From: Candidatus Baltobacteraceae bacterium
GTDB lineage: Bacteria > Vulcanimicrobiota > Vulcanimicrobiia > Vulcanimicrobiales > Vulcanimicrobiaceae
NCBI GenBank assembly: GCA_036488875.1
Contig: DASXGW010000001.1
Span: 124,001 to 188,000 of the forward strand
Direction of reading: 5' to 3'
DNA: 64,000 nt
Shown: in pieces, positions 1-64,000 of the stretch
Numbering within the stretch: the stretch's first letter is position 1
How the letters are laid out: every line of letters begins with the position of its first letter
Position numbers and translations under genes: made by a program
The notes under the pieces: generated by a model
The model's input: the letters and a program-made list of their open reading frames with translations, nothing else
Database searches by the model: none
Told to the model about the DNA's origin: nothing

Positions 1-530
1 CATGTGCTCAACCGGCGCGATTCTAGGCGGATAGCGGCGGCTCTGCGGTTGGCGCGAACGAAGGGAGCCGAAGCCAACGCGCGCCGGGACCACGCGCACA
101 AGGTCGCGCGCCAGATCGTTATCGCCGCTGACGTCATCGGACTCGAGGCGCTCAACGTAGGGTACCTGACCCGCAGCGCGAGGGGAACGGTGCAAGCGCC
201 GGGACGCAACGTGCGCGCGAAAGCCGGCTTGAACCGCGGATTTTGGATGCAGGATTTGGTCTGCTTCGGCAGATGATCGTGGCGAAGGCGGAAGAGGCCG
301 CGCGTACGGTGGTCGAGGTAGACGCACGATATTCGTCGCAGACATGCTCGCGTTGCAGGCATGTAGCGGCGGAGAGCCGGCGAGGGAGGCGGTTTTGCTG
401 TGTGCGGTGCGGTCATCGCGCGCACGCAGACAACGAAGCCGCGCGCGAGATTCGCCGGCGGGTCGAGTTGCGACTCTCACGGGAGCCGAATGCCGGTGTG
501 GAACCGGTCAGGTTGCACGGCGCAGCCTAA
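1..530 (+). pseudogene. tnpB: TnpB C-terminal remnant, frameshifted (IS200/IS605 family)
   Basis: This is the 3' part of an IS200/IS605-type tnpB, an RNA-guided nuclease of the family ancestral to Cas12; the rest lies left of the window. Reading frame 1 gives the RuvC-II region (IGLEALNV, with the conserved Glu). After about position 240 the homology continues in frame 3 (ILDAGFGLLRQM), then the zinc ribbon CSRC...CVRCGH and the RuvC-III Asp in HADNEAA, ending at a TAA at 528-530. One missing base near 239-241 accounts for the switch, so the gene is either broken or carries a sequencing error. No TnpA is visible. Confidence 0.85.
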
Positions 531-545
531 GGCTCTCACAACAAA
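430..545 (+). ncRNA. Possible omega-RNA / right end of the tnpB element
   Basis: In IS200/IS605 elements the guide (omega) RNA scaffold is encoded by the tnpB 3' end plus the right end of the element. This segment covers the last codons of the tnpB remnant and the short stretch before the next gene. I cannot place the element boundary because the left end is outside the window. The call rests on family knowledge and position only. Confidence 0.25.
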
Positions 546-564
546 CGGTCGATTACGGAGGAAC

Positions 565-1941
565 ATGAACCGTACGGGTGCCTTCTTCGTTCTCAGCGCT
601 TTGGCCGCGTTGGCGGCGTGCGGCCAACAGATGCCGGCGGGACCGGATCTCACGCCTGCAATCTTTCGCGCACCCGGCGTCGTCGACGCGACGAAGACGG
701 CGCACGCGCCGTGCACGATCTCAAAGCCGCTCCACTCACCCGTAAAAGGAACGCCGCCGATCGTCGTCGCGTTCGGGGAGCTGCGCATGACCTCCGCAAA
801 AGTGCGGTACGCGTTTCCCGGCGTCGAGTTCGCGTATCACGGCGGGAAGTACGTTTTTGCCGCCACATCCGGCAAAGCGACGTACGTCGCGAACGTCACC
901 GGCCTCGGACAAGCGATCGTGATCCAAACGCAGAGCGGCGTCGAGACGCTCTATGCGGGTTTCGGTCACCCGGTGAAGTCGTTCCTCAAAACGCCGCACC
1001 GTCGCGTCAAGGCGGGGCAAGTCATTGCAATCGCCGGCTCGCAGCCGGTGCTCTTCGAGTACGCACTCGCGGGCAACGTGCTCGACGCCGGAACGCAAAC
1101 CAATCCGTGCGGTTCGGGCAACGACTCGGCAAGCGGGACGATGTCGGTCATGCCGCTCGACGTCGCGGTATACGCACGCTTCCATACGCTCTCGGTCGAC
1201 GGAACGCCGCTCCCGACGGTGACGTATCCGTCGCCGTCGTATCCGGCCGGATCGCCCGACGTCGCGACGCCGGCGAATCTCTCGGTCGCCAACGTTCTCG
1301 CCGCGCACGTCGGGGTACCGACGGTGTACGAGCATAGCGACGTCTTCAGCAGCTATTACGTCGTCTTGTGCGGCAACGTGGTGTTCGCGACCGGACCGGC
1401 ACGTTATCACGAGTTCGCATATCCAAATCCAACGGCGTTGCCCGTGCTGCCGCTGGTCACGCCGTCGCTGCCGCCGCTGGTCTTTTTCCGCGATGCGGGC
1501 GAGCTCGGCAAAACCCTGACCGCGCCCCTGCCTCCACCGTACAACCGCGCGTGTCCGGCGCCGCCGCCGGCCAACTTCTATACGTTTATGTCGCCGGTGT
1601 TCAACCAAGTGGGACAGACGAAATACGTCTATTACAACGCCAACACGCCGGCACCGGGCAGCACGAGCACGCCCCTCGCGGGCGACACGGTAACGTTCTC
1701 GGTGAGCGATACCGGCGTGGTCACGATAACGCCGATGAGTCCGTCGCCGCTGCCGGTGTTTCCAACGCCGCCGCCGGTGTGGCCGCCGCCGTCGCCGCAC
1801 GCCGACATGCGGGCGGCCAAGGTCGGGACCGCCACGATCACCGTGACGGACTCGTCGTGCACCTGCACTGACGCGCCGATCGCGGTCACGGTCAATCCGA
1901 CGCCGACACCGGCAGAGATACCGACCCCGATACCGAATTAA
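565..1941 (+). CDS. Lipoprotein with degenerate M23 (LytM-like) domain and Pro-rich C-terminal region
   Basis: The start at 565 follows a clear GGAGG at 557-561. The reading frame stays open upstream only because it overlaps the tnpB end. The protein is about 458 aa and opens with a lipoprotein signal (lipobox LAAC, Cys near residue 18). Residues about 45-185 follow the beta-barrel of M23 peptidases (GKATYV, GVETLYA, VKAGQVIAIAGS, LFEYALAG). All zinc and catalytic positions are altered: the motif normally HxGxD reads FPGVEF, LYAHL reads LYAGF, and HLHFE reads PVLFE. The C-terminal half is Pro-rich with a possible Ig-like segment (GTATITVTD). A non-catalytic LytM lipoprotein such as the amidase activator NlpD is the closest precedent; that role here is inference. 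Confidence 0.7.
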   Translation: MNRTGAFFVLSALAALAACGQQMPAGPDLTPAIFRAPGVVDATKTAHAPCTISKPLHSPVKGTPPIVVAFGELRMTSAKVRYAFPGVEFAYHGGKYVFAATSGKATYVANVTGLGQAIVIQTQSGVETLYAGFGHPVKSFLKTPHRRVKAGQVIAIAGSQPVLFEYALAGNVLDAGTQTNPCGSGNDSASGTMSVMPLDVAVYARFHTLSVDGTPLPTVTYPSPSYPAGSPDVATPANLSVANVLAAHVGVPTVYEHSDVFSSYYVVLCGNVVFATGPARYHEFAYPNPTALPVLPLVTPSLPPLVFFRDAGELGKTLTAPLPPPYNRACPAPPPANFYTFMSPVFNQVGQTKYVYYNANTPAPGSTSTPLAGDTVTFSVSDTGVVTITPMSPSPLPVFPTPPPVWPPPSPHADMRAAKVGTATITVTDSSCTCTDAPIAVTVNPTPTPAEIPTPIPN

Positions 1942-1953
1942 GAGGTCTCGCCG

Positions 1954-2745
1954 ATGGAGACCACCCAGATCGAACGTCTTGCGCTCGACGGCGCCGAGTT
2001 GGAGTTCGTACGGATTCCGGCCCGGCGCCGCGGCATACCGTCGCTCGTCTTTCTTCACGAGGGTCTCGGTTCGGTCGGGCTGTGGCGCGATTTTCCCGAT
2101 TCGATCGCGGCTCGTACCGGCGCCGAGACGATCGTCTATTCGCGTCGCGGCAACGGCTTTTCGACCACGATCGAGGCTCCCCGCGGACCGTCGTACATGC
2201 ACGACGAGGCGCTCGCCGTTCTTCCGCGGCTTCTCGATCGATTGGAGATCCGCGAGACGCTGCTCTTCGGGCATAGCGACGGCGCGTCGATAGCCGTTAT
2301 CTTCGCCGCCGAGCATGCGTCGCGCGTTCGCGCGCTGGTGCTCGAGGCGCCGCATCTGTTCGTCGAGCCGATTTCCGTCGCGAGCATCGCCGCAATCCGT
2401 ACGCAGTACGAAACGACGTCGCTGCGCGAGCGCATGAGCCGCTATCACGCCGACGTCGACAAGACGTTCTACGGCTGGAACGACATCTGGCTGGCCCCCG
2501 CGTTTGCCGATTGGAATGTCGAAGAGTTTGCGAGCCGCGTGCGCGTGCCGGTGCTCGCGCTGCAAGGCGTGGACGACGAATACGGTACGCCGGCGCAGAT
2601 CGACGCGCTGGCCGCGCGCGCTAGCGGCCCGGTCGATCGCATCTTGCTGGCGAACTGCGGGCACGCCCCGCACCGCGACCGCCGCGCGTACGTGGAAGCG
2701 GCTGCCGCGAACTGGATCGGCGAGCGGCTGGAGGCATCTCGATGA
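1954..2745 (+). CDS. Alpha/beta hydrolase
   Basis: A 263-aa cytoplasmic alpha/beta-hydrolase fold protein. Visible landmarks are the oxyanion region FLHEGLGSVGLW, the nucleophile elbow GHSDG (Ser near residue 109), the acid in GVDDEYGT and the catalytic His in CGHAPHRD, all in the usual order and spacing. The substrate cannot be read from the sequence; related proteins include esterases and C-C bond hydrolases. It lies 12 bp after the lipoprotein gene, and its stop overlaps the start of the diguanylate cyclase gene (ATGA), so the three are probably co-transcribed. Confidence 0.85.
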   Translation: METTQIERLALDGAELEFVRIPARRRGIPSLVFLHEGLGSVGLWRDFPDSIAARTGAETIVYSRRGNGFSTTIEAPRGPSYMHDEALAVLPRLLDRLEIRETLLFGHSDGASIAVIFAAEHASRVRALVLEAPHLFVEPISVASIAAIRTQYETTSLRERMSRYHADVDKTFYGWNDIWLAPAFADWNVEEFASRVRVPVLALQGVDDEYGTPAQIDALAARASGPVDRILLANCGHAPHRDRRAYVEAAAANWIGERLEASR

Positions 2746-3809
2746 ACCCAGCCGTCTTTGCCGCATTTGCCGGATTTTTCGTTGCGTTGTCGCTTGCCGG
2801 TGCGATATCCGCGCAGCTGAACCGCAGCCGCGCAAGCGCCGCCTACGCCGTGCTCGCGGCGGTGGCCGCCGCAAACGCGTGTGATGGTCTCTTTCAATCG
2901 GCGTTCGTGCTGTCGGCGACGCTCGTCTCGCTGTACGCCGTCGCCATCGCAGCCTTTGCGCTGGGGCTCCTGCGCACGCCGCGTTACGACCGTACGGTCA
3001 GCTGGATCCTGGCGGGCGTCGTGCTGATCAATCTGCCGCTCGTCTTCGTTGGAGGTGTCCCCCACGAAGTTGCCTTCGATGCACTCCTCGCAATGCTCGT
3101 CGTCGTGGGAGCTCGCGCCTTGTCCTACGAAGGGCCGATTGCAATCCTCTATCTCATCGCGCTGGCGGGGCCCGTCTTCAACGCAATCGTGACCGCTCCA
3201 CCGGCATTTCTCGGCGGCATCGCGTGGGAAGCCGCGTTTTTCGCGTATGCGGTAGCGTTGCGCAGTCGCGGGATTCAAATGGAGCGCGATCGCTTTGAAC
3301 GGCTGGCGTATCTCGACCCCTTGACCGGCGTTTCGAACCGGCGAACGTTCGACGAAACGCTGGTGCGGATGTGGAACGTCGCCCGGCGCGCAAAGGTGCC
3401 GATCGCCGTCGCAATGGTCGACATCGATCACTTCAAACGGCTCAACGACACGCGCGGGCATCAGGTCGGCGACGAATGCTTGCGCCGCGTCGCGGCGCTC
3501 TGCTCGTCGGCACTGCGGCGCGCGGGAGATTGCTTTGCACGCTACGGCGGCGAAGAGTTCGCGGCGATCCTCGTCAACATCGATCTCGATCACGCGGTCA
3601 CGCTGGCCGAACATATGCGCAAGGTCGTCGAGCGCGACGGCGGGATCACCATTAGCGTCGGCATCGCTTCGCGCGTTCCGGCGCCCGGCGACGACCCGCT
3701 AGCGCTGATCGCCGATGCCGACGATGCGCTCTATCGCGCCAAGCACGAAGGGCGCAATCGCGTGCGGGTAGCGGTGCCGCCGACGGCGTCGCCGCTCACG
3801 GTCACGTAG
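2742..3809 (+). CDS. Membrane-bound diguanylate cyclase (GGDEF)
   Basis: A 355-aa protein that should make cyclic di-GMP from two GTP. Residues about 1-175 are a chain of hydrophobic segments (roughly six membrane spans) serving as an unknown sensor module. The C-terminal GGDEF domain starts near DPLTGVSNRR, has the metal-binding DIDHFKRLND and an intact active-site GGEEF. An RAGD motif five residues upstream matches the RxxD inhibitory site, so product inhibition is likely. It overlaps the preceding hydrolase by 4 bp. It is the only clearly intact cyclase in the window; the second GGDEF domain, at 6765-8912, is altered. Confidence 0.93.
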   Translation: MNPAVFAAFAGFFVALSLAGAISAQLNRSRASAAYAVLAAVAAANACDGLFQSAFVLSATLVSLYAVAIAAFALGLLRTPRYDRTVSWILAGVVLINLPLVFVGGVPHEVAFDALLAMLVVVGARALSYEGPIAILYLIALAGPVFNAIVTAPPAFLGGIAWEAAFFAYAVALRSRGIQMERDRFERLAYLDPLTGVSNRRTFDETLVRMWNVARRAKVPIAVAMVDIDHFKRLNDTRGHQVGDECLRRVAALCSSALRRAGDCFARYGGEEFAAILVNIDLDHAVTLAEHMRKVVERDGGITISVGIASRVPAPGDDPLALIADADDALYRAKHEGRNRVRVAVPPTASPLTVT

Positions 3810-3811
3810 GA

Positions 3812-4369
3812 TTACATCTGTGGCCGGTCTTGGCAGCGTTCCACCGCCGGATCGTCGCTGGGAAAGACCGTGAAGATCAATCCGCGCGGAACCACGATGT
3901 TTTTTCCGTGGTGAAAATAGTTGAAGCCGGCGATCGCCAAACCAACGCCGGGGATGGGAATCGCACCCAGGTAACCGGGCACCGCTTCACTTGCGCCCGC
4001 TTTCTGTAAAGAGTCTGAATTATGGTTGAGCACGACGCCGACGTGGCGTCCGTTCGGCAAGACCAGATAGCGTGGTTCCAGGACGAGGACTCCGGGACGG
4101 TTCTGCCGGCCCGCCGGCGAGGCGACAGCCACGATTCCGTAACCCAACGTACGTGCGGGAATGACGACCTTCGCGCCGCTGGTCACCGCGTTGACCGTTT
4201 CGAAACGGAAGAAATCGCCGGGCCGTGCTTCGGACGAATCCACGCCTTCGAGCATTTCCACTGCGACCACGGTGCACGGGTTGAGGGGCGGTGCGGTTGG
4301 CGGTGCCGGCGTGACCCCGAGCGCGAGAACGCACAGCAGTATTGCACCCAGCGGGGATCGCGGCTTCAT
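3812..4369 (-). CDS. Small exported protein of unknown function
   Basis: A 185-aa protein with an N-terminal signal sequence (a hydrophobic stretch at about residues 7-22) followed by a beta-rich globular part. I do not recognise the family. The phrases GAKVVIPARTLGYG and PNGRHVGVVLNHNSDS suggest a beta-barrel like those in proteins that bind cell-wall or extracytoplasmic ligands, and a glycine-rich hydrophobic stretch (LGAIPIPGVGLAIAGF) lies near residue 140. It is convergent with the diguanylate cyclase gene, separated by 2 bp, and divergent from the kinase operon across 78 bp. Confidence 0.65.
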   Translation of the reverse strand: MKPRSPLGAILLCVLALGVTPAPPTAPPLNPCTVVAVEMLEGVDSSEARPGDFFRFETVNAVTSGAKVVIPARTLGYGIVAVASPAGRQNRPGVLVLEPRYLVLPNGRHVGVVLNHNSDSLQKAGASEAVPGYLGAIPIPGVGLAIAGFNYFHHGKNIVVPRGLIFTVFPSDDPAVERCQDRPQM

Positions 4370-4447
4370 CGACGTGACCGCCTTGGCGCGGACAGGCGGC
4401 CTTCCCTTGTCGGTTGAAGGGTAGTTCCGGAGACCTAGAGGGACACA

Positions 4448-6382
4448 GTGGCCGACGGAACTTCCACCGATGCCGCCGTTTTGCAGCCGAACTTAGCGCT
4501 CGTTCTAGAGCGTATTACCGACGGCTTCTTTGCGCTGGATGCCGACTGGCGCATCGCGTACATGAACTCCGAAGCGCGCCGTTTGCTCCACGTCGAGAGC
4601 GATCCGATCGGTCGCGTGTGGCTCGATGCGTTCCCCAAAGCCCGCGGGCGCCTTTTCGAACGCGAATACAGCCGCGCGATGCGCGAGCAAACGCCGGTGC
4701 AGTTCGTCGAGTATTCGGCAACCGCCGAATGCTGGTTCGAGGTGAAAGCCTACCCGTCGCCCGACGGCCTGTCCGTATATTTTCGCGACGTCAGCTCGCG
4801 TATCGAAGCGCAGCGCGAGGTCGAGCGCAACGCGCGGCGTCAGCGCGCCATCATCGACTTCGGGCGCTCGGTGTTGGGCGGCCTTACCTTCGAGGAGCTC
4901 CTGGCCGACGCCATCGATTTACTGCGCGACGTTCTCGAAGCGCCGATCGTCGAAATTTATACCTACGATCGCCTGCGCGGACGGCTGATTGCCGCGGGCG
5001 TGGTCGGCTGGAATCCCGGTTCGGCCTTGGATCCGTTCTCGCCCGAAATAGAGCATCTCGAGCACGCGTTGCGTACCGGCGAACCGTTCGTCTCGGGGGA
5101 CTTGCGCGTCGATCCGCGCGCTCGTTCGATGACCGAGTTGCTCGCCAACGGGGTGCGCTCGTGCATCTGCGTGCTGGTCGGGACGCCCGCGCTTCCCAAA
5201 GGCATGATCGTCGTGTATACGACGGTTCCGCGAACCTTCGCGGTCGGCGACGTGCGGTTCGTCGAGTCACTCGCCCAGACGATCGCCGAATCGTCGGCGT
5301 CGATAGAATCGAATCGCCGCATGCGCCAGGTCGTCGAGACGGTGCGCGACGGCTTCGTCGCGCTCGATCGCGACCTGCGCATCACCTACGCCAACGAGCG
5401 CTTCGCGCGCTTCTGGGGTTCGACGCCGGACGATATGACGGGACAGTCGATCGCCGAGCTTACCGATCCGCTGGGCGAAACCGGCAACCGCGTTTACCGC
5501 GCGCTGCTGGAAACGCTGCAGGGGCAGCAGCATCATACGGTCGAGAGCCCATGGCGCGACCGCTGGCACGAGTTGCGGATGTACCCGTTCAGCGACGGGG
5601 TCGCCGCTTACGTACGCGACATCACGCGCCGCAAGACCGAAGAAAAGCGCATCCGGGATCTCAACGCCGAATTGGAAGCTCGCGTCGCCGAGCGTACCAA
5701 ACAGTTAGAGTTGGCCAACAAGGAACTTGAATCGTTTTCCTATTCGGTCTCACACGATCTGCGCGCACCCCTGCGCGCGATCGACGGCTTCAGCCAAGCA
5801 CTGGTGGAAGATTACGGCGAGCAGCTCGACGAGCGCGCGCAGAACTATCTCGATCGGGTTCGCAAGGCGGCCCAGCGGATGGCCAGCCTCATCGACGCGC
5901 TGCTCCAGCTTGCGAAAGTCGCACGCGCGTCGATCACGTATTCGCCGGTCGACCTGACCGCCATTGCCGAATCGTTCGCCGAGGAGCTGCGCGATCGCGA
6001 GCCGGAGCGCGACGTGCAGTATGCGATCGAACCGGGGCTGTCGGTGTCGGGGGAGCCGAATCTCCTGCGTGCCGTTTTGGAAAACCTCATGGGCAACGCG
6101 TGGAAGTTCACGCGCAAGGCCGAGCGGCCGCGCATCGTGGTGGGCCGGACGGAGGAAGGCGAGTTCTTTATCCGGGATAACGGTGCGGGATTCGATATGG
6201 CCTATGGCAATAAACTGTTTGGCGCCTTCCAGCGCTTGCACGCCAACGAGGAGTTCGAGGGAACCGGAATCGGCCTCGCCACGGTGGCGCGCATCATCCA
6301 CCGCCACGGCGGGTCGATTCGCGCGGAAGGCGAGATCGGCAAGGGAGCCGCGTTTTACTTCTCACTACCGGGAGTGATATGA
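4448..6382 (+). CDS. Sensor histidine kinase (PAS-GAF-PAS-HisKA-HATPase)
   Basis: A 644-aa cytoplasmic kinase with no membrane segment. Order: PAS (about 15-125), GAF (about 145-285), PAS (about 300-400), a short coiled-coil linker, HisKA with SHDLRAP (phospho-acceptor His near residue 436), and a C-terminal ATPase domain with N box NLMGNAWKFT and G boxes DNGAGFD and GTGIGLA. This H-box type is shared with bacteriophytochromes, but I see no chromophore-binding signature. The GTG start is supported by AGGGA 5 bp upstream. The next gene overlaps by 4 bp and encodes a Rcp1/CheY-like regulator, the usual partner for this kinase class. Confidence 0.93.
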   Translation: MADGTSTDAAVLQPNLALVLERITDGFFALDADWRIAYMNSEARRLLHVESDPIGRVWLDAFPKARGRLFEREYSRAMREQTPVQFVEYSATAECWFEVKAYPSPDGLSVYFRDVSSRIEAQREVERNARRQRAIIDFGRSVLGGLTFEELLADAIDLLRDVLEAPIVEIYTYDRLRGRLIAAGVVGWNPGSALDPFSPEIEHLEHALRTGEPFVSGDLRVDPRARSMTELLANGVRSCICVLVGTPALPKGMIVVYTTVPRTFAVGDVRFVESLAQTIAESSASIESNRRMRQVVETVRDGFVALDRDLRITYANERFARFWGSTPDDMTGQSIAELTDPLGETGNRVYRALLETLQGQQHHTVESPWRDRWHELRMYPFSDGVAAYVRDITRRKTEEKRIRDLNAELEARVAERTKQLELANKELESFSYSVSHDLRAPLRAIDGFSQALVEDYGEQLDERAQNYLDRVRKAAQRMASLIDALLQLAKVARASITYSPVDLTAIAESFAEELRDREPERDVQYAIEPGLSVSGEPNLLRAVLENLMGNAWKFTRKAERPRIVVGRTEEGEFFIRDNGAGFDMAYGNKLFGAFQRLHANEEFEGTGIGLATVARIIHRHGGSIRAEGEIGKGAAFYFSLPGVI

Positions 6383-6810
6383 AGCCGTACATTTTGCTCG
6401 TCGAAGATAACGAAGACGATATCGAGCTGACGCAGCGTGCGTTTAACAAAAACCACATCATCAACGAAGTGGTCGTGTTGCGCGACGGCGCGGAAGCGTG
6501 CGAATTTCTCTTCGGCGATCGTGCTGGACGCTCGCTGCCGCAAGTCATTCTGTTGGATCTCAAGCTGCCCAAAGTTTCGGGCTTGGAAGTGCTCGAGAAG
6601 ATCCGCGGCAACGCCGACACGCATCTGATTCCGACGGTCATTCTCACGTCCAGCAAACAAGAGGAAGATCTGCTGGAGGGCTATCGGCTGGGCGTCAACA
6701 GCTACGTGCGCAAGCCGGTCGACTTCAATGAGTTCGTGGAAGCCGTACGGCAAGTCGGCCTTTATTGGCTGGTGCTCAACGAGGCGCCGCCGCAGGGGAT
6801 TACGATCTGA
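6379..6810 (+). CDS. Single-domain response regulator (CheY/Rcp1-like)
   Basis: A 143-aa stand-alone receiver domain. It shows the acidic pair in VEDNEDD, the phospho-acceptor Asp near residue 60 in LLDLKLPK, the Thr/Ser switch in ILTSS and the conserved Lys in VRKPVD. No output domain follows, so it must act by protein contact or phosphotransfer. It overlaps the kinase gene by ATGA and runs into the start of the GGDEF/EAL gene, so the kinase, this regulator and the next regulator are probably translated from one message. Confidence 0.93.
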   Translation: MKPYILLVEDNEDDIELTQRAFNKNHIINEVVVLRDGAEACEFLFGDRAGRSLPQVILLDLKLPKVSGLEVLEKIRGNADTHLIPTVILTSSKQEEDLLEGYRLGVNSYVRKPVDFNEFVEAVRQVGLYWLVLNEAPPQGITI

Positions 6811-8912
6811 GCGGCGGTTCGCGGCTGAGGGTGCTTTGCGTCGACGATTCTCCCGACGACGCCGAGCTCAACGTGCTCGCGCTTACGCGGCACGGCTTCG
6901 ACAGCGATACCAAGCGCGTCGACAAGCGTGAAGACGCGCAAGGCGTCTTGCTCGACGAGCAGTGGGACTTGATCCTGTGCGACTATTCGATGCCGTCGTT
7001 CTCGGCGATCGCGATGCTGGAGCTGATCAAAGAACTCAACGTGGACATTCCCTGCCTGATTGTCTCCGGAGCGGTCGGCGAAGAGGCGGCGGTCGAAACG
7101 ATCCGGCTTGGCGCCTACGACTACATCTTCAAGAACAATCTCAAACGGCTGGGACCGGCCGCCGAACGCGCGCTGCGCGATTCGGAGCTGCGCCGCGCGC
7201 GGGCGCTGATGGAAGTGCAGCTGCGCGAACGCGAGACGCGCTTGCGACTGCTGTTCGAACAACTCCCGGCCCTAGTGATCTCGTGCGATACCAGCCTTAC
7301 CGTGACCTCGGTGGAAGGAGCGCAGCTCCAGTCGGTGCCCGACGCGCCCGAGACGTTGATCGGAACGCACGTCGCCAGCTCGGCGCTGCTGGCGGACGAA
7401 TCGCGTTTCCCGATCCGTCACGCGCATTTGCAGGCGCTCCAAGGCGGTGCGGCCGAGTACGAAATGATTTGGGGCGGCAAGACGTTCCGCGCGCACGTCG
7501 AGCCGCTGCGCGACATCGACGGGCGTATCGTGGGGACGATCGCGGTTGCGTTCGACATCACCGAACGCAAGATCGCCGAACAGCGTTTGGCGTACTTCGC
7601 CCAGTACGATCCGCTGACTGACCTTCCTAACCGCGCGCTGCTCGAAGACCGGTTGACGCAGGCAATGGGTATGGCGCGCCGCCATTCGGGCATCCTGGCG
7701 CTCGTGACGACCGACATCGATCATTTCAAAGAGGTCAACGATCTCTACGGAACCAGCAACGGTGACGAGGTGTTGCGTCTCATGGCCAGCCGCATGCGCC
7801 GAATGGTCGACGGCGGTGCGACGGTATCGCGCGTCGGCGACGACGAGTTCGCGATTCTTTTGGTCGACGTCCAGAACGGCGGCGACGCCAACACGTTCGT
7901 CGAGCGGCTGCACGGATCGTTCGAATCGCCGTTCATCATCGGCGATAACGAGATTTACCTCACCGCGAGCAGCGGCATCAGTCTCTATCCCGACGACGGT
8001 CACGACACGTACACGCTGGTGCGCTCGTCCGAAGCCGCCATGCTGGCGGCCAAACAAGCCGGCGGAAAAGGCTGGCGTTCGTTCGTGCCGACGATGATCG
8101 CGTCGTCGTCGGAGCGCTTGGCGCTCAAGCGCGATTTGCGGGTCGCCCCGTCATCGGGACAGCTCGTGCTGCACTATCAGCCGATCTTCCGTTCGCAGGA
8201 CCTCGTCTTTGCCGGATTCGAGGCGCTCGTGCGCTGGCAGCACCCCACGTTGGGATTGCTGGGCCCCGATCACTTCATCGGTTTGGCCGAGGAAACCGGC
8301 GCGATCGACGAACTGGGCGCCTGGGTCTTGCGCGACGTCTGCCGGCAGCTCGGCGAATGGGATGCGCGAGGCATTAACGTGCCGCGGGTCTGCGTCAATA
8401 TCTCGGCGCGACAGTTCGAGCGTCCGGGCTTGAGAGAGACGATCGCTTCGGCGCTGCGCGATAGCTCCGTGGCGCCGACGCGGATCGAGCTCGAGCTGAC
8501 GGAATCGTCGATCATGCGCGACATTACGAGCGGCATCGCGCTGCTCAACGAATTTAAAGCGCTGGGCGTACGTCTGTCCGTCGACGACTTCGGGACCGGC
8601 TATACGAGCCTGAGCTATCTGCGGCGTTTCCCCATCGACACGCTGAAGATCGATCAGAGTTTTCTGCGCGATATGTTACCCGGTTCGCAAGACGAAGCGA
8701 TCGTCAAAGCGATCGTGACGCTGTCGGAGAATCTCGGCCTGACGTCGATTGCCGAGGGCATCGAGTCGCGCCTGACGCTCGAACACATTCGCGCGATCGG
8801 CGCGCACGAGGTCCAGGGGTATTTCCTGGGCGAGCCGGTTGCGGTCGACGAGGCCATCATCCACGTCAGCGAAGTGCACGCCTCGCGCCACGTGAAAACG
8901 CTAACGTCTTAG
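6765..8912 (+). CDS. REC-PAS-GGDEF-EAL response regulator, probable c-di-GMP phosphodiesterase
   Basis: About 700 aa. Residues about 20-140 are a receiver domain (VDDSPDDAE, phospho-Asp in CDYSMP), then PAS (about 165-270), GGDEF (about 275-440) and EAL (about 455-700). The GGDEF signature reads GDDEF near residue 357: the second Gly is replaced, so cyclase activity is doubtful. The EAL domain keeps FEALVRW, DDFGTGYTSLSYL, LKIDQSF and QGYFLGEP, consistent with an active phosphodiesterase. The start is uncertain. The TTG at 6765 lies inside the previous gene; a CTG at 6807 overlapping the preceding stop is an alternative that keeps the whole receiver domain. Confidence 0.9.
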   Translation: MAGAQRGAAAGDYDLSGGSRLRVLCVDDSPDDAELNVLALTRHGFDSDTKRVDKREDAQGVLLDEQWDLILCDYSMPSFSAIAMLELIKELNVDIPCLIVSGAVGEEAAVETIRLGAYDYIFKNNLKRLGPAAERALRDSELRRARALMEVQLRERETRLRLLFEQLPALVISCDTSLTVTSVEGAQLQSVPDAPETLIGTHVASSALLADESRFPIRHAHLQALQGGAAEYEMIWGGKTFRAHVEPLRDIDGRIVGTIAVAFDITERKIAEQRLAYFAQYDPLTDLPNRALLEDRLTQAMGMARRHSGILALVTTDIDHFKEVNDLYGTSNGDEVLRLMASRMRRMVDGGATVSRVGDDEFAILLVDVQNGGDANTFVERLHGSFESPFIIGDNEIYLTASSGISLYPDDGHDTYTLVRSSEAAMLAAKQAGGKGWRSFVPTMIASSSERLALKRDLRVAPSSGQLVLHYQPIFRSQDLVFAGFEALVRWQHPTLGLLGPDHFIGLAEETGAIDELGAWVLRDVCRQLGEWDARGINVPRVCVNISARQFERPGLRETIASALRDSSVAPTRIELELTESSIMRDITSGIALLNEFKALGVRLSVDDFGTGYTSLSYLRRFPIDTLKIDQSFLRDMLPGSQDEAIVKAIVTLSENLGLTSIAEGIESRLTLEHIRAIGAHEVQGYFLGEPVAVDEAIIHVSEVHASRHVKTLTS

Positions 8913-11359
8913 GACGAAGGCTCTCGTAGTATCCGAGCTGCAGCCTGAGCGGCATCTTTCACGAGGACTTGCGAATCGGTCTTCTGCACGTGTTCCAGCG
9001 TTTCGACCGCGGAACGGTCACCGAGGAGCCCGAGGGCTCGGGCTGACGCAATGCGCATTCCGCTGATCGGATCGTTTTGCACCAACTGCAGTAACGTGGG
9101 CAACGCCTCCGCCGGATTGTCTGAGGACTTTGCCACCTGGGCGAGGGCGATTGCAGCTGCGGCGCGTTCTTGGTCTTGGATGCCGTAGCGGGTTCGGTCG
9201 CGCAGTAACGGCAGCGCGCGCACGTCGCCGTACTCCGCTAGCCCGCGGATCGCCCCAACGGCGATCGCTTGCCACAACGAATCACGGTCGAGCGCCGAAA
9301 CAAGCAGATCGTAGGCGCCGCCGGCGTGCAGCGATCCGATCGCGGTGAGGGCCGCGGCAGCGACAGTGGGATCGTTGTCGTTGGTCAATGCACGGAGCGC
9401 CGTCAGCGTCGCGGGCGTAGCGGCAGTACCTAGCTGCGGAGCGGCTCGTTCGGCGGCTAGACGCACGCGGACATCGGGATCGTCAAACGCGTGCGCGACG
9501 GCGTCATCATCCCTAAATGTGGCGGCGACCGACACGGCATCCGCACGGAGGCCGTAAAACGCGTCGTTAGCCGCGGCGAGATGGACTGCGGTCTCGGCTT
9601 CCTCGCGATCGCGAGGCGTACTTTTGGCGGCGAAGGCAGCAAGTTGATTCAGGGCGCGTTCGCGATCGCCGACGTGTTTAGCGTGCCGGAGCTGATAGAC
9701 GAGTTCGGGGATCGGCTTTTTAAACGACAGTTCACACAACACGTTGTCGTTCGGGTCGAACAACACCATATGGGGACGCGACGTCACGCCGGCGAGGGTA
9801 ACGATCTGATGATTCGTGCTCGCAATGAAGGACCGTGCGATGATGCGACCGTCAACGTGTGCTTCGACGACGACTGGTACGCGATAGGGCTTCCCGCCAA
9901 TGTTTTGCTGGCTGACATCGAGAGTGAGCGAACGCGTTAAAGGCTCGTACCGGTCGGTGACGACAAAGTGAGGATAGTCGCTTCGGTAGAACCACTGCGT
10001 TTGGAACCAAGTGAGATCGGTGTGTAGGCTCCTATCGATCGAATCAAAAAACTGGTGCGTGTCGGCGTTGCGGTAAGTGTATTCGCGCAGATAGTTGCGC
10101 AAAGCGCCGAAAAACCTCCGATCGCCAAACATGACGCGCAGCATATGTAGGATTTCCGCGGGACGCTCGTGACCGCTGGCGTCGAACAGATCAAGTGGAT
10201 CGGCGTAATAATAGTCGACGATAGGGCGCAGATACTGCCGTGTCTCCTCGAAATACTGCTGCTGGGCTTTATAGCGCGCGTATTCGAAGGCTGCCTCGCC
10301 GTAGCGATGCTGGGTCCATAGCTCGTCGTAGTAGGTAGCGAAGCCCTCGTTGATCCACGCATTTGACCAATCGGCCATCGTAACGTCGTCGCCCCACCAA
10401 TTTTGAGCCAGCTCGTGTGAAACGACGAAATCACAGGAACTCTCGACGTCTGCTACTGCGGGATGTAAAGCAAGCGCGGTTATCAGCGCTGCCGATTCGT
10501 CCTCCATTCCGCCAAAATCGTATCGTTCGGCCGTGGTCTGATCGTACTTTGCGAAGGGATAATCGATGCCGATCAGGTGGTTGTAAAAGGCAACCATGTT
10601 TTTGGTCGAGCCGAAGCATAGGGCGTTTAAGTCCGCGTAGGGCGGCTGGACGAACGAATCGACGTCGAAGCGGCCGAGCGCGGTGTGATGCTTTATGAGC
10701 GGCCCGGCAGCGAAAGCGATAAGGTACGTCGATTTGGGCTGTGGCGATCGCCAGTTCCAAGTCTCGCTGCTTGCCGTCGTACGGTGCGCTTTCAGGTAAC
10801 CGTTAGCGACCACTGTCCAGCCGCGCGGGACCGTGACGGTAAGCTCGCTCGGCGTCTTTTGGTTTGGTTCGTCCCATGTGGGAAACCAGCGCCGGTTGTC
10901 GGTCGGCTCGCCTTGTGTCCAAATCTCCGGCGTTATCTTCGGGTAGCCGCTATCGGGCAGTATGAAGAAGAGTCCGCGCTGCGGTCTGGCACGGTAGACG
11001 AACTCAATGACCATGGGCGTCCCGGCAGCCACGGGGTGCGCAACGTTTACGGTTACGCGTTGTTCGGTGCCATCGACCGTAATTGCCGCTACGTTCCCGT
11101 TTACCGTCACGCGCTCGTATTCAATGCCGGCCGAGTCGAAAGGAAGGCTACGCAAAGCGGTGTATTTCGGGCGCAGGACGACGATCTCGTCGCCATAAAT
11201 GGTGCGCCTCGCGATATCGAAGTGTAGCCGAATTCGTGTATCGTCGAAGCGATAGGGCGCATACACGGTGCGATGATAGGCGGCTTCGCCGTTTCCGAGT
11301 GCCCGCACCGTACCGAGGAGCAGTATTGAAGACACTAAGGCAAGTGTCACACGAGTCAT
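8909..11359 (-). CDS. Exported M1-family aminopeptidase homologue with altered active site and HEAT-like C-terminus
   Basis: An 816-aa protein with a signal peptide, an M1 aminopeptidase core (about 30-580) and a C-terminal alpha-helical repeat region (about 600-815) resembling HEAT repeats. The zinc motif HEXXH reads HELAQ (315-319), so the second His ligand is Gln; the first His, Glu316 and the third ligand Glu338 (NEGFATY) remain. The exopeptidase motif GAMEN reads GGMED (283-287). The usual catalytic Tyr before the LHMLR helix aligns with His397. Three changes together suggest lost or altered catalysis. It overlaps the convergent EAL gene by 4 bp and lies just downstream of the aspartyl protease gene on the same strand. 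Confidence 0.85.
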   Translation of the reverse strand: MTRVTLALVSSILLLGTVRALGNGEAAYHRTVYAPYRFDDTRIRLHFDIARRTIYGDEIVVLRPKYTALRSLPFDSAGIEYERVTVNGNVAAITVDGTEQRVTVNVAHPVAAGTPMVIEFVYRARPQRGLFFILPDSGYPKITPEIWTQGEPTDNRRWFPTWDEPNQKTPSELTVTVPRGWTVVANGYLKAHRTTASSETWNWRSPQPKSTYLIAFAAGPLIKHHTALGRFDVDSFVQPPYADLNALCFGSTKNMVAFYNHLIGIDYPFAKYDQTTAERYDFGGMEDESAALITALALHPAVADVESSCDFVVSHELAQNWWGDDVTMADWSNAWINEGFATYYDELWTQHRYGEAAFEYARYKAQQQYFEETRQYLRPIVDYYYADPLDLFDASGHERPAEILHMLRVMFGDRRFFGALRNYLREYTYRNADTHQFFDSIDRSLHTDLTWFQTQWFYRSDYPHFVVTDRYEPLTRSLTLDVSQQNIGGKPYRVPVVVEAHVDGRIIARSFIASTNHQIVTLAGVTSRPHMVLFDPNDNVLCELSFKKPIPELVYQLRHAKHVGDRERALNQLAAFAAKSTPRDREEAETAVHLAAANDAFYGLRADAVSVAATFRDDDAVAHAFDDPDVRVRLAAERAAPQLGTAATPATLTALRALTNDNDPTVAAAALTAIGSLHAGGAYDLLVSALDRDSLWQAIAVGAIRGLAEYGDVRALPLLRDRTRYGIQDQERAAAAIALAQVAKSSDNPAEALPTLLQLVQNDPISGMRIASARALGLLGDRSAVETLEHVQKTDSQVLVKDAAQAAARILREPSS

Positions 11360-11366
11360 ATACAGG

Positions 11367-12824
11367 TCAGGCGTGCGGTATTAAGTGCAGTTCCGCGGCG
11401 CTGTAATCGAGGTCGACGTCAAACTGCTGCAAGAACGCGGCACCGAGGTGGCCGAAGGCGGTGCCGACGAGCGTCTGTGTCGTTCCGATCGTTTGCGGGC
11501 CGGTGGTATAGGTGCCGACCGTAACTTGCGGAATGCTGCCGAGCATTTCGACCGACGAGGCACCGATGCCGCGCACCGTGCGTTGAGCCGTGATCGTAAA
11601 GAGCGACGGGTGCTTGGAGTAAAAATCGTACGCGAGATTGATATTCGACTCGTCACCCGTGTCGACGAGCAAACGCGTGTCGACGTTGCCGAGCCGCACT
11701 TTGACCACCGGCACGAAGTTTTCGAAGGAAATAGGCACCGTGATCGGCGCGGAAGCGGGTACGGCGCCGAAGCGGATCGTGCGCGCATTTCCGTCGATCT
11801 GCACGTTCGTGGCGGCGAGCACGTCGGTCCCGATGACCACGTCGTAGCCGTAGGTGTGGATGTCGTTGAGCACGAGGTAGTACCCTTCGGGAAAGCTCGC
11901 ATTTCCAATCGCCAGCGGCCCCGCTCGAACGACTTGCGTCGAGTAATCGCCGAGGCCGCGCACGGTGTGCTCGCCGACCACCGGCGCGTCCAATCGCGCC
12001 GCGAGTTCGGTGCTCATCGAAATGCCCGAGTTTCCGGTGTCGAGCAGGCAGCGGATCGCCACGCCGCCGACGGTGCACGGAAAGACGGGTGTGACGTGCG
12101 AGGGATCGAGCGGCACCGCCTGCGGCGCCCCCGAAAACATCGGCACCATGCCGTGCGGCGCGCGAAACGGCGACGTTACGGGCGTGCGGTCGTCGTAGCG
12201 CTCGAGCGTCGTGCCGTTGTGCATCACTTCGAAGGGAAGCGTATAGCCGTTGACGCGGCGGTAATCGCGGTATTCGAACGTGTCCTCGCCGTTGACGTCG
12301 CGCGCGTATCGAATCAGGTGAGTCTGCGGATCGACGTAGACCCGTAGAGGTATCGCCTGCCTATCGACGACGAAGACGGTTCGGAACCGCTTGCCGTTGA
12401 TCGTCGCGGTGCCGCCGTCGATCAGGCGGCCGCCGTGGGATGTAAACGCCGGTGACAGAAAGTCGAGAGATGCGAGGATGCGAAGCGAGCGAAGATACGG
12501 CTCCGGCTCCGACGATTGCGGAAGCGCGGTGTCGTTGACGTTGACCGTAAAGAGATGCTCGCCATCGAAGTACGTTCCGTCGCAAAGCTCGCCGTTGCAG
12601 CGGCTCAAGGTGAACGGGATGCCTTGGCTCTCGCTCGAGACGGTGTTGATCGCGCCGTTGAACGATAGGCGCGAGATCGAGACGAAGTGCGCGCTCCACA
12701 CGGGTCCGGCGGCGGTCCGCATGGCCTCTAGGAGCGGTCCGATCGCCGAGCGCGGCGCCGCTCCCAGCGTTGAAGCGGCCAGCGCGAAGAGCAAGACGAC
12801 ACGTACGGCGAAGGGCATCACCAT
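11367..12824 (-). CDS. Exported pepsin-like (retropepsin-type) aspartyl protease, two DTG motifs
   Basis: A 485-aa protein with a signal peptide (residues about 1-22). The first half (about 30-235) resembles LolA/outer-membrane sorting-like domains. The second half carries two Asp-Thr-Gly motifs, CLLDTGNSGI (near 262) and LLVDTGDESNI (near 385), each followed by the beta-strand pattern of gag-polyprotein-type aspartyl proteases. Two fused protease lobes could form one active site. The start codon at 12824 shares two bases with the start of the divergent gene at 12823; an internal Met two codons later is an alternative. The M1 homologue follows 7 bp downstream. Confidence 0.8.
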   Translation of the reverse strand: MVMPFAVRVVLLFALAASTLGAAPRSAIGPLLEAMRTAAGPVWSAHFVSISRLSFNGAINTVSSESQGIPFTLSRCNGELCDGTYFDGEHLFTVNVNDTALPQSSEPEPYLRSLRILASLDFLSPAFTSHGGRLIDGGTATINGKRFRTVFVVDRQAIPLRVYVDPQTHLIRYARDVNGEDTFEYRDYRRVNGYTLPFEVMHNGTTLERYDDRTPVTSPFRAPHGMVPMFSGAPQAVPLDPSHVTPVFPCTVGGVAIRCLLDTGNSGISMSTELAARLDAPVVGEHTVRGLGDYSTQVVRAGPLAIGNASFPEGYYLVLNDIHTYGYDVVIGTDVLAATNVQIDGNARTIRFGAVPASAPITVPISFENFVPVVKVRLGNVDTRLLVDTGDESNINLAYDFYSKHPSLFTITAQRTVRGIGASSVEMLGSIPQVTVGTYTTGPQTIGTTQTLVGTAFGHLGAAFLQQFDVDLDYSAAELHLIPHA

Positions 12825-13119
12825 GGAGTTCGAGTTGCTCGATAGCTATCTTCTCGACGGCAAGCCCGATAAGGCCGAAGTCGTGAGGCGGCTGCTAAAG
12901 TCACCAAGTCAAGTCGAAGGCGCGTCGCCTTTCTACGAAGGCATGCGGCTTCTCGGCAAGCGCACTCCGGAGTTGAGCTTGATCGCGCTGCGGCTGGTTT
13001 TGGCCGGAAAGCGCGCCGACGACGCCGCCGTTACCGAATTGCGGGCGGTCGCCGAGCGCGCCCGCGGCGGCCAAGCGCAAGCGCGCGAGGAATACCGCGT
13101 CATCCTTGGAGCGGCATAA
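12823..13119 (+). CDS. Small protein of unknown function (98 aa)
   Basis: A soluble 98-aa, mostly helical, charged protein with no recognised domain. The frame is open much further upstream, but that part is the antisense of the protease gene; ATG at 12823 is the first plausible start, with a weak AAGGG 9 bp before it. It is the first gene of the run leading into the peptidoglycan-recycling operon and ends 4 bp before the preferred GTG of the ABC ATPase gene. Its composition (Leu, Ala, Arg, Glu) is normal for a real protein. Function is unknown. Confidence 0.6.
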   Translation: MEFELLDSYLLDGKPDKAEVVRRLLKSPSQVEGASPFYEGMRLLGKRTPELSLIALRLVLAGKRADDAAVTELRAVAERARGGQAQAREEYRVILGAA

Positions 13120-13123
13120 GCCC

Positions 13124-14092
13124 GTGACCGCCCTCTCGGCGCGCGATCTTGTCGTTTCATACGGATCTAAACGCGCTCTCGACGGCGTTTCAATTGAAGT
13201 TTCTTTGAGAAAGACCCTGGCGATCGTGGGGCCATCGGCCGCGGGAAAGTCGACCTTACTGCGCGTCTTGGCGGGTCTGCTGCGTCCGCAGTCGGGCGAC
13301 GTGATGGTGCGCGGAAGGAGCGTCGCGGCACTGTCGCCGCAAGAGCGGCGGATGGCCCTGGTCTTTCAAGACGACGCGCTGTTCGATAACATGACGGTGC
13401 GTGGGAATCTGCGCTTCGCGCTGCGCAACGGCCATCGCAACGAACCCGAGCGCGTGGAAGAAACGGCGCGCGCGCTGCATGTCGGCGCGACGCTCGACCG
13501 GCGCCCGCGCGAACTGTCGGGCGGCGAGCGCCAACGCGCGTCGATCGCCCGCGCGATGCTCTCCGATCCCGAGGTGCTGCTCTTGGACGAGCCGCTCGCG
13601 CACCTCGATCCGGCACTGCGAAGGTCGGTTCGCGACGAAGTCATCGGCGTGCGCGAACGTTTTGCGGGACCGATCGTCTACGTGACGCACGACCACGCCG
13701 AGGCGATGAGCGTGGGAGACGAACTCGCGGTCCTCATCGATGGGCGCATCGAAGATACCGGCGATCCGCAACGCGTGTACGACGCACCGCGGACCGTCGC
13801 GGTCGCACGCTTCTTAGGCGATCGGCCGATGAACCTGCTCGAGGACGGCGAGTTTCTTGTGGGTATTCGGCCCGAGCGCGTGGCGATCGTTGCCGGTGGT
13901 GCGCTGCGCGGCACCGTGCTTCGCACCGAATCGACCGGTGCCGACGCGTACGTGCTCGTGTCGACGCCTCGCGGCGAGCTCACGGCGCGCGTTGCGGCAT
14001 CGCACGCGCCGCGAACGGGCGACGCGGTCGACGTCGATCTTCCCGACGCTTTCGTTCGGCGCTTCTCCAAGGAATCGGGGACGGCCGGATGA
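13124..14092 (+). CDS. ABC transporter ATP-binding protein (MalK/UgpC/PotA-like)
   Basis: About 322 aa. It shows Walker A GPSAAGKST, a Q-loop in LVFQDDAL, the ABC signature LSGGERQR, Walker B EVLLLDEPLAHLD and the H-loop in VTHDH, then a C-terminal TOBE-like regulatory domain (about 235-320) typical of sugar and polyamine importers. The GTG at 13124 is preferred because GGAG lies 12 bp upstream and the previous gene stops at 13119; an in-frame TTG at 13106 is also possible. No permease or binding protein is encoded nearby, so it may serve importers elsewhere (as MsmX does) or a muropeptide importer; both are inference. Its stop overlaps the nagZ start. Confidence 0.92.
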   Translation: MTALSARDLVVSYGSKRALDGVSIEVSLRKTLAIVGPSAAGKSTLLRVLAGLLRPQSGDVMVRGRSVAALSPQERRMALVFQDDALFDNMTVRGNLRFALRNGHRNEPERVEETARALHVGATLDRRPRELSGGERQRASIARAMLSDPEVLLLDEPLAHLDPALRRSVRDEVIGVRERFAGPIVYVTHDHAEAMSVGDELAVLIDGRIEDTGDPQRVYDAPRTVAVARFLGDRPMNLLEDGEFLVGIRPERVAIVAGGALRGTVLRTESTGADAYVLVSTPRGELTARVAASHAPRTGDAVDVDLPDAFVRRFSKESGTAG

Positions 14093-15561
14093 CCCTAACC
14101 ACCACCGATCTCGCGCGCGGCATTATCGCGAGCGGTTTCGACAACGCGCGCATCGACGAGCTGCCGCGCTTCGGCGGCTATCTGCTGTTCGCCGGCAACG
14201 GCGAAGAGATCGAGGGCGTGCGCGCGGTTACCGACGTGCTGCGTGAACGGCACGAAGGCGACGTGCCGCCGATTGTCGCGATCGATCAAGAGGGCGGCCG
14301 CGTCGCGCGCCTTCGGGAAGGCGTCGAGCCGATGCCGTCGATGATGTCGCTCGGTGCGGCCGGAGATCTCGATCTGGCGCAGCGCGCCGGCGAGCAAATT
14401 GCGTTCGACCTTCGGCGCGCGGGCTGCACGCTCGATTTCGCTCCGGTGTTGGATCTAGCGCTGGAGCCGGAGAACCTCGTTATCGGAACGCGATCGTTCG
14501 GCAGCGACCCGCGCGCGGTCGCCGCGCTTGCGGAACGCGTCGCGCGCGGCATGCGGGCGAGCGGCATTCTCCCGTGTTACAAGCATTTTCCGGGACACGG
14601 CTCGACGCACGTCGATTCGCACGTCGCGCTGCCGGTTGTCGACGCCAGCGAAGCAACCCTGCGCGCGCGCGATTTCGCGCCTTTCGAAGCTTTGGCGAAA
14701 GAGGCGCCCGCAATGATGGCCGCGCACGTCGTGTTACGCGCGCTCGATGCCGGCGCGCCCGCGTCGCTCTCGCCGCGCGTCGGCGTCGCACTGCTGCGCG
14801 GCGAGTTCGGCTTCGGCGGCGCGTATCTTACCGATTGCTTGGAAATGGCCGCTGTCTCCGGCGAAGGGAAGACCGTCGACGCGTCGGTCGTTGCGTTGAG
14901 CGCGGGGGCCGATTTGCTGCTCTTTAGCCACCAGCCGGACGTCGCTGCCGAAAGTGCGATCGCGATCGTAAAAGCCGTTGAAAGCGGAAGCGTTGCGCGT
15001 TCGCGCCTCGAGGACGCCTACGAGCGCATCATGGTCTTGCGACGGGCGGGGCAGCCGCCGTTGCCGCTCGATGCGTATGCGCCGCATCCCGGCGTGGGAC
15101 GCGAGATCGCACGGCGTGCCGTGACCGTCGTTCGCGGCGTCGCGCACGCGGACCCGACGGCGTCTTACGTCGTCGATTTTGGCGGCGGACGCCCGTCGCT
15201 TCGCCGAGAGGCGCCGGTATTGGAAGAATGCGTGCTGCCGATCGATCCGCAAGAATCAGACGTCGCCCAAGCGCTCGCGGCCGCGGAGCGGAGCCGCCGC
15301 CGGCCGATCGTGCTCGCGCGCCGGGCGCACATGCACCCAGCACAAGCGAGCGCGATCGATCGCATCGTCGCGCGTTTTGCGGACGCACTCGTGATCTCGA
15401 TGCTCGAACCGTACGATTTGCGCTGCTTCGGTGACGCGCGCCACGTACTAGCCGCCTACGGTGACGACGCTGCCGCAATCGGCGGTTTGGCCGATGTGAT
15501 CTTCGGCGGCATCATGGCGCAGGGAACGCTTCCCGTGGAGTACGCGACTGCGGTTGGCTGA
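14089..15561 (+). CDS. nagZ: Beta-N-acetylhexosaminidase, GH3 (NagZ-like)
   Basis: A 490-aa GH3 enzyme that removes terminal GlcNAc from GlcNAc-anhydroMurNAc muropeptides. It shows DQEGGRVARLR, the NagZ-specific loop KHFPGHGSTHVDSH carrying the acid/base Asp-His pair (near residues 174-176), and the nucleophile Asp in LTDCLEM (near 246). The C-terminal 140 residues form an extra domain like that of two-domain NagZ proteins. There is no signal peptide, so it should act in the cytoplasm. It overlaps the ATPase gene by 4 bp and the next gene by 8 bp; anmK, a sugar kinase and murQ downstream support the assignment. Confidence 0.92.
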   Translation: MTLTTTDLARGIIASGFDNARIDELPRFGGYLLFAGNGEEIEGVRAVTDVLRERHEGDVPPIVAIDQEGGRVARLREGVEPMPSMMSLGAAGDLDLAQRAGEQIAFDLRRAGCTLDFAPVLDLALEPENLVIGTRSFGSDPRAVAALAERVARGMRASGILPCYKHFPGHGSTHVDSHVALPVVDASEATLRARDFAPFEALAKEAPAMMAAHVVLRALDAGAPASLSPRVGVALLRGEFGFGGAYLTDCLEMAAVSGEGKTVDASVVALSAGADLLLFSHQPDVAAESAIAIVKAVESGSVARSRLEDAYERIMVLRRAGQPPLPLDAYAPHPGVGREIARRAVTVVRGVAHADPTASYVVDFGGGRPSLRREAPVLEECVLPIDPQESDVAQALAAAERSRRRPIVLARRAHMHPAQASAIDRIVARFADALVISMLEPYDLRCFGDARHVLAAYGDDAAAIGGLADVIFGGIMAQGTLPVEYATAVG

Positions 15562-16561
15562 CGCGGTTTCGAACGTCGACGCGGTGCTTCGAGCCGCAAC
15601 CGGAAAAGCGTTCACGGGGGCCGTCGCGCGTATCGAGCGGAGAGGAAGCCCCATTTTCGAACGCGCATACGGAACGACGCGCCTGGACGAGTCGTCGCGT
15701 CCGGTGTACGTCGACACGCGCTTCGATCTGGCATCGCTCACCAAGCTGTTCGTCGCGACGCTCGCGCTGCGGCTGGTTGCACGTGGTGCGCCGCTCGACG
15801 CGCCGGTGCTTCACGACGGTGTGACGCTGCGCATGCTGCTCGCGCACACGTCGGGAATGAACTCGGGCGCGGACTACCGGACGATTCTGGGCGAGAACGT
15901 CGAGCGCTATGCGCTCGAGCGCGAGCTCATTGCGGCTCCGGGCGAGCGCGTCGTCTACAGCGACCTCGGCTTCATCGCGCTCGGCGTCGTCATCGAGCGG
16001 GCAGCGGGAAAGTCGCTTGCGACACTGGCCCAGGAGACGTTTGCGTCCGCGACGCTCGGGTTTCGTCCGCGTGCGGACGAGCGCGGTTGGATTCCGGCGA
16101 CCGAAGAAGACGGCTGGCGCGGAAGAGTGCAGGGCATGGTGCACGATGAAAAGGCCTATCTGATGGGCGGAACAGCAGGCCACGCCGGTTTGTTCGGCAC
16201 CGCAGCCGACGTCGCGCGGCTGACCGAAGGGTTTTTGGGATCGCTGCACGGACGGCCCGAGACGCTGCTTCCGGTCGAGATCGTGCGCGAAGCGGTGCGC
16301 GAGCAAGCCTACGATCCCGTATTGCGCCGCGGCTTGGGCTGGGCCCTCAAAACGAGCGATACGAATTCGTGCGGCGCGGCGATGGACGCGACGAGCTTCG
16401 GGCACACGGGCTTCGTCGGTACGTGCGTTTGGGCCGACCCCGTACGCGACGTGTCCGGCGTGTTGTTGACCAATAGCGTCTATTTCGGCCGCAACGATAC
16501 ACGCGATCTGCGCGCGGCGTTTTACGAAGCGGCCATGGACGTCGCGGACCGGTTGGGATGA
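15554..16561 (+). CDS. Serine hydrolase, beta-lactamase class C/PBP-like
   Basis: A 335-aa protein of the class C beta-lactamase/esterase fold. It shows SLTK (the SxxK nucleophile, near residue 62), the Tyr motif as YSDLG (near 135) and HTSGMNSG. A possible third motif, HTG, lies near residue 278 (FGHTGF). There is no signal peptide, so a cytoplasmic role is likely. In muropeptide-recycling operons such proteins may hydrolyse peptide or amide bonds of imported fragments; this is inference from neighbours. It starts at a TTG within the end of nagZ and overlaps anmK by ATGA. Confidence 0.85.
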   Translation: MADAVSNVDAVLRAATGKAFTGAVARIERRGSPIFERAYGTTRLDESSRPVYVDTRFDLASLTKLFVATLALRLVARGAPLDAPVLHDGVTLRMLLAHTSGMNSGADYRTILGENVERYALERELIAAPGERVVYSDLGFIALGVVIERAAGKSLATLAQETFASATLGFRPRADERGWIPATEEDGWRGRVQGMVHDEKAYLMGGTAGHAGLFGTAADVARLTEGFLGSLHGRPETLLPVEIVREAVREQAYDPVLRRGLGWALKTSDTNSCGAAMDATSFGHTGFVGTCVWADPVRDVSGVLLTNSVYFGRNDTRDLRAAFYEAAMDVADRLG

Positions 16562-17709
16562 GAGCGATTGGGCTTATGAGCGGAACGTCGCTCGACGGCA
16601 TCGATGCCGCTCTCGTCGAGATTGCGCCGCGCGGCGACGGCTACGCGCTGGAACTCGTGCGTTTCGTCACCGTACCGTTCGATCCGGAGCTGCGCCGTGC
16701 GCTGGTCGCGGCGCTTCCACCGAACGAGGGAAGCGTCTCGCTCGTCGCGGCCCTTCACCGCGCGCTCGGCGAAGCGTTTGCTGCGACCGCGGCGGCGGTC
16801 GCCGCCGGCGACCGCGTCGCCTTCGTTGCGTCGCACGGGCAAACGGTGTGGCACGACGGCGAGCGGCACGTGACGTTGCAGCTCGGCGATGCGTTCGTCA
16901 TTCGAGAAGCCGTGGGCGCGACGGTCTGTTACGATTTTCGCAGTGCGGACTGCGCCGCGGGCGGACACGGCGCGCCGCTGGTTCCGTACGTCGACGAACT
17001 GCTCTTCGGTGATTCGAGCGAGGATCGCGTGGCGCTCAATATCGGTGGAATCGCGAATCTGACGGTGCTGCCGCACGACGGACCGGCATGGGCCTTCGAC
17101 ACGGGGCCCGGTACCATGCTCGTCGACGCGTTCGTTCGCGACCGCTCCCGCGGAGCGTCGGCATACGACGCCGGCGGTGCATTAGCGGCAGCGGGATCGA
17201 TCGATCAACCGCTGCTCGAAGCGATGCTTTCCGACGACTACTTTCACTTCCCGCCGCCAAAAACGACGGGCCGGGAACGCTTTGGAGCGCAGTTTCTCAC
17301 GCGTCACGGCGATCGGCTCGCACGGTTGAGCGGCGAGGACGGCTCGGCAACCTTGACCGAGTTGACGGCGATAACCATCGCGCGGGCGATCGAGGCGGCG
17401 GGTATGGCTGCGGCACGGACGATCGTTAGCGGCGGCGGCACGCGCAACGCGACGATGTTCGCCCGCCTATCGGAGCGGCTCCCGCACGCGCGCGTCGAAC
17501 TCTCCGACGCGATGGGCATTCCGGCGGATGCAAAAGAAGCGATGTTCTTTGCGTTGCTTGGCTACGAAACGCTGCGCGGCCGCGTCGCGAACTTGCCGCG
17601 TGCGACCGGCGCGGATCGCGCCGTTGCGCTAGGAGCAATCGCGCCGTTCGACCTGAAGACCTTGCTCGGCGAAGTCGAGAGCGAGCTGCGCGCCGGAACG
17701 ATCGCGTGA
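16558..17709 (+). CDS. anmK: Anhydro-N-acetylmuramic acid kinase (AnmK)
   Basis: A 383-aa kinase that opens the 1,6-anhydro ring of anhydro-MurNAc with ATP to give MurNAc-6-phosphate. It begins with the family hallmark GLMSGTSLDGIDAAL and has SHGQTVWH, NIGGIANLT and DTGPGTMLVDAF, plus the C-terminal SGGGTRN nucleotide site. Length and motif order are those of the family. It overlaps the upstream hydrolase and the downstream sugar kinase by 4 bp each and feeds MurQ, encoded two genes later. Confidence 0.96.
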   Translation: MRAIGLMSGTSLDGIDAALVEIAPRGDGYALELVRFVTVPFDPELRRALVAALPPNEGSVSLVAALHRALGEAFAATAAAVAAGDRVAFVASHGQTVWHDGERHVTLQLGDAFVIREAVGATVCYDFRSADCAAGGHGAPLVPYVDELLFGDSSEDRVALNIGGIANLTVLPHDGPAWAFDTGPGTMLVDAFVRDRSRGASAYDAGGALAAAGSIDQPLLEAMLSDDYFHFPPPKTTGRERFGAQFLTRHGDRLARLSGEDGSATLTELTAITIARAIEAAGMAAARTIVSGGGTRNATMFARLSERLPHARVELSDAMGIPADAKEAMFFALLGYETLRGRVANLPRATGADRAVALGAIAPFDLKTLLGEVESELRAGTIA

Positions 17710-18611
17710 TCGCCGTCGGCGTCGACGCGGGCGGGAGCCACACGGTCGCCGTGGCGATGCGCGACGGCGAGCTGCTCCGTGCGGCCACCGGGCGCGCTGC
17801 CAGCGTGACGATCGGGGGAATCGAACGCGCCGCCGCCGCGATCGGCGATACGATCGCCGCGGCTACCGGATCCGCGTCGCCCGACGCCGTCGTCGTCGGC
17901 GTCGCGGGAGCCGGAACGGAGCGCACGGCGAGCGCATTGCTTGCAGCATTAACGGCGCGATTTCCGCACTCGCGAATCGAAGTGACCGACGACGCACACG
18001 TCGCTTTGCGGGCCGCAGTCCCCGCCGGCGACGGCGTGGCACTCATCGCCGGAACCGGTTCGATCGCCTATGCGGAGGTTAGCGGCACTATTTTTCGCGC
18101 AGGCGGCTTCGGGTATCTCGTCGGAGACGAGGGATCCGGCTTCATGATCGGAGCGGCGGCGGTTCGCGTCGCGCTCAAAGCGGCGGAAGGACGCGCGCCG
18201 AGCGATGCGCTGACGCAAGCCGTGCTCGCGCGTATCGGCGCCGCGCACGCGCGCGAGGCGGTGGCGTCGCTCTACTCCGCCGATTCCCCGGTCGCCAACG
18301 TCGCGTCGTTCGCCGCACTGGTTTTGGAACAGGCCGGCGCCGGCGAGCGCAGCGCGGTCAAAATCGTTCAGGCCGCCGCACTCGATCTGTTCGATCTCGT
18401 GCGCTCGATTTGCCGGATTGCTTCGATCGGCAGCGCCAAAGAGACGCCGCTCGCACTCTGCGGCGGCTTGCTCGGCAAAAACTCGATGCTGACCTATCTG
18501 CTCGAAACGCGCGTCGCCAACGAGTTGCCGCATCTCGCCATCCTGAAGAACCCGGCCGCGCCGCATTTCGGCGCGCTGGCACAGGCTCGCGCGTTAGCCG
18601 GCGACGGATGA
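17706..18611 (+). CDS. BadF/BadG-type ATPase, probable N-acetylglucosamine/N-acetylmuramic acid kinase
   Basis: A 301-aa ASKHA-fold kinase. Signatures are the phosphate-1 loop VDAGGSHT, the catalytic Asp region in VTDDAHVAL, GTGSIAYAE (phosphate-2) and GDEGSGFMIG. Relatives include human-type GlcNAc kinase and the bacterial MurNAc/GlcNAc kinase MurK. In this operon it should phosphorylate the GlcNAc released by NagZ; specificity is inferred from context. GTG start overlapping the anmK stop (GTGA), and its own stop overlaps the murQ start. Confidence 0.88.
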   Translation: MIAVGVDAGGSHTVAVAMRDGELLRAATGRAASVTIGGIERAAAAIGDTIAAATGSASPDAVVVGVAGAGTERTASALLAALTARFPHSRIEVTDDAHVALRAAVPAGDGVALIAGTGSIAYAEVSGTIFRAGGFGYLVGDEGSGFMIGAAAVRVALKAAEGRAPSDALTQAVLARIGAAHAREAVASLYSADSPVANVASFAALVLEQAGAGERSAVKIVQAAALDLFDLVRSICRIASIGSAKETPLALCGGLLGKNSMLTYLLETRVANELPHLAILKNPAAPHFGALAQARALAGDG

Positions 18612-19489
18612 AAGATCTTCCCCCTACCGAGGCCGTCAATCCGCACAGCGCGGGCCTCGACACGATGGCGACGCACGAGATGGTAGAACTGCTTGCGCGC
18701 GAACACCGTGCCGCCGTCGACGCCGTCGCAGCCGCTGCGCCGGCGTTAGCGCTCGCGGTCGACGGCATCGTGCGGCGGCTGGAGTCCGGCGGACGTCTGC
18801 ATTACTTCGGCGCCGGCAGCAGCGGCCGAATCGGTGTTCTCGATGCGTCGGAGATGCCGCCCACCTTCGGTACCGATCCGGCAACGGTCTGCGCGCACAT
18901 TGCCGGCGGATCCCAAGCGCTCACGCGTGCGGTCGAAGGCGCCGAGGACGATGCTGCGGCCGGTGCCGCGGCAGCGCAAGCCTGTGCGAGCGCGGGTGAC
19001 GCGGTGGTCGGCCTTTCGGCCAGCGGCGGCGCACCGTACGTCGTCGGTGCCGTCGAGCGCGCTCGCGAGCTCGGTGCGTTTACGATCGGCATTGCCGGCG
19101 TCGAAGATTCGGCGTTGACGCGCGCTGCCGAAGTATCGATCCTCTTGACGACCGGACCCGAAGCGCTGGCCGGATCGACGCGCCTAAAAGCCGGTACCGC
19201 ACAGAAGATCGCGCTCAACACGCTGTCGACGGCCGTCATGGTGCGTTTGGGAAAGGTCTACGACAACTTGATGGTCGACGTCGTCGCCGGCAACGTCAAG
19301 CTGCGCGCGCGAGCGATTCGGTTGGTGCGCCACCTGACCGGCGCCGACGAAGAGCGCGCGCGCGAACTGTTGTCGATGGCGAACGGAAGGGTCAAAGTAG
19401 CGGCCATTATCGGGCGGCGCAACGTCGGCGCGCAAGAGGCCGTCGCATTGTTGGAACGACACCGCGGTTCGCTGCGGGCCGCGCTTTGA
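18608..19489 (+). CDS. murQ: N-acetylmuramic acid 6-phosphate etherase (MurQ)
   Basis: A 293-aa SIS-domain enzyme that cleaves the lactyl ether of MurNAc-6-phosphate to GlcNAc-6-phosphate and D-lactate. Family motifs are the N-terminal TEAVNPHSAGLDTM, GAGSSGRIGVLDASEMPPT and LKAGTAQKIALN. The start is the ATG at 18608 overlapping the previous stop; the frame is open further upstream only as a shadow of the kinase gene. With AnmK and NagZ it completes the main steps from muropeptide sugar to central amino-sugar metabolism. Confidence 0.96.
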   Translation: MKDLPPTEAVNPHSAGLDTMATHEMVELLAREHRAAVDAVAAAAPALALAVDGIVRRLESGGRLHYFGAGSSGRIGVLDASEMPPTFGTDPATVCAHIAGGSQALTRAVEGAEDDAAAGAAAAQACASAGDAVVGLSASGGAPYVVGAVERARELGAFTIGIAGVEDSALTRAAEVSILLTTGPEALAGSTRLKAGTAQKIALNTLSTAVMVRLGKVYDNLMVDVVAGNVKLRARAIRLVRHLTGADEERARELLSMANGRVKVAAIIGRRNVGAQEAVALLERHRGSLRAAL

Positions 19490-20997
19490 TCGCCGTTACC
19501 CTGCTTGCGTCGATCGCCTTCGTAGCGCTCGACGATCGCCCCGTCACGGCGGACCTTCCCGTCATGCTAGGCCGGATCGCCGGCGTGCGCGTCGAGACGC
19601 CGCCGCCGGCGCTGCTCGGGCATTACTTGATACCAGGACAACCCGATGCGATCGTCGTTTGGCTAAACCGGCGCGCGGCCGACAAGGACACGCGTGCGTT
19701 CGTCGTGTCGAGCGACATGCTCGCGTACGGCGGACTGCTCGCATCGCGCGTACCCGGCGCGTCGTACGCCGACGCGTACTTCCGGCTCAAAGAGCTGGCG
19801 CATCTGCGCGCCGAGCGACCGGACGCGTGGATCGCGACGTTCGGCACGGTGATGCGGCTGGCGCCGACCGGCGTGCCGTCGACCGCGGCGTACTTCGCAC
19901 CCTATCCCGCATGGAGCTATCTGCAGCAGTACGCAAATCTGCACGATCCGCCGCTGCCGAGCGAAGCCGCGCGCGCCGCGCACCTGCGCTCGCTGATCGG
20001 CGACCAAACGCTCCAAGCCTATCTTGCAACGCGCGGCCGAAACGTGGAAGTCGACCGACTGTTACTGGGGATGGCCGGTGACGGCACGATCGACAGCCTC
20101 GTGCTCGGACAAGACGACGCCGGTCCGGTGGGACTGCACGTTAAGGAAGTGACCTGGCTGCAATCGGTGGTCGCGCAGAATCCGTCGATGGCGCAGCGTG
20201 CCGCCATCGAGCCGGGCGCCGACGAACTCGGCATGGCGCTGGTGGCGCACGCGATTGCGCGCGAAGCGCACTGGGTGCCGCACGTCGCGGTTACCTACTC
20301 GACGCCAAACGGCGCGTCGTTTCAAGATCCGCTGGAGTTCGCCCCGATCTCGGCGGCCGTCGACGGCCTCGTGCGGCTCTGCGGCGGCGTGCTCGACGAT
20401 AACCACCCCGACCTCACGCTGTTCGTGCGCGTGCCGCATACGACCGCCGAACAGGACGACGCGTTTGCCGGCGCGATGGCTGCCGACGTCAACGCGGGCG
20501 GCAGCGTCGCGCTCGCCGATCTTTCGTATCTCGCGTCCTACGCTTCGCAAGCGGCGTTCGCGCAGCGCATTCTCTCCTCGGGCACTGCGGCCAAGATCGA
20601 CGCATACGCGTCGTGGAACACCAACGCCAACACGGTCGGCACGGCGCTGGCCGAAGCGGTGGCAGCCGGTGCCGGACGGCGGATGCACACGTACGACGCG
20701 CTGGCGCATCGTACGTTTACGTTCGTCCGATTCGTCGACGACTACGCGTATCACGACTTCGTCCGTCCCAATCTCAACGCCGATCTCGACGCGCAAGGCG
20801 TGACCGATCACACGCTGCTGCCGGCGCTAACCGCCGCGTCCTCGGCCGAGCGCGACCGATCGTTACTCTGGAATCGCGCGGATACGATCCTCGCGCAGCT
20901 CTATCCGGGCTACCATATCGCCGCGCTTTCGATCGGCCTTCCGTGGGACCGGACCTTCGAAACGTCGGTTGACGTAGGTATCGCGCCCAACCTGTAG
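19486..20997 (+). CDS. DUF4127 family protein
   Basis: A 503-aa protein starting at TTG that overlaps the murQ stop. The opening VALDDRPV matches the DUF4127 hallmark (LDDRPVN near the N-terminus), and SSDMLAYGGLLASR, HPDLTLFVR and WNTNANTVGTALA are further family-like segments. No biochemical function is known to me for this family. The short hydrophobic run before LDDRP could be strand one of the fold rather than a signal peptide. Being the last gene of a tightly overlapping recycling operon suggests a job in amino-sugar or cell-wall turnover; this is inference. Confidence 0.85.
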   Translation: MIAVTLLASIAFVALDDRPVTADLPVMLGRIAGVRVETPPPALLGHYLIPGQPDAIVVWLNRRAADKDTRAFVVSSDMLAYGGLLASRVPGASYADAYFRLKELAHLRAERPDAWIATFGTVMRLAPTGVPSTAAYFAPYPAWSYLQQYANLHDPPLPSEAARAAHLRSLIGDQTLQAYLATRGRNVEVDRLLLGMAGDGTIDSLVLGQDDAGPVGLHVKEVTWLQSVVAQNPSMAQRAAIEPGADELGMALVAHAIAREAHWVPHVAVTYSTPNGASFQDPLEFAPISAAVDGLVRLCGGVLDDNHPDLTLFVRVPHTTAEQDDAFAGAMAADVNAGGSVALADLSYLASYASQAAFAQRILSSGTAAKIDAYASWNTNANTVGTALAEAVAAGAGRRMHTYDALAHRTFTFVRFVDDYAYHDFVRPNLNADLDAQGVTDHTLLPALTAASSAERDRSLLWNRADTILAQLYPGYHIAALSIGLPWDRTFETSVDVGIAPNL

Positions 20998-21010
20998 GAA
21001 CGGTCGCAAG

Positions 21011-21643
21011 ATGGACGTCCCATTTCTCGCGACCGCCTTCGCGACGGCTTTTACGATCATCGACCCGATCGGCATGATTCCGTTGACGTTGAGCGCGACG
21101 GCGAACGACGCGCCGCAGCAGCGCAATCGTATCATCGATCAGGCCGTCATCGTGGCCGCAGTGATCATGCTCTTTATGGGCCTGGTCGGACGGCCTTTTC
21201 TAGAGTATCTCGGGATTACGCTGCCCGCCTTTACGATCGCCGGCGGCATCTTTCTGTTTCTCATCGCGATCGATATGCTGTTCGCGCGTCCGACCGGTGC
21301 AAAGCGCACCGAAGCCGAGGAACGCGAAGCAGCCGCTAACGAGAATCCCGCGGTGTTTCCACTGGCGGTCCCGATGATTGCGGGACCTGGAACGATCGCC
21401 ACGATCCTGCTGCTCGTGAGTTTGGCGCACGGGAATCGCCTGGAGCTGGCGGTCGTCGTCGTCGCCTACGCCGCCGCGCTGATCGTCACGTGGGCGTGTA
21501 TGCGCGCTTCTGGGTTTCTCTTAAAACTCATCAGCAACACCGGCATCCACGTCGTCACGCGCCTGCTCGGCATCATACTCGGCGCGCTCGCGGTGCAGTT
21601 CGTCATCAACGGCGCCGTTCAAACGCCGGTCTTCCGCCACTAG
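21011..21643 (+). CDS. MarC-family integral membrane protein
   Basis: A 210-aa protein with six predicted membrane segments. The N-terminal block TIIDPIGMIPL and the central block PLAVPMIAGPGTIATILLL are diagnostic for the MarC (UPF0056) family. Function is unresolved; despite the name, a role in multiple antibiotic resistance is not established. It begins 13 bp after the DUF4127 gene and may be in the same transcript; a strong hairpin follows its stop. Confidence 0.95.
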   Translation: MDVPFLATAFATAFTIIDPIGMIPLTLSATANDAPQQRNRIIDQAVIVAAVIMLFMGLVGRPFLEYLGITLPAFTIAGGIFLFLIAIDMLFARPTGAKRTEAEEREAAANENPAVFPLAVPMIAGPGTIATILLLVSLAHGNRLELAVVVVAYAAALIVTWACMRASGFLLKLISNTGIHVVTRLLGIILGALAVQFVINGAVQTPVFRH

Positions 21644-21654
21644 CGTTAAAATTG

Positions 21655-21690
21655 AAAAACGCCCCCGAGCGTACTCGGAGGCGTTTGTTC
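21655..21690 (-). terminator. Bidirectional hairpin terminator
   Basis: A stem of AAACGCC (21657-21663) and GGCGTTT (21680-21686) with an inner CCGAG/CTCGG stem and a CGTA loop. Read on the minus strand it ends in GTTTTTC, a good intrinsic terminator for the repeat-protein gene; on the plus strand it can end the marC transcript less efficiently. Confidence 0.8.
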
Positions 21691-21704
21691 TCGCTTTCGG
21701 CCTT

Positions 21705-23678
21705 TTAGGCCGGAGGCTGCTTGTGGTGGTCGCCGCCACCGCCGCCGCCCGAACGGTCAGCGCGGTCGGCGCGGGCCGGAGCTTGTTGCGGTGCTTGCCG
21801 CGGTGCGGAGTACGCCGGTTGGCGTTCAACGCGAGGCGGAGCCTGATCGTAGCGCGGCTGTTGCTGTTGCTGGAATCGCGGCTGCGGAGCCTGATCGTAG
21901 CGCGGTTGTTGCTGCTGCTGGAATCGCGGCTGCGGAGCCTGATCGTAGCGCGGCTGTTGCTGCTGATCGAAGCGAGGCTGTTGCGCGTTGCGCGGTGCGA
22001 AGACATCGTTGTTCTGACGAACTGCGTTGTCCGGACGCATCGCGTTGTCTTGGCGAACCGCGTTACGCGGCGCGAAGACGTCGTTGTTCTGACGAAGCGC
22101 GTTGTCTTGGCGCATCGTATTGTCCTGACGCAACGTGTTGTCCTGACGCAACGTATTGTCCTGACGTACGGCGTTACGCGGTGCGAAGACGCTGTTGTCT
22201 TGGCGGACGCGCGGCGCGCTTACGTCGTTACGGAACGTCGACGGCGCACGCAACGCGTCTGTACGCGGTGCCGCGATCTGACGGTCGCGAACCGGGGCCG
22301 CCGCGAACGTGCTGCGCTGTACGCGAGCGGTCACTGGGCGCGCGATGCGACCCGTTACCGGATGCGCGATGCGAGCCATCACCGGGTGCTGCGCGATGCG
22401 AGCCGTTGCCGGATGCGTGATGCGCGTCATGACCGGATGCTGCGCGATGCGAGCCATGATCGGGTGGGCGTTGCGAACCGAAACCGGGTGCTGCGCGATG
22501 CGAGCCATGACCGGATGAGCGATCGGCAACGGATGACGGGAGATCACGATCGGGCGACCGCCCTCGCGACGTACCGTAACCGGGCCGCGGGCCACGATCG
22601 GGTTGTGTACCCGGATGACGCGTCCGCCGCCACCGTTGTGGCCGCCATTACCGCGCCGAACGATCCGCACGATCTTCTTCGTACGATACACGTTGTAGAC
22701 GTACGAGGGCGAGCTGCCGCCGTAGCCGTACGGCGAGTAGCCCATTTGCGGATAGCCATAGCCGTAGGGCGAGTAGCCCGTTTGCGGGTAGCCGTAGCCG
22801 TACGGTGAGTAGCCGGTTTGCGGATAGGCACCGTAGCCGTAGGGCGAGTAACCGTAACCGTACGGCTGCGAGTTCATTCCCAGCGCGCTGCCGAGAAGAC
22901 CCGTGGCAACTGCGCCAAGGAGCGAATCGAGAATCGGATTACCCGTGATCGAAGCGCCGCCAAGTCCGTACGGCGAGTAGCCGTAAGGCGAACCACCATA
23001 GGGCGACGGGTAGCCGTAGCCGACCTGCGGATAGCCGTAGGGCTGCTGCGGGTAGCCGTAGGGCTGCTGCGGGTAGCCGTAAGGCTGCTGCGGGTAGCCG
23101 TAGCCGTATTGCTGCGGATAACCATACTGCGGATACGACGGATAGGCGCCGTAGCCGTACGGCGACGGGTAGCCGTAACCAACCTGCGGATAGCCGTACT
23201 GCTGCGGATAGCCGTACTGTTGCGGGTAGCCGTACTGCTGCGGGTAGCCGTATTGTTGCGGGTAGCCATACTGCTGCGGGTAGCCGTAGCCATATTGCTG
23301 CGGATACGCCGAAGCGACGACGGGGACGTACACGACCGGAGCGGCGGTCATCGGTGCGACCGCCACCGTCGGAGGCGGCGCCATCGTACCGAAACCGTAG
23401 TAACCGACCAGAGCCGCTTCACCAACGGGCGCGATCGCGACCGAGGCGGGAGGGCACCAGGTCCACGCGTTACCACTCCAGAGCCACATGCCGTTGCCGT
23501 ACATCGGGCAGCTGGCATACGGAGCCGCGGGCATGACCGGGGCGTATGCCGTTGCATACGCGGGGGCCGCGTAGACCTGCGCGCTCGCAGGTGCCGCGGA
23601 AAGCAGAACCGATGCGGTCATCGCCGAAGCCGCAACCACACCGAGAAGCCGTTTATACATATTTGTGCTCAACCTCAT
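21705..23678 (-). CDS. Exported low-complexity tandem-repeat protein rich in Tyr, Gly, Pro, Gln
   Basis: A 657-aa protein with a clear signal peptide ending at ASA|Q; the second Met (codon 7, 23660) is an equally good start. Regions in order: an Ala/Pro-rich head with a cysteine-containing WLWSGNAW block; QQYGYP and YGYPQQP repeats (about 130-235); a hydrophobic Gly/Leu segment (about 250-275) that could insert in a membrane; [12 protein letters not shown] repeats; a basic His/Arg part with HPVMARIAQ-type repeats (about 385-460); RQDN repeats (about 495-560); 16-residue [16 protein letters not shown] repeats; and a Gly/His tail. It is almost certainly largely disordered. I do not recognise a family; a surface or matrix structural role is a guess. 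Confidence 0.75.
21841..21970. repeat. 48-bp tandem repeat, about 3 copies
   Basis: Units start at 21841, 21889 and 21937 with a few substitutions between them. They encode the 16-residue Gln/Pro/Arg repeats near the end of the repeat protein. The near identity at DNA level points to recent expansion. Confidence 0.9.
22098..22170. repeat. 18-bp tandem repeat encoding RQDN units
   Basis: The phrase TTGTCCTGACG recurs at 22120, 22138 and 22156, flanked by more diverged units. Each 18-bp unit encodes RQDN plus two variable residues. Confidence 0.85.
22735..22842. repeat. 36-bp tandem repeat, 3 copies
   Basis: Units start at 22735, 22771 and 22807 and encode [12 protein letters not shown]-type blocks of the repeat protein. 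Confidence 0.85.
23041..23103. repeat. 21-bp tandem repeat, 3 copies
   Basis: Units start at 23041, 23062 and 23083, nearly identical, and encode PQQPYGY blocks. Confidence 0.85.
23191..23280. repeat. 18-bp tandem repeat, 5 copies
   Basis: Units start at 23191, 23209, 23227, 23245 and 23263 and encode QQYGYP. Differences are mostly synonymous third-position changes. Confidence 0.9.
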
Positions 23679-23725
23679 TTAAGGCTATTCTGCCGTACCT
23701 GAGGTGAGCGTGCGCGCGATTCCGA

Positions 23726-24148
23726 TTAGTGCGTGGTTAAGTCGGGATTAGAGCGGTCAGGTTGACACAGTTCGATCAACGTGCCGCCGGTTGATTTGGG
23801 GTGCAGAAAAGCGATCAAATTTCCGTGCGCGCCTTTGCGCGGACGTTCGTCGATAAGGCGAACGCCCTTGCTCGCCAACTCGGCAAGCTTTGCGTCGATG
23901 TCGTCGACTCGGTATGCCGTGTGATGCAAGCGCGTCGCGCTCTCGCCGAGATATTTGGCGATCGGCGAATTTTCGTCGAGCGGTAGAAGAAGCTCGATAA
24001 TGGAGTCGCCGGCCTCGAGCCCCACGGCCTCGACGCCTTGGTCGTAGATGACTTCACGATAGACTTCGCGGAAGCCGAGCGTCTGCGTGTAAAGACGAAC
24101 CGTCGCTTCGAGATCCTTGACGACGATGGCGATGTGATCGATCTTCAC
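23726..24148 (-). CDS. mce: Methylmalonyl-CoA epimerase
   Basis: A 140-aa vicinal-oxygen-chelate protein that interconverts (S)- and (R)-methylmalonyl-CoA. It has the opening [17 protein letters not shown], metal-binding His and Glu in [12 protein letters not shown] and GTLIELCQP, and [15 protein letters not shown], which is typical of this epimerase rather than other VOC enzymes. Its start overlaps the end of the mutase gene by 4 bp, which fits its place between carboxylase and mutase in the propionyl-CoA pathway. Confidence 0.95.
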
Positions 24149-25725
24149 GCCACGATCTCCTTAGCGCGGTAGACACCGAAGACGCCGCGCAGCACGTCGC
24201 AGATTTCTCCGAGCGTCGCGCCGCCGTCAACGGCTTCGACGAAGTGCGGCATGAGGTTCTCCGATGCGGCCGCGGCGGTGCGTACCGCTTCGAGGAGCCT
24301 TGGCACTTTAGCGCCATCGCGTGCTTTGCGAAATGCGGTGAGCCGGGCGACCTGCTCGCGTTCGACGCTCTCCTCGATGCGCTGCAACGGAATCTCGCCC
24401 GTCTCGCCGCCGGCTTCGGCGAACCGGTTGACGCCGACGACGACCGCTTCGCCCGATTCGATCGCTTGCTGGGCGGCATAAGCGGAGTCGGCGACGCGGG
24501 CCTGCATCCAGCCACTTTCAATGGTCGCGATGCTGCCGCCCATCGCGTCGATCTCCTTGACTAACGACGACGCGCGCTCGATCAACGCGTTGGTGAGCGA
24601 TTCGACGTAGTACGAGCCGGCCAGAGGATCGACGACGTCGGCGACGCCCGATTCGTAGCCGATGATCTGCTGCGTTCGCAACGCGACCTTGGCGCTCTCC
24701 GCCGTCGGCAGCGCCAGCGCTTCGTCCTTGCCGTTGGTGTGCAGCGACTGCGTCCCGCCCAAGACGGCCGCCAGCGCCTGAAGCGTTACGCGGACGACGT
24801 TGTTCTCAGGTTCTTGCGCGGTCAAGGTCGAGCCGCCGGTTTGCGTGTGGAAGCGCAGCGTCTGCGATCGAGGATCTTTGCAGCCGAACTCATCGCGGGT
24901 GATGTGCGCCCATAGGTAGCGGGCCGCGCGGAACTTCGCGATCTCTTCGAAGAAGTCGTTGTGCGCGTTCCAGAAGAAGGAGATGCGTGGAGCGATCGTA
25001 TCGAGCTCGATGCCCGCATTGCGCGCGGCCTGTAAGTACGCCTTGCCGTTGGCCAGCGTAAAGGCGATCTCTTCGACCGCCGTCGAGCCGGCTTCGCGGA
25101 TGTGATATCCCGACACCGAGATCGTGTTCCATTGCGGAACTTCGCGCGCGCAGTAGGACAACACGTCGGTAACCAGCCGCATCGACGCGGCCGGCGGATA
25201 GATATAGGTGCCGCGCGCGACGTACTCCTTGAGGACGTCGTTTTGTACCGTGCCGCCGAGCTTGTCGAAGGGAATACCGCGCCGGCGCGCCACAGCGAGA
25301 AACAGCGCGAGCAGAATCGACGCCGGCGCGTTGATCGTCATTGAAACCGTCACGCGATCGAGCGGAATGCCGTCGAGCAGCGTCTCCATGTCGGCAACCG
25401 AATCGATGGCGACGCCCACTTTGCCGACTTCACCTCGCGCTTGCGTCGCATCGGAATCGTACCCGAGCTGGGTCGGCAGATCGAACGCAACGGAAAGACC
25501 CGTCTGACCGCGTTCGAGCAGGTAGCGATAGCGCGCGTTCGACTCGGCGGCCGTGCCGAAGCCCGCGTATTGGCGCATCGTCCACAGCCGCCCGCGATAC
25601 ATGTCCTTGCGAATGCCGCGGCCGTACGGGAACGCTCCGGGTTCGCCGAGATCGTGCGGCTCGCCGGTGACTTCGTCGTACACGGGTTCGAGAGGGATGC
25701 CGGAGGCGTTGAAATCGCGGGCCAT
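24145..25725 (-). CDS. mcmA1: Methylmalonyl-CoA mutase, catalytic (large) subunit without B12 domain
   Basis: A 526-aa TIM-barrel subunit that isomerises methylmalonyl-CoA to succinyl-CoA. Recognisable blocks are [58 protein letters not shown] and [14 protein letters not shown]. The cobalamin-binding domain (DxHxxG), which forms the last ~130 residues of single-chain enzymes, is absent, as in the split archaeal and some bacterial forms. The small B12-binding subunit and a MeaB-type chaperone are not in this window. The gene sits 4 bp downstream of the carboxylase alpha gene and overlaps the epimerase gene. Confidence 0.95.
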
Positions 25726-25729
25726 AACG

Positions 25730-27514
25730 TTAATCGATTGAAGCGATTGGCGAACCCGCTTCGATGGTCCCGCCGGCGGCTGCGTGCACCTTTGCGATCG
25801 TCCCGCTCTTGTGGGCGCGAATTTCGTTCATCATCTTCATCGCCTCGATGACTGCGACGACGTCGCCTTCGTTCACCGCGGCGCCTTCGGCGATGCGCAG
25901 CTCGACCACGACGCCGTGCATCGGCGAAACGACGTCGTTGCCGGACGCGGCGGCCGCGCGTTTCTTCGCAGCCCCGAGCCTCGGCGCGGTACGCGCAGCG
26001 CCGGGTGAAGTACGAGGTGCGGCGCCAAACACGCGCACGCGGTACAGTTTGTCGTTAACCTCGACACTAATCGTTTGTGGCGCCGGCCCTTCGACTTCGT
26101 TTATCCTGAGCGCAGCTCGCGAAGCGAGCGGAGTCGAAGGGCTCAGGATGACATTGCTGCCATTGTTCTGCGTTTTAAGCGTTTGGGCGAATGTTTCGAG
26201 CGTGCTGGTACCAAAGGTGCCGTCGACGACGGGCTCGTGATCGCACAGCGCGCCCAGCAGCGGCAGCGTCGTCGGCACGCCTTCGATGACGAACTCGTCG
26301 ATCGCGCGCTTGAAACGGGCGATCGCTTGCGAGCGCGTCGGGGCCCAAACGATCAGCTTGGCGATCATCGAGTCGTATTCGGGCGTAATCGTTATGCCGG
26401 GGTAGGCGGCCGAGTCGACGCGAACGCCGAGGCCGGCGGGCTCGCGATAGGCCGTCACCGTCCCCGGCGCGGGCCGGAAATCTTGCGACGGGTCTTCGGC
26501 GTTGACCCGGCCTTCTATTGAGAAGCCGGTAAACGTGACGTCGTCCTGGACGAAGCCGAGCGGCTCGCCGGCAGCGACGCGAATCTGTTCGCGAATCAAG
26601 TCGAGCCCCGAGATCATTTCGGTGACGGTATGCTCGACCTGAATGCGTGTGTTCATCTCGAGAAAGTAGAAGCTGGTTTCGGAGACGAGACACTCGATCG
26701 TGCCGACCGAGTCGTACCCGATCGCTTGCGCGGCTCGTACGGCGGCTTCGCGCATGTGCCCGCGCAGGTTAGGAGTGAGCTGCGCCGGCGCCTCTTCCCA
26801 CAGCTTCTGATGGCGCCGCTGCAGCGAGCAGTCGCGTTCGCCGACGTGCAGCACGGTGCCGTACTTGTCCGCCAAAATCTGCAGCTCGATGTGCTTGGGA
26901 TTTTCTAAGTACCGTTCGGCGTAGATCGTCCCGTTCTTGAAATACGCCTCGGCTTCGCGCCGCGCCGTTTCGAAGGCCGATTCGACGTCTTCGGGCGAAC
27001 GCGCGACTTTGAGCCCTTTCCCGCCCCCGCCGCCGCTGGCTTTGAGCGCGAGCGGATATCCGTATTTTTTGGCGACTTCGCGCGCTTCGATCGCATCGGC
27101 GATCGGATCGATGCCGCCGGGCACGACCGGAACGTCGGCCTTTTGCATCGCGATGCGCGAGCGCAGCTTATCGCCCATCGCGTTGATCGCCTCGGGGTGA
27201 GGACCGATCCACACCAAGCCCGCGTCGATCGTGCGCTGCGCGAACGCGGCGTTCTCGGCGAGAAATCCGTACCCCGGATGAATCGCCTCGGCTCCGCAAC
27301 GCCTTGCGACCTCGATGAGCTTCTCGCCGTCGAGATAGCTTTGCGACGGCGCTGCCGGCCCCAGAAGATACGCTTCGTCGGCCATGCGCACGTGCAGCGC
27401 GTCGCGATCCGGCTCCGAGTATACGGCGACACACGAAATCCCCATCTCGTGTGCCGTACGAATGACGCGCACCGCAATCTCGCCGCGATTGGCGATCAGG
27501 ATTTTAGAAAACAT
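25730..27514 (-). CDS. accA3: Acetyl/propionyl-CoA carboxylase alpha chain (biotin carboxylase + BCCP)
   Basis: A 594-aa protein. Residues about 1-445 are biotin carboxylase ([22 protein letters not shown], the ATP-grasp loop [20 protein letters not shown]). Residues about 520-594 are the biotin carrier domain with the biotinylated Lys in EAMKMMNEI. The linker between them contains 22 residues (455-476) encoded exactly by a 66-bp palindromic repeat; the same repeat lies in the epsilon gene just upstream. With the beta chain at 29232-30785 it should carboxylate acetyl- or propionyl-CoA; the mutase and epimerase genes favour propionyl-CoA. Its start overlaps the epsilon gene by 11 bp. Confidence 0.95.
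26087..26152 (-). repeat. 66-bp palindromic repeat, copy A (in frame in carboxylase alpha gene)
   Basis: The outer arms CCCTTCGACT and AGTCGAAGGG are complementary; ATCCTGAGC pairs with GCTCAGGAT, and an inner hairpin GCTCGC-GAA-GCGAGC fills the middle. Length and most bases match copy B at 27573-27638. It is inserted codon-aligned and encodes 22 residues beginning VILSPST. Confidence 0.9.
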
Positions 27515-27692
27515 CGCGCTCGTCGTCGTAGTTACGGGCTGCGAGAGCCCAGGCGGAGATTCGAGGCGGCTGCCCTTCGAATTCGCCTGTCCTGAGCGTA
27601 GCGAGCCTAGCGAGCGAAGTCGAAGGGCTCAGGATGACGGTGATAGCAGCGATTTCCTCGTCGGTCGGATTGCCGGAAACGAACTCGATCAC
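27504..27692 (-). CDS. accE: Acyl-CoA carboxylase epsilon subunit (small, repeat-containing)
   Basis: A 62-aa protein. The N-terminal VSGNPTDEEIAAIT and C-terminal ISAWALAAR are the two conserved parts of actinobacterial-type carboxylase epsilon subunits, which bridge the alpha and beta chains. Residues 19-40 between them are encoded by the 66-bp palindromic repeat copy B. The GTG start overlaps the fabI stop (GTGA), and the end overlaps the alpha-chain gene by 11 bp, so translation is coupled on both sides. The assignment rests on two short motifs plus position, hence moderate confidence. Confidence 0.75.
   Translation of the reverse strand: MIEFVSGNPTDEEIAAITVILSPSTSLARLATLRTGEFEGQPPRISAWALAARNYDDERDVF
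27573..27638 (-). repeat. 66-bp palindromic repeat, copy B (in frame in accE)
   Basis: Same length, orientation and reading frame as copy A. It encodes 22 residues that also begin VILSPST and end EFEG (copy A: EVEG). The arms CCTGAGCG...GCTCAGG are shared with copy A. Confidence 0.9.
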
Positions 27693-28477
27693 ATTTTAAA
27701 GTCCGGTGGTAACATACCCATCGTGTGGTAGCCCGCGTCGACGAAGTGTACGTCGGCGGTGATGGCCGACGCGAGATCGGAGGCGAGATAGACGGCGGTG
27801 TTGCCGACGTCTTCGGCCGTGACGTTGCGGCGCAGCGGCGCCATCTTCGGAACGATGTCGAGCATCTTCGTCGCGCCGCCGACCTGCCGCATGCTTGCGG
27901 TCTTGATCGGACCCGCCGAAATGGCGTTGACGCGTATGCCGCGGTCGCCGAGATCGTACGCGAGATAGCGCATTCCGGCCTCGAGCGCGGCCTTGGCGAC
28001 GCCCATGAGATTGTAGTTCGGAACGATCTGCGTCGCACCCAGATAGGTAAGCGTCATGATCGAGGCGCCGTCGTTGAGCCCTTCGCGCAACGTCTGCACG
28101 AGCGCGATCAAAGAGAACGCCGAGACGTCTAGCGAGAGCGAGTATCCGCCGCGCGAGGTGTCGTACACCTTGCCCGAAAGGTCTTCTTTGTTCGCGTAAG
28201 CGATACAGTGGACGAGCGCGTCAAGTTTTCCGAAGTTTTTCGCAACGTCGTCGCGCATCGCGGCCAGCGACGCGTCGTTGGAGACGTCGCACTCGACGAC
28301 GTGCGCCCCGCCGAGTTCGGCGGCGAGTTTTTCGACTTCGTCTTTGACGCGTTCGCCTTGATAGGTCAGGGCGAGCGTCGCGCCATTCTCATGGAACTTC
28401 CGGGCGATGCCGGTCGCGATGGACCAGCGATTGGCCACGCCCGTAACGAGCGCGCGTTTTCCTTCAAGTAATTTCAC
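27689..28477 (-). CDS. fabI: Enoyl-[acyl-carrier-protein] reductase (FabI)
   Basis: A 262-aa short-chain dehydrogenase-type reductase catalysing the last step of fatty-acid elongation with NAD(P)H. It has the FabI-type cofactor loop TGVANRWSIATGIA, CDVSNDASL, HCIAYANKEDL and the active-site Tyr with Lys seven residues on (YNLMGVAK), followed by NAISAGPIKT. The stop overlaps the accE start by 4 bp, joining fatty-acid synthesis and carboxylase genes in one minus-strand run. Confidence 0.96.
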   Translation of the reverse strand: MKLLEGKRALVTGVANRWSIATGIARKFHENGATLALTYQGERVKDEVEKLAAELGGAHVVECDVSNDASLAAMRDDVAKNFGKLDALVHCIAYANKEDLSGKVYDTSRGGYSLSLDVSAFSLIALVQTLREGLNDGASIMTLTYLGATQIVPNYNLMGVAKAALEAGMRYLAYDLGDRGIRVNAISAGPIKTASMRQVGGATKMLDIVPKMAPLRRNVTAEDVGNTAVYLASDLASAITADVHFVDAGYHTMGMLPPDFKM

Positions 28478-28499
28478 AGTAGCCTAGATACCATCGGGC

Positions 28500-29216
28500 C
28501 TAAAGCGTTGCCTGCAAATACGTGTAATGCCGCTCCTGGACCGCGTGAATGCCCCACACGCCGGCGGGGACGAGCATGGCGTTGGGAACGAGGTGCGAAG
28601 TCATTTGTGCGTAGACTTTGAGCGGGTCGAGCTTCAGATGCCCAGCGGCGTATCCCGCTAAGCCTTTCGTAGCGTTGTTGCAGACAAAGAAACGGGCGCC
28701 GGCGTCGGCGATCAACGACTCAATCGAAGTATCGCCGTCCTTGCCGGTCTTATGCAAGCATGGATTGCCGCGCGACTTCCCGTCGTAGACTGTTGCGAAG
28801 TCCTTGGCAAAATCGTTGAGGTTCTTCGTGCCTTTGGGTTGCAGCGGCACGAAGTATTCGTCCCAAATGTGGTCGTCGAAGCCCAAGAACGATGAGCCGT
28901 GGTAGAAGACGGCAACCGGCTGGACATCCTTGAGCGTCACGTCGATTTCGCGGTAGGCGTTGACCGTGCTGCGCATGGAGTCGAGGATAAGGCCGCCGTT
29001 GATCTTTGCCGAGGCAAAAAGGTGCTTATGCGGTGCCGGTACGTTGAGCACGGCATCGAACGCGGCAACGCTGAAGCGCAACGGGGGAAACGAAGGCGCC
29101 GGGCTCGGGGAAGGTGACGCCGTCGAAGAAGTCTTCGCTGCAGGAGACGCCGCGGCAATTTGAGGGAGCGCCGCTGCCGCCACCCCGGCGCCGAGAAATT
29201 CACTCCGCGTAGTCAT
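28500..29216 (-). CDS. Exported DsrE-like protein
   Basis: A 238-aa protein with a Tat-like N-terminus (TTRSEFLG then an Ala-rich stretch, but only one Arg) and a Ser/Pro-rich linker to about residue 45. The rest resembles the DsrE/F fold: AVFYHGSSFLGF, ARFFVCNNATKG with a Cys at the usual active position, and the closing VPAGVWGIHAVQERHYTYL. DsrE-type proteins handle sulfur or act in redox relays; the real role here is unknown. It lies between the carboxylase beta gene (15 bp) and fabI (22 bp). Confidence 0.65.
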   Translation of the reverse strand: MTTRSEFLGAGVAAAALPQIAAASPAAKTSSTASPSPSPAPSFPPLRFSVAAFDAVLNVPAPHKHLFASAKINGGLILDSMRSTVNAYREIDVTLKDVQPVAVFYHGSSFLGFDDHIWDEYFVPLQPKGTKNLNDFAKDFATVYDGKSRGNPCLHKTGKDGDTSIESLIADAGARFFVCNNATKGLAGYAAGHLKLDPLKVYAQMTSHLVPNAMLVPAGVWGIHAVQERHYTYLQATL

Positions 29217-29231
29217 TGCCTGGTAGCTCCT

Positions 29232-30785
29232 TCACAACGGGATGTTGCCGTGCTTTCTCTTTGGACGCTCGACGCGTTTGTCGGCCAGCATGTCGAGCGC
29301 TGTAGCAATGGCGCTGCGCGTGTGCCGCGCCTCGATCACGTCATCGACGTAACCGCGCTGGGCGGCGACGTACGGATTGTTGAAACGCTCGGTGTACTCG
29401 TCGATGAGCTCGCGCATCTTGGCGGCCGGGTCTTTTGCGGCGGCGAGCTCGCGGCGGAAGATCGTCTTGACGGCGCCTTCGGCGCCCATGACCGCAATCT
29501 GCGCAGTCGGCCACGCCAGGTTTACGTCGGCGCGGATATGCTTGCTCGACATGACGTCGTACGCGCCGCCATAGGCCTTGCGCGTGATTACGGTAACCTT
29601 CGGCACCGTCGCTTCGGCGAAGGCGTAGAGGAGCTTTGCGCCGTGTAGAATGATCCCGCCGTATTCCTGATCGGTTCCGGGCAAGAAGCCCGGCACGTCG
29701 ACGAACGTCACCAGCGGGATGTTGAACGCGTCGCAAAAACGCACGAAGCGCGCAGCTTTCGTCGACGAATCGATGTCGAGCACGCCGGCGAGCACGTTGG
29801 GCTGATTGGCAACGATGCCGATGGATCGGCCGGCGATTCGTCCGAAGCCGCAGATGATGTTTCGCGCGAAGAGCGGCTGGATTTCGAAGAAGTCGCCGTT
29901 GTCGACGACCGCTTCGACGACGTCGTGCATATCGTACGGTTTATTAGGCGAATCGGGAACCACGTCGTCGAGCGACTCGACGCTGCGATGCGGATCGTCG
30001 TCACACGCAAAGCGCGGCGGATCTTCGAGATTATTCTGCGGCAGGAACGAGAGCAGCGTGCGCGTTTGTTCGACCAGATCGTCTTCGTCGGAAGCGATGA
30101 GGTGCGCGACGCCGCTTTTGGTCGCGTGGGTCATCGCTCCGCCGAGTTCCTCGAACGTCACGTCTTCGCCGGTGACCGTTTTGATGATCTCGGGTCCCGT
30201 GATGAACATCTGGGAGATTTTTTCGGTCATGATGATGAAGTCGGTGATCGCGGGCGAGTACACCGCGCCGCCCGCACACGGTCCCGCGATGAGACTGATT
30301 TGCGGCACGACGCCCGACGCCGCGACGTTGCGCCAAAAAATCTCCGCGTAACCGCCCAGCGACACGACACCTTCTTGAATGCGCGCGCCGCCCGAATCGT
30401 TGATGCCGATCAGCGGGGATCCCGTGCGGACCGCAAGATCCATCACCTTGCAAATCTTTTCGGCGAACGCTTCGCCAAGAGAACCGCCCAGGACCGTGAA
30501 ATCTTGCGAAAAGAGGAAGACTTGGCGGCCGTCGATGGTTGCGCGCCCGGTGATCACGCCGTCGCCGAGGAACTCCTTTTCGTCGAGTCCGAACGCATTG
30601 GTCCGGTGAACGACGAAGCGATCGAACTCGCTAAACGAGCCTTCGTCGACGAGTGCCGTCACGCGCTCGCGGGCCGTGCGCTTCCCGCGCGCGTGCTGCC
30701 GCTCCGCGCCCTCGGCGCCCGACGGGGATTCCGAGAGGGCGCGTTTGCGCGCGAGCTCTTCGTACTTTTCCTGATGAGTTCTCAC
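29232..30785 (-). CDS. accD5: Acetyl/propionyl-CoA carboxylase beta chain (carboxyltransferase)
   Basis: A 517-aa crotonase-fold carboxyltransferase. Key parts are [30 protein letters not shown], the oxyanion segments [12 protein letters not shown] and [13 protein letters not shown], and the C-terminal [16 protein letters not shown] and [14 protein letters not shown]. The GTG start at 30785 gives the usual N-terminus [12 protein letters not shown]; the frame is open for another 118 codons but that part is antisense to the thioesterase. It begins the minus-strand propionyl-CoA run and is divergent from the thioesterase across 68 bp. Confidence 0.95.
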
Positions 30786-30853
30786 TTGGAGGCCTTTGCA
30801 CGGGCCTTCCAAGGCACCCTGCGCCGGCTGGGAGTGCGGCCGTGCGTGAGCGA

Positions 30854-31381
30854 ATGCCGCGTCTAATGCGGGAACGGACGTTTGGCTGGACCGATCCGCG
30901 CGAGCTCGCGCAAAGCGCGCTAGGCGAGGAAGGTTTGCATTGGCTGCGGCGGATGAAAGACGGCGATATTCCGCCGCCGCCCGCCGCGCAGCTGCTGGGA
31001 ATGGAGATCGAAGAGATCGATCGCGGCCGCGTTGCGTTTTCGATGCGTGCCGAGGAGTGGATGTGTACGCCGCAAGCGGTCGTGCACGGCGGCATGGCGG
31101 CGACGTTGCTCGACACGGTCTTGGCGCTTGCGGTCGCATCGAAGCTGCCGAAGGGCAAGACGTGTCAAACCGTGCAGCTCAACGTCAACTTCTTGCGGCC
31201 GCTCTTACCGACCGGAGAGAAAGTCGTCGCCGAAGCGACGGCCATTCACGTGGGAACGACGATCGGAACGTCCGAAGGCCGAATCGTGGACGCGCGTGGA
31301 AAAACGATCGCGCACGCGACCGCGACCTTAGCTATCTTGGGTACCGAGAAACTGGATCGCGCCGCGCTACCAGATGCCTAG
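30854..31381 (+). CDS. PaaI-type acyl-CoA thioesterase (hotdog fold)
   Basis: About 175 aa. The hotdog signature [14 protein letters not shown] carries the catalytic region, followed by [12 protein letters not shown] and [11 protein letters not shown]-like strands. It should hydrolyse aryl- or acyl-CoA thioesters. ATG at 30854 is used; ATG at 30866 is an alternative, and the frame further upstream is a shadow of the carboxylase gene. It is convergent with the DUF59 gene, with a 15-bp tail overlap. Confidence 0.85.
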
Positions 31382-31678
31382 CATGGCTTTGACGTCGTCG
31401 GACGCCATCGTTTTCGGGTCCCAGGGCGGCGTGAACGTGATCTCCACGTTGGCGCTTTGCACGCCGTCGACCGCGCGGACGTGATCCTCGACGGATTTTT
31501 TGAACATCGGTCCGACCGGGCACATTGGAGAAGTCAAGGTCATCGTGACGATGACGTGCTCGCCGCTCTCTCCCTCGACCGAGATGTCGTACACTAGACC
31601 GAGCTCCAAGATGCCGAGATTGAGCTCGGGATCTTTCACCTCGGTTAAGGACTCGCGGATTTGTTCGACCGTGGGCAT
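31367..31678 (-). CDS. DUF59/MIP18-family protein (PaaD/SufT-like)
   Basis: A 103-aa protein. EVKDPELNLGILELGLVYDI and LTSPMCPVGPMF (with the conserved Cys) are diagnostic of the family that helps assemble iron-sulfur clusters. The start chosen is the Met of PTVEQIRESL; the longer frame upstream is GC-rich non-coding DNA. It is a stand-alone gene, with no suf or paa genes next to it, so a general SufT-like role is more likely than a phenylacetate-specific one. Confidence 0.9.
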   Translation of the reverse strand: MPTVEQIRESLTEVKDPELNLGILELGLVYDISVEGESGEHVIVTMTLTSPMCPVGPMFKKSVEDHVRAVDGVQSANVEITFTPPWDPKTMASDDVKAMLGIW

Positions 31679-31823
31679 GGGGCTCAGGGATTCCGCAGCC
31701 CGAGGGCAAAACCCCCGAGAAGGCCTGGGGAGGGGGCGCAGCCCGGGCGGGCGTGCCCAAGCTGTCACGAAACTGTACCCTCGCGGGTAGAGTTATTAGA
31801 GCGAAAGGATACAGCGCAAACCA

Positions 31824-34322
31824 ATGTCAATGTGGGAGCCCTTCACCGAGCGAGCGCGGCGCAGCATCGTTCTCGCTCAAGAAGAAGCCCAACGCCTCGG
31901 AAACAACTACATCGGTACCGAGCACATTCTCCTCGGCATCATCTCCGAGGGCGAGAGCTTGGCCGCCAAAGTGCTCGAGTCGCTCGGCGTCAACTTAGCG
32001 AAGGTACGTCAGGAAGTCGAAGCGATCGTCGGGCGGGGCGGACAGACCGTTCAGCAAGAGATGGTCTTCACGCCGCGCGCCAAGCGCGTCATCGAGCTCG
32101 CGTTCGAAGAGGCGCGTCAGCTCAACCATAATTATATCGGTACCGAACATCTCTTGCTCGGCCTCATCCGTGAGGGTGAAGGCGTTGCCGCGCGCGTCCT
32201 GACCAACCTAGGGGTCGATCCCGCCAAGGTTCGCGTTCAGACGACGTCGCTGTTGGGTGCCGAAGGCCAACCGCCCGCGCCTAAGGGCAAGAGCAAGACG
32301 CCGACGCTCGATGCGTACGGCCGCGACCTCACCACGCTCGCTCGCGAAGGCAAGCTCGATCCGGTCATCGGACGCAATAACGAAATCGAGCGCGTCATCC
32401 AAATTCTGTCGCGCCGCACCAAAAACAATCCGGCGCTCATCGGCGAGCCCGGCGTCGGTAAGACCGCCATCGCCGAAGGCTTGGCGCAGCGCGTCATCAA
32501 GGGCGACATTCCCGAGCCGCTGCGCGAGAAGCGCGTCATCACCCTCGACCTGGCCGGTTTGGTTGCCGGTACGAAGTATCGCGGCGAGTTCGAAGAGCGC
32601 ATGAAGCGCGTGATGGACGAGATCCGCGGCGCCGCCGGCGAGATCATTCTGTTCATCGACGAGCTGCACACGCTCGTCGGCGCGGGCGCCGCCGAAGGTG
32701 CGATCGACGCCAGCAACATCATCAAGCCGGCGCTAGCTCGCGGCGAGCTGCAGTGCATCGGCGCGACGACGCTCAACGAGTTCCGCAAGCACATCGAAAA
32801 GGACTCGGCGCTCGAGCGGCGTTTCCAGCCGGTCATGGTCGGCGAACCGACCGTCGAAGAGACGATCGAGATTCTCAAAGGCTTGCGCGACCGCTATGAA
32901 GCCCACCACAAGGTGCAAATCACCGATGAGGCTCTCTCCGCGGCGGCTCGCTTGAGCGACCGGTACATTACCGACCGCTTCCTTCCCGATAAAGCGGTCG
33001 ACCTTATCGACGAAGCGAGTTCGCGCGTGCGCCTGCAAGCGACGTTGCCGCCGCCCGAGATCCGCGATATCGACGGACAGCTGCGCAAGGTGATCTCTGA
33101 AAAAGAGTCGGTCGTTAAAAACCAAGAGTTCGATAAGGCCGCGTCGGTGCGCGACAAAGAAGAGAAGCTGCGTCTCGAAAAAGGCCGTCTCGAGCAAGAG
33201 TGGCAAGAGAAGAAGCGCCAAGCCGATCACATCTTAAAGGTCAACGCCGAGAACATTGCCGAGATCGTATCGGCGTGGACGAAGATCCCGGTGAGCCGGC
33301 TCGCGCAGGCCGAAACCGAAAAGCTTCTCAAGATGAAGGATCTGCTGCACGAGCGCGTCGTCGGACAAGACGAAGCCATCTCGGTCATCACGCGCGCTAT
33401 CCGCCGCTCGCGGGCAGGGTTAAAGAATCCCAGTCGCCCGATCGGCTCGTTCATCTTCCTCGGTCCGACCGGCGTCGGCAAGACCGAAGTCGCGCGCAGC
33501 GTGGCGGCGTTTTTGTTCGACGACGAAGAGTCGATGATCCGCATCGACATGTCGGAGTACATGGAGAAGTACTCGGTGAGCCGCCTGGTCGGCGCGCCGC
33601 CCGGATACGTCGGTTACGAAGAAGGCGGCCAGCTCACCGAAGCGGTTCGCCGCCGTCCGTACTCCGTCGTGCTGCTCGATGAAATCGAGAAGGCGCATCC
33701 GGACGTCTTCAACCTGCTGCTGCAGATGCTCGACGACGGACGTCTCACGGATTCTCAGGGCCGCCAGGTCGACTTCAAGAACTGCGTCATCATCATGACG
33801 AGCAACGTTGGTGCCGTCGGCATGTCGACGAGCAGCGACATTGGTTTCCGCCCGCAGCGCCAGGCCGGTGACGACGATACCAAAGCCTACGAGCGCATGA
33901 AGAACAAAGTGCTGGAGGAGGTCAAGTCCACATTCCGGCCCGAGTTCCTCAATCGCGTCGACGAGATCGTCGTCTTCCATCAGCTCAGCCGCGAGGAAAT
34001 CGAACAAATCGTCACGCTCGAGCTCGACAAAGTCGTACGCGAAGTGCAGGCGCAGGAGATGGAGCTCAAAGTCACCGAGGACGGCAAACAGCTGCTCGCC
34101 AAGAAGGGCTGGGATCCGCAGTTCGGTGCGCGTCCGCTGCGCCGAGCGATTCAGCGGATGGTCGAGGACGAGCTCGCCGAGGAGATGCTCAAAGGCAAGT
34201 TTGGCTCGGGCGATCACATCTTGGGCGACGTCGATCCGGACGATCCGGAGAAGATGAAGTACTCGAAGATTCCGTCGGTCGATCCGCCGTCGGCAACCCC
34301 GCCGGAACCGGCAGTAACCTAA
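31824..34322 (+). CDS. clpC: ATP-dependent Clp protease ATPase subunit ClpC
   Basis: An 832-aa AAA+ unfoldase. Two N-terminal Clp repeats (about 5-145, each with NYIGTEHxLLG), D1 ATPase with Walker [10 protein letters not shown], a UVR-containing middle domain (about 420-470), D2 ATPase with GPTGVGKTE and sensor motifs, and a C-terminal ClpB-D2-like domain. It delivers proteins to ClpP. The usual companions ctsR, mcsA and mcsB are not adjacent and no CtsR-type operator is seen. A GC-rich leader of about 145 bp precedes it and a strong terminator follows. Confidence 0.97.
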
Positions 34323-34325
34323 GCG

Positions 34326-34357
34326 AAAGAGGCGCCAAATGCGGCGCCTCTTTTTTT
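34326..34357 (+). terminator. Intrinsic terminator after clpC
   Basis: Perfect stem AAAGAGGCGCC (34326-34336) and GGCGCCTCTTT (34343-34353) with a six-base loop, running into a T tract to 34357. Confidence 0.95.
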
Positions 34358-34370
34358 GACACGACGTTCA

Positions 34371-35078
34371 ATGCTTACACCGCCGCTCACCGCCGAGCAA
34401 ATCTTTCTTCGCGCGCAAGCCGCCTGGACTTCGCGCGCTCAGCCCGCCTACGTCGCGTTCACGTTGCCGTGCGACGCAACGTTCTTGTCGCCGTCGTGCG
34501 CGCCGGACGCGCATCTGTTATTCATCGTGCGAATGAGCGACGGCCGGACCTACGCCCAAACCATTGCCGAGCCGGGCGCCTCCCCAAAGATTCTCGTGCG
34601 TGGAGCGTACATCACGGGGCCGGCGGGCGCGCCACTTGGGTTCGTGCGGCGGCTTCCGGAAGGGACGCCCGTAGCTTCTCCACCGCCGAACCTTGCGCCC
34701 GATCCGCTGCGAACGATCGCAACCGTAACCGCAATCGACTATGCGTACCGCGTTCGAATCGTCGGTCAAGAGACTATACATGGGGTCGCGACGACGCATC
34801 TCGAACTGACGCCGCTGCGCGAACCGACCCTCTATCCGCTGCGTGACCTCTGGGTGGCATCGGACTCGTACGAAATCGTTCGCCTCGTATACGAGCGCCC
34901 GTTTCAACGGACGACGGCACGCATCACCTACGACTTTGCGCAAGTGGGAGTGTCGCGAGCGTGGACGATCGTTCATATCGCGGCCTCAACGCCGCGCGAG
35001 TCGGTCTCGGAAACGTTGAACGACATATCCTTCCCGGGAAGCGAACCCGATTCGCTTTTTGAAGACTCAGGACCGTAG
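34371..35078 (+). CDS. Unknown protein, LolA/RseB-like character
   Basis: About 235 aa, beta-rich, without a convincing signal peptide from this start. The run RVRIVGQETIHGVATTHLELTPL followed by LRDLWVASDSYEIVRLVYERPF resembles the concave-sheet core of LolA/RseB-type proteins, in which one strand reports on a lipid or peptide ligand. I cannot assign a family with certainty. ATG at 34371 lies only 13 bp after the clpC terminator with no good Shine-Dalgarno; a TTG at 34356 within the T tract is unlikely. It is convergent with the next gene with a 12-bp overlap. Confidence 0.6.
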   Translation: MLTPPLTAEQIFLRAQAAWTSRAQPAYVAFTLPCDATFLSPSCAPDAHLLFIVRMSDGRTYAQTIAEPGASPKILVRGAYITGPAGAPLGFVRRLPEGTPVASPPPNLAPDPLRTIATVTAIDYAYRVRIVGQETIHGVATTHLELTPLREPTLYPLRDLWVASDSYEIVRLVYERPFQRTTARITYDFAQVGVSRAWTIVHIAASTPRESVSETLNDISFPGSEPDSLFEDSGP

Positions 35079-35609
35079 CGCGGACATCTTGGCGAAGGTG
35101 ATCGTGAGGTGCGGGTGCGCGCCGTCGGCGACGGTGACGTAGATGCCGCGGGTTTCCTTGTCGTCGGCGAAGAGCGTTGCTTCGGCGATGCCGGCGGGCA
35201 GCGGTGACACGTCGAGCTGCTTCCAGTAGTACTCCGCGGATTGGATGTTCGCGATCCACGTATCGTAGAGTTTCTTGGCCGACCCGAGATTGGGCGCATC
35301 GAAGTCGCAGCTGCCGAAGCGATCGTTGCTCTTGGAATCGACGTACACCGAGCAGTTGCTCGCGCCGGGAAGGGGTCTCGTCGCGCGGTAGTAGTTGATG
35401 CCCCCGGTCTGTTTGGTCGGATCGCCCTGCAGGTCGGCGAAATCGGTATTGATCCCGACGACGTACTGATCGATGAGGTGGGCGGGATCGGTCGAGCTCT
35501 GCGGTGCGGCCGAACCCGCGGCGATCGCTGCGACGCGTTTCGACGTGTCGGTCTGCGAGCAGGCGGTTAGCATCAGGATGGCCGCCAAGACGGCGTATCT
35601 TTTCATCAT
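35067..35609 (-). CDS. Small lipoprotein of unknown function
   Basis: About 180 aa. The start is at the ATG-ATG-AAA (35609/35606) giving a short basic N-terminus, a hydrophobic core and the lipobox LTAC. Mature residues form an alpha/beta domain with two Cys (NCSVYVDSK, SCDFDAPN) that could pair. No family recognised. The frame extends upstream to a TTG, but that lies in the terminator of the neighbouring gene. Confidence 0.65.
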   Translation of the reverse strand: MMKRYAVLAAILMLTACSQTDTSKRVAAIAAGSAAPQSSTDPAHLIDQYVVGINTDFADLQGDPTKQTGGINYYRATRPLPGASNCSVYVDSKSNDRFGSCDFDAPNLGSAKKLYDTWIANIQSAEYYWKQLDVSPLPAGIAEATLFADDKETRGIYVTVADGAHPHLTITFAKMSALRS

Positions 35610-35644
35610 CGCTCTCAAAAGAGCGAACGAGTACGGCAAAACGT

Positions 35645-35672
35645 GAGGGGCCGCCTTTCTGGCGGCCCCTCT
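35645..35672 (-). terminator. Intrinsic terminator of the 87-aa gene
   Basis: Perfect stem GAGGGGCCGCC / GGCGGCCCCTC (35645-35655 and 35661-35671) with a five-base loop. On the minus strand it is followed by ACGTTTT, consistent with ending the transcript of the gene at 35704-35967. Confidence 0.8.
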
Positions 35673-35703
35673 CCTGTACCTAACTTGCGCGATGTACTCT
35701 GCG

Positions 35704-35967
35704 TTAACTTGCCCAGCGCAGTCGCCGGTTAAAGACGACGTCGCCGAAATTTTCCTTGACCAATGACTCGAAGTGATCCAGCTCGCAGTTGCTGATCAGG
35801 AAAGCCCGAGCCCACGCGGCGTCCCTTATCGCTTCACACAGATCCCGCGCCCGCGGGTTTGGGTCATTTCCGCCGAGCTCGACGAGCTCCGTGTCGTAGC
35901 CCTGCTCCTGAAGAATGGTCGCTACCGTGTTCGCGTGCGGGTGATCCCGAAATGCAGCTACTCGCAT
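35704..35967 (-). CDS. Small protein of unknown function (87 aa)
   Basis: An 87-aa soluble protein with an alternating strand/helix pattern: AAFRDHPHANTVATILQEQGYDTELVEL at the start reads like a small ferredoxin-like or receiver-like fold (split here only for description), and a single Cys lies in ISNCELDHF. I do not recognise the family. It has its own terminator and about 170 bp of non-coding DNA upstream in which I see no clear promoter. Confidence 0.5.
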   Translation of the reverse strand: MRVAAFRDHPHANTVATILQEQGYDTELVELGGNDPNPRARDLCEAIRDAAWARAFLISNCELDHFESLVKENFGDVVFNRRLRWAS

Positions 35968-36137
35968 AATTTTTGTTACCCCTGGAGCTAACGGTCGTCT
36001 CCACCTTTTGGGTTCCCGTCAAAGGCTCCAAGAACAGGAATCGGCGAGGTTAGTCGTAGGTTCTAGGGATGCGAGAGTGTTTTGAGTAAGGCCGTCGTTA
36101 AAGAAGTGTATAGCTTGTGAAAAGTAGTGCTTAAAGA

Positions 36138-36590
36138 CTAGGCCGGGACCGGCCGAACCGGCAGAATCAGGTTCGCAATCTGCGACATCACCACGACCCC
36201 GGCCTGATTGACGGTTTGGAGTCTGACCCGCAAGGTCCCGCGCGTATCGCTTCCCGGCCAGGGCGCGGCTCCAATCACCTCGCCGCGAACGCACAGGGTG
36301 TCGCCCGGCTTGACCGGCGCCAGCCACCGCAACTCGTCGATTCCCGTACCGATCACCCCGGTCTCCCGCAGGACGCCGCTGTCGACGACCAGGCGCATCG
36401 TGATGGCGGCCGTGTGCCACCCGCTGATGACCAGCTCGTGAAAGAAGCTCCGGGCCGCCTCGCCGGCGTACAGATGGAATGGCTGCGGATCGAAGGATCG
36501 GGCAAAGTCCAGCGCCTCTTCCTCGCTGACGGTGTACCCGGCGCTTTCGAAGGCGTCGCCGACGGCAAAGTCGTTGAGATAGCGGCCCAT
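36138..36590 (-). CDS. MaoC-like (R)-specific enoyl-CoA hydratase
   Basis: A 150-aa hotdog protein. FDPQPFHLYAGEA holds the Asp-His catalytic pair of the MaoC/R-hydratase family, followed by the helix SGWHTAAITMRL and the strand IDELRWLAPVKPGD. It should hydrate trans-2-enoyl-CoA or a related thioester. The gene is 3 bp downstream of mtnC on the same strand, but no link to methionine salvage is known, so co-transcription may be incidental. Confidence 0.88.
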   Translation of the reverse strand: MGRYLNDFAVGDAFESAGYTVSEEEALDFARSFDPQPFHLYAGEAARSFFHELVISGWHTAAITMRLVVDSGVLRETGVIGTGIDELRWLAPVKPGDTLCVRGEVIGAAPWPGSDTRGTLRVRLQTVNQAGVVVMSQIANLILPVRPVPA

Positions 36591-36593
36591 GGT

Positions 36594-37298
36594 CTAGACC
36601 TTCACCGGCTCGAGTTCTATTCCGGCGAACGTGTGGGTCGCCGGGTGGGTGCCTTCGGGGTTGACCCCGTCCTCAGGGCGCGCCAACTGCACCGTCTGCA
36701 TTCCGGCTCCGCGGGCGGCGTCGAGCTCGGGCGCGTGATCCGAGAAGAAGACGACGTCCTTCGCAGCGACGCCGATGGTTTGTGCGATCCGGCGATAGGA
36801 GGCCGACTCGCGTTTGGGGCCGGTCGTCGTGTCGAAGTAGCCCTCGAACAACGGACGTAAATCGCCGGCAACGGCATGGCCGAAGAGCAGTTGCTGCGCC
36901 GCAATCGATCCCGACGAATAGATGAAGAGCCGCACGCCGCCGGCGCGGTAGCGCCGCATCGCATCGACGGCATCGTCGTAGAGCGGCGCGCGAATCTCGC
37001 CCGATTCGAAGCCGTCTTTCCAAATCATGCCCTGCAGCTCTTTGAGCGGCGTCGCCTTGACGTCGCGGTCGTTCCAGTCTTGCAGCGCGCGCACGATCGC
37101 GTCGAGATCGTGAACGTCGACGGCCGCTTCACGCGCGGCTTGATCGAGCACCGCGCGCACGGCTGGGTCCTCCGTGCGCGCGCGCACGAAGCCGTCCATG
37201 CGCGCTCGCGAAAACGGGAAGAGGACGTCGCGAACGAACGCGATCGAGCCGACGGTGCCTTCGATATCGAGCAGCGCCGCGTGCGCGGAGAGTCTCAG
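36594..37298 (-). CDS. mtnC: Enolase-phosphatase E1 (MtnC)
   Basis: A HAD-family enzyme that converts the diketo phosphate of methionine salvage to acireductone. It has the nucleophile motif as LLDIEGTVGSIAFV, IYSSGSIAAQQLLFG (motif II) and FFSDHAPELDAA (motif III). The frame is open far upstream inside mtnD with no ATG, GTG or TTG just before the domain; a CTG at 37298 that overlaps the mtnD stop (CTGA) gives 234 aa, the normal length, so I use it. If CTG is not the start, the true one lies inside mtnD. Confidence 0.85.
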   Translation of the reverse strand: MRLSAHAALLDIEGTVGSIAFVRDVLFPFSRARMDGFVRARTEDPAVRAVLDQAAREAAVDVHDLDAIVRALQDWNDRDVKATPLKELQGMIWKDGFESGEIRAPLYDDAVDAMRRYRAGGVRLFIYSSGSIAAQQLLFGHAVAGDLRPLFEGYFDTTTGPKRESASYRRIAQTIGVAAKDVVFFSDHAPELDAARGAGMQTVQLARPEDGVNPEGTHPATHTFAGIELEPVKV

Positions 37299-37861
37299 AG
37301 ACTCTCCAGTTTCGGAAAGCGTTGCGCGATCGTCTCGCCGGTGAACTGCGCGACCCATCCTTCGGGATTGATAAAGAGCCGCACCGCGGTGAACTCGGGA
37401 TCGGGGCCCATGTCGAACCAGTGCTTGGTTCCCTCGGGAACGCCGATCAAATCGCCGCGCACGCAAACGACTTGATAGACGCGATTATCGACGTGCAGAT
37501 AGAACGAGCCGCGACCCTCGACGAAGAAGCGCACTTCGTCTTCGCCGTGGCTATGCTCGTCGAGAAACTTCGTGCGGATGGCTTCCACGTTGGGCGCGCC
37601 GCGTTCCAAGCGAATGACGTCGACGGACTGGTAACCGCATTGGTTCATCAGCCGGTCGATCGAACTGCGGTACGCCTCGATGATGGCGGCCTGATCGGCC
37701 CCGGCGGGAAGGTCGACGTCGGCGTCCCAGCGCTCGAAGCGCACGCCGATCTCGTCGAGCTCGGAGGCGATGATGTCGCCGTCGACGGTTTCGAGCACCG
37801 GCTCGTGCGGCTGGTCGTCGCGAAAGATGCGCAGTACCGTCGTTGCAGCAGTGGTTGTCAT
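37295..37861 (-). CDS. mtnD: Acireductone dioxygenase (MtnD)
   Basis: A 188-aa cupin-type metalloenzyme. The metal ligands are in HSHGEDEVRFFVEG (His, His, Glu) and in GTKHWFDMG (His). With Fe(II) it makes the ketoacid precursor of methionine. It overlaps mtnB by ATGA upstream and mtnC downstream, giving the order mtnB-mtnD-mtnC. Confidence 0.96.
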   Translation of the reverse strand: MTTTAATTVLRIFRDDQPHEPVLETVDGDIIASELDEIGVRFERWDADVDLPAGADQAAIIEAYRSSIDRLMNQCGYQSVDVIRLERGAPNVEAIRTKFLDEHSHGEDEVRFFVEGRGSFYLHVDNRVYQVVCVRGDLIGVPEGTKHWFDMGPDPEFTAVRLFINPEGWVAQFTGETIAQRFPKLESL

Positions 37862-38472
37862 TGCTTCATCCTCCGTTCTTCGAGCGAACAGCGTAGTAAA
37901 TAATCGAATGCTTCGACGTGACGCCGTGCGTCGGCGACTGTCGCGCCCCAGGCATAGATCCCGTGCCCGGCAAGGAGATACCCCGGAACGGGTGCGTCAC
38001 CGAGCGAGCTCTCGATGCGGCGCGCGAGTTCGACGGTATCTTGCGCGTTGGGAAAAATCGGAATGCGCAGCGTACTTTCGTGCGTCGTGAACCCGTCGAG
38101 CGCCTTGTGCATCTCGAAACCTTCGAGCACGACGGCCCCCTTGGCTTCGTCGGCGCGCGATGCGACCGTTGCGGCCAGCGAGTGCACGTGAACGACCGCA
38201 CCGATCGCCTGGTCGCGGCGGTATCGCGCAACGTGCAGCGGGGTCTCGGCCGAGACACCCGGCGGCAGCGGCTCGTCGAGCGCCACTACGGCAAAGTCGG
38301 CCTCGGTAAGCGCGCCTTTGTCGCGCCCGGAGCGGGTTACGGCGATGTGGCGCGCGTCGAGGCGGCGCGAGAAGTTGCCGCTCGTGGCAGGCACCCAGCC
38401 GCGCTCGGCGGCGAAGCGGCCGAGGGCGATCAGCTCGGAGACGGTACCGGCGTCGGCGTGAACCTGAAACAC
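37858..38472 (-). CDS. mtnB: Methylthioribulose-1-phosphate dehydratase (MtnB)
   Basis: A 204-aa class II aldolase-fold enzyme. TSGNFSRRLD binds the phosphate, AVVHVHS supplies the zinc His residues and LAGHGIYAWG the third. It dehydrates methylthioribulose-1-phosphate to the diketo intermediate used by MtnC. GTG start, 48 bp from the divergent exported-protein gene. mtnA, mtnK and mtnN are not in the window, nor is a SAM riboswitch visible in the short leader. Confidence 0.93.
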   Translation of the reverse strand: MFQVHADAGTVSELIALGRFAAERGWVPATSGNFSRRLDARHIAVTRSGRDKGALTEADFAVVALDEPLPPGVSAETPLHVARYRRDQAIGAVVHVHSLAATVASRADEAKGAVVLEGFEMHKALDGFTTHESTLRIPIFPNAQDTVELARRIESSLGDAPVPGYLLAGHGIYAWGATVADARRHVEAFDYLLRCSLEERRMKQ

Positions 38473-38520
38473 CGCACTATGCTAGCACGAAATACTTCGC
38501 TGTCGAACCGCGGCTAGCGC

Positions 38521-40206
38521 ATGTTCTTCACGCTTGCGTTCCTGGCCGCGACCCTCGCCCAAGTCACCCCGCAGGTCACACCGCCCCCCACGCCGCCGCC
38601 GCTCTCTGAGCCTACGCCGTCGCCCTCGGCGTCGCCCTTGCCGTTACCCAGTACGAGTCCCAGCGCCTCGCCGACGGCCACGCCGTCGGGGCCGGTGCTG
38701 ACCGTCTCGACGGATTCGGTGGAGCTCAATCCGGTGCAGCAACGCACCATTTCGGTCAGCGGGGCGGCGCCGCCGTTGACGGCAACGCTCGACAAAAAAC
38801 TCGTCAACGTTGCCGTCGACTCGAGCAACACGAGCGTCACGTTGACTGCAACCCAAGCGACGGGAAACGACGTCCTGCATCTCGCCGACGCCAACGGCGC
38901 GCGCGCCGACGTTGCCGTGCGCGTCGCCTTCAATGCCGGGACGATCGTGCCGCAGGCGACGTTGCAGATCACCGGCGCGCCGGCCGACGCCGACTGGCTG
39001 CTAAAACAGGTGCAGTCCTTCGTCACGCGCTTAACCCAAGCGCTTCCCGGAACCCAAACGAAGATCGGTCAGGTCCCGGCGCCGCCGGCGCCGCTCGCAC
39101 CCGGCGTGCAGACGCAGTTTTTAATTCCCGTGCAAATCACCGATCCGACGGGCGCGACGTTCGATCAATCCGGCACGACGGTCGTGAACGTACAGAACGT
39201 TGCGCTCGATCCGTTCGCACCGCCGCTGCTCTTTTACGACGACGATCCCGAACACGTGTCGGGTGACGGGGCGCTGTTTCGTGGAACTGTGGCCGTGACG
39301 CAGCCGGTGCGGCTGTACTACTATCACGACGCGACGACCGACCCGCGGCGCATCGCAGTCGTGCTCACGAGCGCGTCGCAGGATCCGGCTTCGGTGCAAG
39401 TGATCGATGCGACCGTTGGACCCAACGCCGACGTTATGCACGTCGGCGACGCGGCGACCCGCCAGTTTCTCATCGACAAATCGCAAGACGAAGGCATCGT
39501 CGTGAGCTTGCAGCAGAATCAGCCGTACGTGCTGCACGATCTTCCGCTGCCTCCGCGGCAGCTCGTCGCCGGCACGATCGACTTTCGCGTGCTCTCGGGC
39601 GGCCCGATCGTGGTGACCGTCGTCGCGTATTCGCCCGGCGTCGACCCGACGACGTTACTGGGCGGCCCGCTGTTGCCCGGCGACGGACATCACCGAACCG
39701 GCATCTTCACGATCTCGAACTTCGGCAGCGACACGTTGGCGTTTACGGCCGGCGGTGCCGACGCGAAGGTCGTCATCGGCGATCGGGACCCGACGCCGCC
39801 GAGCGTCGATTCCAGCGCGCCCGGACACGACTACGGCGACTACGGCGTGACGCACGTTATCGACGTAACCATGGAGAATCCCGGCGACGCGGCCGTTCCG
39901 GCGTATCTGTACTTCAAGCCGCTGGCCGGCATCACGCGCGCCACGTTCTTGGTCGACGGCAATCTCGTGCAGCTGGGATGCATGCGGCTCCCCAACCCGT
40001 ATCAGGTCGCGGCGTATACGGTCGGTCCGCATCAAACGGTTCGCTCGTACGTGCAGACGATGACCGACGGCGGCTCGTTCTATCCGGTCGAGGTCGGCGT
40101 CACCGAAACCGCGCCCGAACCGTCGTCGCCCCCGATCGCGGCTCCGGACGGATGTTTCCCAAAGCCCGTGCCGACCGAGGTGCCGTCGATCGAGCCGTCG
40201 CCGTGA
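38521..40206 (+). CDS. Large exported protein of unknown function, Pro/Ser/Thr-rich N-terminus
   Basis: A 561-aa protein. A short signal peptide (residues 1-14) is followed by a low-complexity PTPSPSAS-type linker to about residue 60, then a region like bacterial Ig-like repeats (about 60-145) and a long beta-rich part (about 150-530) containing FYDDDPEHVSGDGALFRG and a Cys pair near 482 and 547. I do not recognise the family. It could be a surface or periplasmic beta-sandwich protein. Its stop overlaps a GTG that may start the next gene. Confidence 0.65.
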   Translation: MFFTLAFLAATLAQVTPQVTPPPTPPPLSEPTPSPSASPLPLPSTSPSASPTATPSGPVLTVSTDSVELNPVQQRTISVSGAAPPLTATLDKKLVNVAVDSSNTSVTLTATQATGNDVLHLADANGARADVAVRVAFNAGTIVPQATLQITGAPADADWLLKQVQSFVTRLTQALPGTQTKIGQVPAPPAPLAPGVQTQFLIPVQITDPTGATFDQSGTTVVNVQNVALDPFAPPLLFYDDDPEHVSGDGALFRGTVAVTQPVRLYYYHDATTDPRRIAVVLTSASQDPASVQVIDATVGPNADVMHVGDAATRQFLIDKSQDEGIVVSLQQNQPYVLHDLPLPPRQLVAGTIDFRVLSGGPIVVTVVAYSPGVDPTTLLGGPLLPGDGHHRTGIFTISNFGSDTLAFTAGGADAKVVIGDRDPTPPSVDSSAPGHDYGDYGVTHVIDVTMENPGDAAVPAYLYFKPLAGITRATFLVDGNLVQLGCMRLPNPYQVAAYTVGPHQTVRSYVQTMTDGGSFYPVEVGVTETAPEPSSPPIAAPDGCFPKPVPTEVPSIEPSP

Positions 40207-40241
40207 AACCTTCGCGCCGCCGGGGCGTAGAAGCGGATAAG

Positions 40242-41243
40242 ATGGTTCTTGCGATGACCGTGCCGGCGGGGAGCGCGAGCGAACCGAAGATCGTCTTGCT
40301 GGTGCGCCTGCTCAATGCGATCGACGAGGGCGCGCACTCGTTCGAGGATCTCAAGGACCGCATCGCCGAGAACGGCAAGCGCCCGAGCACGCGCAGCCTG
40401 CGACGGTATCTGGCCATTCTCTCCGAAGCCGGTTTCCCGTGGTATTTCGATCGCGCCACCAACGCTTACCGGTTTGCGGGCGGATACAGCCTCAAGCGTT
40501 TGGATCTCTCCAACGGCGAGCTGTTCGGACTGGTCGCGCTGCGTTCGCTGGGCGCGAGTATCGGCGGCGCGATCGGCGCGTCGATCGACGATGTCACTGA
40601 AAAGCTCGTCGGCACGGCCGGCCGTACGGCGCAAGCGCGCGTGGACGCGCCGCCGCAGGTGGCGTTTCGGTTTGCGGAAGTTGGACTCGATCGTTCGGGC
40701 GAGCGCGCCTTCTCGCTGCTCTCGTCGGCCGAGCGCGCGTCGCGAACCGTGGCGTTCTCGTACCTCGACAAAGACAGCAATCCCAGCGCGCGGACGGTGG
40801 ATCCGTACGGCTTCATCATTCACGCCGGCCGCGTGTACTGCGTCGGCTACGACCACGTGCGCAAAGACATGCGGACGTTTGCCGTCGATAGCATCACCGA
40901 TCCGGTGGTCCTCGCGAAGACGTTCGTCAAGCCGTCCGACTTCGACGTCGAGCGATACGCGGGCGGATCGATCAGCGGAGTTTTGCACACCGGCGAGACG
41001 ACCGAGGTGGCGGTGCGTTTTGCCGCTCGCGTCGCGAAGGCCGCCATTGCGGCGCGCGTCGTCAGCGAGCGTCAAGTGGAGCGCGGAATCGACGGTTCGG
41101 TCGAGATCGCCTATCGCGTTGCCGACGTCGACGAGCTGGTGCGATGGATATTGGGCTGGGGCGCGCAAGCCGAAATACTGTCGCCGCCCGCAGCGCGCGC
41201 GCGCATCGCTGGGCTTGCCAAAGAAATTTCGGGGAAGTACTAA
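40242..41243 (+). CDS. WYL-domain transcriptional regulator
   Basis: About 333 aa. An N-terminal winged-helix part (about 10-85: LVRLLNAIDEG, STRSLRRYLAIL, YRFAGGYSLK) is followed by the WYL region (about 165-250), where RTVDPYGFIIHAGRVYCVGYD matches the ligand-binding core, and a C-terminal WCX extension ending WILGWGAQAEILSP. Such regulators often sense nucleotides or nucleic acids. ATG at 40242 is used; GTG at 40203 overlapping the previous stop and ATG at 40254 are alternatives. No defence genes are next to it, so the target is unknown. Confidence 0.88.
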   Translation: MVLAMTVPAGSASEPKIVLLVRLLNAIDEGAHSFEDLKDRIAENGKRPSTRSLRRYLAILSEAGFPWYFDRATNAYRFAGGYSLKRLDLSNGELFGLVALRSLGASIGGAIGASIDDVTEKLVGTAGRTAQARVDAPPQVAFRFAEVGLDRSGERAFSLLSSAERASRTVAFSYLDKDSNPSARTVDPYGFIIHAGRVYCVGYDHVRKDMRTFAVDSITDPVVLAKTFVKPSDFDVERYAGGSISGVLHTGETTEVAVRFAARVAKAAIAARVVSERQVERGIDGSVEIAYRVADVDELVRWILGWGAQAEILSPPAARARIAGLAKEISGKY

Positions 41244-41412
41244 AATAACGAAACCGAAGAGCGGAGCTCCTCGGTTCCGACGTATTCACTCACCGCACTC
41301 GCCTGTTTGGCTCCCGGGTGGGAGAGCCCCACTGACGTCGTTCGGCGGTTTGACCGGGGCTACGGATCGCCGCTCATCGCAGCGTGTCACGTGTTTGCTT
41401 CCGATCGCGAAC

Positions 41413-41461
41413 GATACGTGTGTCGCCCTTCGAATAAATTTCGAAGTGCGTGCATCGTATC
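41413..41461. promoter_or_regulatory. 49-bp imperfect palindrome
   Basis: GATACG (41413-41418) with CGTATC (41456-41461), and CTTCGAA (41428-41434) with TTCGAAG (41440-41446), share one centre at 41437 with an AT-rich TAAAT core. It could be a repressor operator or part of an origin. Confidence 0.6.
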
Positions 41462-41507
41462 ATGGCGCCGCGCGCGGAAACAAGCAAGGCTCGTTCCAAT
41501 TCACAAA

Positions 41508-41557
41508 CTGTCCACAAGATTTTGCCGTTATGCACACGTCCCGGTGGGTTATCCACC
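41508..41557 (+). promoter_or_regulatory. Three phased DnaA-box-like 9-mers
   Basis: CTGTCCACA (41508), TTATGCACA (41528) and TTATCCACC (41549) resemble the DnaA box TTATNCACA. All point the same way and are 20 and 21 bp apart, i.e. on one face of the helix. No dnaA or dnaN gene is in the window. Confidence 0.5.
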
Positions 41558-41580
41558 CATGACCGCGAACGTGCAGCCGC

Positions 41581-42060
41581 ATGGCGCTTCTAGCTGTCCT
41601 TTCAATCTTGCTTGCCCAAAGTTTCTTCGGCGGATTACCGATCGACGGGGTCCATTGCGACCGCATGGAGGGGTCGGTCGAACACATTCATTCGATGCTG
41701 CAGATCTACGATCACGGGCATGCCGTGGCGGTGCCGCAAGGCGTCGGCATGCCGCAGGGCGCGGAGTGCCTGTACTGGGTTCACACACACACGGGCGACG
41801 GTTACATCCACATCGAGTCGCCGGTCAAGCGGCCGTTCACGCTCGGACAGTTCTTCGACATTTGGGGACCGAGCCTGAGCTGGACGCAGGCTGCGGGCGT
41901 CACCGCGCCGCACGGCAAGCGCCTGTCCATCTGGGTCAATGGCAAGCCGTGGCACGGCAGCGACCCCCGCGCAATCGTCCTGCGTGACATGGAAATCATC
42001 GTTATTCAGAACGGACCGCCATTCGCGAAGCCGATTACGGCGGATTGGTCGAAGCTCTAG
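41581..42060 (+). CDS. Small exported His-rich protein of unknown function
   Basis: A 159-aa protein with a short N-terminal hydrophobic segment ending near residue 14. The mature part has many His residues in pairs (EHIHSML, YDHGHAV, VHTHTGDGYIHI), then FTLGQFFDIWG and VNGKPWHGSDP. The pattern suggests a small beta-barrel that may bind a metal, but no function is known to me. No good Shine-Dalgarno precedes the ATG. It is just upstream of hutH and downstream of the non-coding gap. Confidence 0.7.
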   Translation: MALLAVLSILLAQSFFGGLPIDGVHCDRMEGSVEHIHSMLQIYDHGHAVAVPQGVGMPQGAECLYWVHTHTGDGYIHIESPVKRPFTLGQFFDIWGPSLSWTQAAGVTAPHGKRLSIWVNGKPWHGSDPRAIVLRDMEIIVIQNGPPFAKPITADWSKL

Positions 42061-42064
42061 GCTT

Positions 42065-43603
42065 ATGGTCATGACGGCTTCCGCGGTCGAACTCGACGGC
42101 CGCCATCTGACGCTCGAAGCGGTCGAGGCCGTCGCTGACGGCTCACCGGTCCACATCTCCGACGCCGCGCAAACGCGGGTCGAACGCGCGCGCGAGTTCG
42201 TCGACGAGCGCTTTGCGTCTGGGGAAGCGATCTACGGCGTGACCACCGGGTTCGGACGCCTGGCCAACGTTCCGGTCGATCCCAAAGATGCCGCGCTCTT
42301 GCAGCTCAACCTGGTGCGCAGCCACGCGTCGGGCACCGGAGCGCCGCTCGAAGAACGCTACGTCCGCGCAGCCGGCGTCTTACGAGCCAACTCGCTGTCG
42401 GCCGGACATTCCGGCATCCGGCCCGCGACGCTCAACTTGATTCTCGAACTGCTCAACCGGCGCGTTACGCCGGTCGTCCCGTGCCAGGGATCGGTCGGCG
42501 CCAGCGGCGATCTCGCGCCGCTCGCGCACATGACCTTGACGCTCATCGGCGAGGGTGAAGCGCTGTTCGAGGGCGAGCGCCTACCGAGTGCGGTCGCGCT
42601 GGAGCGCGCGGGATTGCAACCCGTGAAGCTCGCCGCCAAGGAAGGGCTTGCGCTCATCAACGGCACGCAGGTCATGACTGCAATCGCGGCGTTGGGTATT
42701 TTGCGCGCCGAGCGACTTGCCGCCGCCGCCGACGTCATCGCCGCCATGTCGCTGGAAGCGTTTCTCGGGTCGGAACGCGTCTTCGACCCGCGCTTGAATG
42801 CGCTGCGTCCGCATCCCGGCCAGTCGCGCGTCGGCGAGAATCTGCGCGCCCTGCTGGCCGATTCGGAGATCGTGCAATCGCACGCCGAGTGCGGCCGCGT
42901 GCAAGATCCGTATTCGTTCCGGTGTATTCCGGTCGTGCACGGGGCGGTGCGCGATTCAATCGCGCACGCCCGGCGCGTTGCCGAGATCGAAGCGAACTCG
43001 GTCACCGACAATCCGCTCGTCTTTCCCGAAGACGGCGTCTTTCTCTCGGGCGGCAACTTCCACGGCGAACCGATTGCACTCGCCATCGATTTCTTGAAGT
43101 TCGCGATCTCGGAGCTGGCCTCCATCGGCGAGCGCCGGCTGTACCTGTTGCTCAATGCCGAAGATCGCGGATTGCCGCTCTTCTTGACGGGGCGCTCGGG
43201 CTTGCAATCGGGCCTCATGATCGTGCAGTACGCGGCCGCAGCGACCGTCAACGACAACAAGGGTTTGGCGTGGCCGTCCAGCGTGGACTCGATCCCGACC
43301 TCGGCCGGACAAGAAGATCACGTCAGCATGGGCATGACGTCGGCCAATAACCTCGTGCGCGTCCTCGACAACGTCGAAGGGGCCCTTGCATGCGAGCTGC
43401 TCGGCGCGATTACCGCTACTGATTTTAGGCGGCCGCTGCGGTCCGGACGCGGCACGCAAGCGGCGTACGATCTCGCGCGCGAGCACATTGCCGCGTGGAC
43501 GGAAGATCGCGCGCCGGCACCCGACATTGTGAAAGCGCGCGAGCTCATACGCGGCGGCCACCTTGCCGGCGTCGCGCAGAGCGCAGCCGGCGTTACGCTG
43601 TAG
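42065..43603 (+). CDS. hutH: Histidine ammonia-lyase (HutH)
   Basis: A 512-aa enzyme that deaminates histidine to urocanate. YGVTTGFG near residue 57, the self-made MIO cofactor triad Ala-Ser-Gly in GSVGASGDLAPLAHM (near 142-152), QDPYSFRC (read as VQDPYSFRCIP) and SAGQEDHVSMG are all in place. ATG at 42065 or 42071 fits the family N-terminus; the frame upstream is a shadow. It is separated from hutU by a methyltransferase and a TonB receptor on the other strand, and overlaps the methyltransferase tail by 11 bp. Confidence 0.97.
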   Translation: MVMTASAVELDGRHLTLEAVEAVADGSPVHISDAAQTRVERAREFVDERFASGEAIYGVTTGFGRLANVPVDPKDAALLQLNLVRSHASGTGAPLEERYVRAAGVLRANSLSAGHSGIRPATLNLILELLNRRVTPVVPCQGSVGASGDLAPLAHMTLTLIGEGEALFEGERLPSAVALERAGLQPVKLAAKEGLALINGTQVMTAIAALGILRAERLAAAADVIAAMSLEAFLGSERVFDPRLNALRPHPGQSRVGENLRALLADSEIVQSHAECGRVQDPYSFRCIPVVHGAVRDSIAHARRVAEIEANSVTDNPLVFPEDGVFLSGGNFHGEPIALAIDFLKFAISELASIGERRLYLLLNAEDRGLPLFLTGRSGLQSGLMIVQYAAAATVNDNKGLAWPSSVDSIPTSAGQEDHVSMGMTSANNLVRVLDNVEGALACELLGAITATDFRRPLRSGRGTQAAYDLAREHIAAWTEDRAPAPDIVKARELIRGGHLAGVAQSAAGVTL

Positions 43604-44447
43604 CCGACGCGATAACCACGGCGGCGCGCGTTTGCACTGCGGTGCCGTCGTAGAGCGAGCGCAGCGTTTCCATCACCTCGGCCGTCGCGTGGGGTTTGTC
43701 CGGTTCGGGCATGTCGTCCACGTACGCCGGTGAGATGAGGTCGCAAAAAGCGTTCCAGTGTTCTTCCGGCGGGCCCGACCATGGCGCCGAAAAGACATGG
43801 GTCTTCTCAGTGACTTCGTTAAAGCCGGCTGCGCGCAGCGCGTGTGAAAGCGATCCTTCGATCGCGAACCGCTGTGGATGGGGTGCGCCGAGCGGCGGAT
43901 CGGGAGGCGACGCACGGCGGGCAAACGGCTCCAGAAACGCGTGGAACATCGACGAGTCAACCCACGATCCCCACGCGGAGAATGCCGCCCTTCCGCCCGG
44001 GCGTAATACGCGCCGCGCTTCACTGAGCGACCGGGCGACGTCGATGAAGAACATGACACCCATGCGTGCCGTCACGGCGTCAAAAGAACCGTCTTCGAAC
44101 GGCAAGCTTTCCGCGTCGGCGTAGACGAATTCGACGTTCTCGATTCCGTCGCGGCGGGCGAAGTCGCGCGCTACGACGAGCATCCCCTCGCTGACGTCGG
44201 TTCCGACGACGCCGCCCGTGGGAGCGACGCGGTGCGCGATCGTCAGCGCAGGCTCGCCGCTGCCCGTTGCGATATCGAGCACGCGCTGCCCTTGCGTGAT
44301 TCGAGCGGCGCCGATCAGTGCTTCAGTTATTTCGCGCTGCTGAATGGCGATCTTGGCGTGCCAGCGCCGCCACGCGGCGACTGTTGGGTCCGACGTCCAG
44401 TTATCGAGAACGCGTTTGCGAAATTCGGCCGCGTTGACGTCGTTCAT
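43593..44447 (-). CDS. Class I SAM-dependent methyltransferase (UbiE-like)
   Basis: A 284-aa protein. Motif I VLDIATGSGEPALT, post-I GVVGTDVSEGML, motif II ESLPFEDGSFDAV and VLRPGGRAAFSAWGS place it with UbiE/menaquinone-type small-molecule methyltransferases. The substrate cannot be told; the C-terminal SAPWSGPPEEHWNAFCD is not typical of true UbiE. It starts 10 bp before the end of the TonB receptor gene on the same strand. Confidence 0.85.
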   Translation of the reverse strand: MNDVNAAEFRKRVLDNWTSDPTVAAWRRWHAKIAIQQREITEALIGAARITQGQRVLDIATGSGEPALTIAHRVAPTGGVVGTDVSEGMLVVARDFARRDGIENVEFVYADAESLPFEDGSFDAVTARMGVMFFIDVARSLSEARRVLRPGGRAAFSAWGSWVDSSMFHAFLEPFARRASPPDPPLGAPHPQRFAIEGSLSHALRAAGFNEVTEKTHVFSAPWSGPPEEHWNAFCDLISPAYVDDMPEPDKPHATAEVMETLRSLYDGTAVQTRAAVVIASATA

Positions 44448-44456
44448 TCCGCGCCT

Positions 44457-47400
44457 CTAGATTTTTACGTTGATGCTAATGTAGGCGTTGAACGGATTGG
44501 GCAAGACGTATGAGTTCGTATCGGCGTACGCCGGGATGTACGAACTCGCAAACGCCGGGTTCATGGCTACGCCGTTGGCGCCTTTGTCGTTGGGCGACGT
44601 TCCGTTGTAGAAGTTCGATGCGTAGTAGTAGTTCGGAATGTATCCACAGGTGTATGCGTTGGGCGGGAACTGCTTGCTCCACGGTTCCGAGGAGCCGCCG
44701 AAACAGGCGTTGACGAGATTGGCAAGCATGGCGGTGACCTTGATCCGCGGGCTGATGTCGTACGACATCGACAGGCTCATGTTGAGCTGGTTCGGCTGGT
44801 GGAACATGCCGAAGCTGTCGAAGACGCCGGTCTGCGGATTGGGAATGAACAGCGAGCCCGGCGAGGTTCCCCCTTGCGTTGCAGCCAGAACGCAGCTCGT
44901 CCAGTCGGCTTGAAGCGGATCGGACTTGTGGATCGGCGAGTTGATCAGCCCGGCGGAGTTGCGCGTGCACGTTCGCGGATCGTTACCGTACACGTCGGCG
45001 GGATAGCCGTAGGGTTGGCCTTCGTTGAACGTCAGCGCCGGCGTGACCGCGAACCGCCGGTGTTTGTAGTTGACGAGCAGGCTCGCAACGTTGGGCGAGA
45101 GGTACGGGAAGTCCAAACCGACCGGATACCAGCCATTCCGATCGAGCAGCGGCTGCGATCCCACGTTGTAGTACGGATTGCGAATAACGGGATTATAACA
45201 GCTCGCGTTGCTGCTGGACGAACGTTTGCATGCCTGGCCATTGGGAACCGGCCCGCAGTTAGGATCGGGTACGACGTTGCCCGGACCTTGGTAGCCGTTT
45301 CCGGCGCTGGGCGCGTTGTTGTAGTAGCACGCGGCGCCGCCGCCGGCTTTGGTCAGCGCGTTGAAGTTCTGGATGTCCTGGTTGTACTGATCGATCGGGT
45401 TGATGCTGCTGTTGGGGAAATTGGTCCACTTTTCCGCGGCATTCGTATACGTGTACGAGAAGATCAGCGACAGACCGTCTTTATCAAAGTCGCCTTTGGT
45501 GAACTCGAACTCAACGCCGTCGACCCGCTCGATGCCGCTATTGAAGCCGCCGGAGAGTCCGTAGGGCAAGCTGATGCCGTACACCTGATTGGTGGCGTAC
45601 CGGTAATACGGCGTTACTTTGACGGACATGTCGGTGCCTTTGAATCGCTTCTCGAGCGAGGCATCGTAGTTGTTCGAGTATTGCACGAGCGGGTCGTGAC
45701 GCGGCGTCGTGTAGCCGTATTGCCAGAACGCCTGAAACAGATCGTACGCCAAATTACTGTCGGCGGCACTGTATTGCACTTGATACGTCTGCGGCGGTTG
45801 GGCGAAGCGGCCGGCAGATAAACGAATCACCGTATCCGAATCGAGTGTGTACGTCAAGCCGAGTCGCGGTGTAAACGCGTTGTCGCTGATCGTCGGGCCG
45901 TACGTGTCGCTCAGCAGAAGGTGACCGTTCTTGCCATCGGGATGAACGTAACCCGCGGGGCAGTTTAGCCCGATGAAAGGGTTGGCGGGACGGAAGCTGG
46001 CGGGGGGCTCTGGAATGAAGAGCGGTGCAAGCGTCTTGGGATCGTAGCAAAACTCGTGTTGGTCGGCAAGGAACCAAAAATTCTGCCCGTTGCTCGTGGT
46101 GTTGGCCAGATTGTACTGATAGTTTTCGTCGCGTAACCCGACTTGCACGTTGAGCCGCTCCGTCGGATTCCACTGATCTTGCAGCGAGAGCGTCGTGAAC
46201 TCGGGGGTCACCTGGTTATGGAATCCGGACGTACCGCTGGAGGTCACCTGCCACGACGCGCCCTTGGGAAGCGATGCCAAACACGAGATCGACGACGACG
46301 AGTACGAACCGGCGGCGCAGAGATATGAATCGGTTGGATCGCCGAACGTTCCGCTGGTAAGCCGGCTGTTGCACGGAGCCGGCTGCCCCGCTTGGATCAC
46401 CGGATTGTACGCTTTATTGACGGGTTGGCCGGGATATACGGCGCCGGTGAACATCGCAAAACACTGCGCGCCGTTGGTAAGATTGGTCGCGCTCGTGTCG
46501 AGGTAGTTGTTGAACGTCGTGTTGTTAAAACGGTTGGTCGTGGCCGTCGTGTAGTTCGCATCGAACGTCAACAGATGTGCGGGGCTGAGCTGATCGGCGA
46601 AGGTCAGAGCGATACCGCGCGTGTGCGCCTCGAGCTCGTAGTCGTACGACGTTGCACCCAAGCCGTAGAGGAACGATCCGTAGCTGAGCGGGCTGGTCTG
46701 CAGCCAGTCGGAGTAAAACGTATAACCGTAGAGCCGAATGTACGCGTTCGAGCCCATGTTGTGCTGGTATTGGAGCTTGACGATCGAGGAGTCATTCCAG
46801 AAGCTGTCGCGCGAATCCAACGGCACGGCGGAATAGGTGCCCGCCGTGCACGAACCGGCCGGCAACGGTACGCCTTTGATCGACGACGGGTAGACGTTCG
46901 CGCATCGGTCGCCGGGAGAGGCCGGCATCATGTACGGAATGGCCGAGACTCCGGTCGCGCTTTGCCCCGGATGCGTACCCGTGGGCCACGTTACGAAATC
47001 GCCCCAAATGAGTGGAACGTTGCCGTAGCCGGCGAGCTCGTCGAGCTGATTGACGAGATGCGGGCCGATATCGTTTCCGGAGCTGTAATATTGCGTGTGC
47101 AGCGCTACCGGGTTGTAGAGGATCTGAACGTCGTCGCGGCCGGCGTCGTGTTTGTGCGGAATCCCAAAATGGAGGTTGATGACGGTTTCGCGGTCGACGA
47201 GATTGGAGTAGTTGAAGTACGCCGGTGAGACGGTGTTGTAACAGCCCGGATCGTTGGAGCCGCCATTTTCCGTGTTGACCGGCGCCGCGATATATCCGGG
47301 TTGACCGGGTGAGAGCTGGAACGGGTCGTACACGGGCGACGCGTTTGGACCACTGTAGAGCGGGCCGCCGTAGTAGCTGCCGCTCTTGGGCGCCGTAAAC

Positions 47401-48395
47401 TGGCAGATCGGATAGTCGCCGCCGAAATACGTCTTCGTCGTATTGAACGCGATCGTCGGATAGCCCCAAACGAGTCCGAGGTTCTGTCCGTTGAACTGAT
47501 CGAGGTAGCGGAAGTCCTGATTGTATCCGCCGACGCCAACGTAATACGAGAAGCGACGGTCGGGCGTAGCTCCGCCCACCTCGACCTGCATATTGTGATA
47601 GTAGGTCGGCGTGCCGAGGCCGGCGTTGACGTCGGCGAAGCCGGGATACGTGCCGGTCTTAATGACTTGGTTGATGAAGCCGGCCAAACCGCTGGTGCTC
47701 TGTCCGACGGTGCCGCCGCCCGAATAGACTTGCAGCTCCTGTTGGCCCAGCGTTCCCGCCGTGCTTCCGGGATAGTTGTCGAACGACCGGTTCACCGGGA
47801 CGCCGTCGTACTCGTAACCGACCTGATCGTAGTTGCCGCCGCGGATGTAGACGACTTGATCCCAGCCTTGCTGATTGGGCGGAACGAACGCACCGGGGAC
47901 GGTCGCGATCGCCGAATACGCGTTGTTGAGATTTCCGCCGCCGCCGACACCCGCCGCGGCCTGCGATACCGCGGAGTTGACGGAGTACACATCGGCGGTC
48001 GTACCGGATTTCACCAGATCCATCGACGAGCGCGTCGTAACGCGCGCGATCGTCTTGAGCGACGGCTGCAGCGCGATCCGGATGTTCTGAACCTGGTCGG
48101 CAAAGACCGAGATGCCGGCTTCCGAGAGGCTTTCGAAGCCGTCTTTCGACACCGTGATCGTATACGTATCGGGTGCGAGCGAAAGCAGGGCAAAGTGACC
48201 GGCGCCGTCGGTCGTGACCGTCGACGTTTGCGACGGACTGACCGCCGTTATCTGCGCTCCGGCGATCGGGGCGCCTTTCGTGGAGACGACCGATCCGCTG
48301 ACCGTTCCGGTCGTGCCGGCCGGCACGGGTGAGCTATTAAAAAGTAAGACGAAGGCGGCAAGCCCCGCCGCAACTAACGAGCGCTTCCACATCAT
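44457..48395 (-). CDS. TonB-dependent receptor with N-terminal carboxypeptidase-regulatory-like domain
   Basis: A 1312-aa outer-membrane protein. Signal peptide, then an Ig-like carboxypeptidase regulatory domain (about 30-110: [38 protein letters not shown]), a plug (about 130-260: [26 protein letters not shown]) and a long beta-barrel ending in aromatic/hydrophobic alternation (YISINVKI). Several Cys pairs occur in predicted outer loops. It should take up a bulky or scarce solute with TonB energy. It stands between hutH and hutU, divergent from hutU across 50 bp; a link to histidine or peptide uptake is possible but unproven. Confidence 0.92.
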
Positions 48396-48445
48396 GCGGG
48401 CGCTTTCGCTCCAGGCGTGAGGGGGCCTTCGGCGAAGCCTCGGCT

Positions 48446-50094
<1,649 letters not shown>

Positions 50095-50107
<13 letters not shown>

Positions 50108-51303
50108 TCCGCGCCCGGACGATCGTTACGTGTGACACCGACGCCGCGCAATGCGGCGTCGGCTTTGATTCGCTCGGTCGAATCGACGACGGCGCGATCA
50201 AAATCAAGAACGGATATGTGACCGCGGTCGGTAAGACGGACGCGATCGCGAAGAAAAAGGATGAGATCGTCGATCTCGGGGACTGCACGCTCGTTCCCGG
50301 CTTTGTGGATGCGCACGCGCATCCGCTCTTTGCCGGGGATCGCGAGCCGGATTTTGCGGCACGCCAGCGCGGCGAGAAACCGTCGCTCGGAATGCTCTAT
50401 ACGGTCGAGCGCACGCGCGAAGCGCTTCTCAATCCGAAGTCGTTCTACAAAAACGTCGTGCGGCCGCGCCTTCAAACGATCTTGGCGCACGGCACGACGA
50501 CGTTGGAGACGAAGACGGGGTACGCGCTGCACAAGCCCGGAGAAGCGGCGCTGCTGGATCTGATCGCCGCGCATCGCGGCGATCCCGACGTGCCGTCGAT
50601 GGTACCCACGTTTCTGGGTGCGCACGCCCTGCCGCCGGAGTTTCTGCGCGAAGATCGTTTCGTCGACTATCTGATCGATCAAGTGATTCCGGCCGCGGCC
50701 GCGCACGGAGCGGTGTACGCCGACGCGTTCTGCGAGCCGGGGTTCTTTTCGCCCGAACAGACGCGGCGGTATCTCGATGCCGCACGGCTGCACGGCATGC
50801 GGCTGCGCGTGCATTGCGACGAGATGTCGTACGGTGCCGCGGCGGCTATGGCGACGGGGCTCGAGGTCGACGCCGTCGATCATTGCAACTATATTACCGA
50901 CGCCGACGTGCGCGCGATCGCCGAGCGCGGCATCGTCACGGTCGCGTGCCCCGCGACCATTGAGTATCTCGGCTTAGCGCAGCGCGTTCCGGCGCGCGCG
51001 CTGCTCGAAGCGGGCGGTCAGGTCGCGCTCGCCAGCGATTACAATCCCGGAACGTCGCCGTGCTTCAACCTGCAGACCGTTGCGTATTTCGGGCGCAAGT
51101 TCTTCGGGCTCTCGGCGGCGGAAGCGCTCTACGGGGTGACGCGCGCGGCGGCGCACTCGCTGCGCCTCGACGCCGGACGCATCGCGCCGGGCGCGAGGGC
51201 GGATTTCGTCGCGCTGCAGATCGCGTCGCCCGACGAGTTCGGCTGGCAGTTCGGCGGCAACCTCGCAAAAGCCGTGTACAAAAAGGGAGTGCGCGTTGAT
51301 TAA
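50095..51303 (+). CDS. hutI: Imidazolonepropionase (HutI)
   Basis: A 402-aa amidohydrolase, third step of histidine degradation. Metal ligands in [13 protein letters not shown] and VHCDEMS, with ETKTGYAL and [11 protein letters not shown] typical of HutI. A TTG at 50095 inside the hutU end gives the normal length; the longer frame upstream is antisense-free shadow of hutU. It overlaps the next gene by 8 bp. Confidence 0.94.
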
Positions 51304-52585
51304 CGAGCTCGTGCGCTGCAAGCGCGCGATCGTGTCGGGGATGCTGCGTGAGGATTTCGCGTTCGTCGTACGCGACGGAACGATCGTCGCCGGCGGCGAC
51401 TTTTTAGACGTCCGGGACGGGGCGCGCGATCTCGATTCGCGATCGTTCCCGGACGATCGGCTGGTCGTGCCGGGATTCGTCAACGGGCATAGCCACGCGT
51501 ACCAGATTCTGCTGCGCGGGTGGGCCGACGACTGGCCGTTTGCCAAGTGGCGCACCGACGCACTCTACAAAGTGGTTCCGCAGCTGACGCCCGACGACGT
51601 GTACTGGACGTTCGTTGCCGCGTTTTCGGAGATGCTCGCGGCCGGCATCACGACCGTCGCCGAGTTTTTCTATCTCAACGGAGCCGGCAACGCCCATGCC
51701 GAGGCCGCGATCCGCGCCGCGGCGGATACCGGTATTCGACTGGTGTTCGCGCGCGCGTGGATGGACGCCGATTACGCCCCGCCGCAGTTCCGCGAAACGG
51801 CTGCGGTCGCGGCCGAGCGGACTCGCGAGCTGATGGAGGGCTACCCCGGGGCGAACGTGTGCGTCGCGCCGCACTCGCTGCACGCCGCGTCGCACGACAT
51901 GATTCGCGCCGCCGCGGAGTTCGCGCGCGAGTTCGACTGCATGATGCACGTTCACGTCGCCGAGGCATCCTACGAAGGCCGGCAGACGCTCGAGCGATAC
52001 GGCGCAACGCCGATCGCACTTCTCGGGAAGCTCAACGCCCTCGACGAGCGCACGGTGGCAATCCACGCCATCTACGTGAGCGATGCCGAGAAGGAAGCGA
52101 TCGCCCGCGCGGGCGCGCGCGTCATTCACAATCCGATGACCAATCAGTATTTAGGCGACGGCATTTGCGACGTGACGGGATTCGCGGAGCTCGGCGTCAC
52201 GATGGGATTGGGAACCGACGCCGACGTGAAGCCGTCGCTGATCGACGAAATGCGCGCCGCCGCGCTGCTGCAGAAATTACGCCGGCTCGACGGAAGCGCG
52301 TTGCCCGCGACGACGGCATTCGCGCTCGGTACGGCGCAGGGCGCCAAAGCGCTGCGCGTTGCGGCAGGCGATCTTTTGGCCGGCAATGCGGCCGACTACG
52401 TCGTGCTCGACGCATCGAAGATCGATCCGTGGGCGCCGCCGCTCAACGCGCTCGTCTATCGCGGCGAGGACGCTTGGGTGCAGGGAACGTTCGTCGGCGG
52501 CCGTCGCGTCTATGTCAGCGAGCCGTCGCAGCTGGCCCGGCTTGCATGGGAAGCCGCCGCAAAAATCGCGAAGCGCCTTCTATGA
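51296..52585 (+). CDS. hutF: Amidohydrolase, probable formimidoylglutamate deiminase (HutF)
   Basis: A 429-aa metal-dependent deaminase-type amidohydrolase. VNGHSHAYQILLRGWAD supplies the first metal ligands, CVAPHSLHA the substrate-side segment, HVHVAEASYEG the third His, and GTDADVKPSL the metal Asp. Position directly after hutI favours HutF, which converts formimino-glutamate to formyl-glutamate. MTA/SAH deaminase (MtaD) is the main alternative, and parts of the sequence look intermediate. The TTG start is decided by a strong AAGGGAG about 8 bp upstream. Confidence 0.7.
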   Translation: MINELVRCKRAIVSGMLREDFAFVVRDGTIVAGGDFLDVRDGARDLDSRSFPDDRLVVPGFVNGHSHAYQILLRGWADDWPFAKWRTDALYKVVPQLTPDDVYWTFVAAFSEMLAAGITTVAEFFYLNGAGNAHAEAAIRAAADTGIRLVFARAWMDADYAPPQFRETAAVAAERTRELMEGYPGANVCVAPHSLHAASHDMIRAAAEFAREFDCMMHVHVAEASYEGRQTLERYGATPIALLGKLNALDERTVAIHAIYVSDAEKEAIARAGARVIHNPMTNQYLGDGICDVTGFAELGVTMGLGTDADVKPSLIDEMRAAALLQKLRRLDGSALPATTAFALGTAQGAKALRVAAGDLLAGNAADYVVLDASKIDPWAPPLNALVYRGEDAWVQGTFVGGRRVYVSEPSQLARLAWEAAAKIAKRLL

Positions 52586-52911
52586 AATACATTGCATCCG
52601 TATTGCTGCTCTGCTGCCTGGTTGCTTGCGGCGGAAACAAATCCACGAGCGCCGCGGCGACGCCGGTCGAAGGCGCGTCGAACGGCACGCTGACCAACGG
52701 CACGCAAATGTCCAGCGAGAACGCCAGCAACATTCCCGACTGCGGCGCCGTCAAGGCCGTGTGGGTGAACACGAAGACCAAGGTGTATCACGAGCCGGGC
52801 GATCCGAGGTACGGTCACACGAAGCACGGCAAGTACATGTGTCCGAGCCAAGCCAAGAAGGAAGGCGACCGCCCCGCTGGCGGCGCGAAGCATCACAGCA
52901 ACTCGATGTAA
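52582..52911 (+). CDS. Small lipoprotein with YHxPG motif
   Basis: A 109-aa lipoprotein: basic start, hydrophobic core and lipobox LVAC near residue 17. The mature part ends in a conserved-looking block, VWVNTKTKVYHEPGDPRYG followed by TKHGKYMCPSQAKK, seen in many short secreted or nuclease-linked bacterial proteins; the Tyr, His, Pro, Gly and Tyr positions define it. The role of the block is unknown to me. It overlaps the preceding amidohydrolase gene by ATGA and the convergent aminotransferase by 19 bp. Confidence 0.75.
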   Translation: MKYIASVLLLCCLVACGGNKSTSAAATPVEGASNGTLTNGTQMSSENASNIPDCGAVKAVWVNTKTKVYHEPGDPRYGHTKHGKYMCPSQAKKEGDRPAGGAKHHSNSM

Positions 52912-54002
52912 CGTTCCAAGGCCGCGAGCGCTTCGGGGAGATTCTCGCGGCCGTACCCGATGCGCACGCGGTCGTTGCCGGCGTCGAACAGGCTGCTCGG
53001 CAGTAACAACACGCCCGCGCGCTTGACGAGATCGGCGCACAGCGCGTCGGTATCGCCGCGCAGGTAACGCGGAAACGCCGTCGTCCCCGCTCGCGGACGG
53101 TGCCACTGCCAAACCTCTGAGTGACGGGCAAAGAATGCATCGAGGAGATCGAGATTGCGTGCGACGATGCGCTGCACGCGGGCGATGAGCGCGTCGCCGT
53201 GGCGCATCGCCAGCGCCGCGAGAAACTCGCTCGGTGCGGCGTTGCAGATCGTGAGGTAGTCCTTGAAGGCCGCGACGCGATCGTAAAACGCGCGGTCGCG
53301 CGTGGCGAGCCATCCGATGCGTAAGCCGGCCAACCCGTACGCCTTCGCCGTGCCGCCCAGCGAGATTCCGCGCTCGTAGAGATCGCAGACCGGCGGATGG
53401 CGATCGGCGAGATCGCGCTCGGTTCCACGGTACACCTCGTCGGAGATGAGCCACAAGCCGCGTTTGCGCGCGATCGCGACGACGCGGTCGAGACGTTGAC
53501 GATCGAAGACGTAGCCGGTCGGATTGCTCGGCGAGGTGATGACGATCGCGCGCGTCTGCGGTCGCAGCAGGCTTTCGAGCTCGTCGGGATCGGGCGCGCC
53601 GTCGCCGTCGAGATCGACGTTCCAGCGCGATGCCGTCGCGCCTATGCCTTCGGCGACGGAATACTGGGATTGATACGCGGGAAACTGGACGACGAGATGA
53701 TCGCGCGCGCCAACCGCGCAGTTGATCGCGGCGAAGATCGCCTCTTGGGTTCCGCCGTGCACTAACACGCCGCCGGCGCCGGTAACGGGGTAGAGCGCCC
53801 CGATCGCGTCGCGCAGCTCGGGCGCGCCGCGCGATTCCGTATAGCCCAGCCACGTGCGCGCAAAGCGCTCCGCCGCGCCCTCTTCCAACGCCAGCAGCTC
53901 GGCGATCGGCATCGACTCCGGATCGCTCGCGCACAGAAGGTACTTGGTCGTAAACTCGTACTGCGCGAAATAGCGCTCCAGCGCGAATGGCTGCGGCGTC
54001 AT
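52893..54002 (-). CDS. PLP-dependent aminotransferase, class I/II
   Basis: A 369-aa fold-type I aminotransferase. YTESRGAPELRDAI, HGGTQEAIF, TSPSNPTGYVFD, DEVYRG and the PLP Lys in GTAKAYGLAGLRIGW are present, with the C-terminal Arg in DRVRIGYGREN. The substrate is not evident; similar proteins act on aspartate, aromatic or branched amino acids. ATG at 54002 overlaps the stop of the upstream beta-lactamase-like gene (TGATG), so the two are one unit. Confidence 0.9.
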   Translation of the reverse strand: MTPQPFALERYFAQYEFTTKYLLCASDPESMPIAELLALEEGAAERFARTWLGYTESRGAPELRDAIGALYPVTGAGGVLVHGGTQEAIFAAINCAVGARDHLVVQFPAYQSQYSVAEGIGATASRWNVDLDGDGAPDPDELESLLRPQTRAIVITSPSNPTGYVFDRQRLDRVVAIARKRGLWLISDEVYRGTERDLADRHPPVCDLYERGISLGGTAKAYGLAGLRIGWLATRDRAFYDRVAAFKDYLTICNAAPSEFLAALAMRHGDALIARVQRIVARNLDLLDAFFARHSEVWQWHRPRAGTTAFPRYLRGDTDALCADLVKRAGVLLLPSSLFDAGNDRVRIGYGRENLPEALAALERYIELL

Positions 54003-54793
54003 CACAAGAGTCCTCGTATCGCACGCATGAACGGCGCGAAACGCGCGTTGTTCTCGGGAGTCGACGGCAAACCGGTATAGACCACGATGACGAAGCGCTT
54101 GCCTTCGCCGGTGACGAGAATGCCGCCGTCGTGCGTGACCTCGCTGGTATCTCCGGTTTTGTGTGCGAAGCGGTCCCACGAGAGCAGGCCGCCGTTAAGT
54201 TTTTCGTTCCACTCCTGCGCCGCGAGCATTTCGCGCAGCAGGGCCGCGTGCGCAATCGCGTTCTCCGCGATCGCTCGCATCAGGTGCGCGCACTCGGCGG
54301 CCGGATGCGCGTTGCGATGAACGCCGTCCCACTGCGGATCGTCGATCAACGGGTCGCCTCCCGAAAGCTTGCGATAAAACGCGGTGGTACTTAGGCCGAG
54401 TTTTTCCCGCGCGATCTCAGTTGCGCGCTCGCGGCCGACCACGTCGAACAGCACGTTCGTCGCGACGTTGTCGGAGCGTGCGATTGCCAACCACATGAGC
54501 TCGCGCAAAGTGGCCTCATACCCCGGTACGAGCGGCGAGGCGGCGTCGTTGGCGGTCATATTCGCGGGCTCGACCGTCACCGTCGAATCGATCGGGGAAA
54601 GCCGGCCCGAAGCGATCTCACTGAGGGTAGCGGCGACCACCGGCACCTTGATCATGCTCGCCGGATAAAGCGGCAGCTCCGGCTCGACGGTGACCGGCCC
54701 GGCGGCCAGGTCGAGCGGGGCGACCACGATCGAAGCCGGCCCGAGGCCGGCGTTGAGGGCCGCCCCTAGGAGCAGATCAGGATCGAGACGCAG
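54002..54793 (-). CDS. Class A beta-lactamase-like serine hydrolase
   Basis: About 264 aa. The three class A/PBP motifs are present: SMIK (SxxK), SDN in IARSDNVATN and KTG in AHKTGDTSEV. The ExxLN motif that provides the deacylating Glu of true class A beta-lactamases is not seen between SDN and KTG, so penicillin hydrolysis is doubtful. The frame is open to an ATG at 54832, but GGAGG at about 54801-54805 favours a CTG at 54793. No clear signal peptide from either start, which is odd for this fold. Confidence 0.75.
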   Translation of the reverse strand: MRLDPDLLLGAALNAGLGPASIVVAPLDLAAGPVTVEPELPLYPASMIKVPVVAATLSEIASGRLSPIDSTVTVEPANMTANDAASPLVPGYEATLRELMWLAIARSDNVATNVLFDVVGRERATEIAREKLGLSTTAFYRKLSGGDPLIDDPQWDGVHRNAHPAAECAHLMRAIAENAIAHAALLREMLAAQEWNEKLNGGLLSWDRFAHKTGDTSEVTHDGGILVTGEGKRFVIVVYTGLPSTPENNARFAPFMRAIRGLL

Positions 54794-54818
54794 GACAATA
54801 CCTCCAAAAAAAATGCGT

Positions 54819-54879
54819 GTAAGCACTTGCATTCACTATTCCGGCCATGTTAGACTTTGCGTGCAAGTACCCACTTGCA
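54819..54879. promoter_or_regulatory. Divergent promoter region with repeated TGCAAG/CTTGCA operators
   Basis: TGCAAGT (54862-54868) and ACTTGCA (54873-54879) form a perfect 7-bp inverted repeat with a 4-bp gap. A second, one-mismatch palindrome TGTAAG/CTTGCA lies at 54818-54831. A plus-strand promoter TTGCAT (54827) - 18 bp - TAGACT (54851) sits between, so each palindrome flanks or overlaps a core element. The TetR gene two genes downstream is a candidate binder. Confidence 0.6.
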
Positions 54880-54912
54880 GCATTTGAGCCCTCGCCAGCT
54901 TCGGAGAAGAGA

Positions 54913-55191
54913 TTGAAAAACGTGGTCATCGAGTACCGCCCCGACGCCATTGCAGCCCTCGAGACGGCAGTCCTTGCCGCCCTCCAAGGCGGTGCCGTAC
55001 AGGTCGTTTTGGACCTCGATACGGTCGAGTCGCTCGATACCGACGGCGTTCGGGGCCTCATCAAGCTTCTCCGCAGCTCGCGCGCCGCAGGCGGCGAGCT
55101 CGCGCTGAGCGTCAGCAAACCGGGCGTGCGCCGTACTCTGGCGGTCACGGCGCTCGACCGGCTCTTTCCCGTCGTCGAGGCCGCGGCATGA
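54913..55191 (+). CDS. STAS-domain protein (anti-sigma-factor antagonist-like)
   Basis: A 92-aa STAS domain. AVQVVLDLDTVESLDTDG is the central strand and phospho-loop, followed by the helix VRGLIKLLRSSRAAGG. The usual phospho-acceptor Ser in the DSSG-type loop is Asp here (DTDG), so regulation by serine phosphorylation may be lost or constitutively mimicked. The TTG at 54913 has GGAG 6 bp upstream and leaves room for the promoter; the ATG at 54847 would lie inside it. It overlaps the next gene by ATGA. No anti-sigma kinase is nearby. Confidence 0.75.
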   Translation: MKNVVIEYRPDAIAALETAVLAALQGGAVQVVLDLDTVESLDTDGVRGLIKLLRSSRAAGGELALSVSKPGVRRTLAVTALDRLFPVVEAAA

Positions 55192-55832
55192 TTGCGCCGC
55201 TGATTGCCGCGCTCGTCGCATCCGCGCCCGCGCCGACGCAGGCGCCGCCGATGCCGCCCGACGCCCATGCGGTCGTCGAGAAAATGATCGCGCGCAATCC
55301 GTCGCTGCAGTCGTATAAGGCGCGCGTGCACGTCGACGTGCGCATGTTGAGCTTTCCCTACTTGGCGCCCAAGCTCGACGGAACGTCGTACTACAAGCGC
55401 CCCGACACGTACGAGGTCGTTTTCGACAAGATGCCGGGCTACGCCAAGGGCTTTCAAAAGATTTTCGACGACGTCGGTGACCCGGGCGCGTGGGAGAAAG
55501 ATCAAAACATCGGGCTCGACGGCACCGCGAAGCTTTGGGGCCATCCCATGATCGTGCTGCGCCTGACCAAGAAGATTCACAGCGACATCTTGGATCACAC
55601 GCTTGCGTACGTCGATCCGTTCAGCTACGCGCTGATCCAGATGGAGTGGTACTACACCAGCGGCGGCAAGATCACGATGACGCAAACCTACGCGCGTAAC
55701 GGCTCCAACTACGTGCTCTCGTCGCAGCACGCGGATATCGACATTCCTCACATACGCGCCGTCGCGGACGCGTCTTACAACGAATATCAAACCAACGTCG
55801 CCGCCGCGAGCGACGGTAAGAAGAGCCCATGA
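55188..55832 (+). CDS. Exported LolA-like/outer-membrane lipoprotein-sorting-type protein
   Basis: A 214-aa protein with a short signal-like start, then YKARVHVDVRMLSFPYLAPKLDGT and LWGHPMIVLRLTKK, a pattern like LolA/RseB or DUF1571-type proteins that bind lipid moieties. The central YVDPFSYALIQMEWYYTSGGKI fits a curved sheet whose strand reports ligand state. Family not certain. It lies between the STAS and TetR genes with 4-bp overlaps on both sides, which ties it to the efflux operon. Confidence 0.65.
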   Translation: MIAPLIAALVASAPAPTQAPPMPPDAHAVVEKMIARNPSLQSYKARVHVDVRMLSFPYLAPKLDGTSYYKRPDTYEVVFDKMPGYAKGFQKIFDDVGDPGAWEKDQNIGLDGTAKLWGHPMIVLRLTKKIHSDILDHTLAYVDPFSYALIQMEWYYTSGGKITMTQTYARNGSNYVLSSQHADIDIPHIRAVADASYNEYQTNVAAASDGKKSP

Positions 55833-56446
55833 TCGAAGCACGCAAGGTCCAAGAATCCGTCAAGTCCCCCGAGGAAACGCGCGAGCGTATTCTGGCGGCG
55901 GCACGCGAGGTGATCGCCCGCAAAGGTAAGCGCGGCGCGACCACGCGCGAGATCGCCGACGTTGCCGGCGTCAACGAAGCGACGCTCTTCCGCCACTTCG
56001 GTACGAAAGAAGCGCTCATTATCGCCGTCGCGCAGCACTTTTGCGGCTTCGGCGAGCTTCGCGAGGTCGTGTCGCACCTGCACGGGGATCTCGGCGAAGA
56101 TCTCCTAGCGATCGGCCGCAAGATGCTCGTCCGGATGGATTCCCAGATGGACATGATCCGCTGGTCGCTGGTCGAGATGGATTACGAAGCGGACATTTTT
56201 GCCAGCACGGCGTGGCGTCCGCAGTTAGCGGTCTTGGAAGTGCTGGTCGAGTTTCTGCGACCGCGCGTCGAGAGCGGCGAGCTGCGCGGCGATCCCAAGA
56301 AACTCGCGATGATGTTTATGGGGTTGATCTTCATGCACGTCCTCGGGCGCTCGAAGTTTCCGGACTCCGAGCTGCACCAAGGGAGCGACGACGCGGCGCT
56401 CCGCTACTACATCGACGTCTTACTCAACGGGGTACGAGGCAAGTAA
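55829..56446 (+). CDS. TetR-family transcriptional regulator
   Basis: A 205-aa repressor. The N-terminal helix-turn-helix (about 17-62: ILAAAREVIARKGKRGATTREIADVAGVNEATLFRHF, in motif order helix 1 to 3) is typical; the C-terminal two-thirds is the ligand-binding dimer domain. It overlaps the LolA-like gene and, by TAATG, the EmrA gene. The simplest reading is that it controls this efflux operon through the palindromes at 54819-54879. Confidence 0.93.
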   Translation: MIEARKVQESVKSPEETRERILAAAREVIARKGKRGATTREIADVAGVNEATLFRHFGTKEALIIAVAQHFCGFGELREVVSHLHGDLGEDLLAIGRKMLVRMDSQMDMIRWSLVEMDYEADIFASTAWRPQLAVLEVLVEFLRPRVESGELRGDPKKLAMMFMGLIFMHVLGRSKFPDSELHQGSDDAALRYYIDVLLNGVRGK

Positions 56447-57729
56447 TGGATACACGGGAAGCCGACCGTCAGGTTATCGAGAAGCCGCCGGTCAAAGGGA
56501 CCAACGGCTCGGCGGCTCAGGCGCCCGAAGCGCGCGCCGACCAGGCGGATGGCGAAAAGCAAAGCGGATCGGGTCGGCGGCTCGTCTTCATCGCGGGTGG
56601 CGTCGTGGCCGTCATCCTATTACTCGTCTTCGGGATCCCGTGGCTGTCGTACGCGCTGTCGCACCAAGGCACCGACGATGCCCGCGTCGACGCCGACGTC
56701 GTTGCCGTCACGAGCAAAATCCCCGAGCGAATCAATCGGATTTTGGTCAACACCAACCAGCAGGTTCGTAAGGGCCAGCTGCTGGTCGTGCTCGACAACA
56801 AGGACGAGCTCGCGAAACTCTCGCAGGCACAGGCGCAGTACGATCTGGCGCTCGCGAATCAACGCACGCTGACCTTGCAGAACCAAGGCGGCGTGACGGC
56901 GGCCGGGGGAACCGTGGGCACGCAAGAGGCGCAAGTTCCGGTCGCGCAATCGGGCGTGCAGCAAGCGCAATCGCAGCTGCAGGTCGCGGTCTCGCAAGTT
57001 CCGGCCGCGCAGCAGTCGTACGCGAAGGCTCAGGCCGATTACAACCGTACCGCGTCGCTGGTTGCCAGCGGCGACGAGGCGGCACAGCAGCTCGACACCG
57101 CGCGCGCAAACCAAGCGCAAGCTGCGGCTCAACTGCAAACGGCCAAGGATCAAGTTTCCGCCGCGCAAGCCAGCGTCGCCGCCGCTCAGTCGCGCGTCGG
57201 CGCGGCCGTAGCCGGCGTGACGTCGGCCCAAGGCGGCCTGACGACCGCGCAGGGCAAGCTGCAGCAGTCGGCCGATCCCAGTCAAGTCGAAGCCGCCAAG
57301 GCGCAGCTCGATCTGGCCAAGCAGAATTTGGCGGACACGCGCATCGCGTCCGCGATCGACGGCTACGTCGGCGAGAAGAACGTCGAGGTCGGTCAAACGG
57401 TCGGCGCGGGTGCGAGCTTGATGACCTTGATTCCGAATCACATTTACATCACGGCGAACTACAAAGAAACGCAGATGGGCAACATGCGCGTGGGACAGCC
57501 GGTCGATATCAAAGTCGACGCGTATAAAGGCGTGACGTTCCACGGACACGTGGAATCGATCAATCCGGCGTCGCAGAACACCTACGCGCTCGTGCCGGCG
57601 CAAAACGCCACCGGCAACTTCGTGAAGGTGACGCAGCGCATCCCCGTCCGCATCTCGATCGACGACCCTCGATCCGACATGCCGTTGCGGCCCGGAATGA
57701 GCGTCGAGACTTCAGTTAAAGTCAAATAG
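56446..57729 (+). CDS. EmrA/HlyD-type membrane fusion protein
   Basis: A 427-aa periplasmic adaptor: cytoplasmic lead of about 50 residues, one membrane span (about 50-72), then a lipoyl half (VDADVVAVTSKIPERI, VRKGQLLVVLD), a long Ala/Gln-rich coiled coil (about 125-290) and the second lipoyl/beta-barrel half (IDGYVGEKNVEVGQTV, PLRPGMSVETSVKV). The start is the ATG at 56446 overlapping the tetR stop. It links the EmrB-type pump to a TolC channel. Confidence 0.94.
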   Translation: MDTREADRQVIEKPPVKGTNGSAAQAPEARADQADGEKQSGSGRRLVFIAGGVVAVILLLVFGIPWLSYALSHQGTDDARVDADVVAVTSKIPERINRILVNTNQQVRKGQLLVVLDNKDELAKLSQAQAQYDLALANQRTLTLQNQGGVTAAGGTVGTQEAQVPVAQSGVQQAQSQLQVAVSQVPAAQQSYAKAQADYNRTASLVASGDEAAQQLDTARANQAQAAAQLQTAKDQVSAAQASVAAAQSRVGAAVAGVTSAQGGLTTAQGKLQQSADPSQVEAAKAQLDLAKQNLADTRIASAIDGYVGEKNVEVGQTVGAGASLMTLIPNHIYITANYKETQMGNMRVGQPVDIKVDAYKGVTFHGHVESINPASQNTYALVPAQNATGNFVKVTQRIPVRISIDDPRSDMPLRPGMSVETSVKVK

Positions 57730-57741
57730 CGAGAACCGGAG

Positions 57742-59259
57742 ATGGAACAAAGCGTGGCCGAAATCGGCCTGCGCAGGGTGATCGTTAGCCTCGCGGTCAT
57801 CGCGGCCACCCTGCTGGAGATCATCGACACCACGATCGTCAACGTCGCGCTGCCGAACATTCAGGGAAACTTCGGCGTCGCAGTCGATCAGGGCGCGTGG
57901 ATCGTCACCGGATACATCATCGCCAACGTCATCGTCATCCCGATCACGCCGTGGCTGGCGGCGCGCTTCGGCCGGCGCCAGTACTTCTTCGCATCGATCG
58001 TCATCTTCACGATCGCGTCGCTGATGTGCGGTCTCTCGGGGAGCTTCGGACAACTCGTCTTCTGGCGCATTATCCAGGGTCTGGGCGGCGGGGGATTGAT
58101 CTCGACGTCGCAAGCGATTCTGCGCGACACGTACACGCTAAAAGAGCAGGGTAGGGCGCAAGGCATCTTCGCGATGGGCGTGATCGTCGGACCGGCACTC
58201 GGCCCCGTCCTCGGCGGCTGGATCACCGATAACTGGAACTGGCACTGGTGTTTCTTCATCAACTTACCCGTCGGGGTTGCGGCGGCGACGTTGATTTGGC
58301 TTTACCTGCGCAATCCGTCGGAACCGCAAAAGAAGCCGCTCGATTGGATCGGTTTGGGACTGCTCGCGCTCGGTCTGGGATCGATGCAGTACGTTCTCGA
58401 CCAAGGACAACAGTACGATTGGTTCGACGACGCCAATATCCGGTTGTTTACCGCGGTTTCGGTAGCCGGACTTGGGGCGTTCGTTTGGTGGACCCTGCGT
58501 TCGGTCAAGCCGGTCGTGGATCTGCACGTGCTGCGCCTGCGCCAAGTCGCCGCCGGCAGCGTGCTGGGTGCCATACTCGGCGTCAGCCTGTACGGCTCGA
58601 TTCTCGTGCTGCCGCAATACTTGCAAAATTCGCTCGGCTTCACTGCCACGCTTTCGGGCTTGACGATGCTGGTGCGCGCGGTATCCATCATGGTCTTTAC
58701 GCCGATCACCGCGGCGCTGGCCGGGCGCGGCGTCATCGATCCGCGCGTGTCGACGGCGGTCGGGTTCGTGCTGCTCGGCGTTTCGAACTGGATCCTCGCC
58801 GGCGTCACCACGCCCGAGACGCAGTTCGGCACGCTGGTCGCATCGCTGATTCTCAGCGGCATCGGCTTGTCGCAGATCTTCGTGCCGCTCTCGATCGCGG
58901 TGCTCGGCGGCGTGCCCGACAAAGAGGTTCCGGCAACGTCGGCGTTTTTCAATCTGTCGCGTCAAGTGGGCGGCAGCATCGCTACGGCCGTGCTCGTGAC
59001 CTTACTCGTTCGCGGAACGACGCTTCATCAGACGGAGCTGGCCGCGACGCAGACCTTGGCGCACGCGCCGACCGCTCAGTACCTTCAGACCGACGGTTCG
59101 CCGACGTCGCAAATCGAATTGGGTAACTTGGTGGCAGGGCAAGCCGCCGTGCAATCCTACGCAGACACGTCGCGCTGGGTGGCGATCATCACGATCGCGC
59201 TGACACCACTGGTACTGCTGCTCAATAAGCCGCGTCTCGGGCTCGTTGCCGCGGAGTAG
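57742..59259 (+). CDS. EmrB/QacA-type MFS drug exporter (DHA2 family)
   Basis: A 505-aa transporter with 14 predicted membrane spans. DTTIVNVALPNI (TM1 motif of DHA2 pumps), GYIIANVIVIPITPWLAARFGRR (motif A) and GPALGPVLGGWI (motif C, antiporter) are clear. It should export hydrophobic or anionic compounds in exchange for protons. The gene follows the adaptor gene by 12 bp and precedes two TolC genes, giving a complete tripartite system. Confidence 0.95.
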   Translation: MEQSVAEIGLRRVIVSLAVIAATLLEIIDTTIVNVALPNIQGNFGVAVDQGAWIVTGYIIANVIVIPITPWLAARFGRRQYFFASIVIFTIASLMCGLSGSFGQLVFWRIIQGLGGGGLISTSQAILRDTYTLKEQGRAQGIFAMGVIVGPALGPVLGGWITDNWNWHWCFFINLPVGVAAATLIWLYLRNPSEPQKKPLDWIGLGLLALGLGSMQYVLDQGQQYDWFDDANIRLFTAVSVAGLGAFVWWTLRSVKPVVDLHVLRLRQVAAGSVLGAILGVSLYGSILVLPQYLQNSLGFTATLSGLTMLVRAVSIMVFTPITAALAGRGVIDPRVSTAVGFVLLGVSNWILAGVTTPETQFGTLVASLILSGIGLSQIFVPLSIAVLGGVPDKEVPATSAFFNLSRQVGGSIATAVLVTLLVRGTTLHQTELAATQTLAHAPTAQYLQTDGSPTSQIELGNLVAGQAAVQSYADTSRWVAIITIALTPLVLLLNKPRLGLVAAE

Positions 59260-59272
59260 AAGGGGAAATCAC

Positions 59273-61063
59273 GTGAAAACCGTTCGACCGATACTTGCCA
59301 GCATTGCTTTGCTCTCCGCCTTTGCGGCCGTGCTGCCGCTGCAGCCGGCGCTCGCACGCGGCTCGACGCCGCGCGCGACGATACCGACGCCGGTGCCGTC
59401 GCCGATTCTGCCGGCCGTGCCGACGGTGGCTCCCGGCTACGCCGCACCGCAAGTCGCGCCGAGCACCGCGAATATTATCGGCGTCACGCAGCAGCCGTTT
59501 GTCGGCATCTCGCTGCAAGACGCGGTCGCGATGGCATTGGTGAAGAATCCCGACCTCGCCGTCTCGGCGTCGAACACGAAGATCGCGCGCTTCCAAATCG
59601 TTGAAGCGAAGGGTCCGTTCGACGTGCGGTTTATCGTCGAACCGTCGACGAGCTTTAGCGTGCAGCCGCCGTTGACGCTGTTTGGCGGAGGTCCGCCGCA
59701 GGACGTCGTGCCCGGCTCGTCTCCGGGACCCGGCTACGTGACCCAGCACCAGTATGGATGGCAGTACGGCGTGGGCGGTCAAACGATCAACGGTACGCAG
59801 TACTCGGCGGGCATCCAGCAGGAACGTACGTACAATAACACCGTGCTCGATACGTTCAATCCGTACTATCTGGCTTCGCTGAACCTCTCCGTAACGCAGC
59901 CGTTGCTGAAAAACTTTGGGATGAACGCTGCGAAGCGCCAGTATAAGCTCTCAATCGTCAATCAAGATGCCGCCACCGCACAAGCCTTGATCGATGCCTC
60001 GAACACGATCTCGCAGGTTGAGGACGCTTATTGGAATCTCGTATCGGCGTGGCGCAACGTGGCCATTCAGGAGGACGCGCTCAAAGATGCCGTAGCGCAG
60101 CAGGGCAGCAACGTCCGCCTCGCGCGCAAAGGCGCGGCGGCGCCGATCGACGCCGTGGAATCGTCGACGCAAGTCGCCCAGTTTCAAGATCAGGTCTTTT
60201 CCGCGCTGCAGAGCGTATCCGAGCTGCAAAACCAGCTCAAAGCTCTCGTCGTTACCGATTCGGGCGACCCGATTTGGACGGCAAATTTGGTGCCGACCTC
60301 CTCGGTGTTGCAACTACCGAGCGCGGCGGATCTCGGCACGATCGTCACCGTCGCCGATCACAATCGGCCCGAGGTGCGTCAGGCCAAGGACAAGAACGAC
60401 CAGGCAGCCATCGACCGCGCCTACGCTCGCAATCAGTCGCTTCCGCAGGCCGATCTCAGCGCGCAATATCAAAGCAATGGATTTGCCGGGCTCTTAGCGC
60501 CGCAGCCGCCGATACTGGGATTGTTTTGCGGCGGTACGTGTCCAACGCCGCCGCCGCACACGCAAGGCGGGATGGCGTATGCCTATCACAATCTGTGGGC
60601 AGGGCTGTTCCCAACCCTCAATCTCAACTTCACGGTGAGTTTCCCGCTGCAGAACAACGTCGCCAACGGCCTCAAAGGGCAAGCCGCCGAAGAAGAGTAT
60701 CAGGCGCGCGTATTGACCGAGGGCGTCAACGAGCGAATCTCGTTTGAAGCGCGCAACGCACTGCAGTCGTATCAGTCGGCCCTCTCGCGTCTCAACGCCG
60801 CGCGCCAAGGCCGCGAAGCAGCCGAGCAAGTCTACGCGTCGGAACTGCGCAAGTTCAAGAATGGTACGTCGACGACGTTTCTCGTATTGCAGCGTCAGGT
60901 CGAGCTCAATCAGGCGCGCGGGCGCGAGCTGCTCGCGCAGACCGATCTGAATAAATCGGTCGTCGAGCTCGATCGCGTGGAAGGAACCATCTTGACGAAC
61001 AACGGCGTGGACCTCAAGACGCTGGGCTCGCAAGCGCTGGCAACGTCACCCTCGAAAAAGTAA
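59273..61063 (+). CDS. TolC-family outer-membrane efflux protein, copy 1
   Basis: About 596 aa with a signal peptide ending after ALA near residue 23. Two outer-membrane efflux repeats (about 75-330 and 350-580): TISQVEDAYWNLVSAWRNVAIQ and YQSALSRLNAARQGREAAEQVY form the alpha-helical barrel. A Cys pair lies in the second loop (LFCGGTCPTPPP). GTG at 59273 has AGGGG 8 bp upstream. Strongly similar along its whole length to the next gene. Confidence 0.93.
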   Translation: MKTVRPILASIALLSAFAAVLPLQPALARGSTPRATIPTPVPSPILPAVPTVAPGYAAPQVAPSTANIIGVTQQPFVGISLQDAVAMALVKNPDLAVSASNTKIARFQIVEAKGPFDVRFIVEPSTSFSVQPPLTLFGGGPPQDVVPGSSPGPGYVTQHQYGWQYGVGGQTINGTQYSAGIQQERTYNNTVLDTFNPYYLASLNLSVTQPLLKNFGMNAAKRQYKLSIVNQDAATAQALIDASNTISQVEDAYWNLVSAWRNVAIQEDALKDAVAQQGSNVRLARKGAAAPIDAVESSTQVAQFQDQVFSALQSVSELQNQLKALVVTDSGDPIWTANLVPTSSVLQLPSAADLGTIVTVADHNRPEVRQAKDKNDQAAIDRAYARNQSLPQADLSAQYQSNGFAGLLAPQPPILGLFCGGTCPTPPPHTQGGMAYAYHNLWAGLFPTLNLNFTVSFPLQNNVANGLKGQAAEEEYQARVLTEGVNERISFEARNALQSYQSALSRLNAARQGREAAEQVYASELRKFKNGTSTTFLVLQRQVELNQARGRELLAQTDLNKSVVELDRVEGTILTNNGVDLKTLGSQALATSPSKK

Positions 61064-61141
61064 ACGCGCGTCACGCGCACCGCTAAAGAAGGGCACGGCG
61101 GCGTTCGAGCGTAGGAAAGTCCGATAGTAGGAGGACCCCAC

Positions 61142-63004
61142 GTGAACGTTGCACGGCCCTTTGTTCTTTCGGCATGTCTCGCCGTCGTCGTATCGACCTT
61201 AACGCCGCTCGCGCCGGCCGGTGCGCAGGATAGCGCGCCTTACCCGACGCCGGCAACGTTGCCGATGCTTCCGCCGGTGCCGACCGTTGCACCGGGCTAC
61301 CGGAGGCCAAAAACGAAGCCGTCGCCGGCACACATCGTCGGCGTGGCGCAACCTTTCGTCGGCATCTCGCTGCAAGACGTGATCGGAATGGCGCTCCTGA
61401 AGAATCCGAATCTCGCCGTGTCGGTCTCGAACTCGCACATCGCCCGCTACCAGATCGTGCAAGCGAAGGCGCCGTTCGATATGCAGTTTCGCGTCGAGCC
61501 CTCCTCGAGTTTTCAAGTAACACCGCCGACGAATCTGTTTGCTGGGGGTCCTCCGATCGACTGCGTCTCGACACTACAGAACCTTTGCGGCCCCAACAAC
61601 GTCTTCACGCATCAGTCAGGGTTCCAGTACGGGCTCGGCGGTCAAACGAAGGCCGGAACGCAGTATTCTGCCGGCATCCAGCAGCAGCGCGTGTATAACA
61701 ACACCGGTTTCAACTTCTTCGACCCTTATTACTTGGCGTCGCTCAACGTATCGGTCTCGCAGCCGCTGTTGAAGAACTTCGGCATGAACGCCGGCAACCG
61801 CCAACTGAGGCTGGCGCTCATCAACGAAGACTCCGCGGCGGCACAATCACTCATCGATACATCCAATACGCTGTCGCAAGTGGAGCAAGCGTATTGGAGT
61901 CTCGTCGCGGCCTGGCGTAACGTCGCGATTCAAGAAGATGCGCTCAAGGATGCGGTAACGCAGCAGAACAGCAACGTTCGCTTACTGCATAATGGCTACG
62001 CGTCGCGCGTGGACGTCGTGCAAGTGTCGACGCAAGTTGCAACGTTCCGAGATCAAGTCTACTCTGCGCTCGAGAACGTCGCGGATTTGCAAAACGACTT
62101 GAAGGCGCTCGTCGTCACCGATCCCGACGATCCGATATGGAAGGCCAACCTCGTGCCCACGCAGTCGGTCCTCGACCTTCCGAGCGCCGAGGACCTGGAC
62201 GCGATCGTCGCCGCAGCTAAGCAAAACCGCCCGGAGGTCCGTCAAGTCGCCGACAAACAGCGCGAAGCCGACGTCGATCGCGCTTACGCGCGAAACCAGG
62301 CTTTACCGCAGGCCGACCTAAATGCGCAGTATATGAGCAACGGCTTCGCCGGGTTGCTCGCCCCGCAATCTCAGTTCCAGCGGCTCTTGTGCGGCCTCCC
62401 CGGATTCGAATCTGGGACTGGGGGCAGCAGTAGCGACGCTAGAGTCGTGTTCAAGAACTGTCCGACCCCTCCACCTCATTCGCAAGGCATCATGGCTTAC
62501 GCGTATCACAATCTTTGGGCGGCGCTCTATCCCAGTTTCAACATCAATCTTACCGTGAGCTTTCCGCTGCAGAACGATCTCGCGAACGGGCTACGCGGCC
62601 AAGCGGCCGAGGAAGAACGCCAGGCGAAGATTCTGAAGGACGCGATTGCGGAGCGCATCTCGTACGAGGCGCGTAACGCGCTGCAGCGTTACGATTCGGC
62701 CCTGTCACGACTCGATGCGGCCGGCGACGCGCGCGAGGCCGCCGAGCACGTCTATGCCAGCGAGTTACGCAGGTTCCACGACGGCCAATCGACGACGTTC
62801 CTCGTATTGCAGCGCGAGGTGCAGCTCAACGAGGCTCGCGGCCGCGAGCTGCTCGCACAGACCGATCTCAATAAGTCGGTCGTCGAGCTGCAGCGCGTCG
62901 AAGGCACGATCCTCACCAACAACGGCGTCGATTTGAAGACGATGGGCTCGCAAGCGCTCGCAACGGCGCCTCCGTCGCCGGCCGCAGGCGAAAAGCAGCG
63001 ATGA
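61142..63004 (+). CDS. TolC-family outer-membrane efflux protein, copy 2
   Basis: A 620-aa paralogue of the preceding protein; the C-terminal block LLAQTDLNKSVVEL is identical and VEGTILTNNGVDLKT is shared. Differences concentrate in two exposed loops: an extra Cys pair (IDCVSTLQNLCG) and a longer Gly/Ser loop between Cys residues near 418-440. GTG start with AGGAGG 8 bp upstream. Overlaps the cupin gene by 4 bp. Confidence 0.93.
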   Translation: MNVARPFVLSACLAVVVSTLTPLAPAGAQDSAPYPTPATLPMLPPVPTVAPGYRRPKTKPSPAHIVGVAQPFVGISLQDVIGMALLKNPNLAVSVSNSHIARYQIVQAKAPFDMQFRVEPSSSFQVTPPTNLFAGGPPIDCVSTLQNLCGPNNVFTHQSGFQYGLGGQTKAGTQYSAGIQQQRVYNNTGFNFFDPYYLASLNVSVSQPLLKNFGMNAGNRQLRLALINEDSAAAQSLIDTSNTLSQVEQAYWSLVAAWRNVAIQEDALKDAVTQQNSNVRLLHNGYASRVDVVQVSTQVATFRDQVYSALENVADLQNDLKALVVTDPDDPIWKANLVPTQSVLDLPSAEDLDAIVAAAKQNRPEVRQVADKQREADVDRAYARNQALPQADLNAQYMSNGFAGLLAPQSQFQRLLCGLPGFESGTGGSSSDARVVFKNCPTPPPHSQGIMAYAYHNLWAALYPSFNINLTVSFPLQNDLANGLRGQAAEEERQAKILKDAIAERISYEARNALQRYDSALSRLDAAGDAREAAEHVYASELRRFHDGQSTTFLVLQREVQLNEARGRELLAQTDLNKSVVELQRVEGTILTNNGVDLKTMGSQALATAPPSPAAGEKQR

Positions 63005-63357
63005 ACGACGTTATTCTCAAACGCTTCGAAAGCCCGGATGAAGTTCGCACCTTCGACAAGGGGAAATTCGAAGTCGTGAACGCCGGAGGCATGACGATCG
63101 GACGCGCGACCTACGAACCGGGTTGGAAATGGTCGGTCGACGTCGGCGCGGCATTAGGAAAGAAGAGCTGCGACGTGGAGCACGTCGGCATCGTCGTTTC
63201 GGGGCGTGCAACTGCTGCCATGGACGACGGAACCATCGTCGAGATGCGCGCGGGCGACATCTTTTATATCGCGCCCGGCCACGATAGCTGGGTCGTCGGC
63301 GACGAGCCCTACGTCTCGCTGCACCTCATGGGCGCGGGAGCCTACGCGAAGCATTAG
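63001..63357 (+). CDS. Small cupin-domain protein
   Basis: A 118-aa single-domain cupin. EPGWKWSVDVG, the metal-site-like CDVEHVGIVVSGRATAAMDDG (His and Glu partly kept) and IAPGHDSWVVGDEP match the two cupin motifs. Possible roles are a small-molecule sensor or a modifying enzyme. It is the last gene of the efflux operon (ATGA overlap with the second TolC gene), which suggests it handles or senses the exported compound; this is inference. Confidence 0.85.
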   Translation: MNDVILKRFESPDEVRTFDKGKFEVVNAGGMTIGRATYEPGWKWSVDVGAALGKKSCDVEHVGIVVSGRATAAMDDGTIVEMRAGDIFYIAPGHDSWVVGDEPYVSLHLMGAGAYAKH

Positions 63358-63368
63358 CCTTACGGGCG

Positions 63369-63402
63369 TTGATAAAAGCTAACTAGTCTGATAGACTAGT
63401 CT
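63369..63402 (+). promoter_or_regulatory. Antitoxin promoter with overlapping palindrome
   Basis: A promoter TTGATA (63369) - 17 bp - TAGACT (63392) is overlapped by the inverted repeat ACTAGTCT (63382-63389) / AGACTAGT (63393-63400). ACTAGTCT recurs at 63395-63402. The arrangement fits autorepression by the antitoxin-toxin complex. Confidence 0.7.
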
Positions 63403-63403
63403 C

Positions 63404-63643
63404 ATGAAGCAGGTGGGTGTTTTCGAAGCTAAGACGCATTTTTCGGCGCTTATCGACGATGCAGTCGCGGGGAAGCGCACCATCATAACGCGCAACGGAA
63501 AGCCGGTTGCGGAGCTCCGTCCCATCGAAGGTAACCAGCGCGCACGCGCGCGCTTGGCGCTAGAGCGAATTCGCGCACTCAGCGAGGACCTAGAGGGGGC
63601 GCCGATTAGCGCCAGGGAGCTGATCGACGAGGGCCGCCGTTGA
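63404..63643 (+). CDS. Phd/YefM-family antitoxin
   Basis: A 79-aa protein. The opening VGVFEAKTHFSALIDDA and RTIITRNGKPVAELRP are the Phd/YefM DNA-binding N-terminus; the charged tail (EDLEGAPISARELIDEGRR) is the toxin-neutralising part. The start is ATG at 63404. The toxin gene overlaps by 4 bp. Confidence 0.93.
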   Translation: MKQVGVFEAKTHFSALIDDAVAGKRTIITRNGKPVAELRPIEGNQRARARLALERIRALSEDLEGAPISARELIDEGRR

Positions 63644-64000
63644 TCGTCATCGACGCATCCACTGTCGTCGCTCGCGCCCTCAAGGATGAGAATAGCGAGC
63701 ACGCCGACATCGCGCTATCGTGTGCCGCCGATCATGGCGCGTTCGTTCCCGGCAACTTCCAAACGGAAATTGTCAACGCCCTCATCAAAGCCGAGCGGCG
63801 AGGCCGGCTCGACGAGCTAAAGAGCGGACTGATCTTGTCCGAGATTGCCAAGCTCCCGCTGCAGACCCTGTCTCCGGATCCGCACACGATTTTAGCGGCA
63901 GCACGAACGCACGGTTTGACCGCATACGATGCGGCATACCTTGCGCTAGCGATGGAAAAGCGGTGCCCTCTGGCGACGGTTGACGCCGTCCTCGCTGCTG
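63640..64000 (+). CDS. vapC: PIN-domain toxin (VapC-like), partial at window edge
   Basis: A TTG start overlaps the antitoxin stop (TTGA). The visible 120 residues open with VIDASTVVARAL (first catalytic Asp), then FQTEIVNALIKAERRG (Glu), TAYDAAYLALA (third acid) and TVDAVLAA (fourth acid). PIN toxins are Mg-dependent RNases that cut tRNA or rRNA. Only the last few residues should lie beyond the window. Confidence 0.9.
   Translation, partial: MIVIDASTVVARALKDENSEHADIALSCAADHGAFVPGNFQTEIVNALIKAERRGRLDELKSGLILSEIAKLPLQTLSPDPHTILAAARTHGLTAYDAAYLALAMEKRCPLATVDAVLAA

Follow-up and report, generated by a model that had tools for sequence, protein, structure and literature searches.

The locus studied here raises the question of why one intergenic gap in a 64-kb stretch of DNA (hereafter the window, 124 to 188 kb of contig C1) carries a row of DnaA-box-like sites beside a palindrome, and whether these belong to a replication origin or to a DnaA-controlled promoter, the two possibilities put forward in a sequence-only reading of the window. 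The three same-orientation 9-mers named in that reading, CTGTCCACA, TTATGCACA, and TTATCCACC, were found again at 41508 to 41516, 41528 to 41536, and 41549 to 41557, their starts 20 and 21 bp apart, whereas a fourth, weaker site, CAATTCACA at 41497 to 41505, had been overlooked; it lies 11 bp before CTGTCCACA and nearer the promoter described below. On the minus strand, the sites are B1 (TGTGAATTG), B2 (TGTGGACAG), B3 (TGTGCATAA, the closest to consensus), and B4 (GGTGGATAA), and the 2-bp gap between B1 and B2 makes these two a "double DnaA box." The plus-strand form of B3, TTATGCACA, is the sole exact TTATNCACA within the 64-kb window. When the four sites were scored together at spacings of 21, 20, and 11, the array reached 27 of 32 consensus letters, and no other place in 786 kb of this genome, with both strands scored, exceeded 20 of 32. 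Pairs of boxes within 45 bp of each other, with no more than one mismatch, occur in just two places in these 786 kb, the array itself and the region upstream of dnaA.

Tandem DnaA boxes on one helical face, forming one of just two box clusters in 786 kb, would suit the origin of chromosome replication or an additional origin. The location of the array was compared with the GC skew of 786 kb of the genome itself and of 400 kb sampled from the relative G066. Over 440 kb of contig C1, the skew is positive for the most part, and at 165.5 kb, where the array lies, its sign is the same on both sides. The cumulative skew reaches its minimum instead on another contig, C8, at about 160 kb, and it is still low to about 178 kb, the region of dnaA (177.6 kb); the adjoining dnaA-dnaN pair sits on this contig, in agreement with the earlier remark that neither gene is near the array. 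Likewise, in G066, which is assembled as one 2.79-Mb contig, the sampled skew flips near 1.43 Mb, close to dnaA (1.447 Mb). No such flip is seen at the element's two copies, at 0.52 and 1.29 Mb, which share one arm. Moreover, many genomes hold two copies, and the boxes of every copy are in register with a promoter. The proposed origin was thus not borne out, and we deem it extremely improbable that the array serves as one.

The gap in which the array lies, 41241 to 41580, had been regarded as long and non-coding. According to our analysis it is not empty but holds a structured-RNA gene on the minus strand, and comparison of the upstream regions of relatives showed that the entire gap is conserved, beyond the boxes alone. 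The predicted promoter consists of the -35 element TTGTTT (41478 to 41483), of which TTG is conserved at this place, and the -10 element TACGAT (41454 to 41459), separated by an 18-bp spacer. It was not called by a strict consensus scan and is therefore considered weak. The predicted non-coding RNA, of about 205 nt, extends from 41447 to 41242, its likely start lying 7 nt past the -10 element, and its fold is more stable than that of shuffled sequences (z = -4.0). It opens with a 5' hairpin (helix 1, ACUUCGAAAUUUAUUCGAAGG, 41427 to 41447), in which 99% of alignment cells are paired, followed by a second hairpin (41407 to 41426) whose loop bears a conserved ACGUA. A conserved core, CGUCAGU-hairpin-AAACAGGCG (41300 to 41337), comprises helices 5 and 6, which covary and are paired in about 94 to 97% of cells. 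The gene ends in an intrinsic terminator (41242 to 41278) with a 14-bp stem, kept across copies by compensatory changes, and a T-rich tail. In most of the main copies, the hairpin 2 loop contains ACGUAU (41414 to 41419), which is complementary to AUACGU ahead of the terminator (41280 to 41285), so that a pseudoknot may form; this long-range pairing is without covariation support because it is mostly invariant.

The palindrome of 49 bp that had been singled out is mostly the 5' hairpin of this minus-strand RNA. Its symmetry is partial (16 of 24 pairs), and seven 49-mers of the window, itself included, match this value, so that it is unremarkable as DNA. The part of the claim that stands concerns the inner TTCGAA...TTCGAA, which owes its significance to an RNA hairpin that relatives have retained. 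A protein-binding role for the palindrome was rejected, its outer arms deriving from the -10 element and an RNA loop.

Two other readings of the conserved gap were discarded. The distances between its conserved blocks vary by non-multiples of three, and a conserved reading frame is therefore unlikely. A cis-acting leader was rejected since the RNA gene carries a terminator of its own, is arranged tail-to-tail with a WYL gene, and has different neighbours in relatives and in paralogous copies; its own promoter, terminator, covarying structure, and varied gene context are those of a stand-alone structured non-coding RNA. On the other side of the gap, the plus strand encodes a 159-amino-acid protein (41581 to 42060), present in most relatives and with five matches in the same genome, for which no Pfam match was found.

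The structure of the RNA is supported by covariation. In a MAFFT alignment of 12 copies, which is independent of any covariance-model fit, 26 of 46 pairs show compensatory changes. A covariance model (R1) built from this alignment was then used to align 60 copies, where changes on both sides were seen in 40 of the 46 pairs, and where 93.6% of cells pair, against 36 to 46% when partners are slid by 1 to 3 columns, although fitting to the model favours the pairing figures of this larger alignment. The model matched 61 of 117 genomes of the class, in 22 of 48 genera and often twice per genome, with a best score of 199.8 bits and 197.6 bits for the copy in the window, while about half of the 117 genomes searched, the closed genome G009 included, gave no copy with this model. 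A second, diverged copy with the same promoter array is present in the same genome (G000:C4:138329-138535, plus strand, locus L115; 99.4 bits). At one locus of another genome (L041, G002:C171), the RNA gene is tandemly duplicated (1066 to 1277 and 1426 to 1631), each copy having its own promoter and terminator.

No match to the RNA was obtained among the 4227 Rfam models at E <= 10, and its homologues gave chance-level matches only; 6S RNA and other Rfam families were accordingly rejected as identities. Strongly matching named records all belong to Candidatus Eremiobacterota, and matches to the pattern outside this group are deemed to be due to chance; a Streptomyces locus reached 20.8 bits, a score that spurious reverse-strand matches attain as well. 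An earlier description was not found in the open-licence literature on Eremiobacterota RNAs and on DnaA together with sRNA. The RNA therefore appears to represent an uncatalogued family of Candidatus Eremiobacterota, whose existence, structure, promoter, terminator, and fixed array can be considered established as far as sequence comparison reaches.

How closely the array is bound to this gene was inspected with a three-box pattern, GTGNNTAA-N10-12-TGTGGA-N5-TGTG, which carries no RNA information. It gave 71 matches in the 117 genomes and none when reversed, so that, together with the four-site score, the boxes match TTATNCACA beyond chance. Of these matches, 67 lie at RNA copies, including two that the model search had missed and that were later confirmed (61.6 and 59.8 bits), and 4 lie upstream of minC. 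Across 71 copies of the RNA, examined separately from this pattern and including paralogues from other gene contexts, the start spacing of B1 and B2 is 11 bp in 68, and in all 71 B2 and B3 are 20 to 21 bp apart and B2 is 62 to 64 bp from the end of the -10 element. The TGTGGA of B2 is almost invariant; mean agreement with the consensus is 7.2 of 8 letters (TGTGNATAA) for B3, 5.7 for B1, and 6.0 for B2, the last three positions of B1 and B2 being off consensus in most copies. B4 shows the weakest conservation of the four sites, many copies lacking it or having a degenerate form. The stretch from B1 to the -35 element is conserved in length but not in sequence, an indication that phase with RNA polymerase matters. 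Judged from these alignments, the array belongs to the RNA promoter as its upstream control region.

This arrangement also bears on the idea that the array is a datA- or DARS-like locus that titrates DnaA or controls its state, the RNA being transcribed but sequestration being the point. The clustering of boxes away from oriC would suit such a locus; however, there are just three to four sites, and titration has no need of a near-fixed distance to the -10 element in 71 copies or of a strongly conserved RNA, and we consider this reading very unlikely.

That the protein binding the array is DnaA is suggested by several observations. The genome's own DnaA carries the DnaA helix-turn-helix DNA-binding domain (PF08299, 81.8 bits). 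Upstream of dnaA, 28 of 30 relatives have 9-mers of the same consensus, many with a pair separated by 3 bp, and in the two others the contig begins close to dnaA. The in vivo targets of E. coli DnaA are, for the most part, box pairs with a gap of 2 or 3 bp (PMC11317965), and B1 and B2 are separated by 2 bp in 68 of the 71 copies. The same promoter architecture and RNA might nevertheless be served by a transcription factor other than DnaA: B1 and B2 match just 5.7 and 6.0 of 8 letters and deviate at their last three positions in most copies, which makes another protein with a similar site possible. We regard this as unlikely, though less so than titration, in view of the near-perfect DnaA box at B3, the same kinds of 9-mer upstream of dnaA, and the resemblance of the double-box gap to that of E. 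coli (PMC11317965).

DnaA-box arrays were also seen upstream of minC (G000:C8:127744-127804, minus strand; loci L280 to L300), commonly in the form TGTGTATTG-2bp-TGTGGATAA followed about 20 bp on by TTGCGAGT...TGTGGAT. Of 22 Eremiobacterota genomes, 21 have one strong box or more in this region, and a pair with a 2-bp gap is often present. These sites hint at a small DnaA regulon to which control of the division site belongs.

The DnaA-controlled promoter, the other proposal of the sequence-only reading, thus appears well supported, but its product is an unannotated minus-strand structured RNA that this reading had not seen. We think it likely that the array forms part of a DnaA-regulated, probably activated, weak sigma-70-type promoter driving a structured non-coding RNA of about 205 nt that would be linked to replication initiation. 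DnaA would occupy three to four same-face boxes at about -50 to -110 and, once bound, would aid RNA polymerase at the weak promoter, so that the RNA would be made in step with replication initiation, according to how much DnaA is present or to its nucleotide state. Since the boxes lie upstream of a weak promoter and in fixed phase with it, activation is the most likely mode of control. DnaA might instead repress the RNA, or switch between both modes with its nucleotide state, as it does both at E. coli nrdAB (PMC8203912). This variant, the probability of which overlaps that of the preferred explanation, seems to us rather unlikely, given that the sites are upstream of the -35 element with 13 bp of clearance and leave the promoter uncovered, and that the fixed phase suggests contact with RNA polymerase.

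As for the RNA itself, it may act in the cell cycle, either in trans or by binding a protein. The dnaA and minC mRNAs were unsupported as targets, ranking 273 and 306 of 479 in a crude duplex screen of gene starts that ignores accessibility.

As a transcription factor, DnaA is known to act on a compact set of protein genes. To our knowledge, the cell cycle of this phylum is unstudied. It is possible, and we suggest it tentatively, that in Candidatus Eremiobacterota a non-coding RNA present across the lineage and directly controlled by DnaA, together with a DnaA-box-controlled minC, couples replication initiation to division, which would amount to a DnaA regulon with an RNA effector. If true, the replication initiator would gain an RNA output in the form of a conserved structured RNA with a dedicated box array, and this array, fixed across 71 copies, would offer a natural data set on the contact between DnaA and RNA polymerase.

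Among known systems, the architecture resembles that of DnaA-regulated promoters, such as those of E. coli nrdAB, mioC, and purH, Caulobacter ftsZ and gcrA, and B. subtilis ftsL, in having boxes close to the promoter, and that of the E. coli DnaA ChIP-seq set in its double box with a gap of 2 to 3 bp (PMC11317965, PMC8203912). It differs from them in its product, which is a structured non-coding RNA, and in its three to four same-face sites with conserved spacings of 11, 20, and 21 bp; the terms "sRNA," "small RNA," and "non-coding" are absent from the text of a review of transcription control by DnaA (PMC8203912). The datA and DARS loci of E. coli are likewise DnaA-box clusters outside the origin, whereas the cluster described here holds a fixed position relative to the promoter of an RNA gene and is present in two copies per genome in many species. 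6S RNA (RF00013) is similarly a stand-alone structured RNA of about 190 to 200 nt, but its Rfam model does not match our RNA. A separate full-length 6S match was detected at G000:C8:310502-310686 (L044) with 33.6 bits, the Rfam cut-off being 46.4, and this locus possibly encodes the actual 6S RNA of the phylum. By role, and arguing from analogy, the nearest described counterpart is CcnA of Caulobacter crescentus, a non-coding RNA of about 180 to 200 nt whose promoter is tied to a replication and cell-cycle regulator (PMC8959179). CcnA is encoded within the origin, with CtrA as its presumed activator (PMC8959179), whereas the RNA described here lies away from the origin and is preceded by DnaA boxes.
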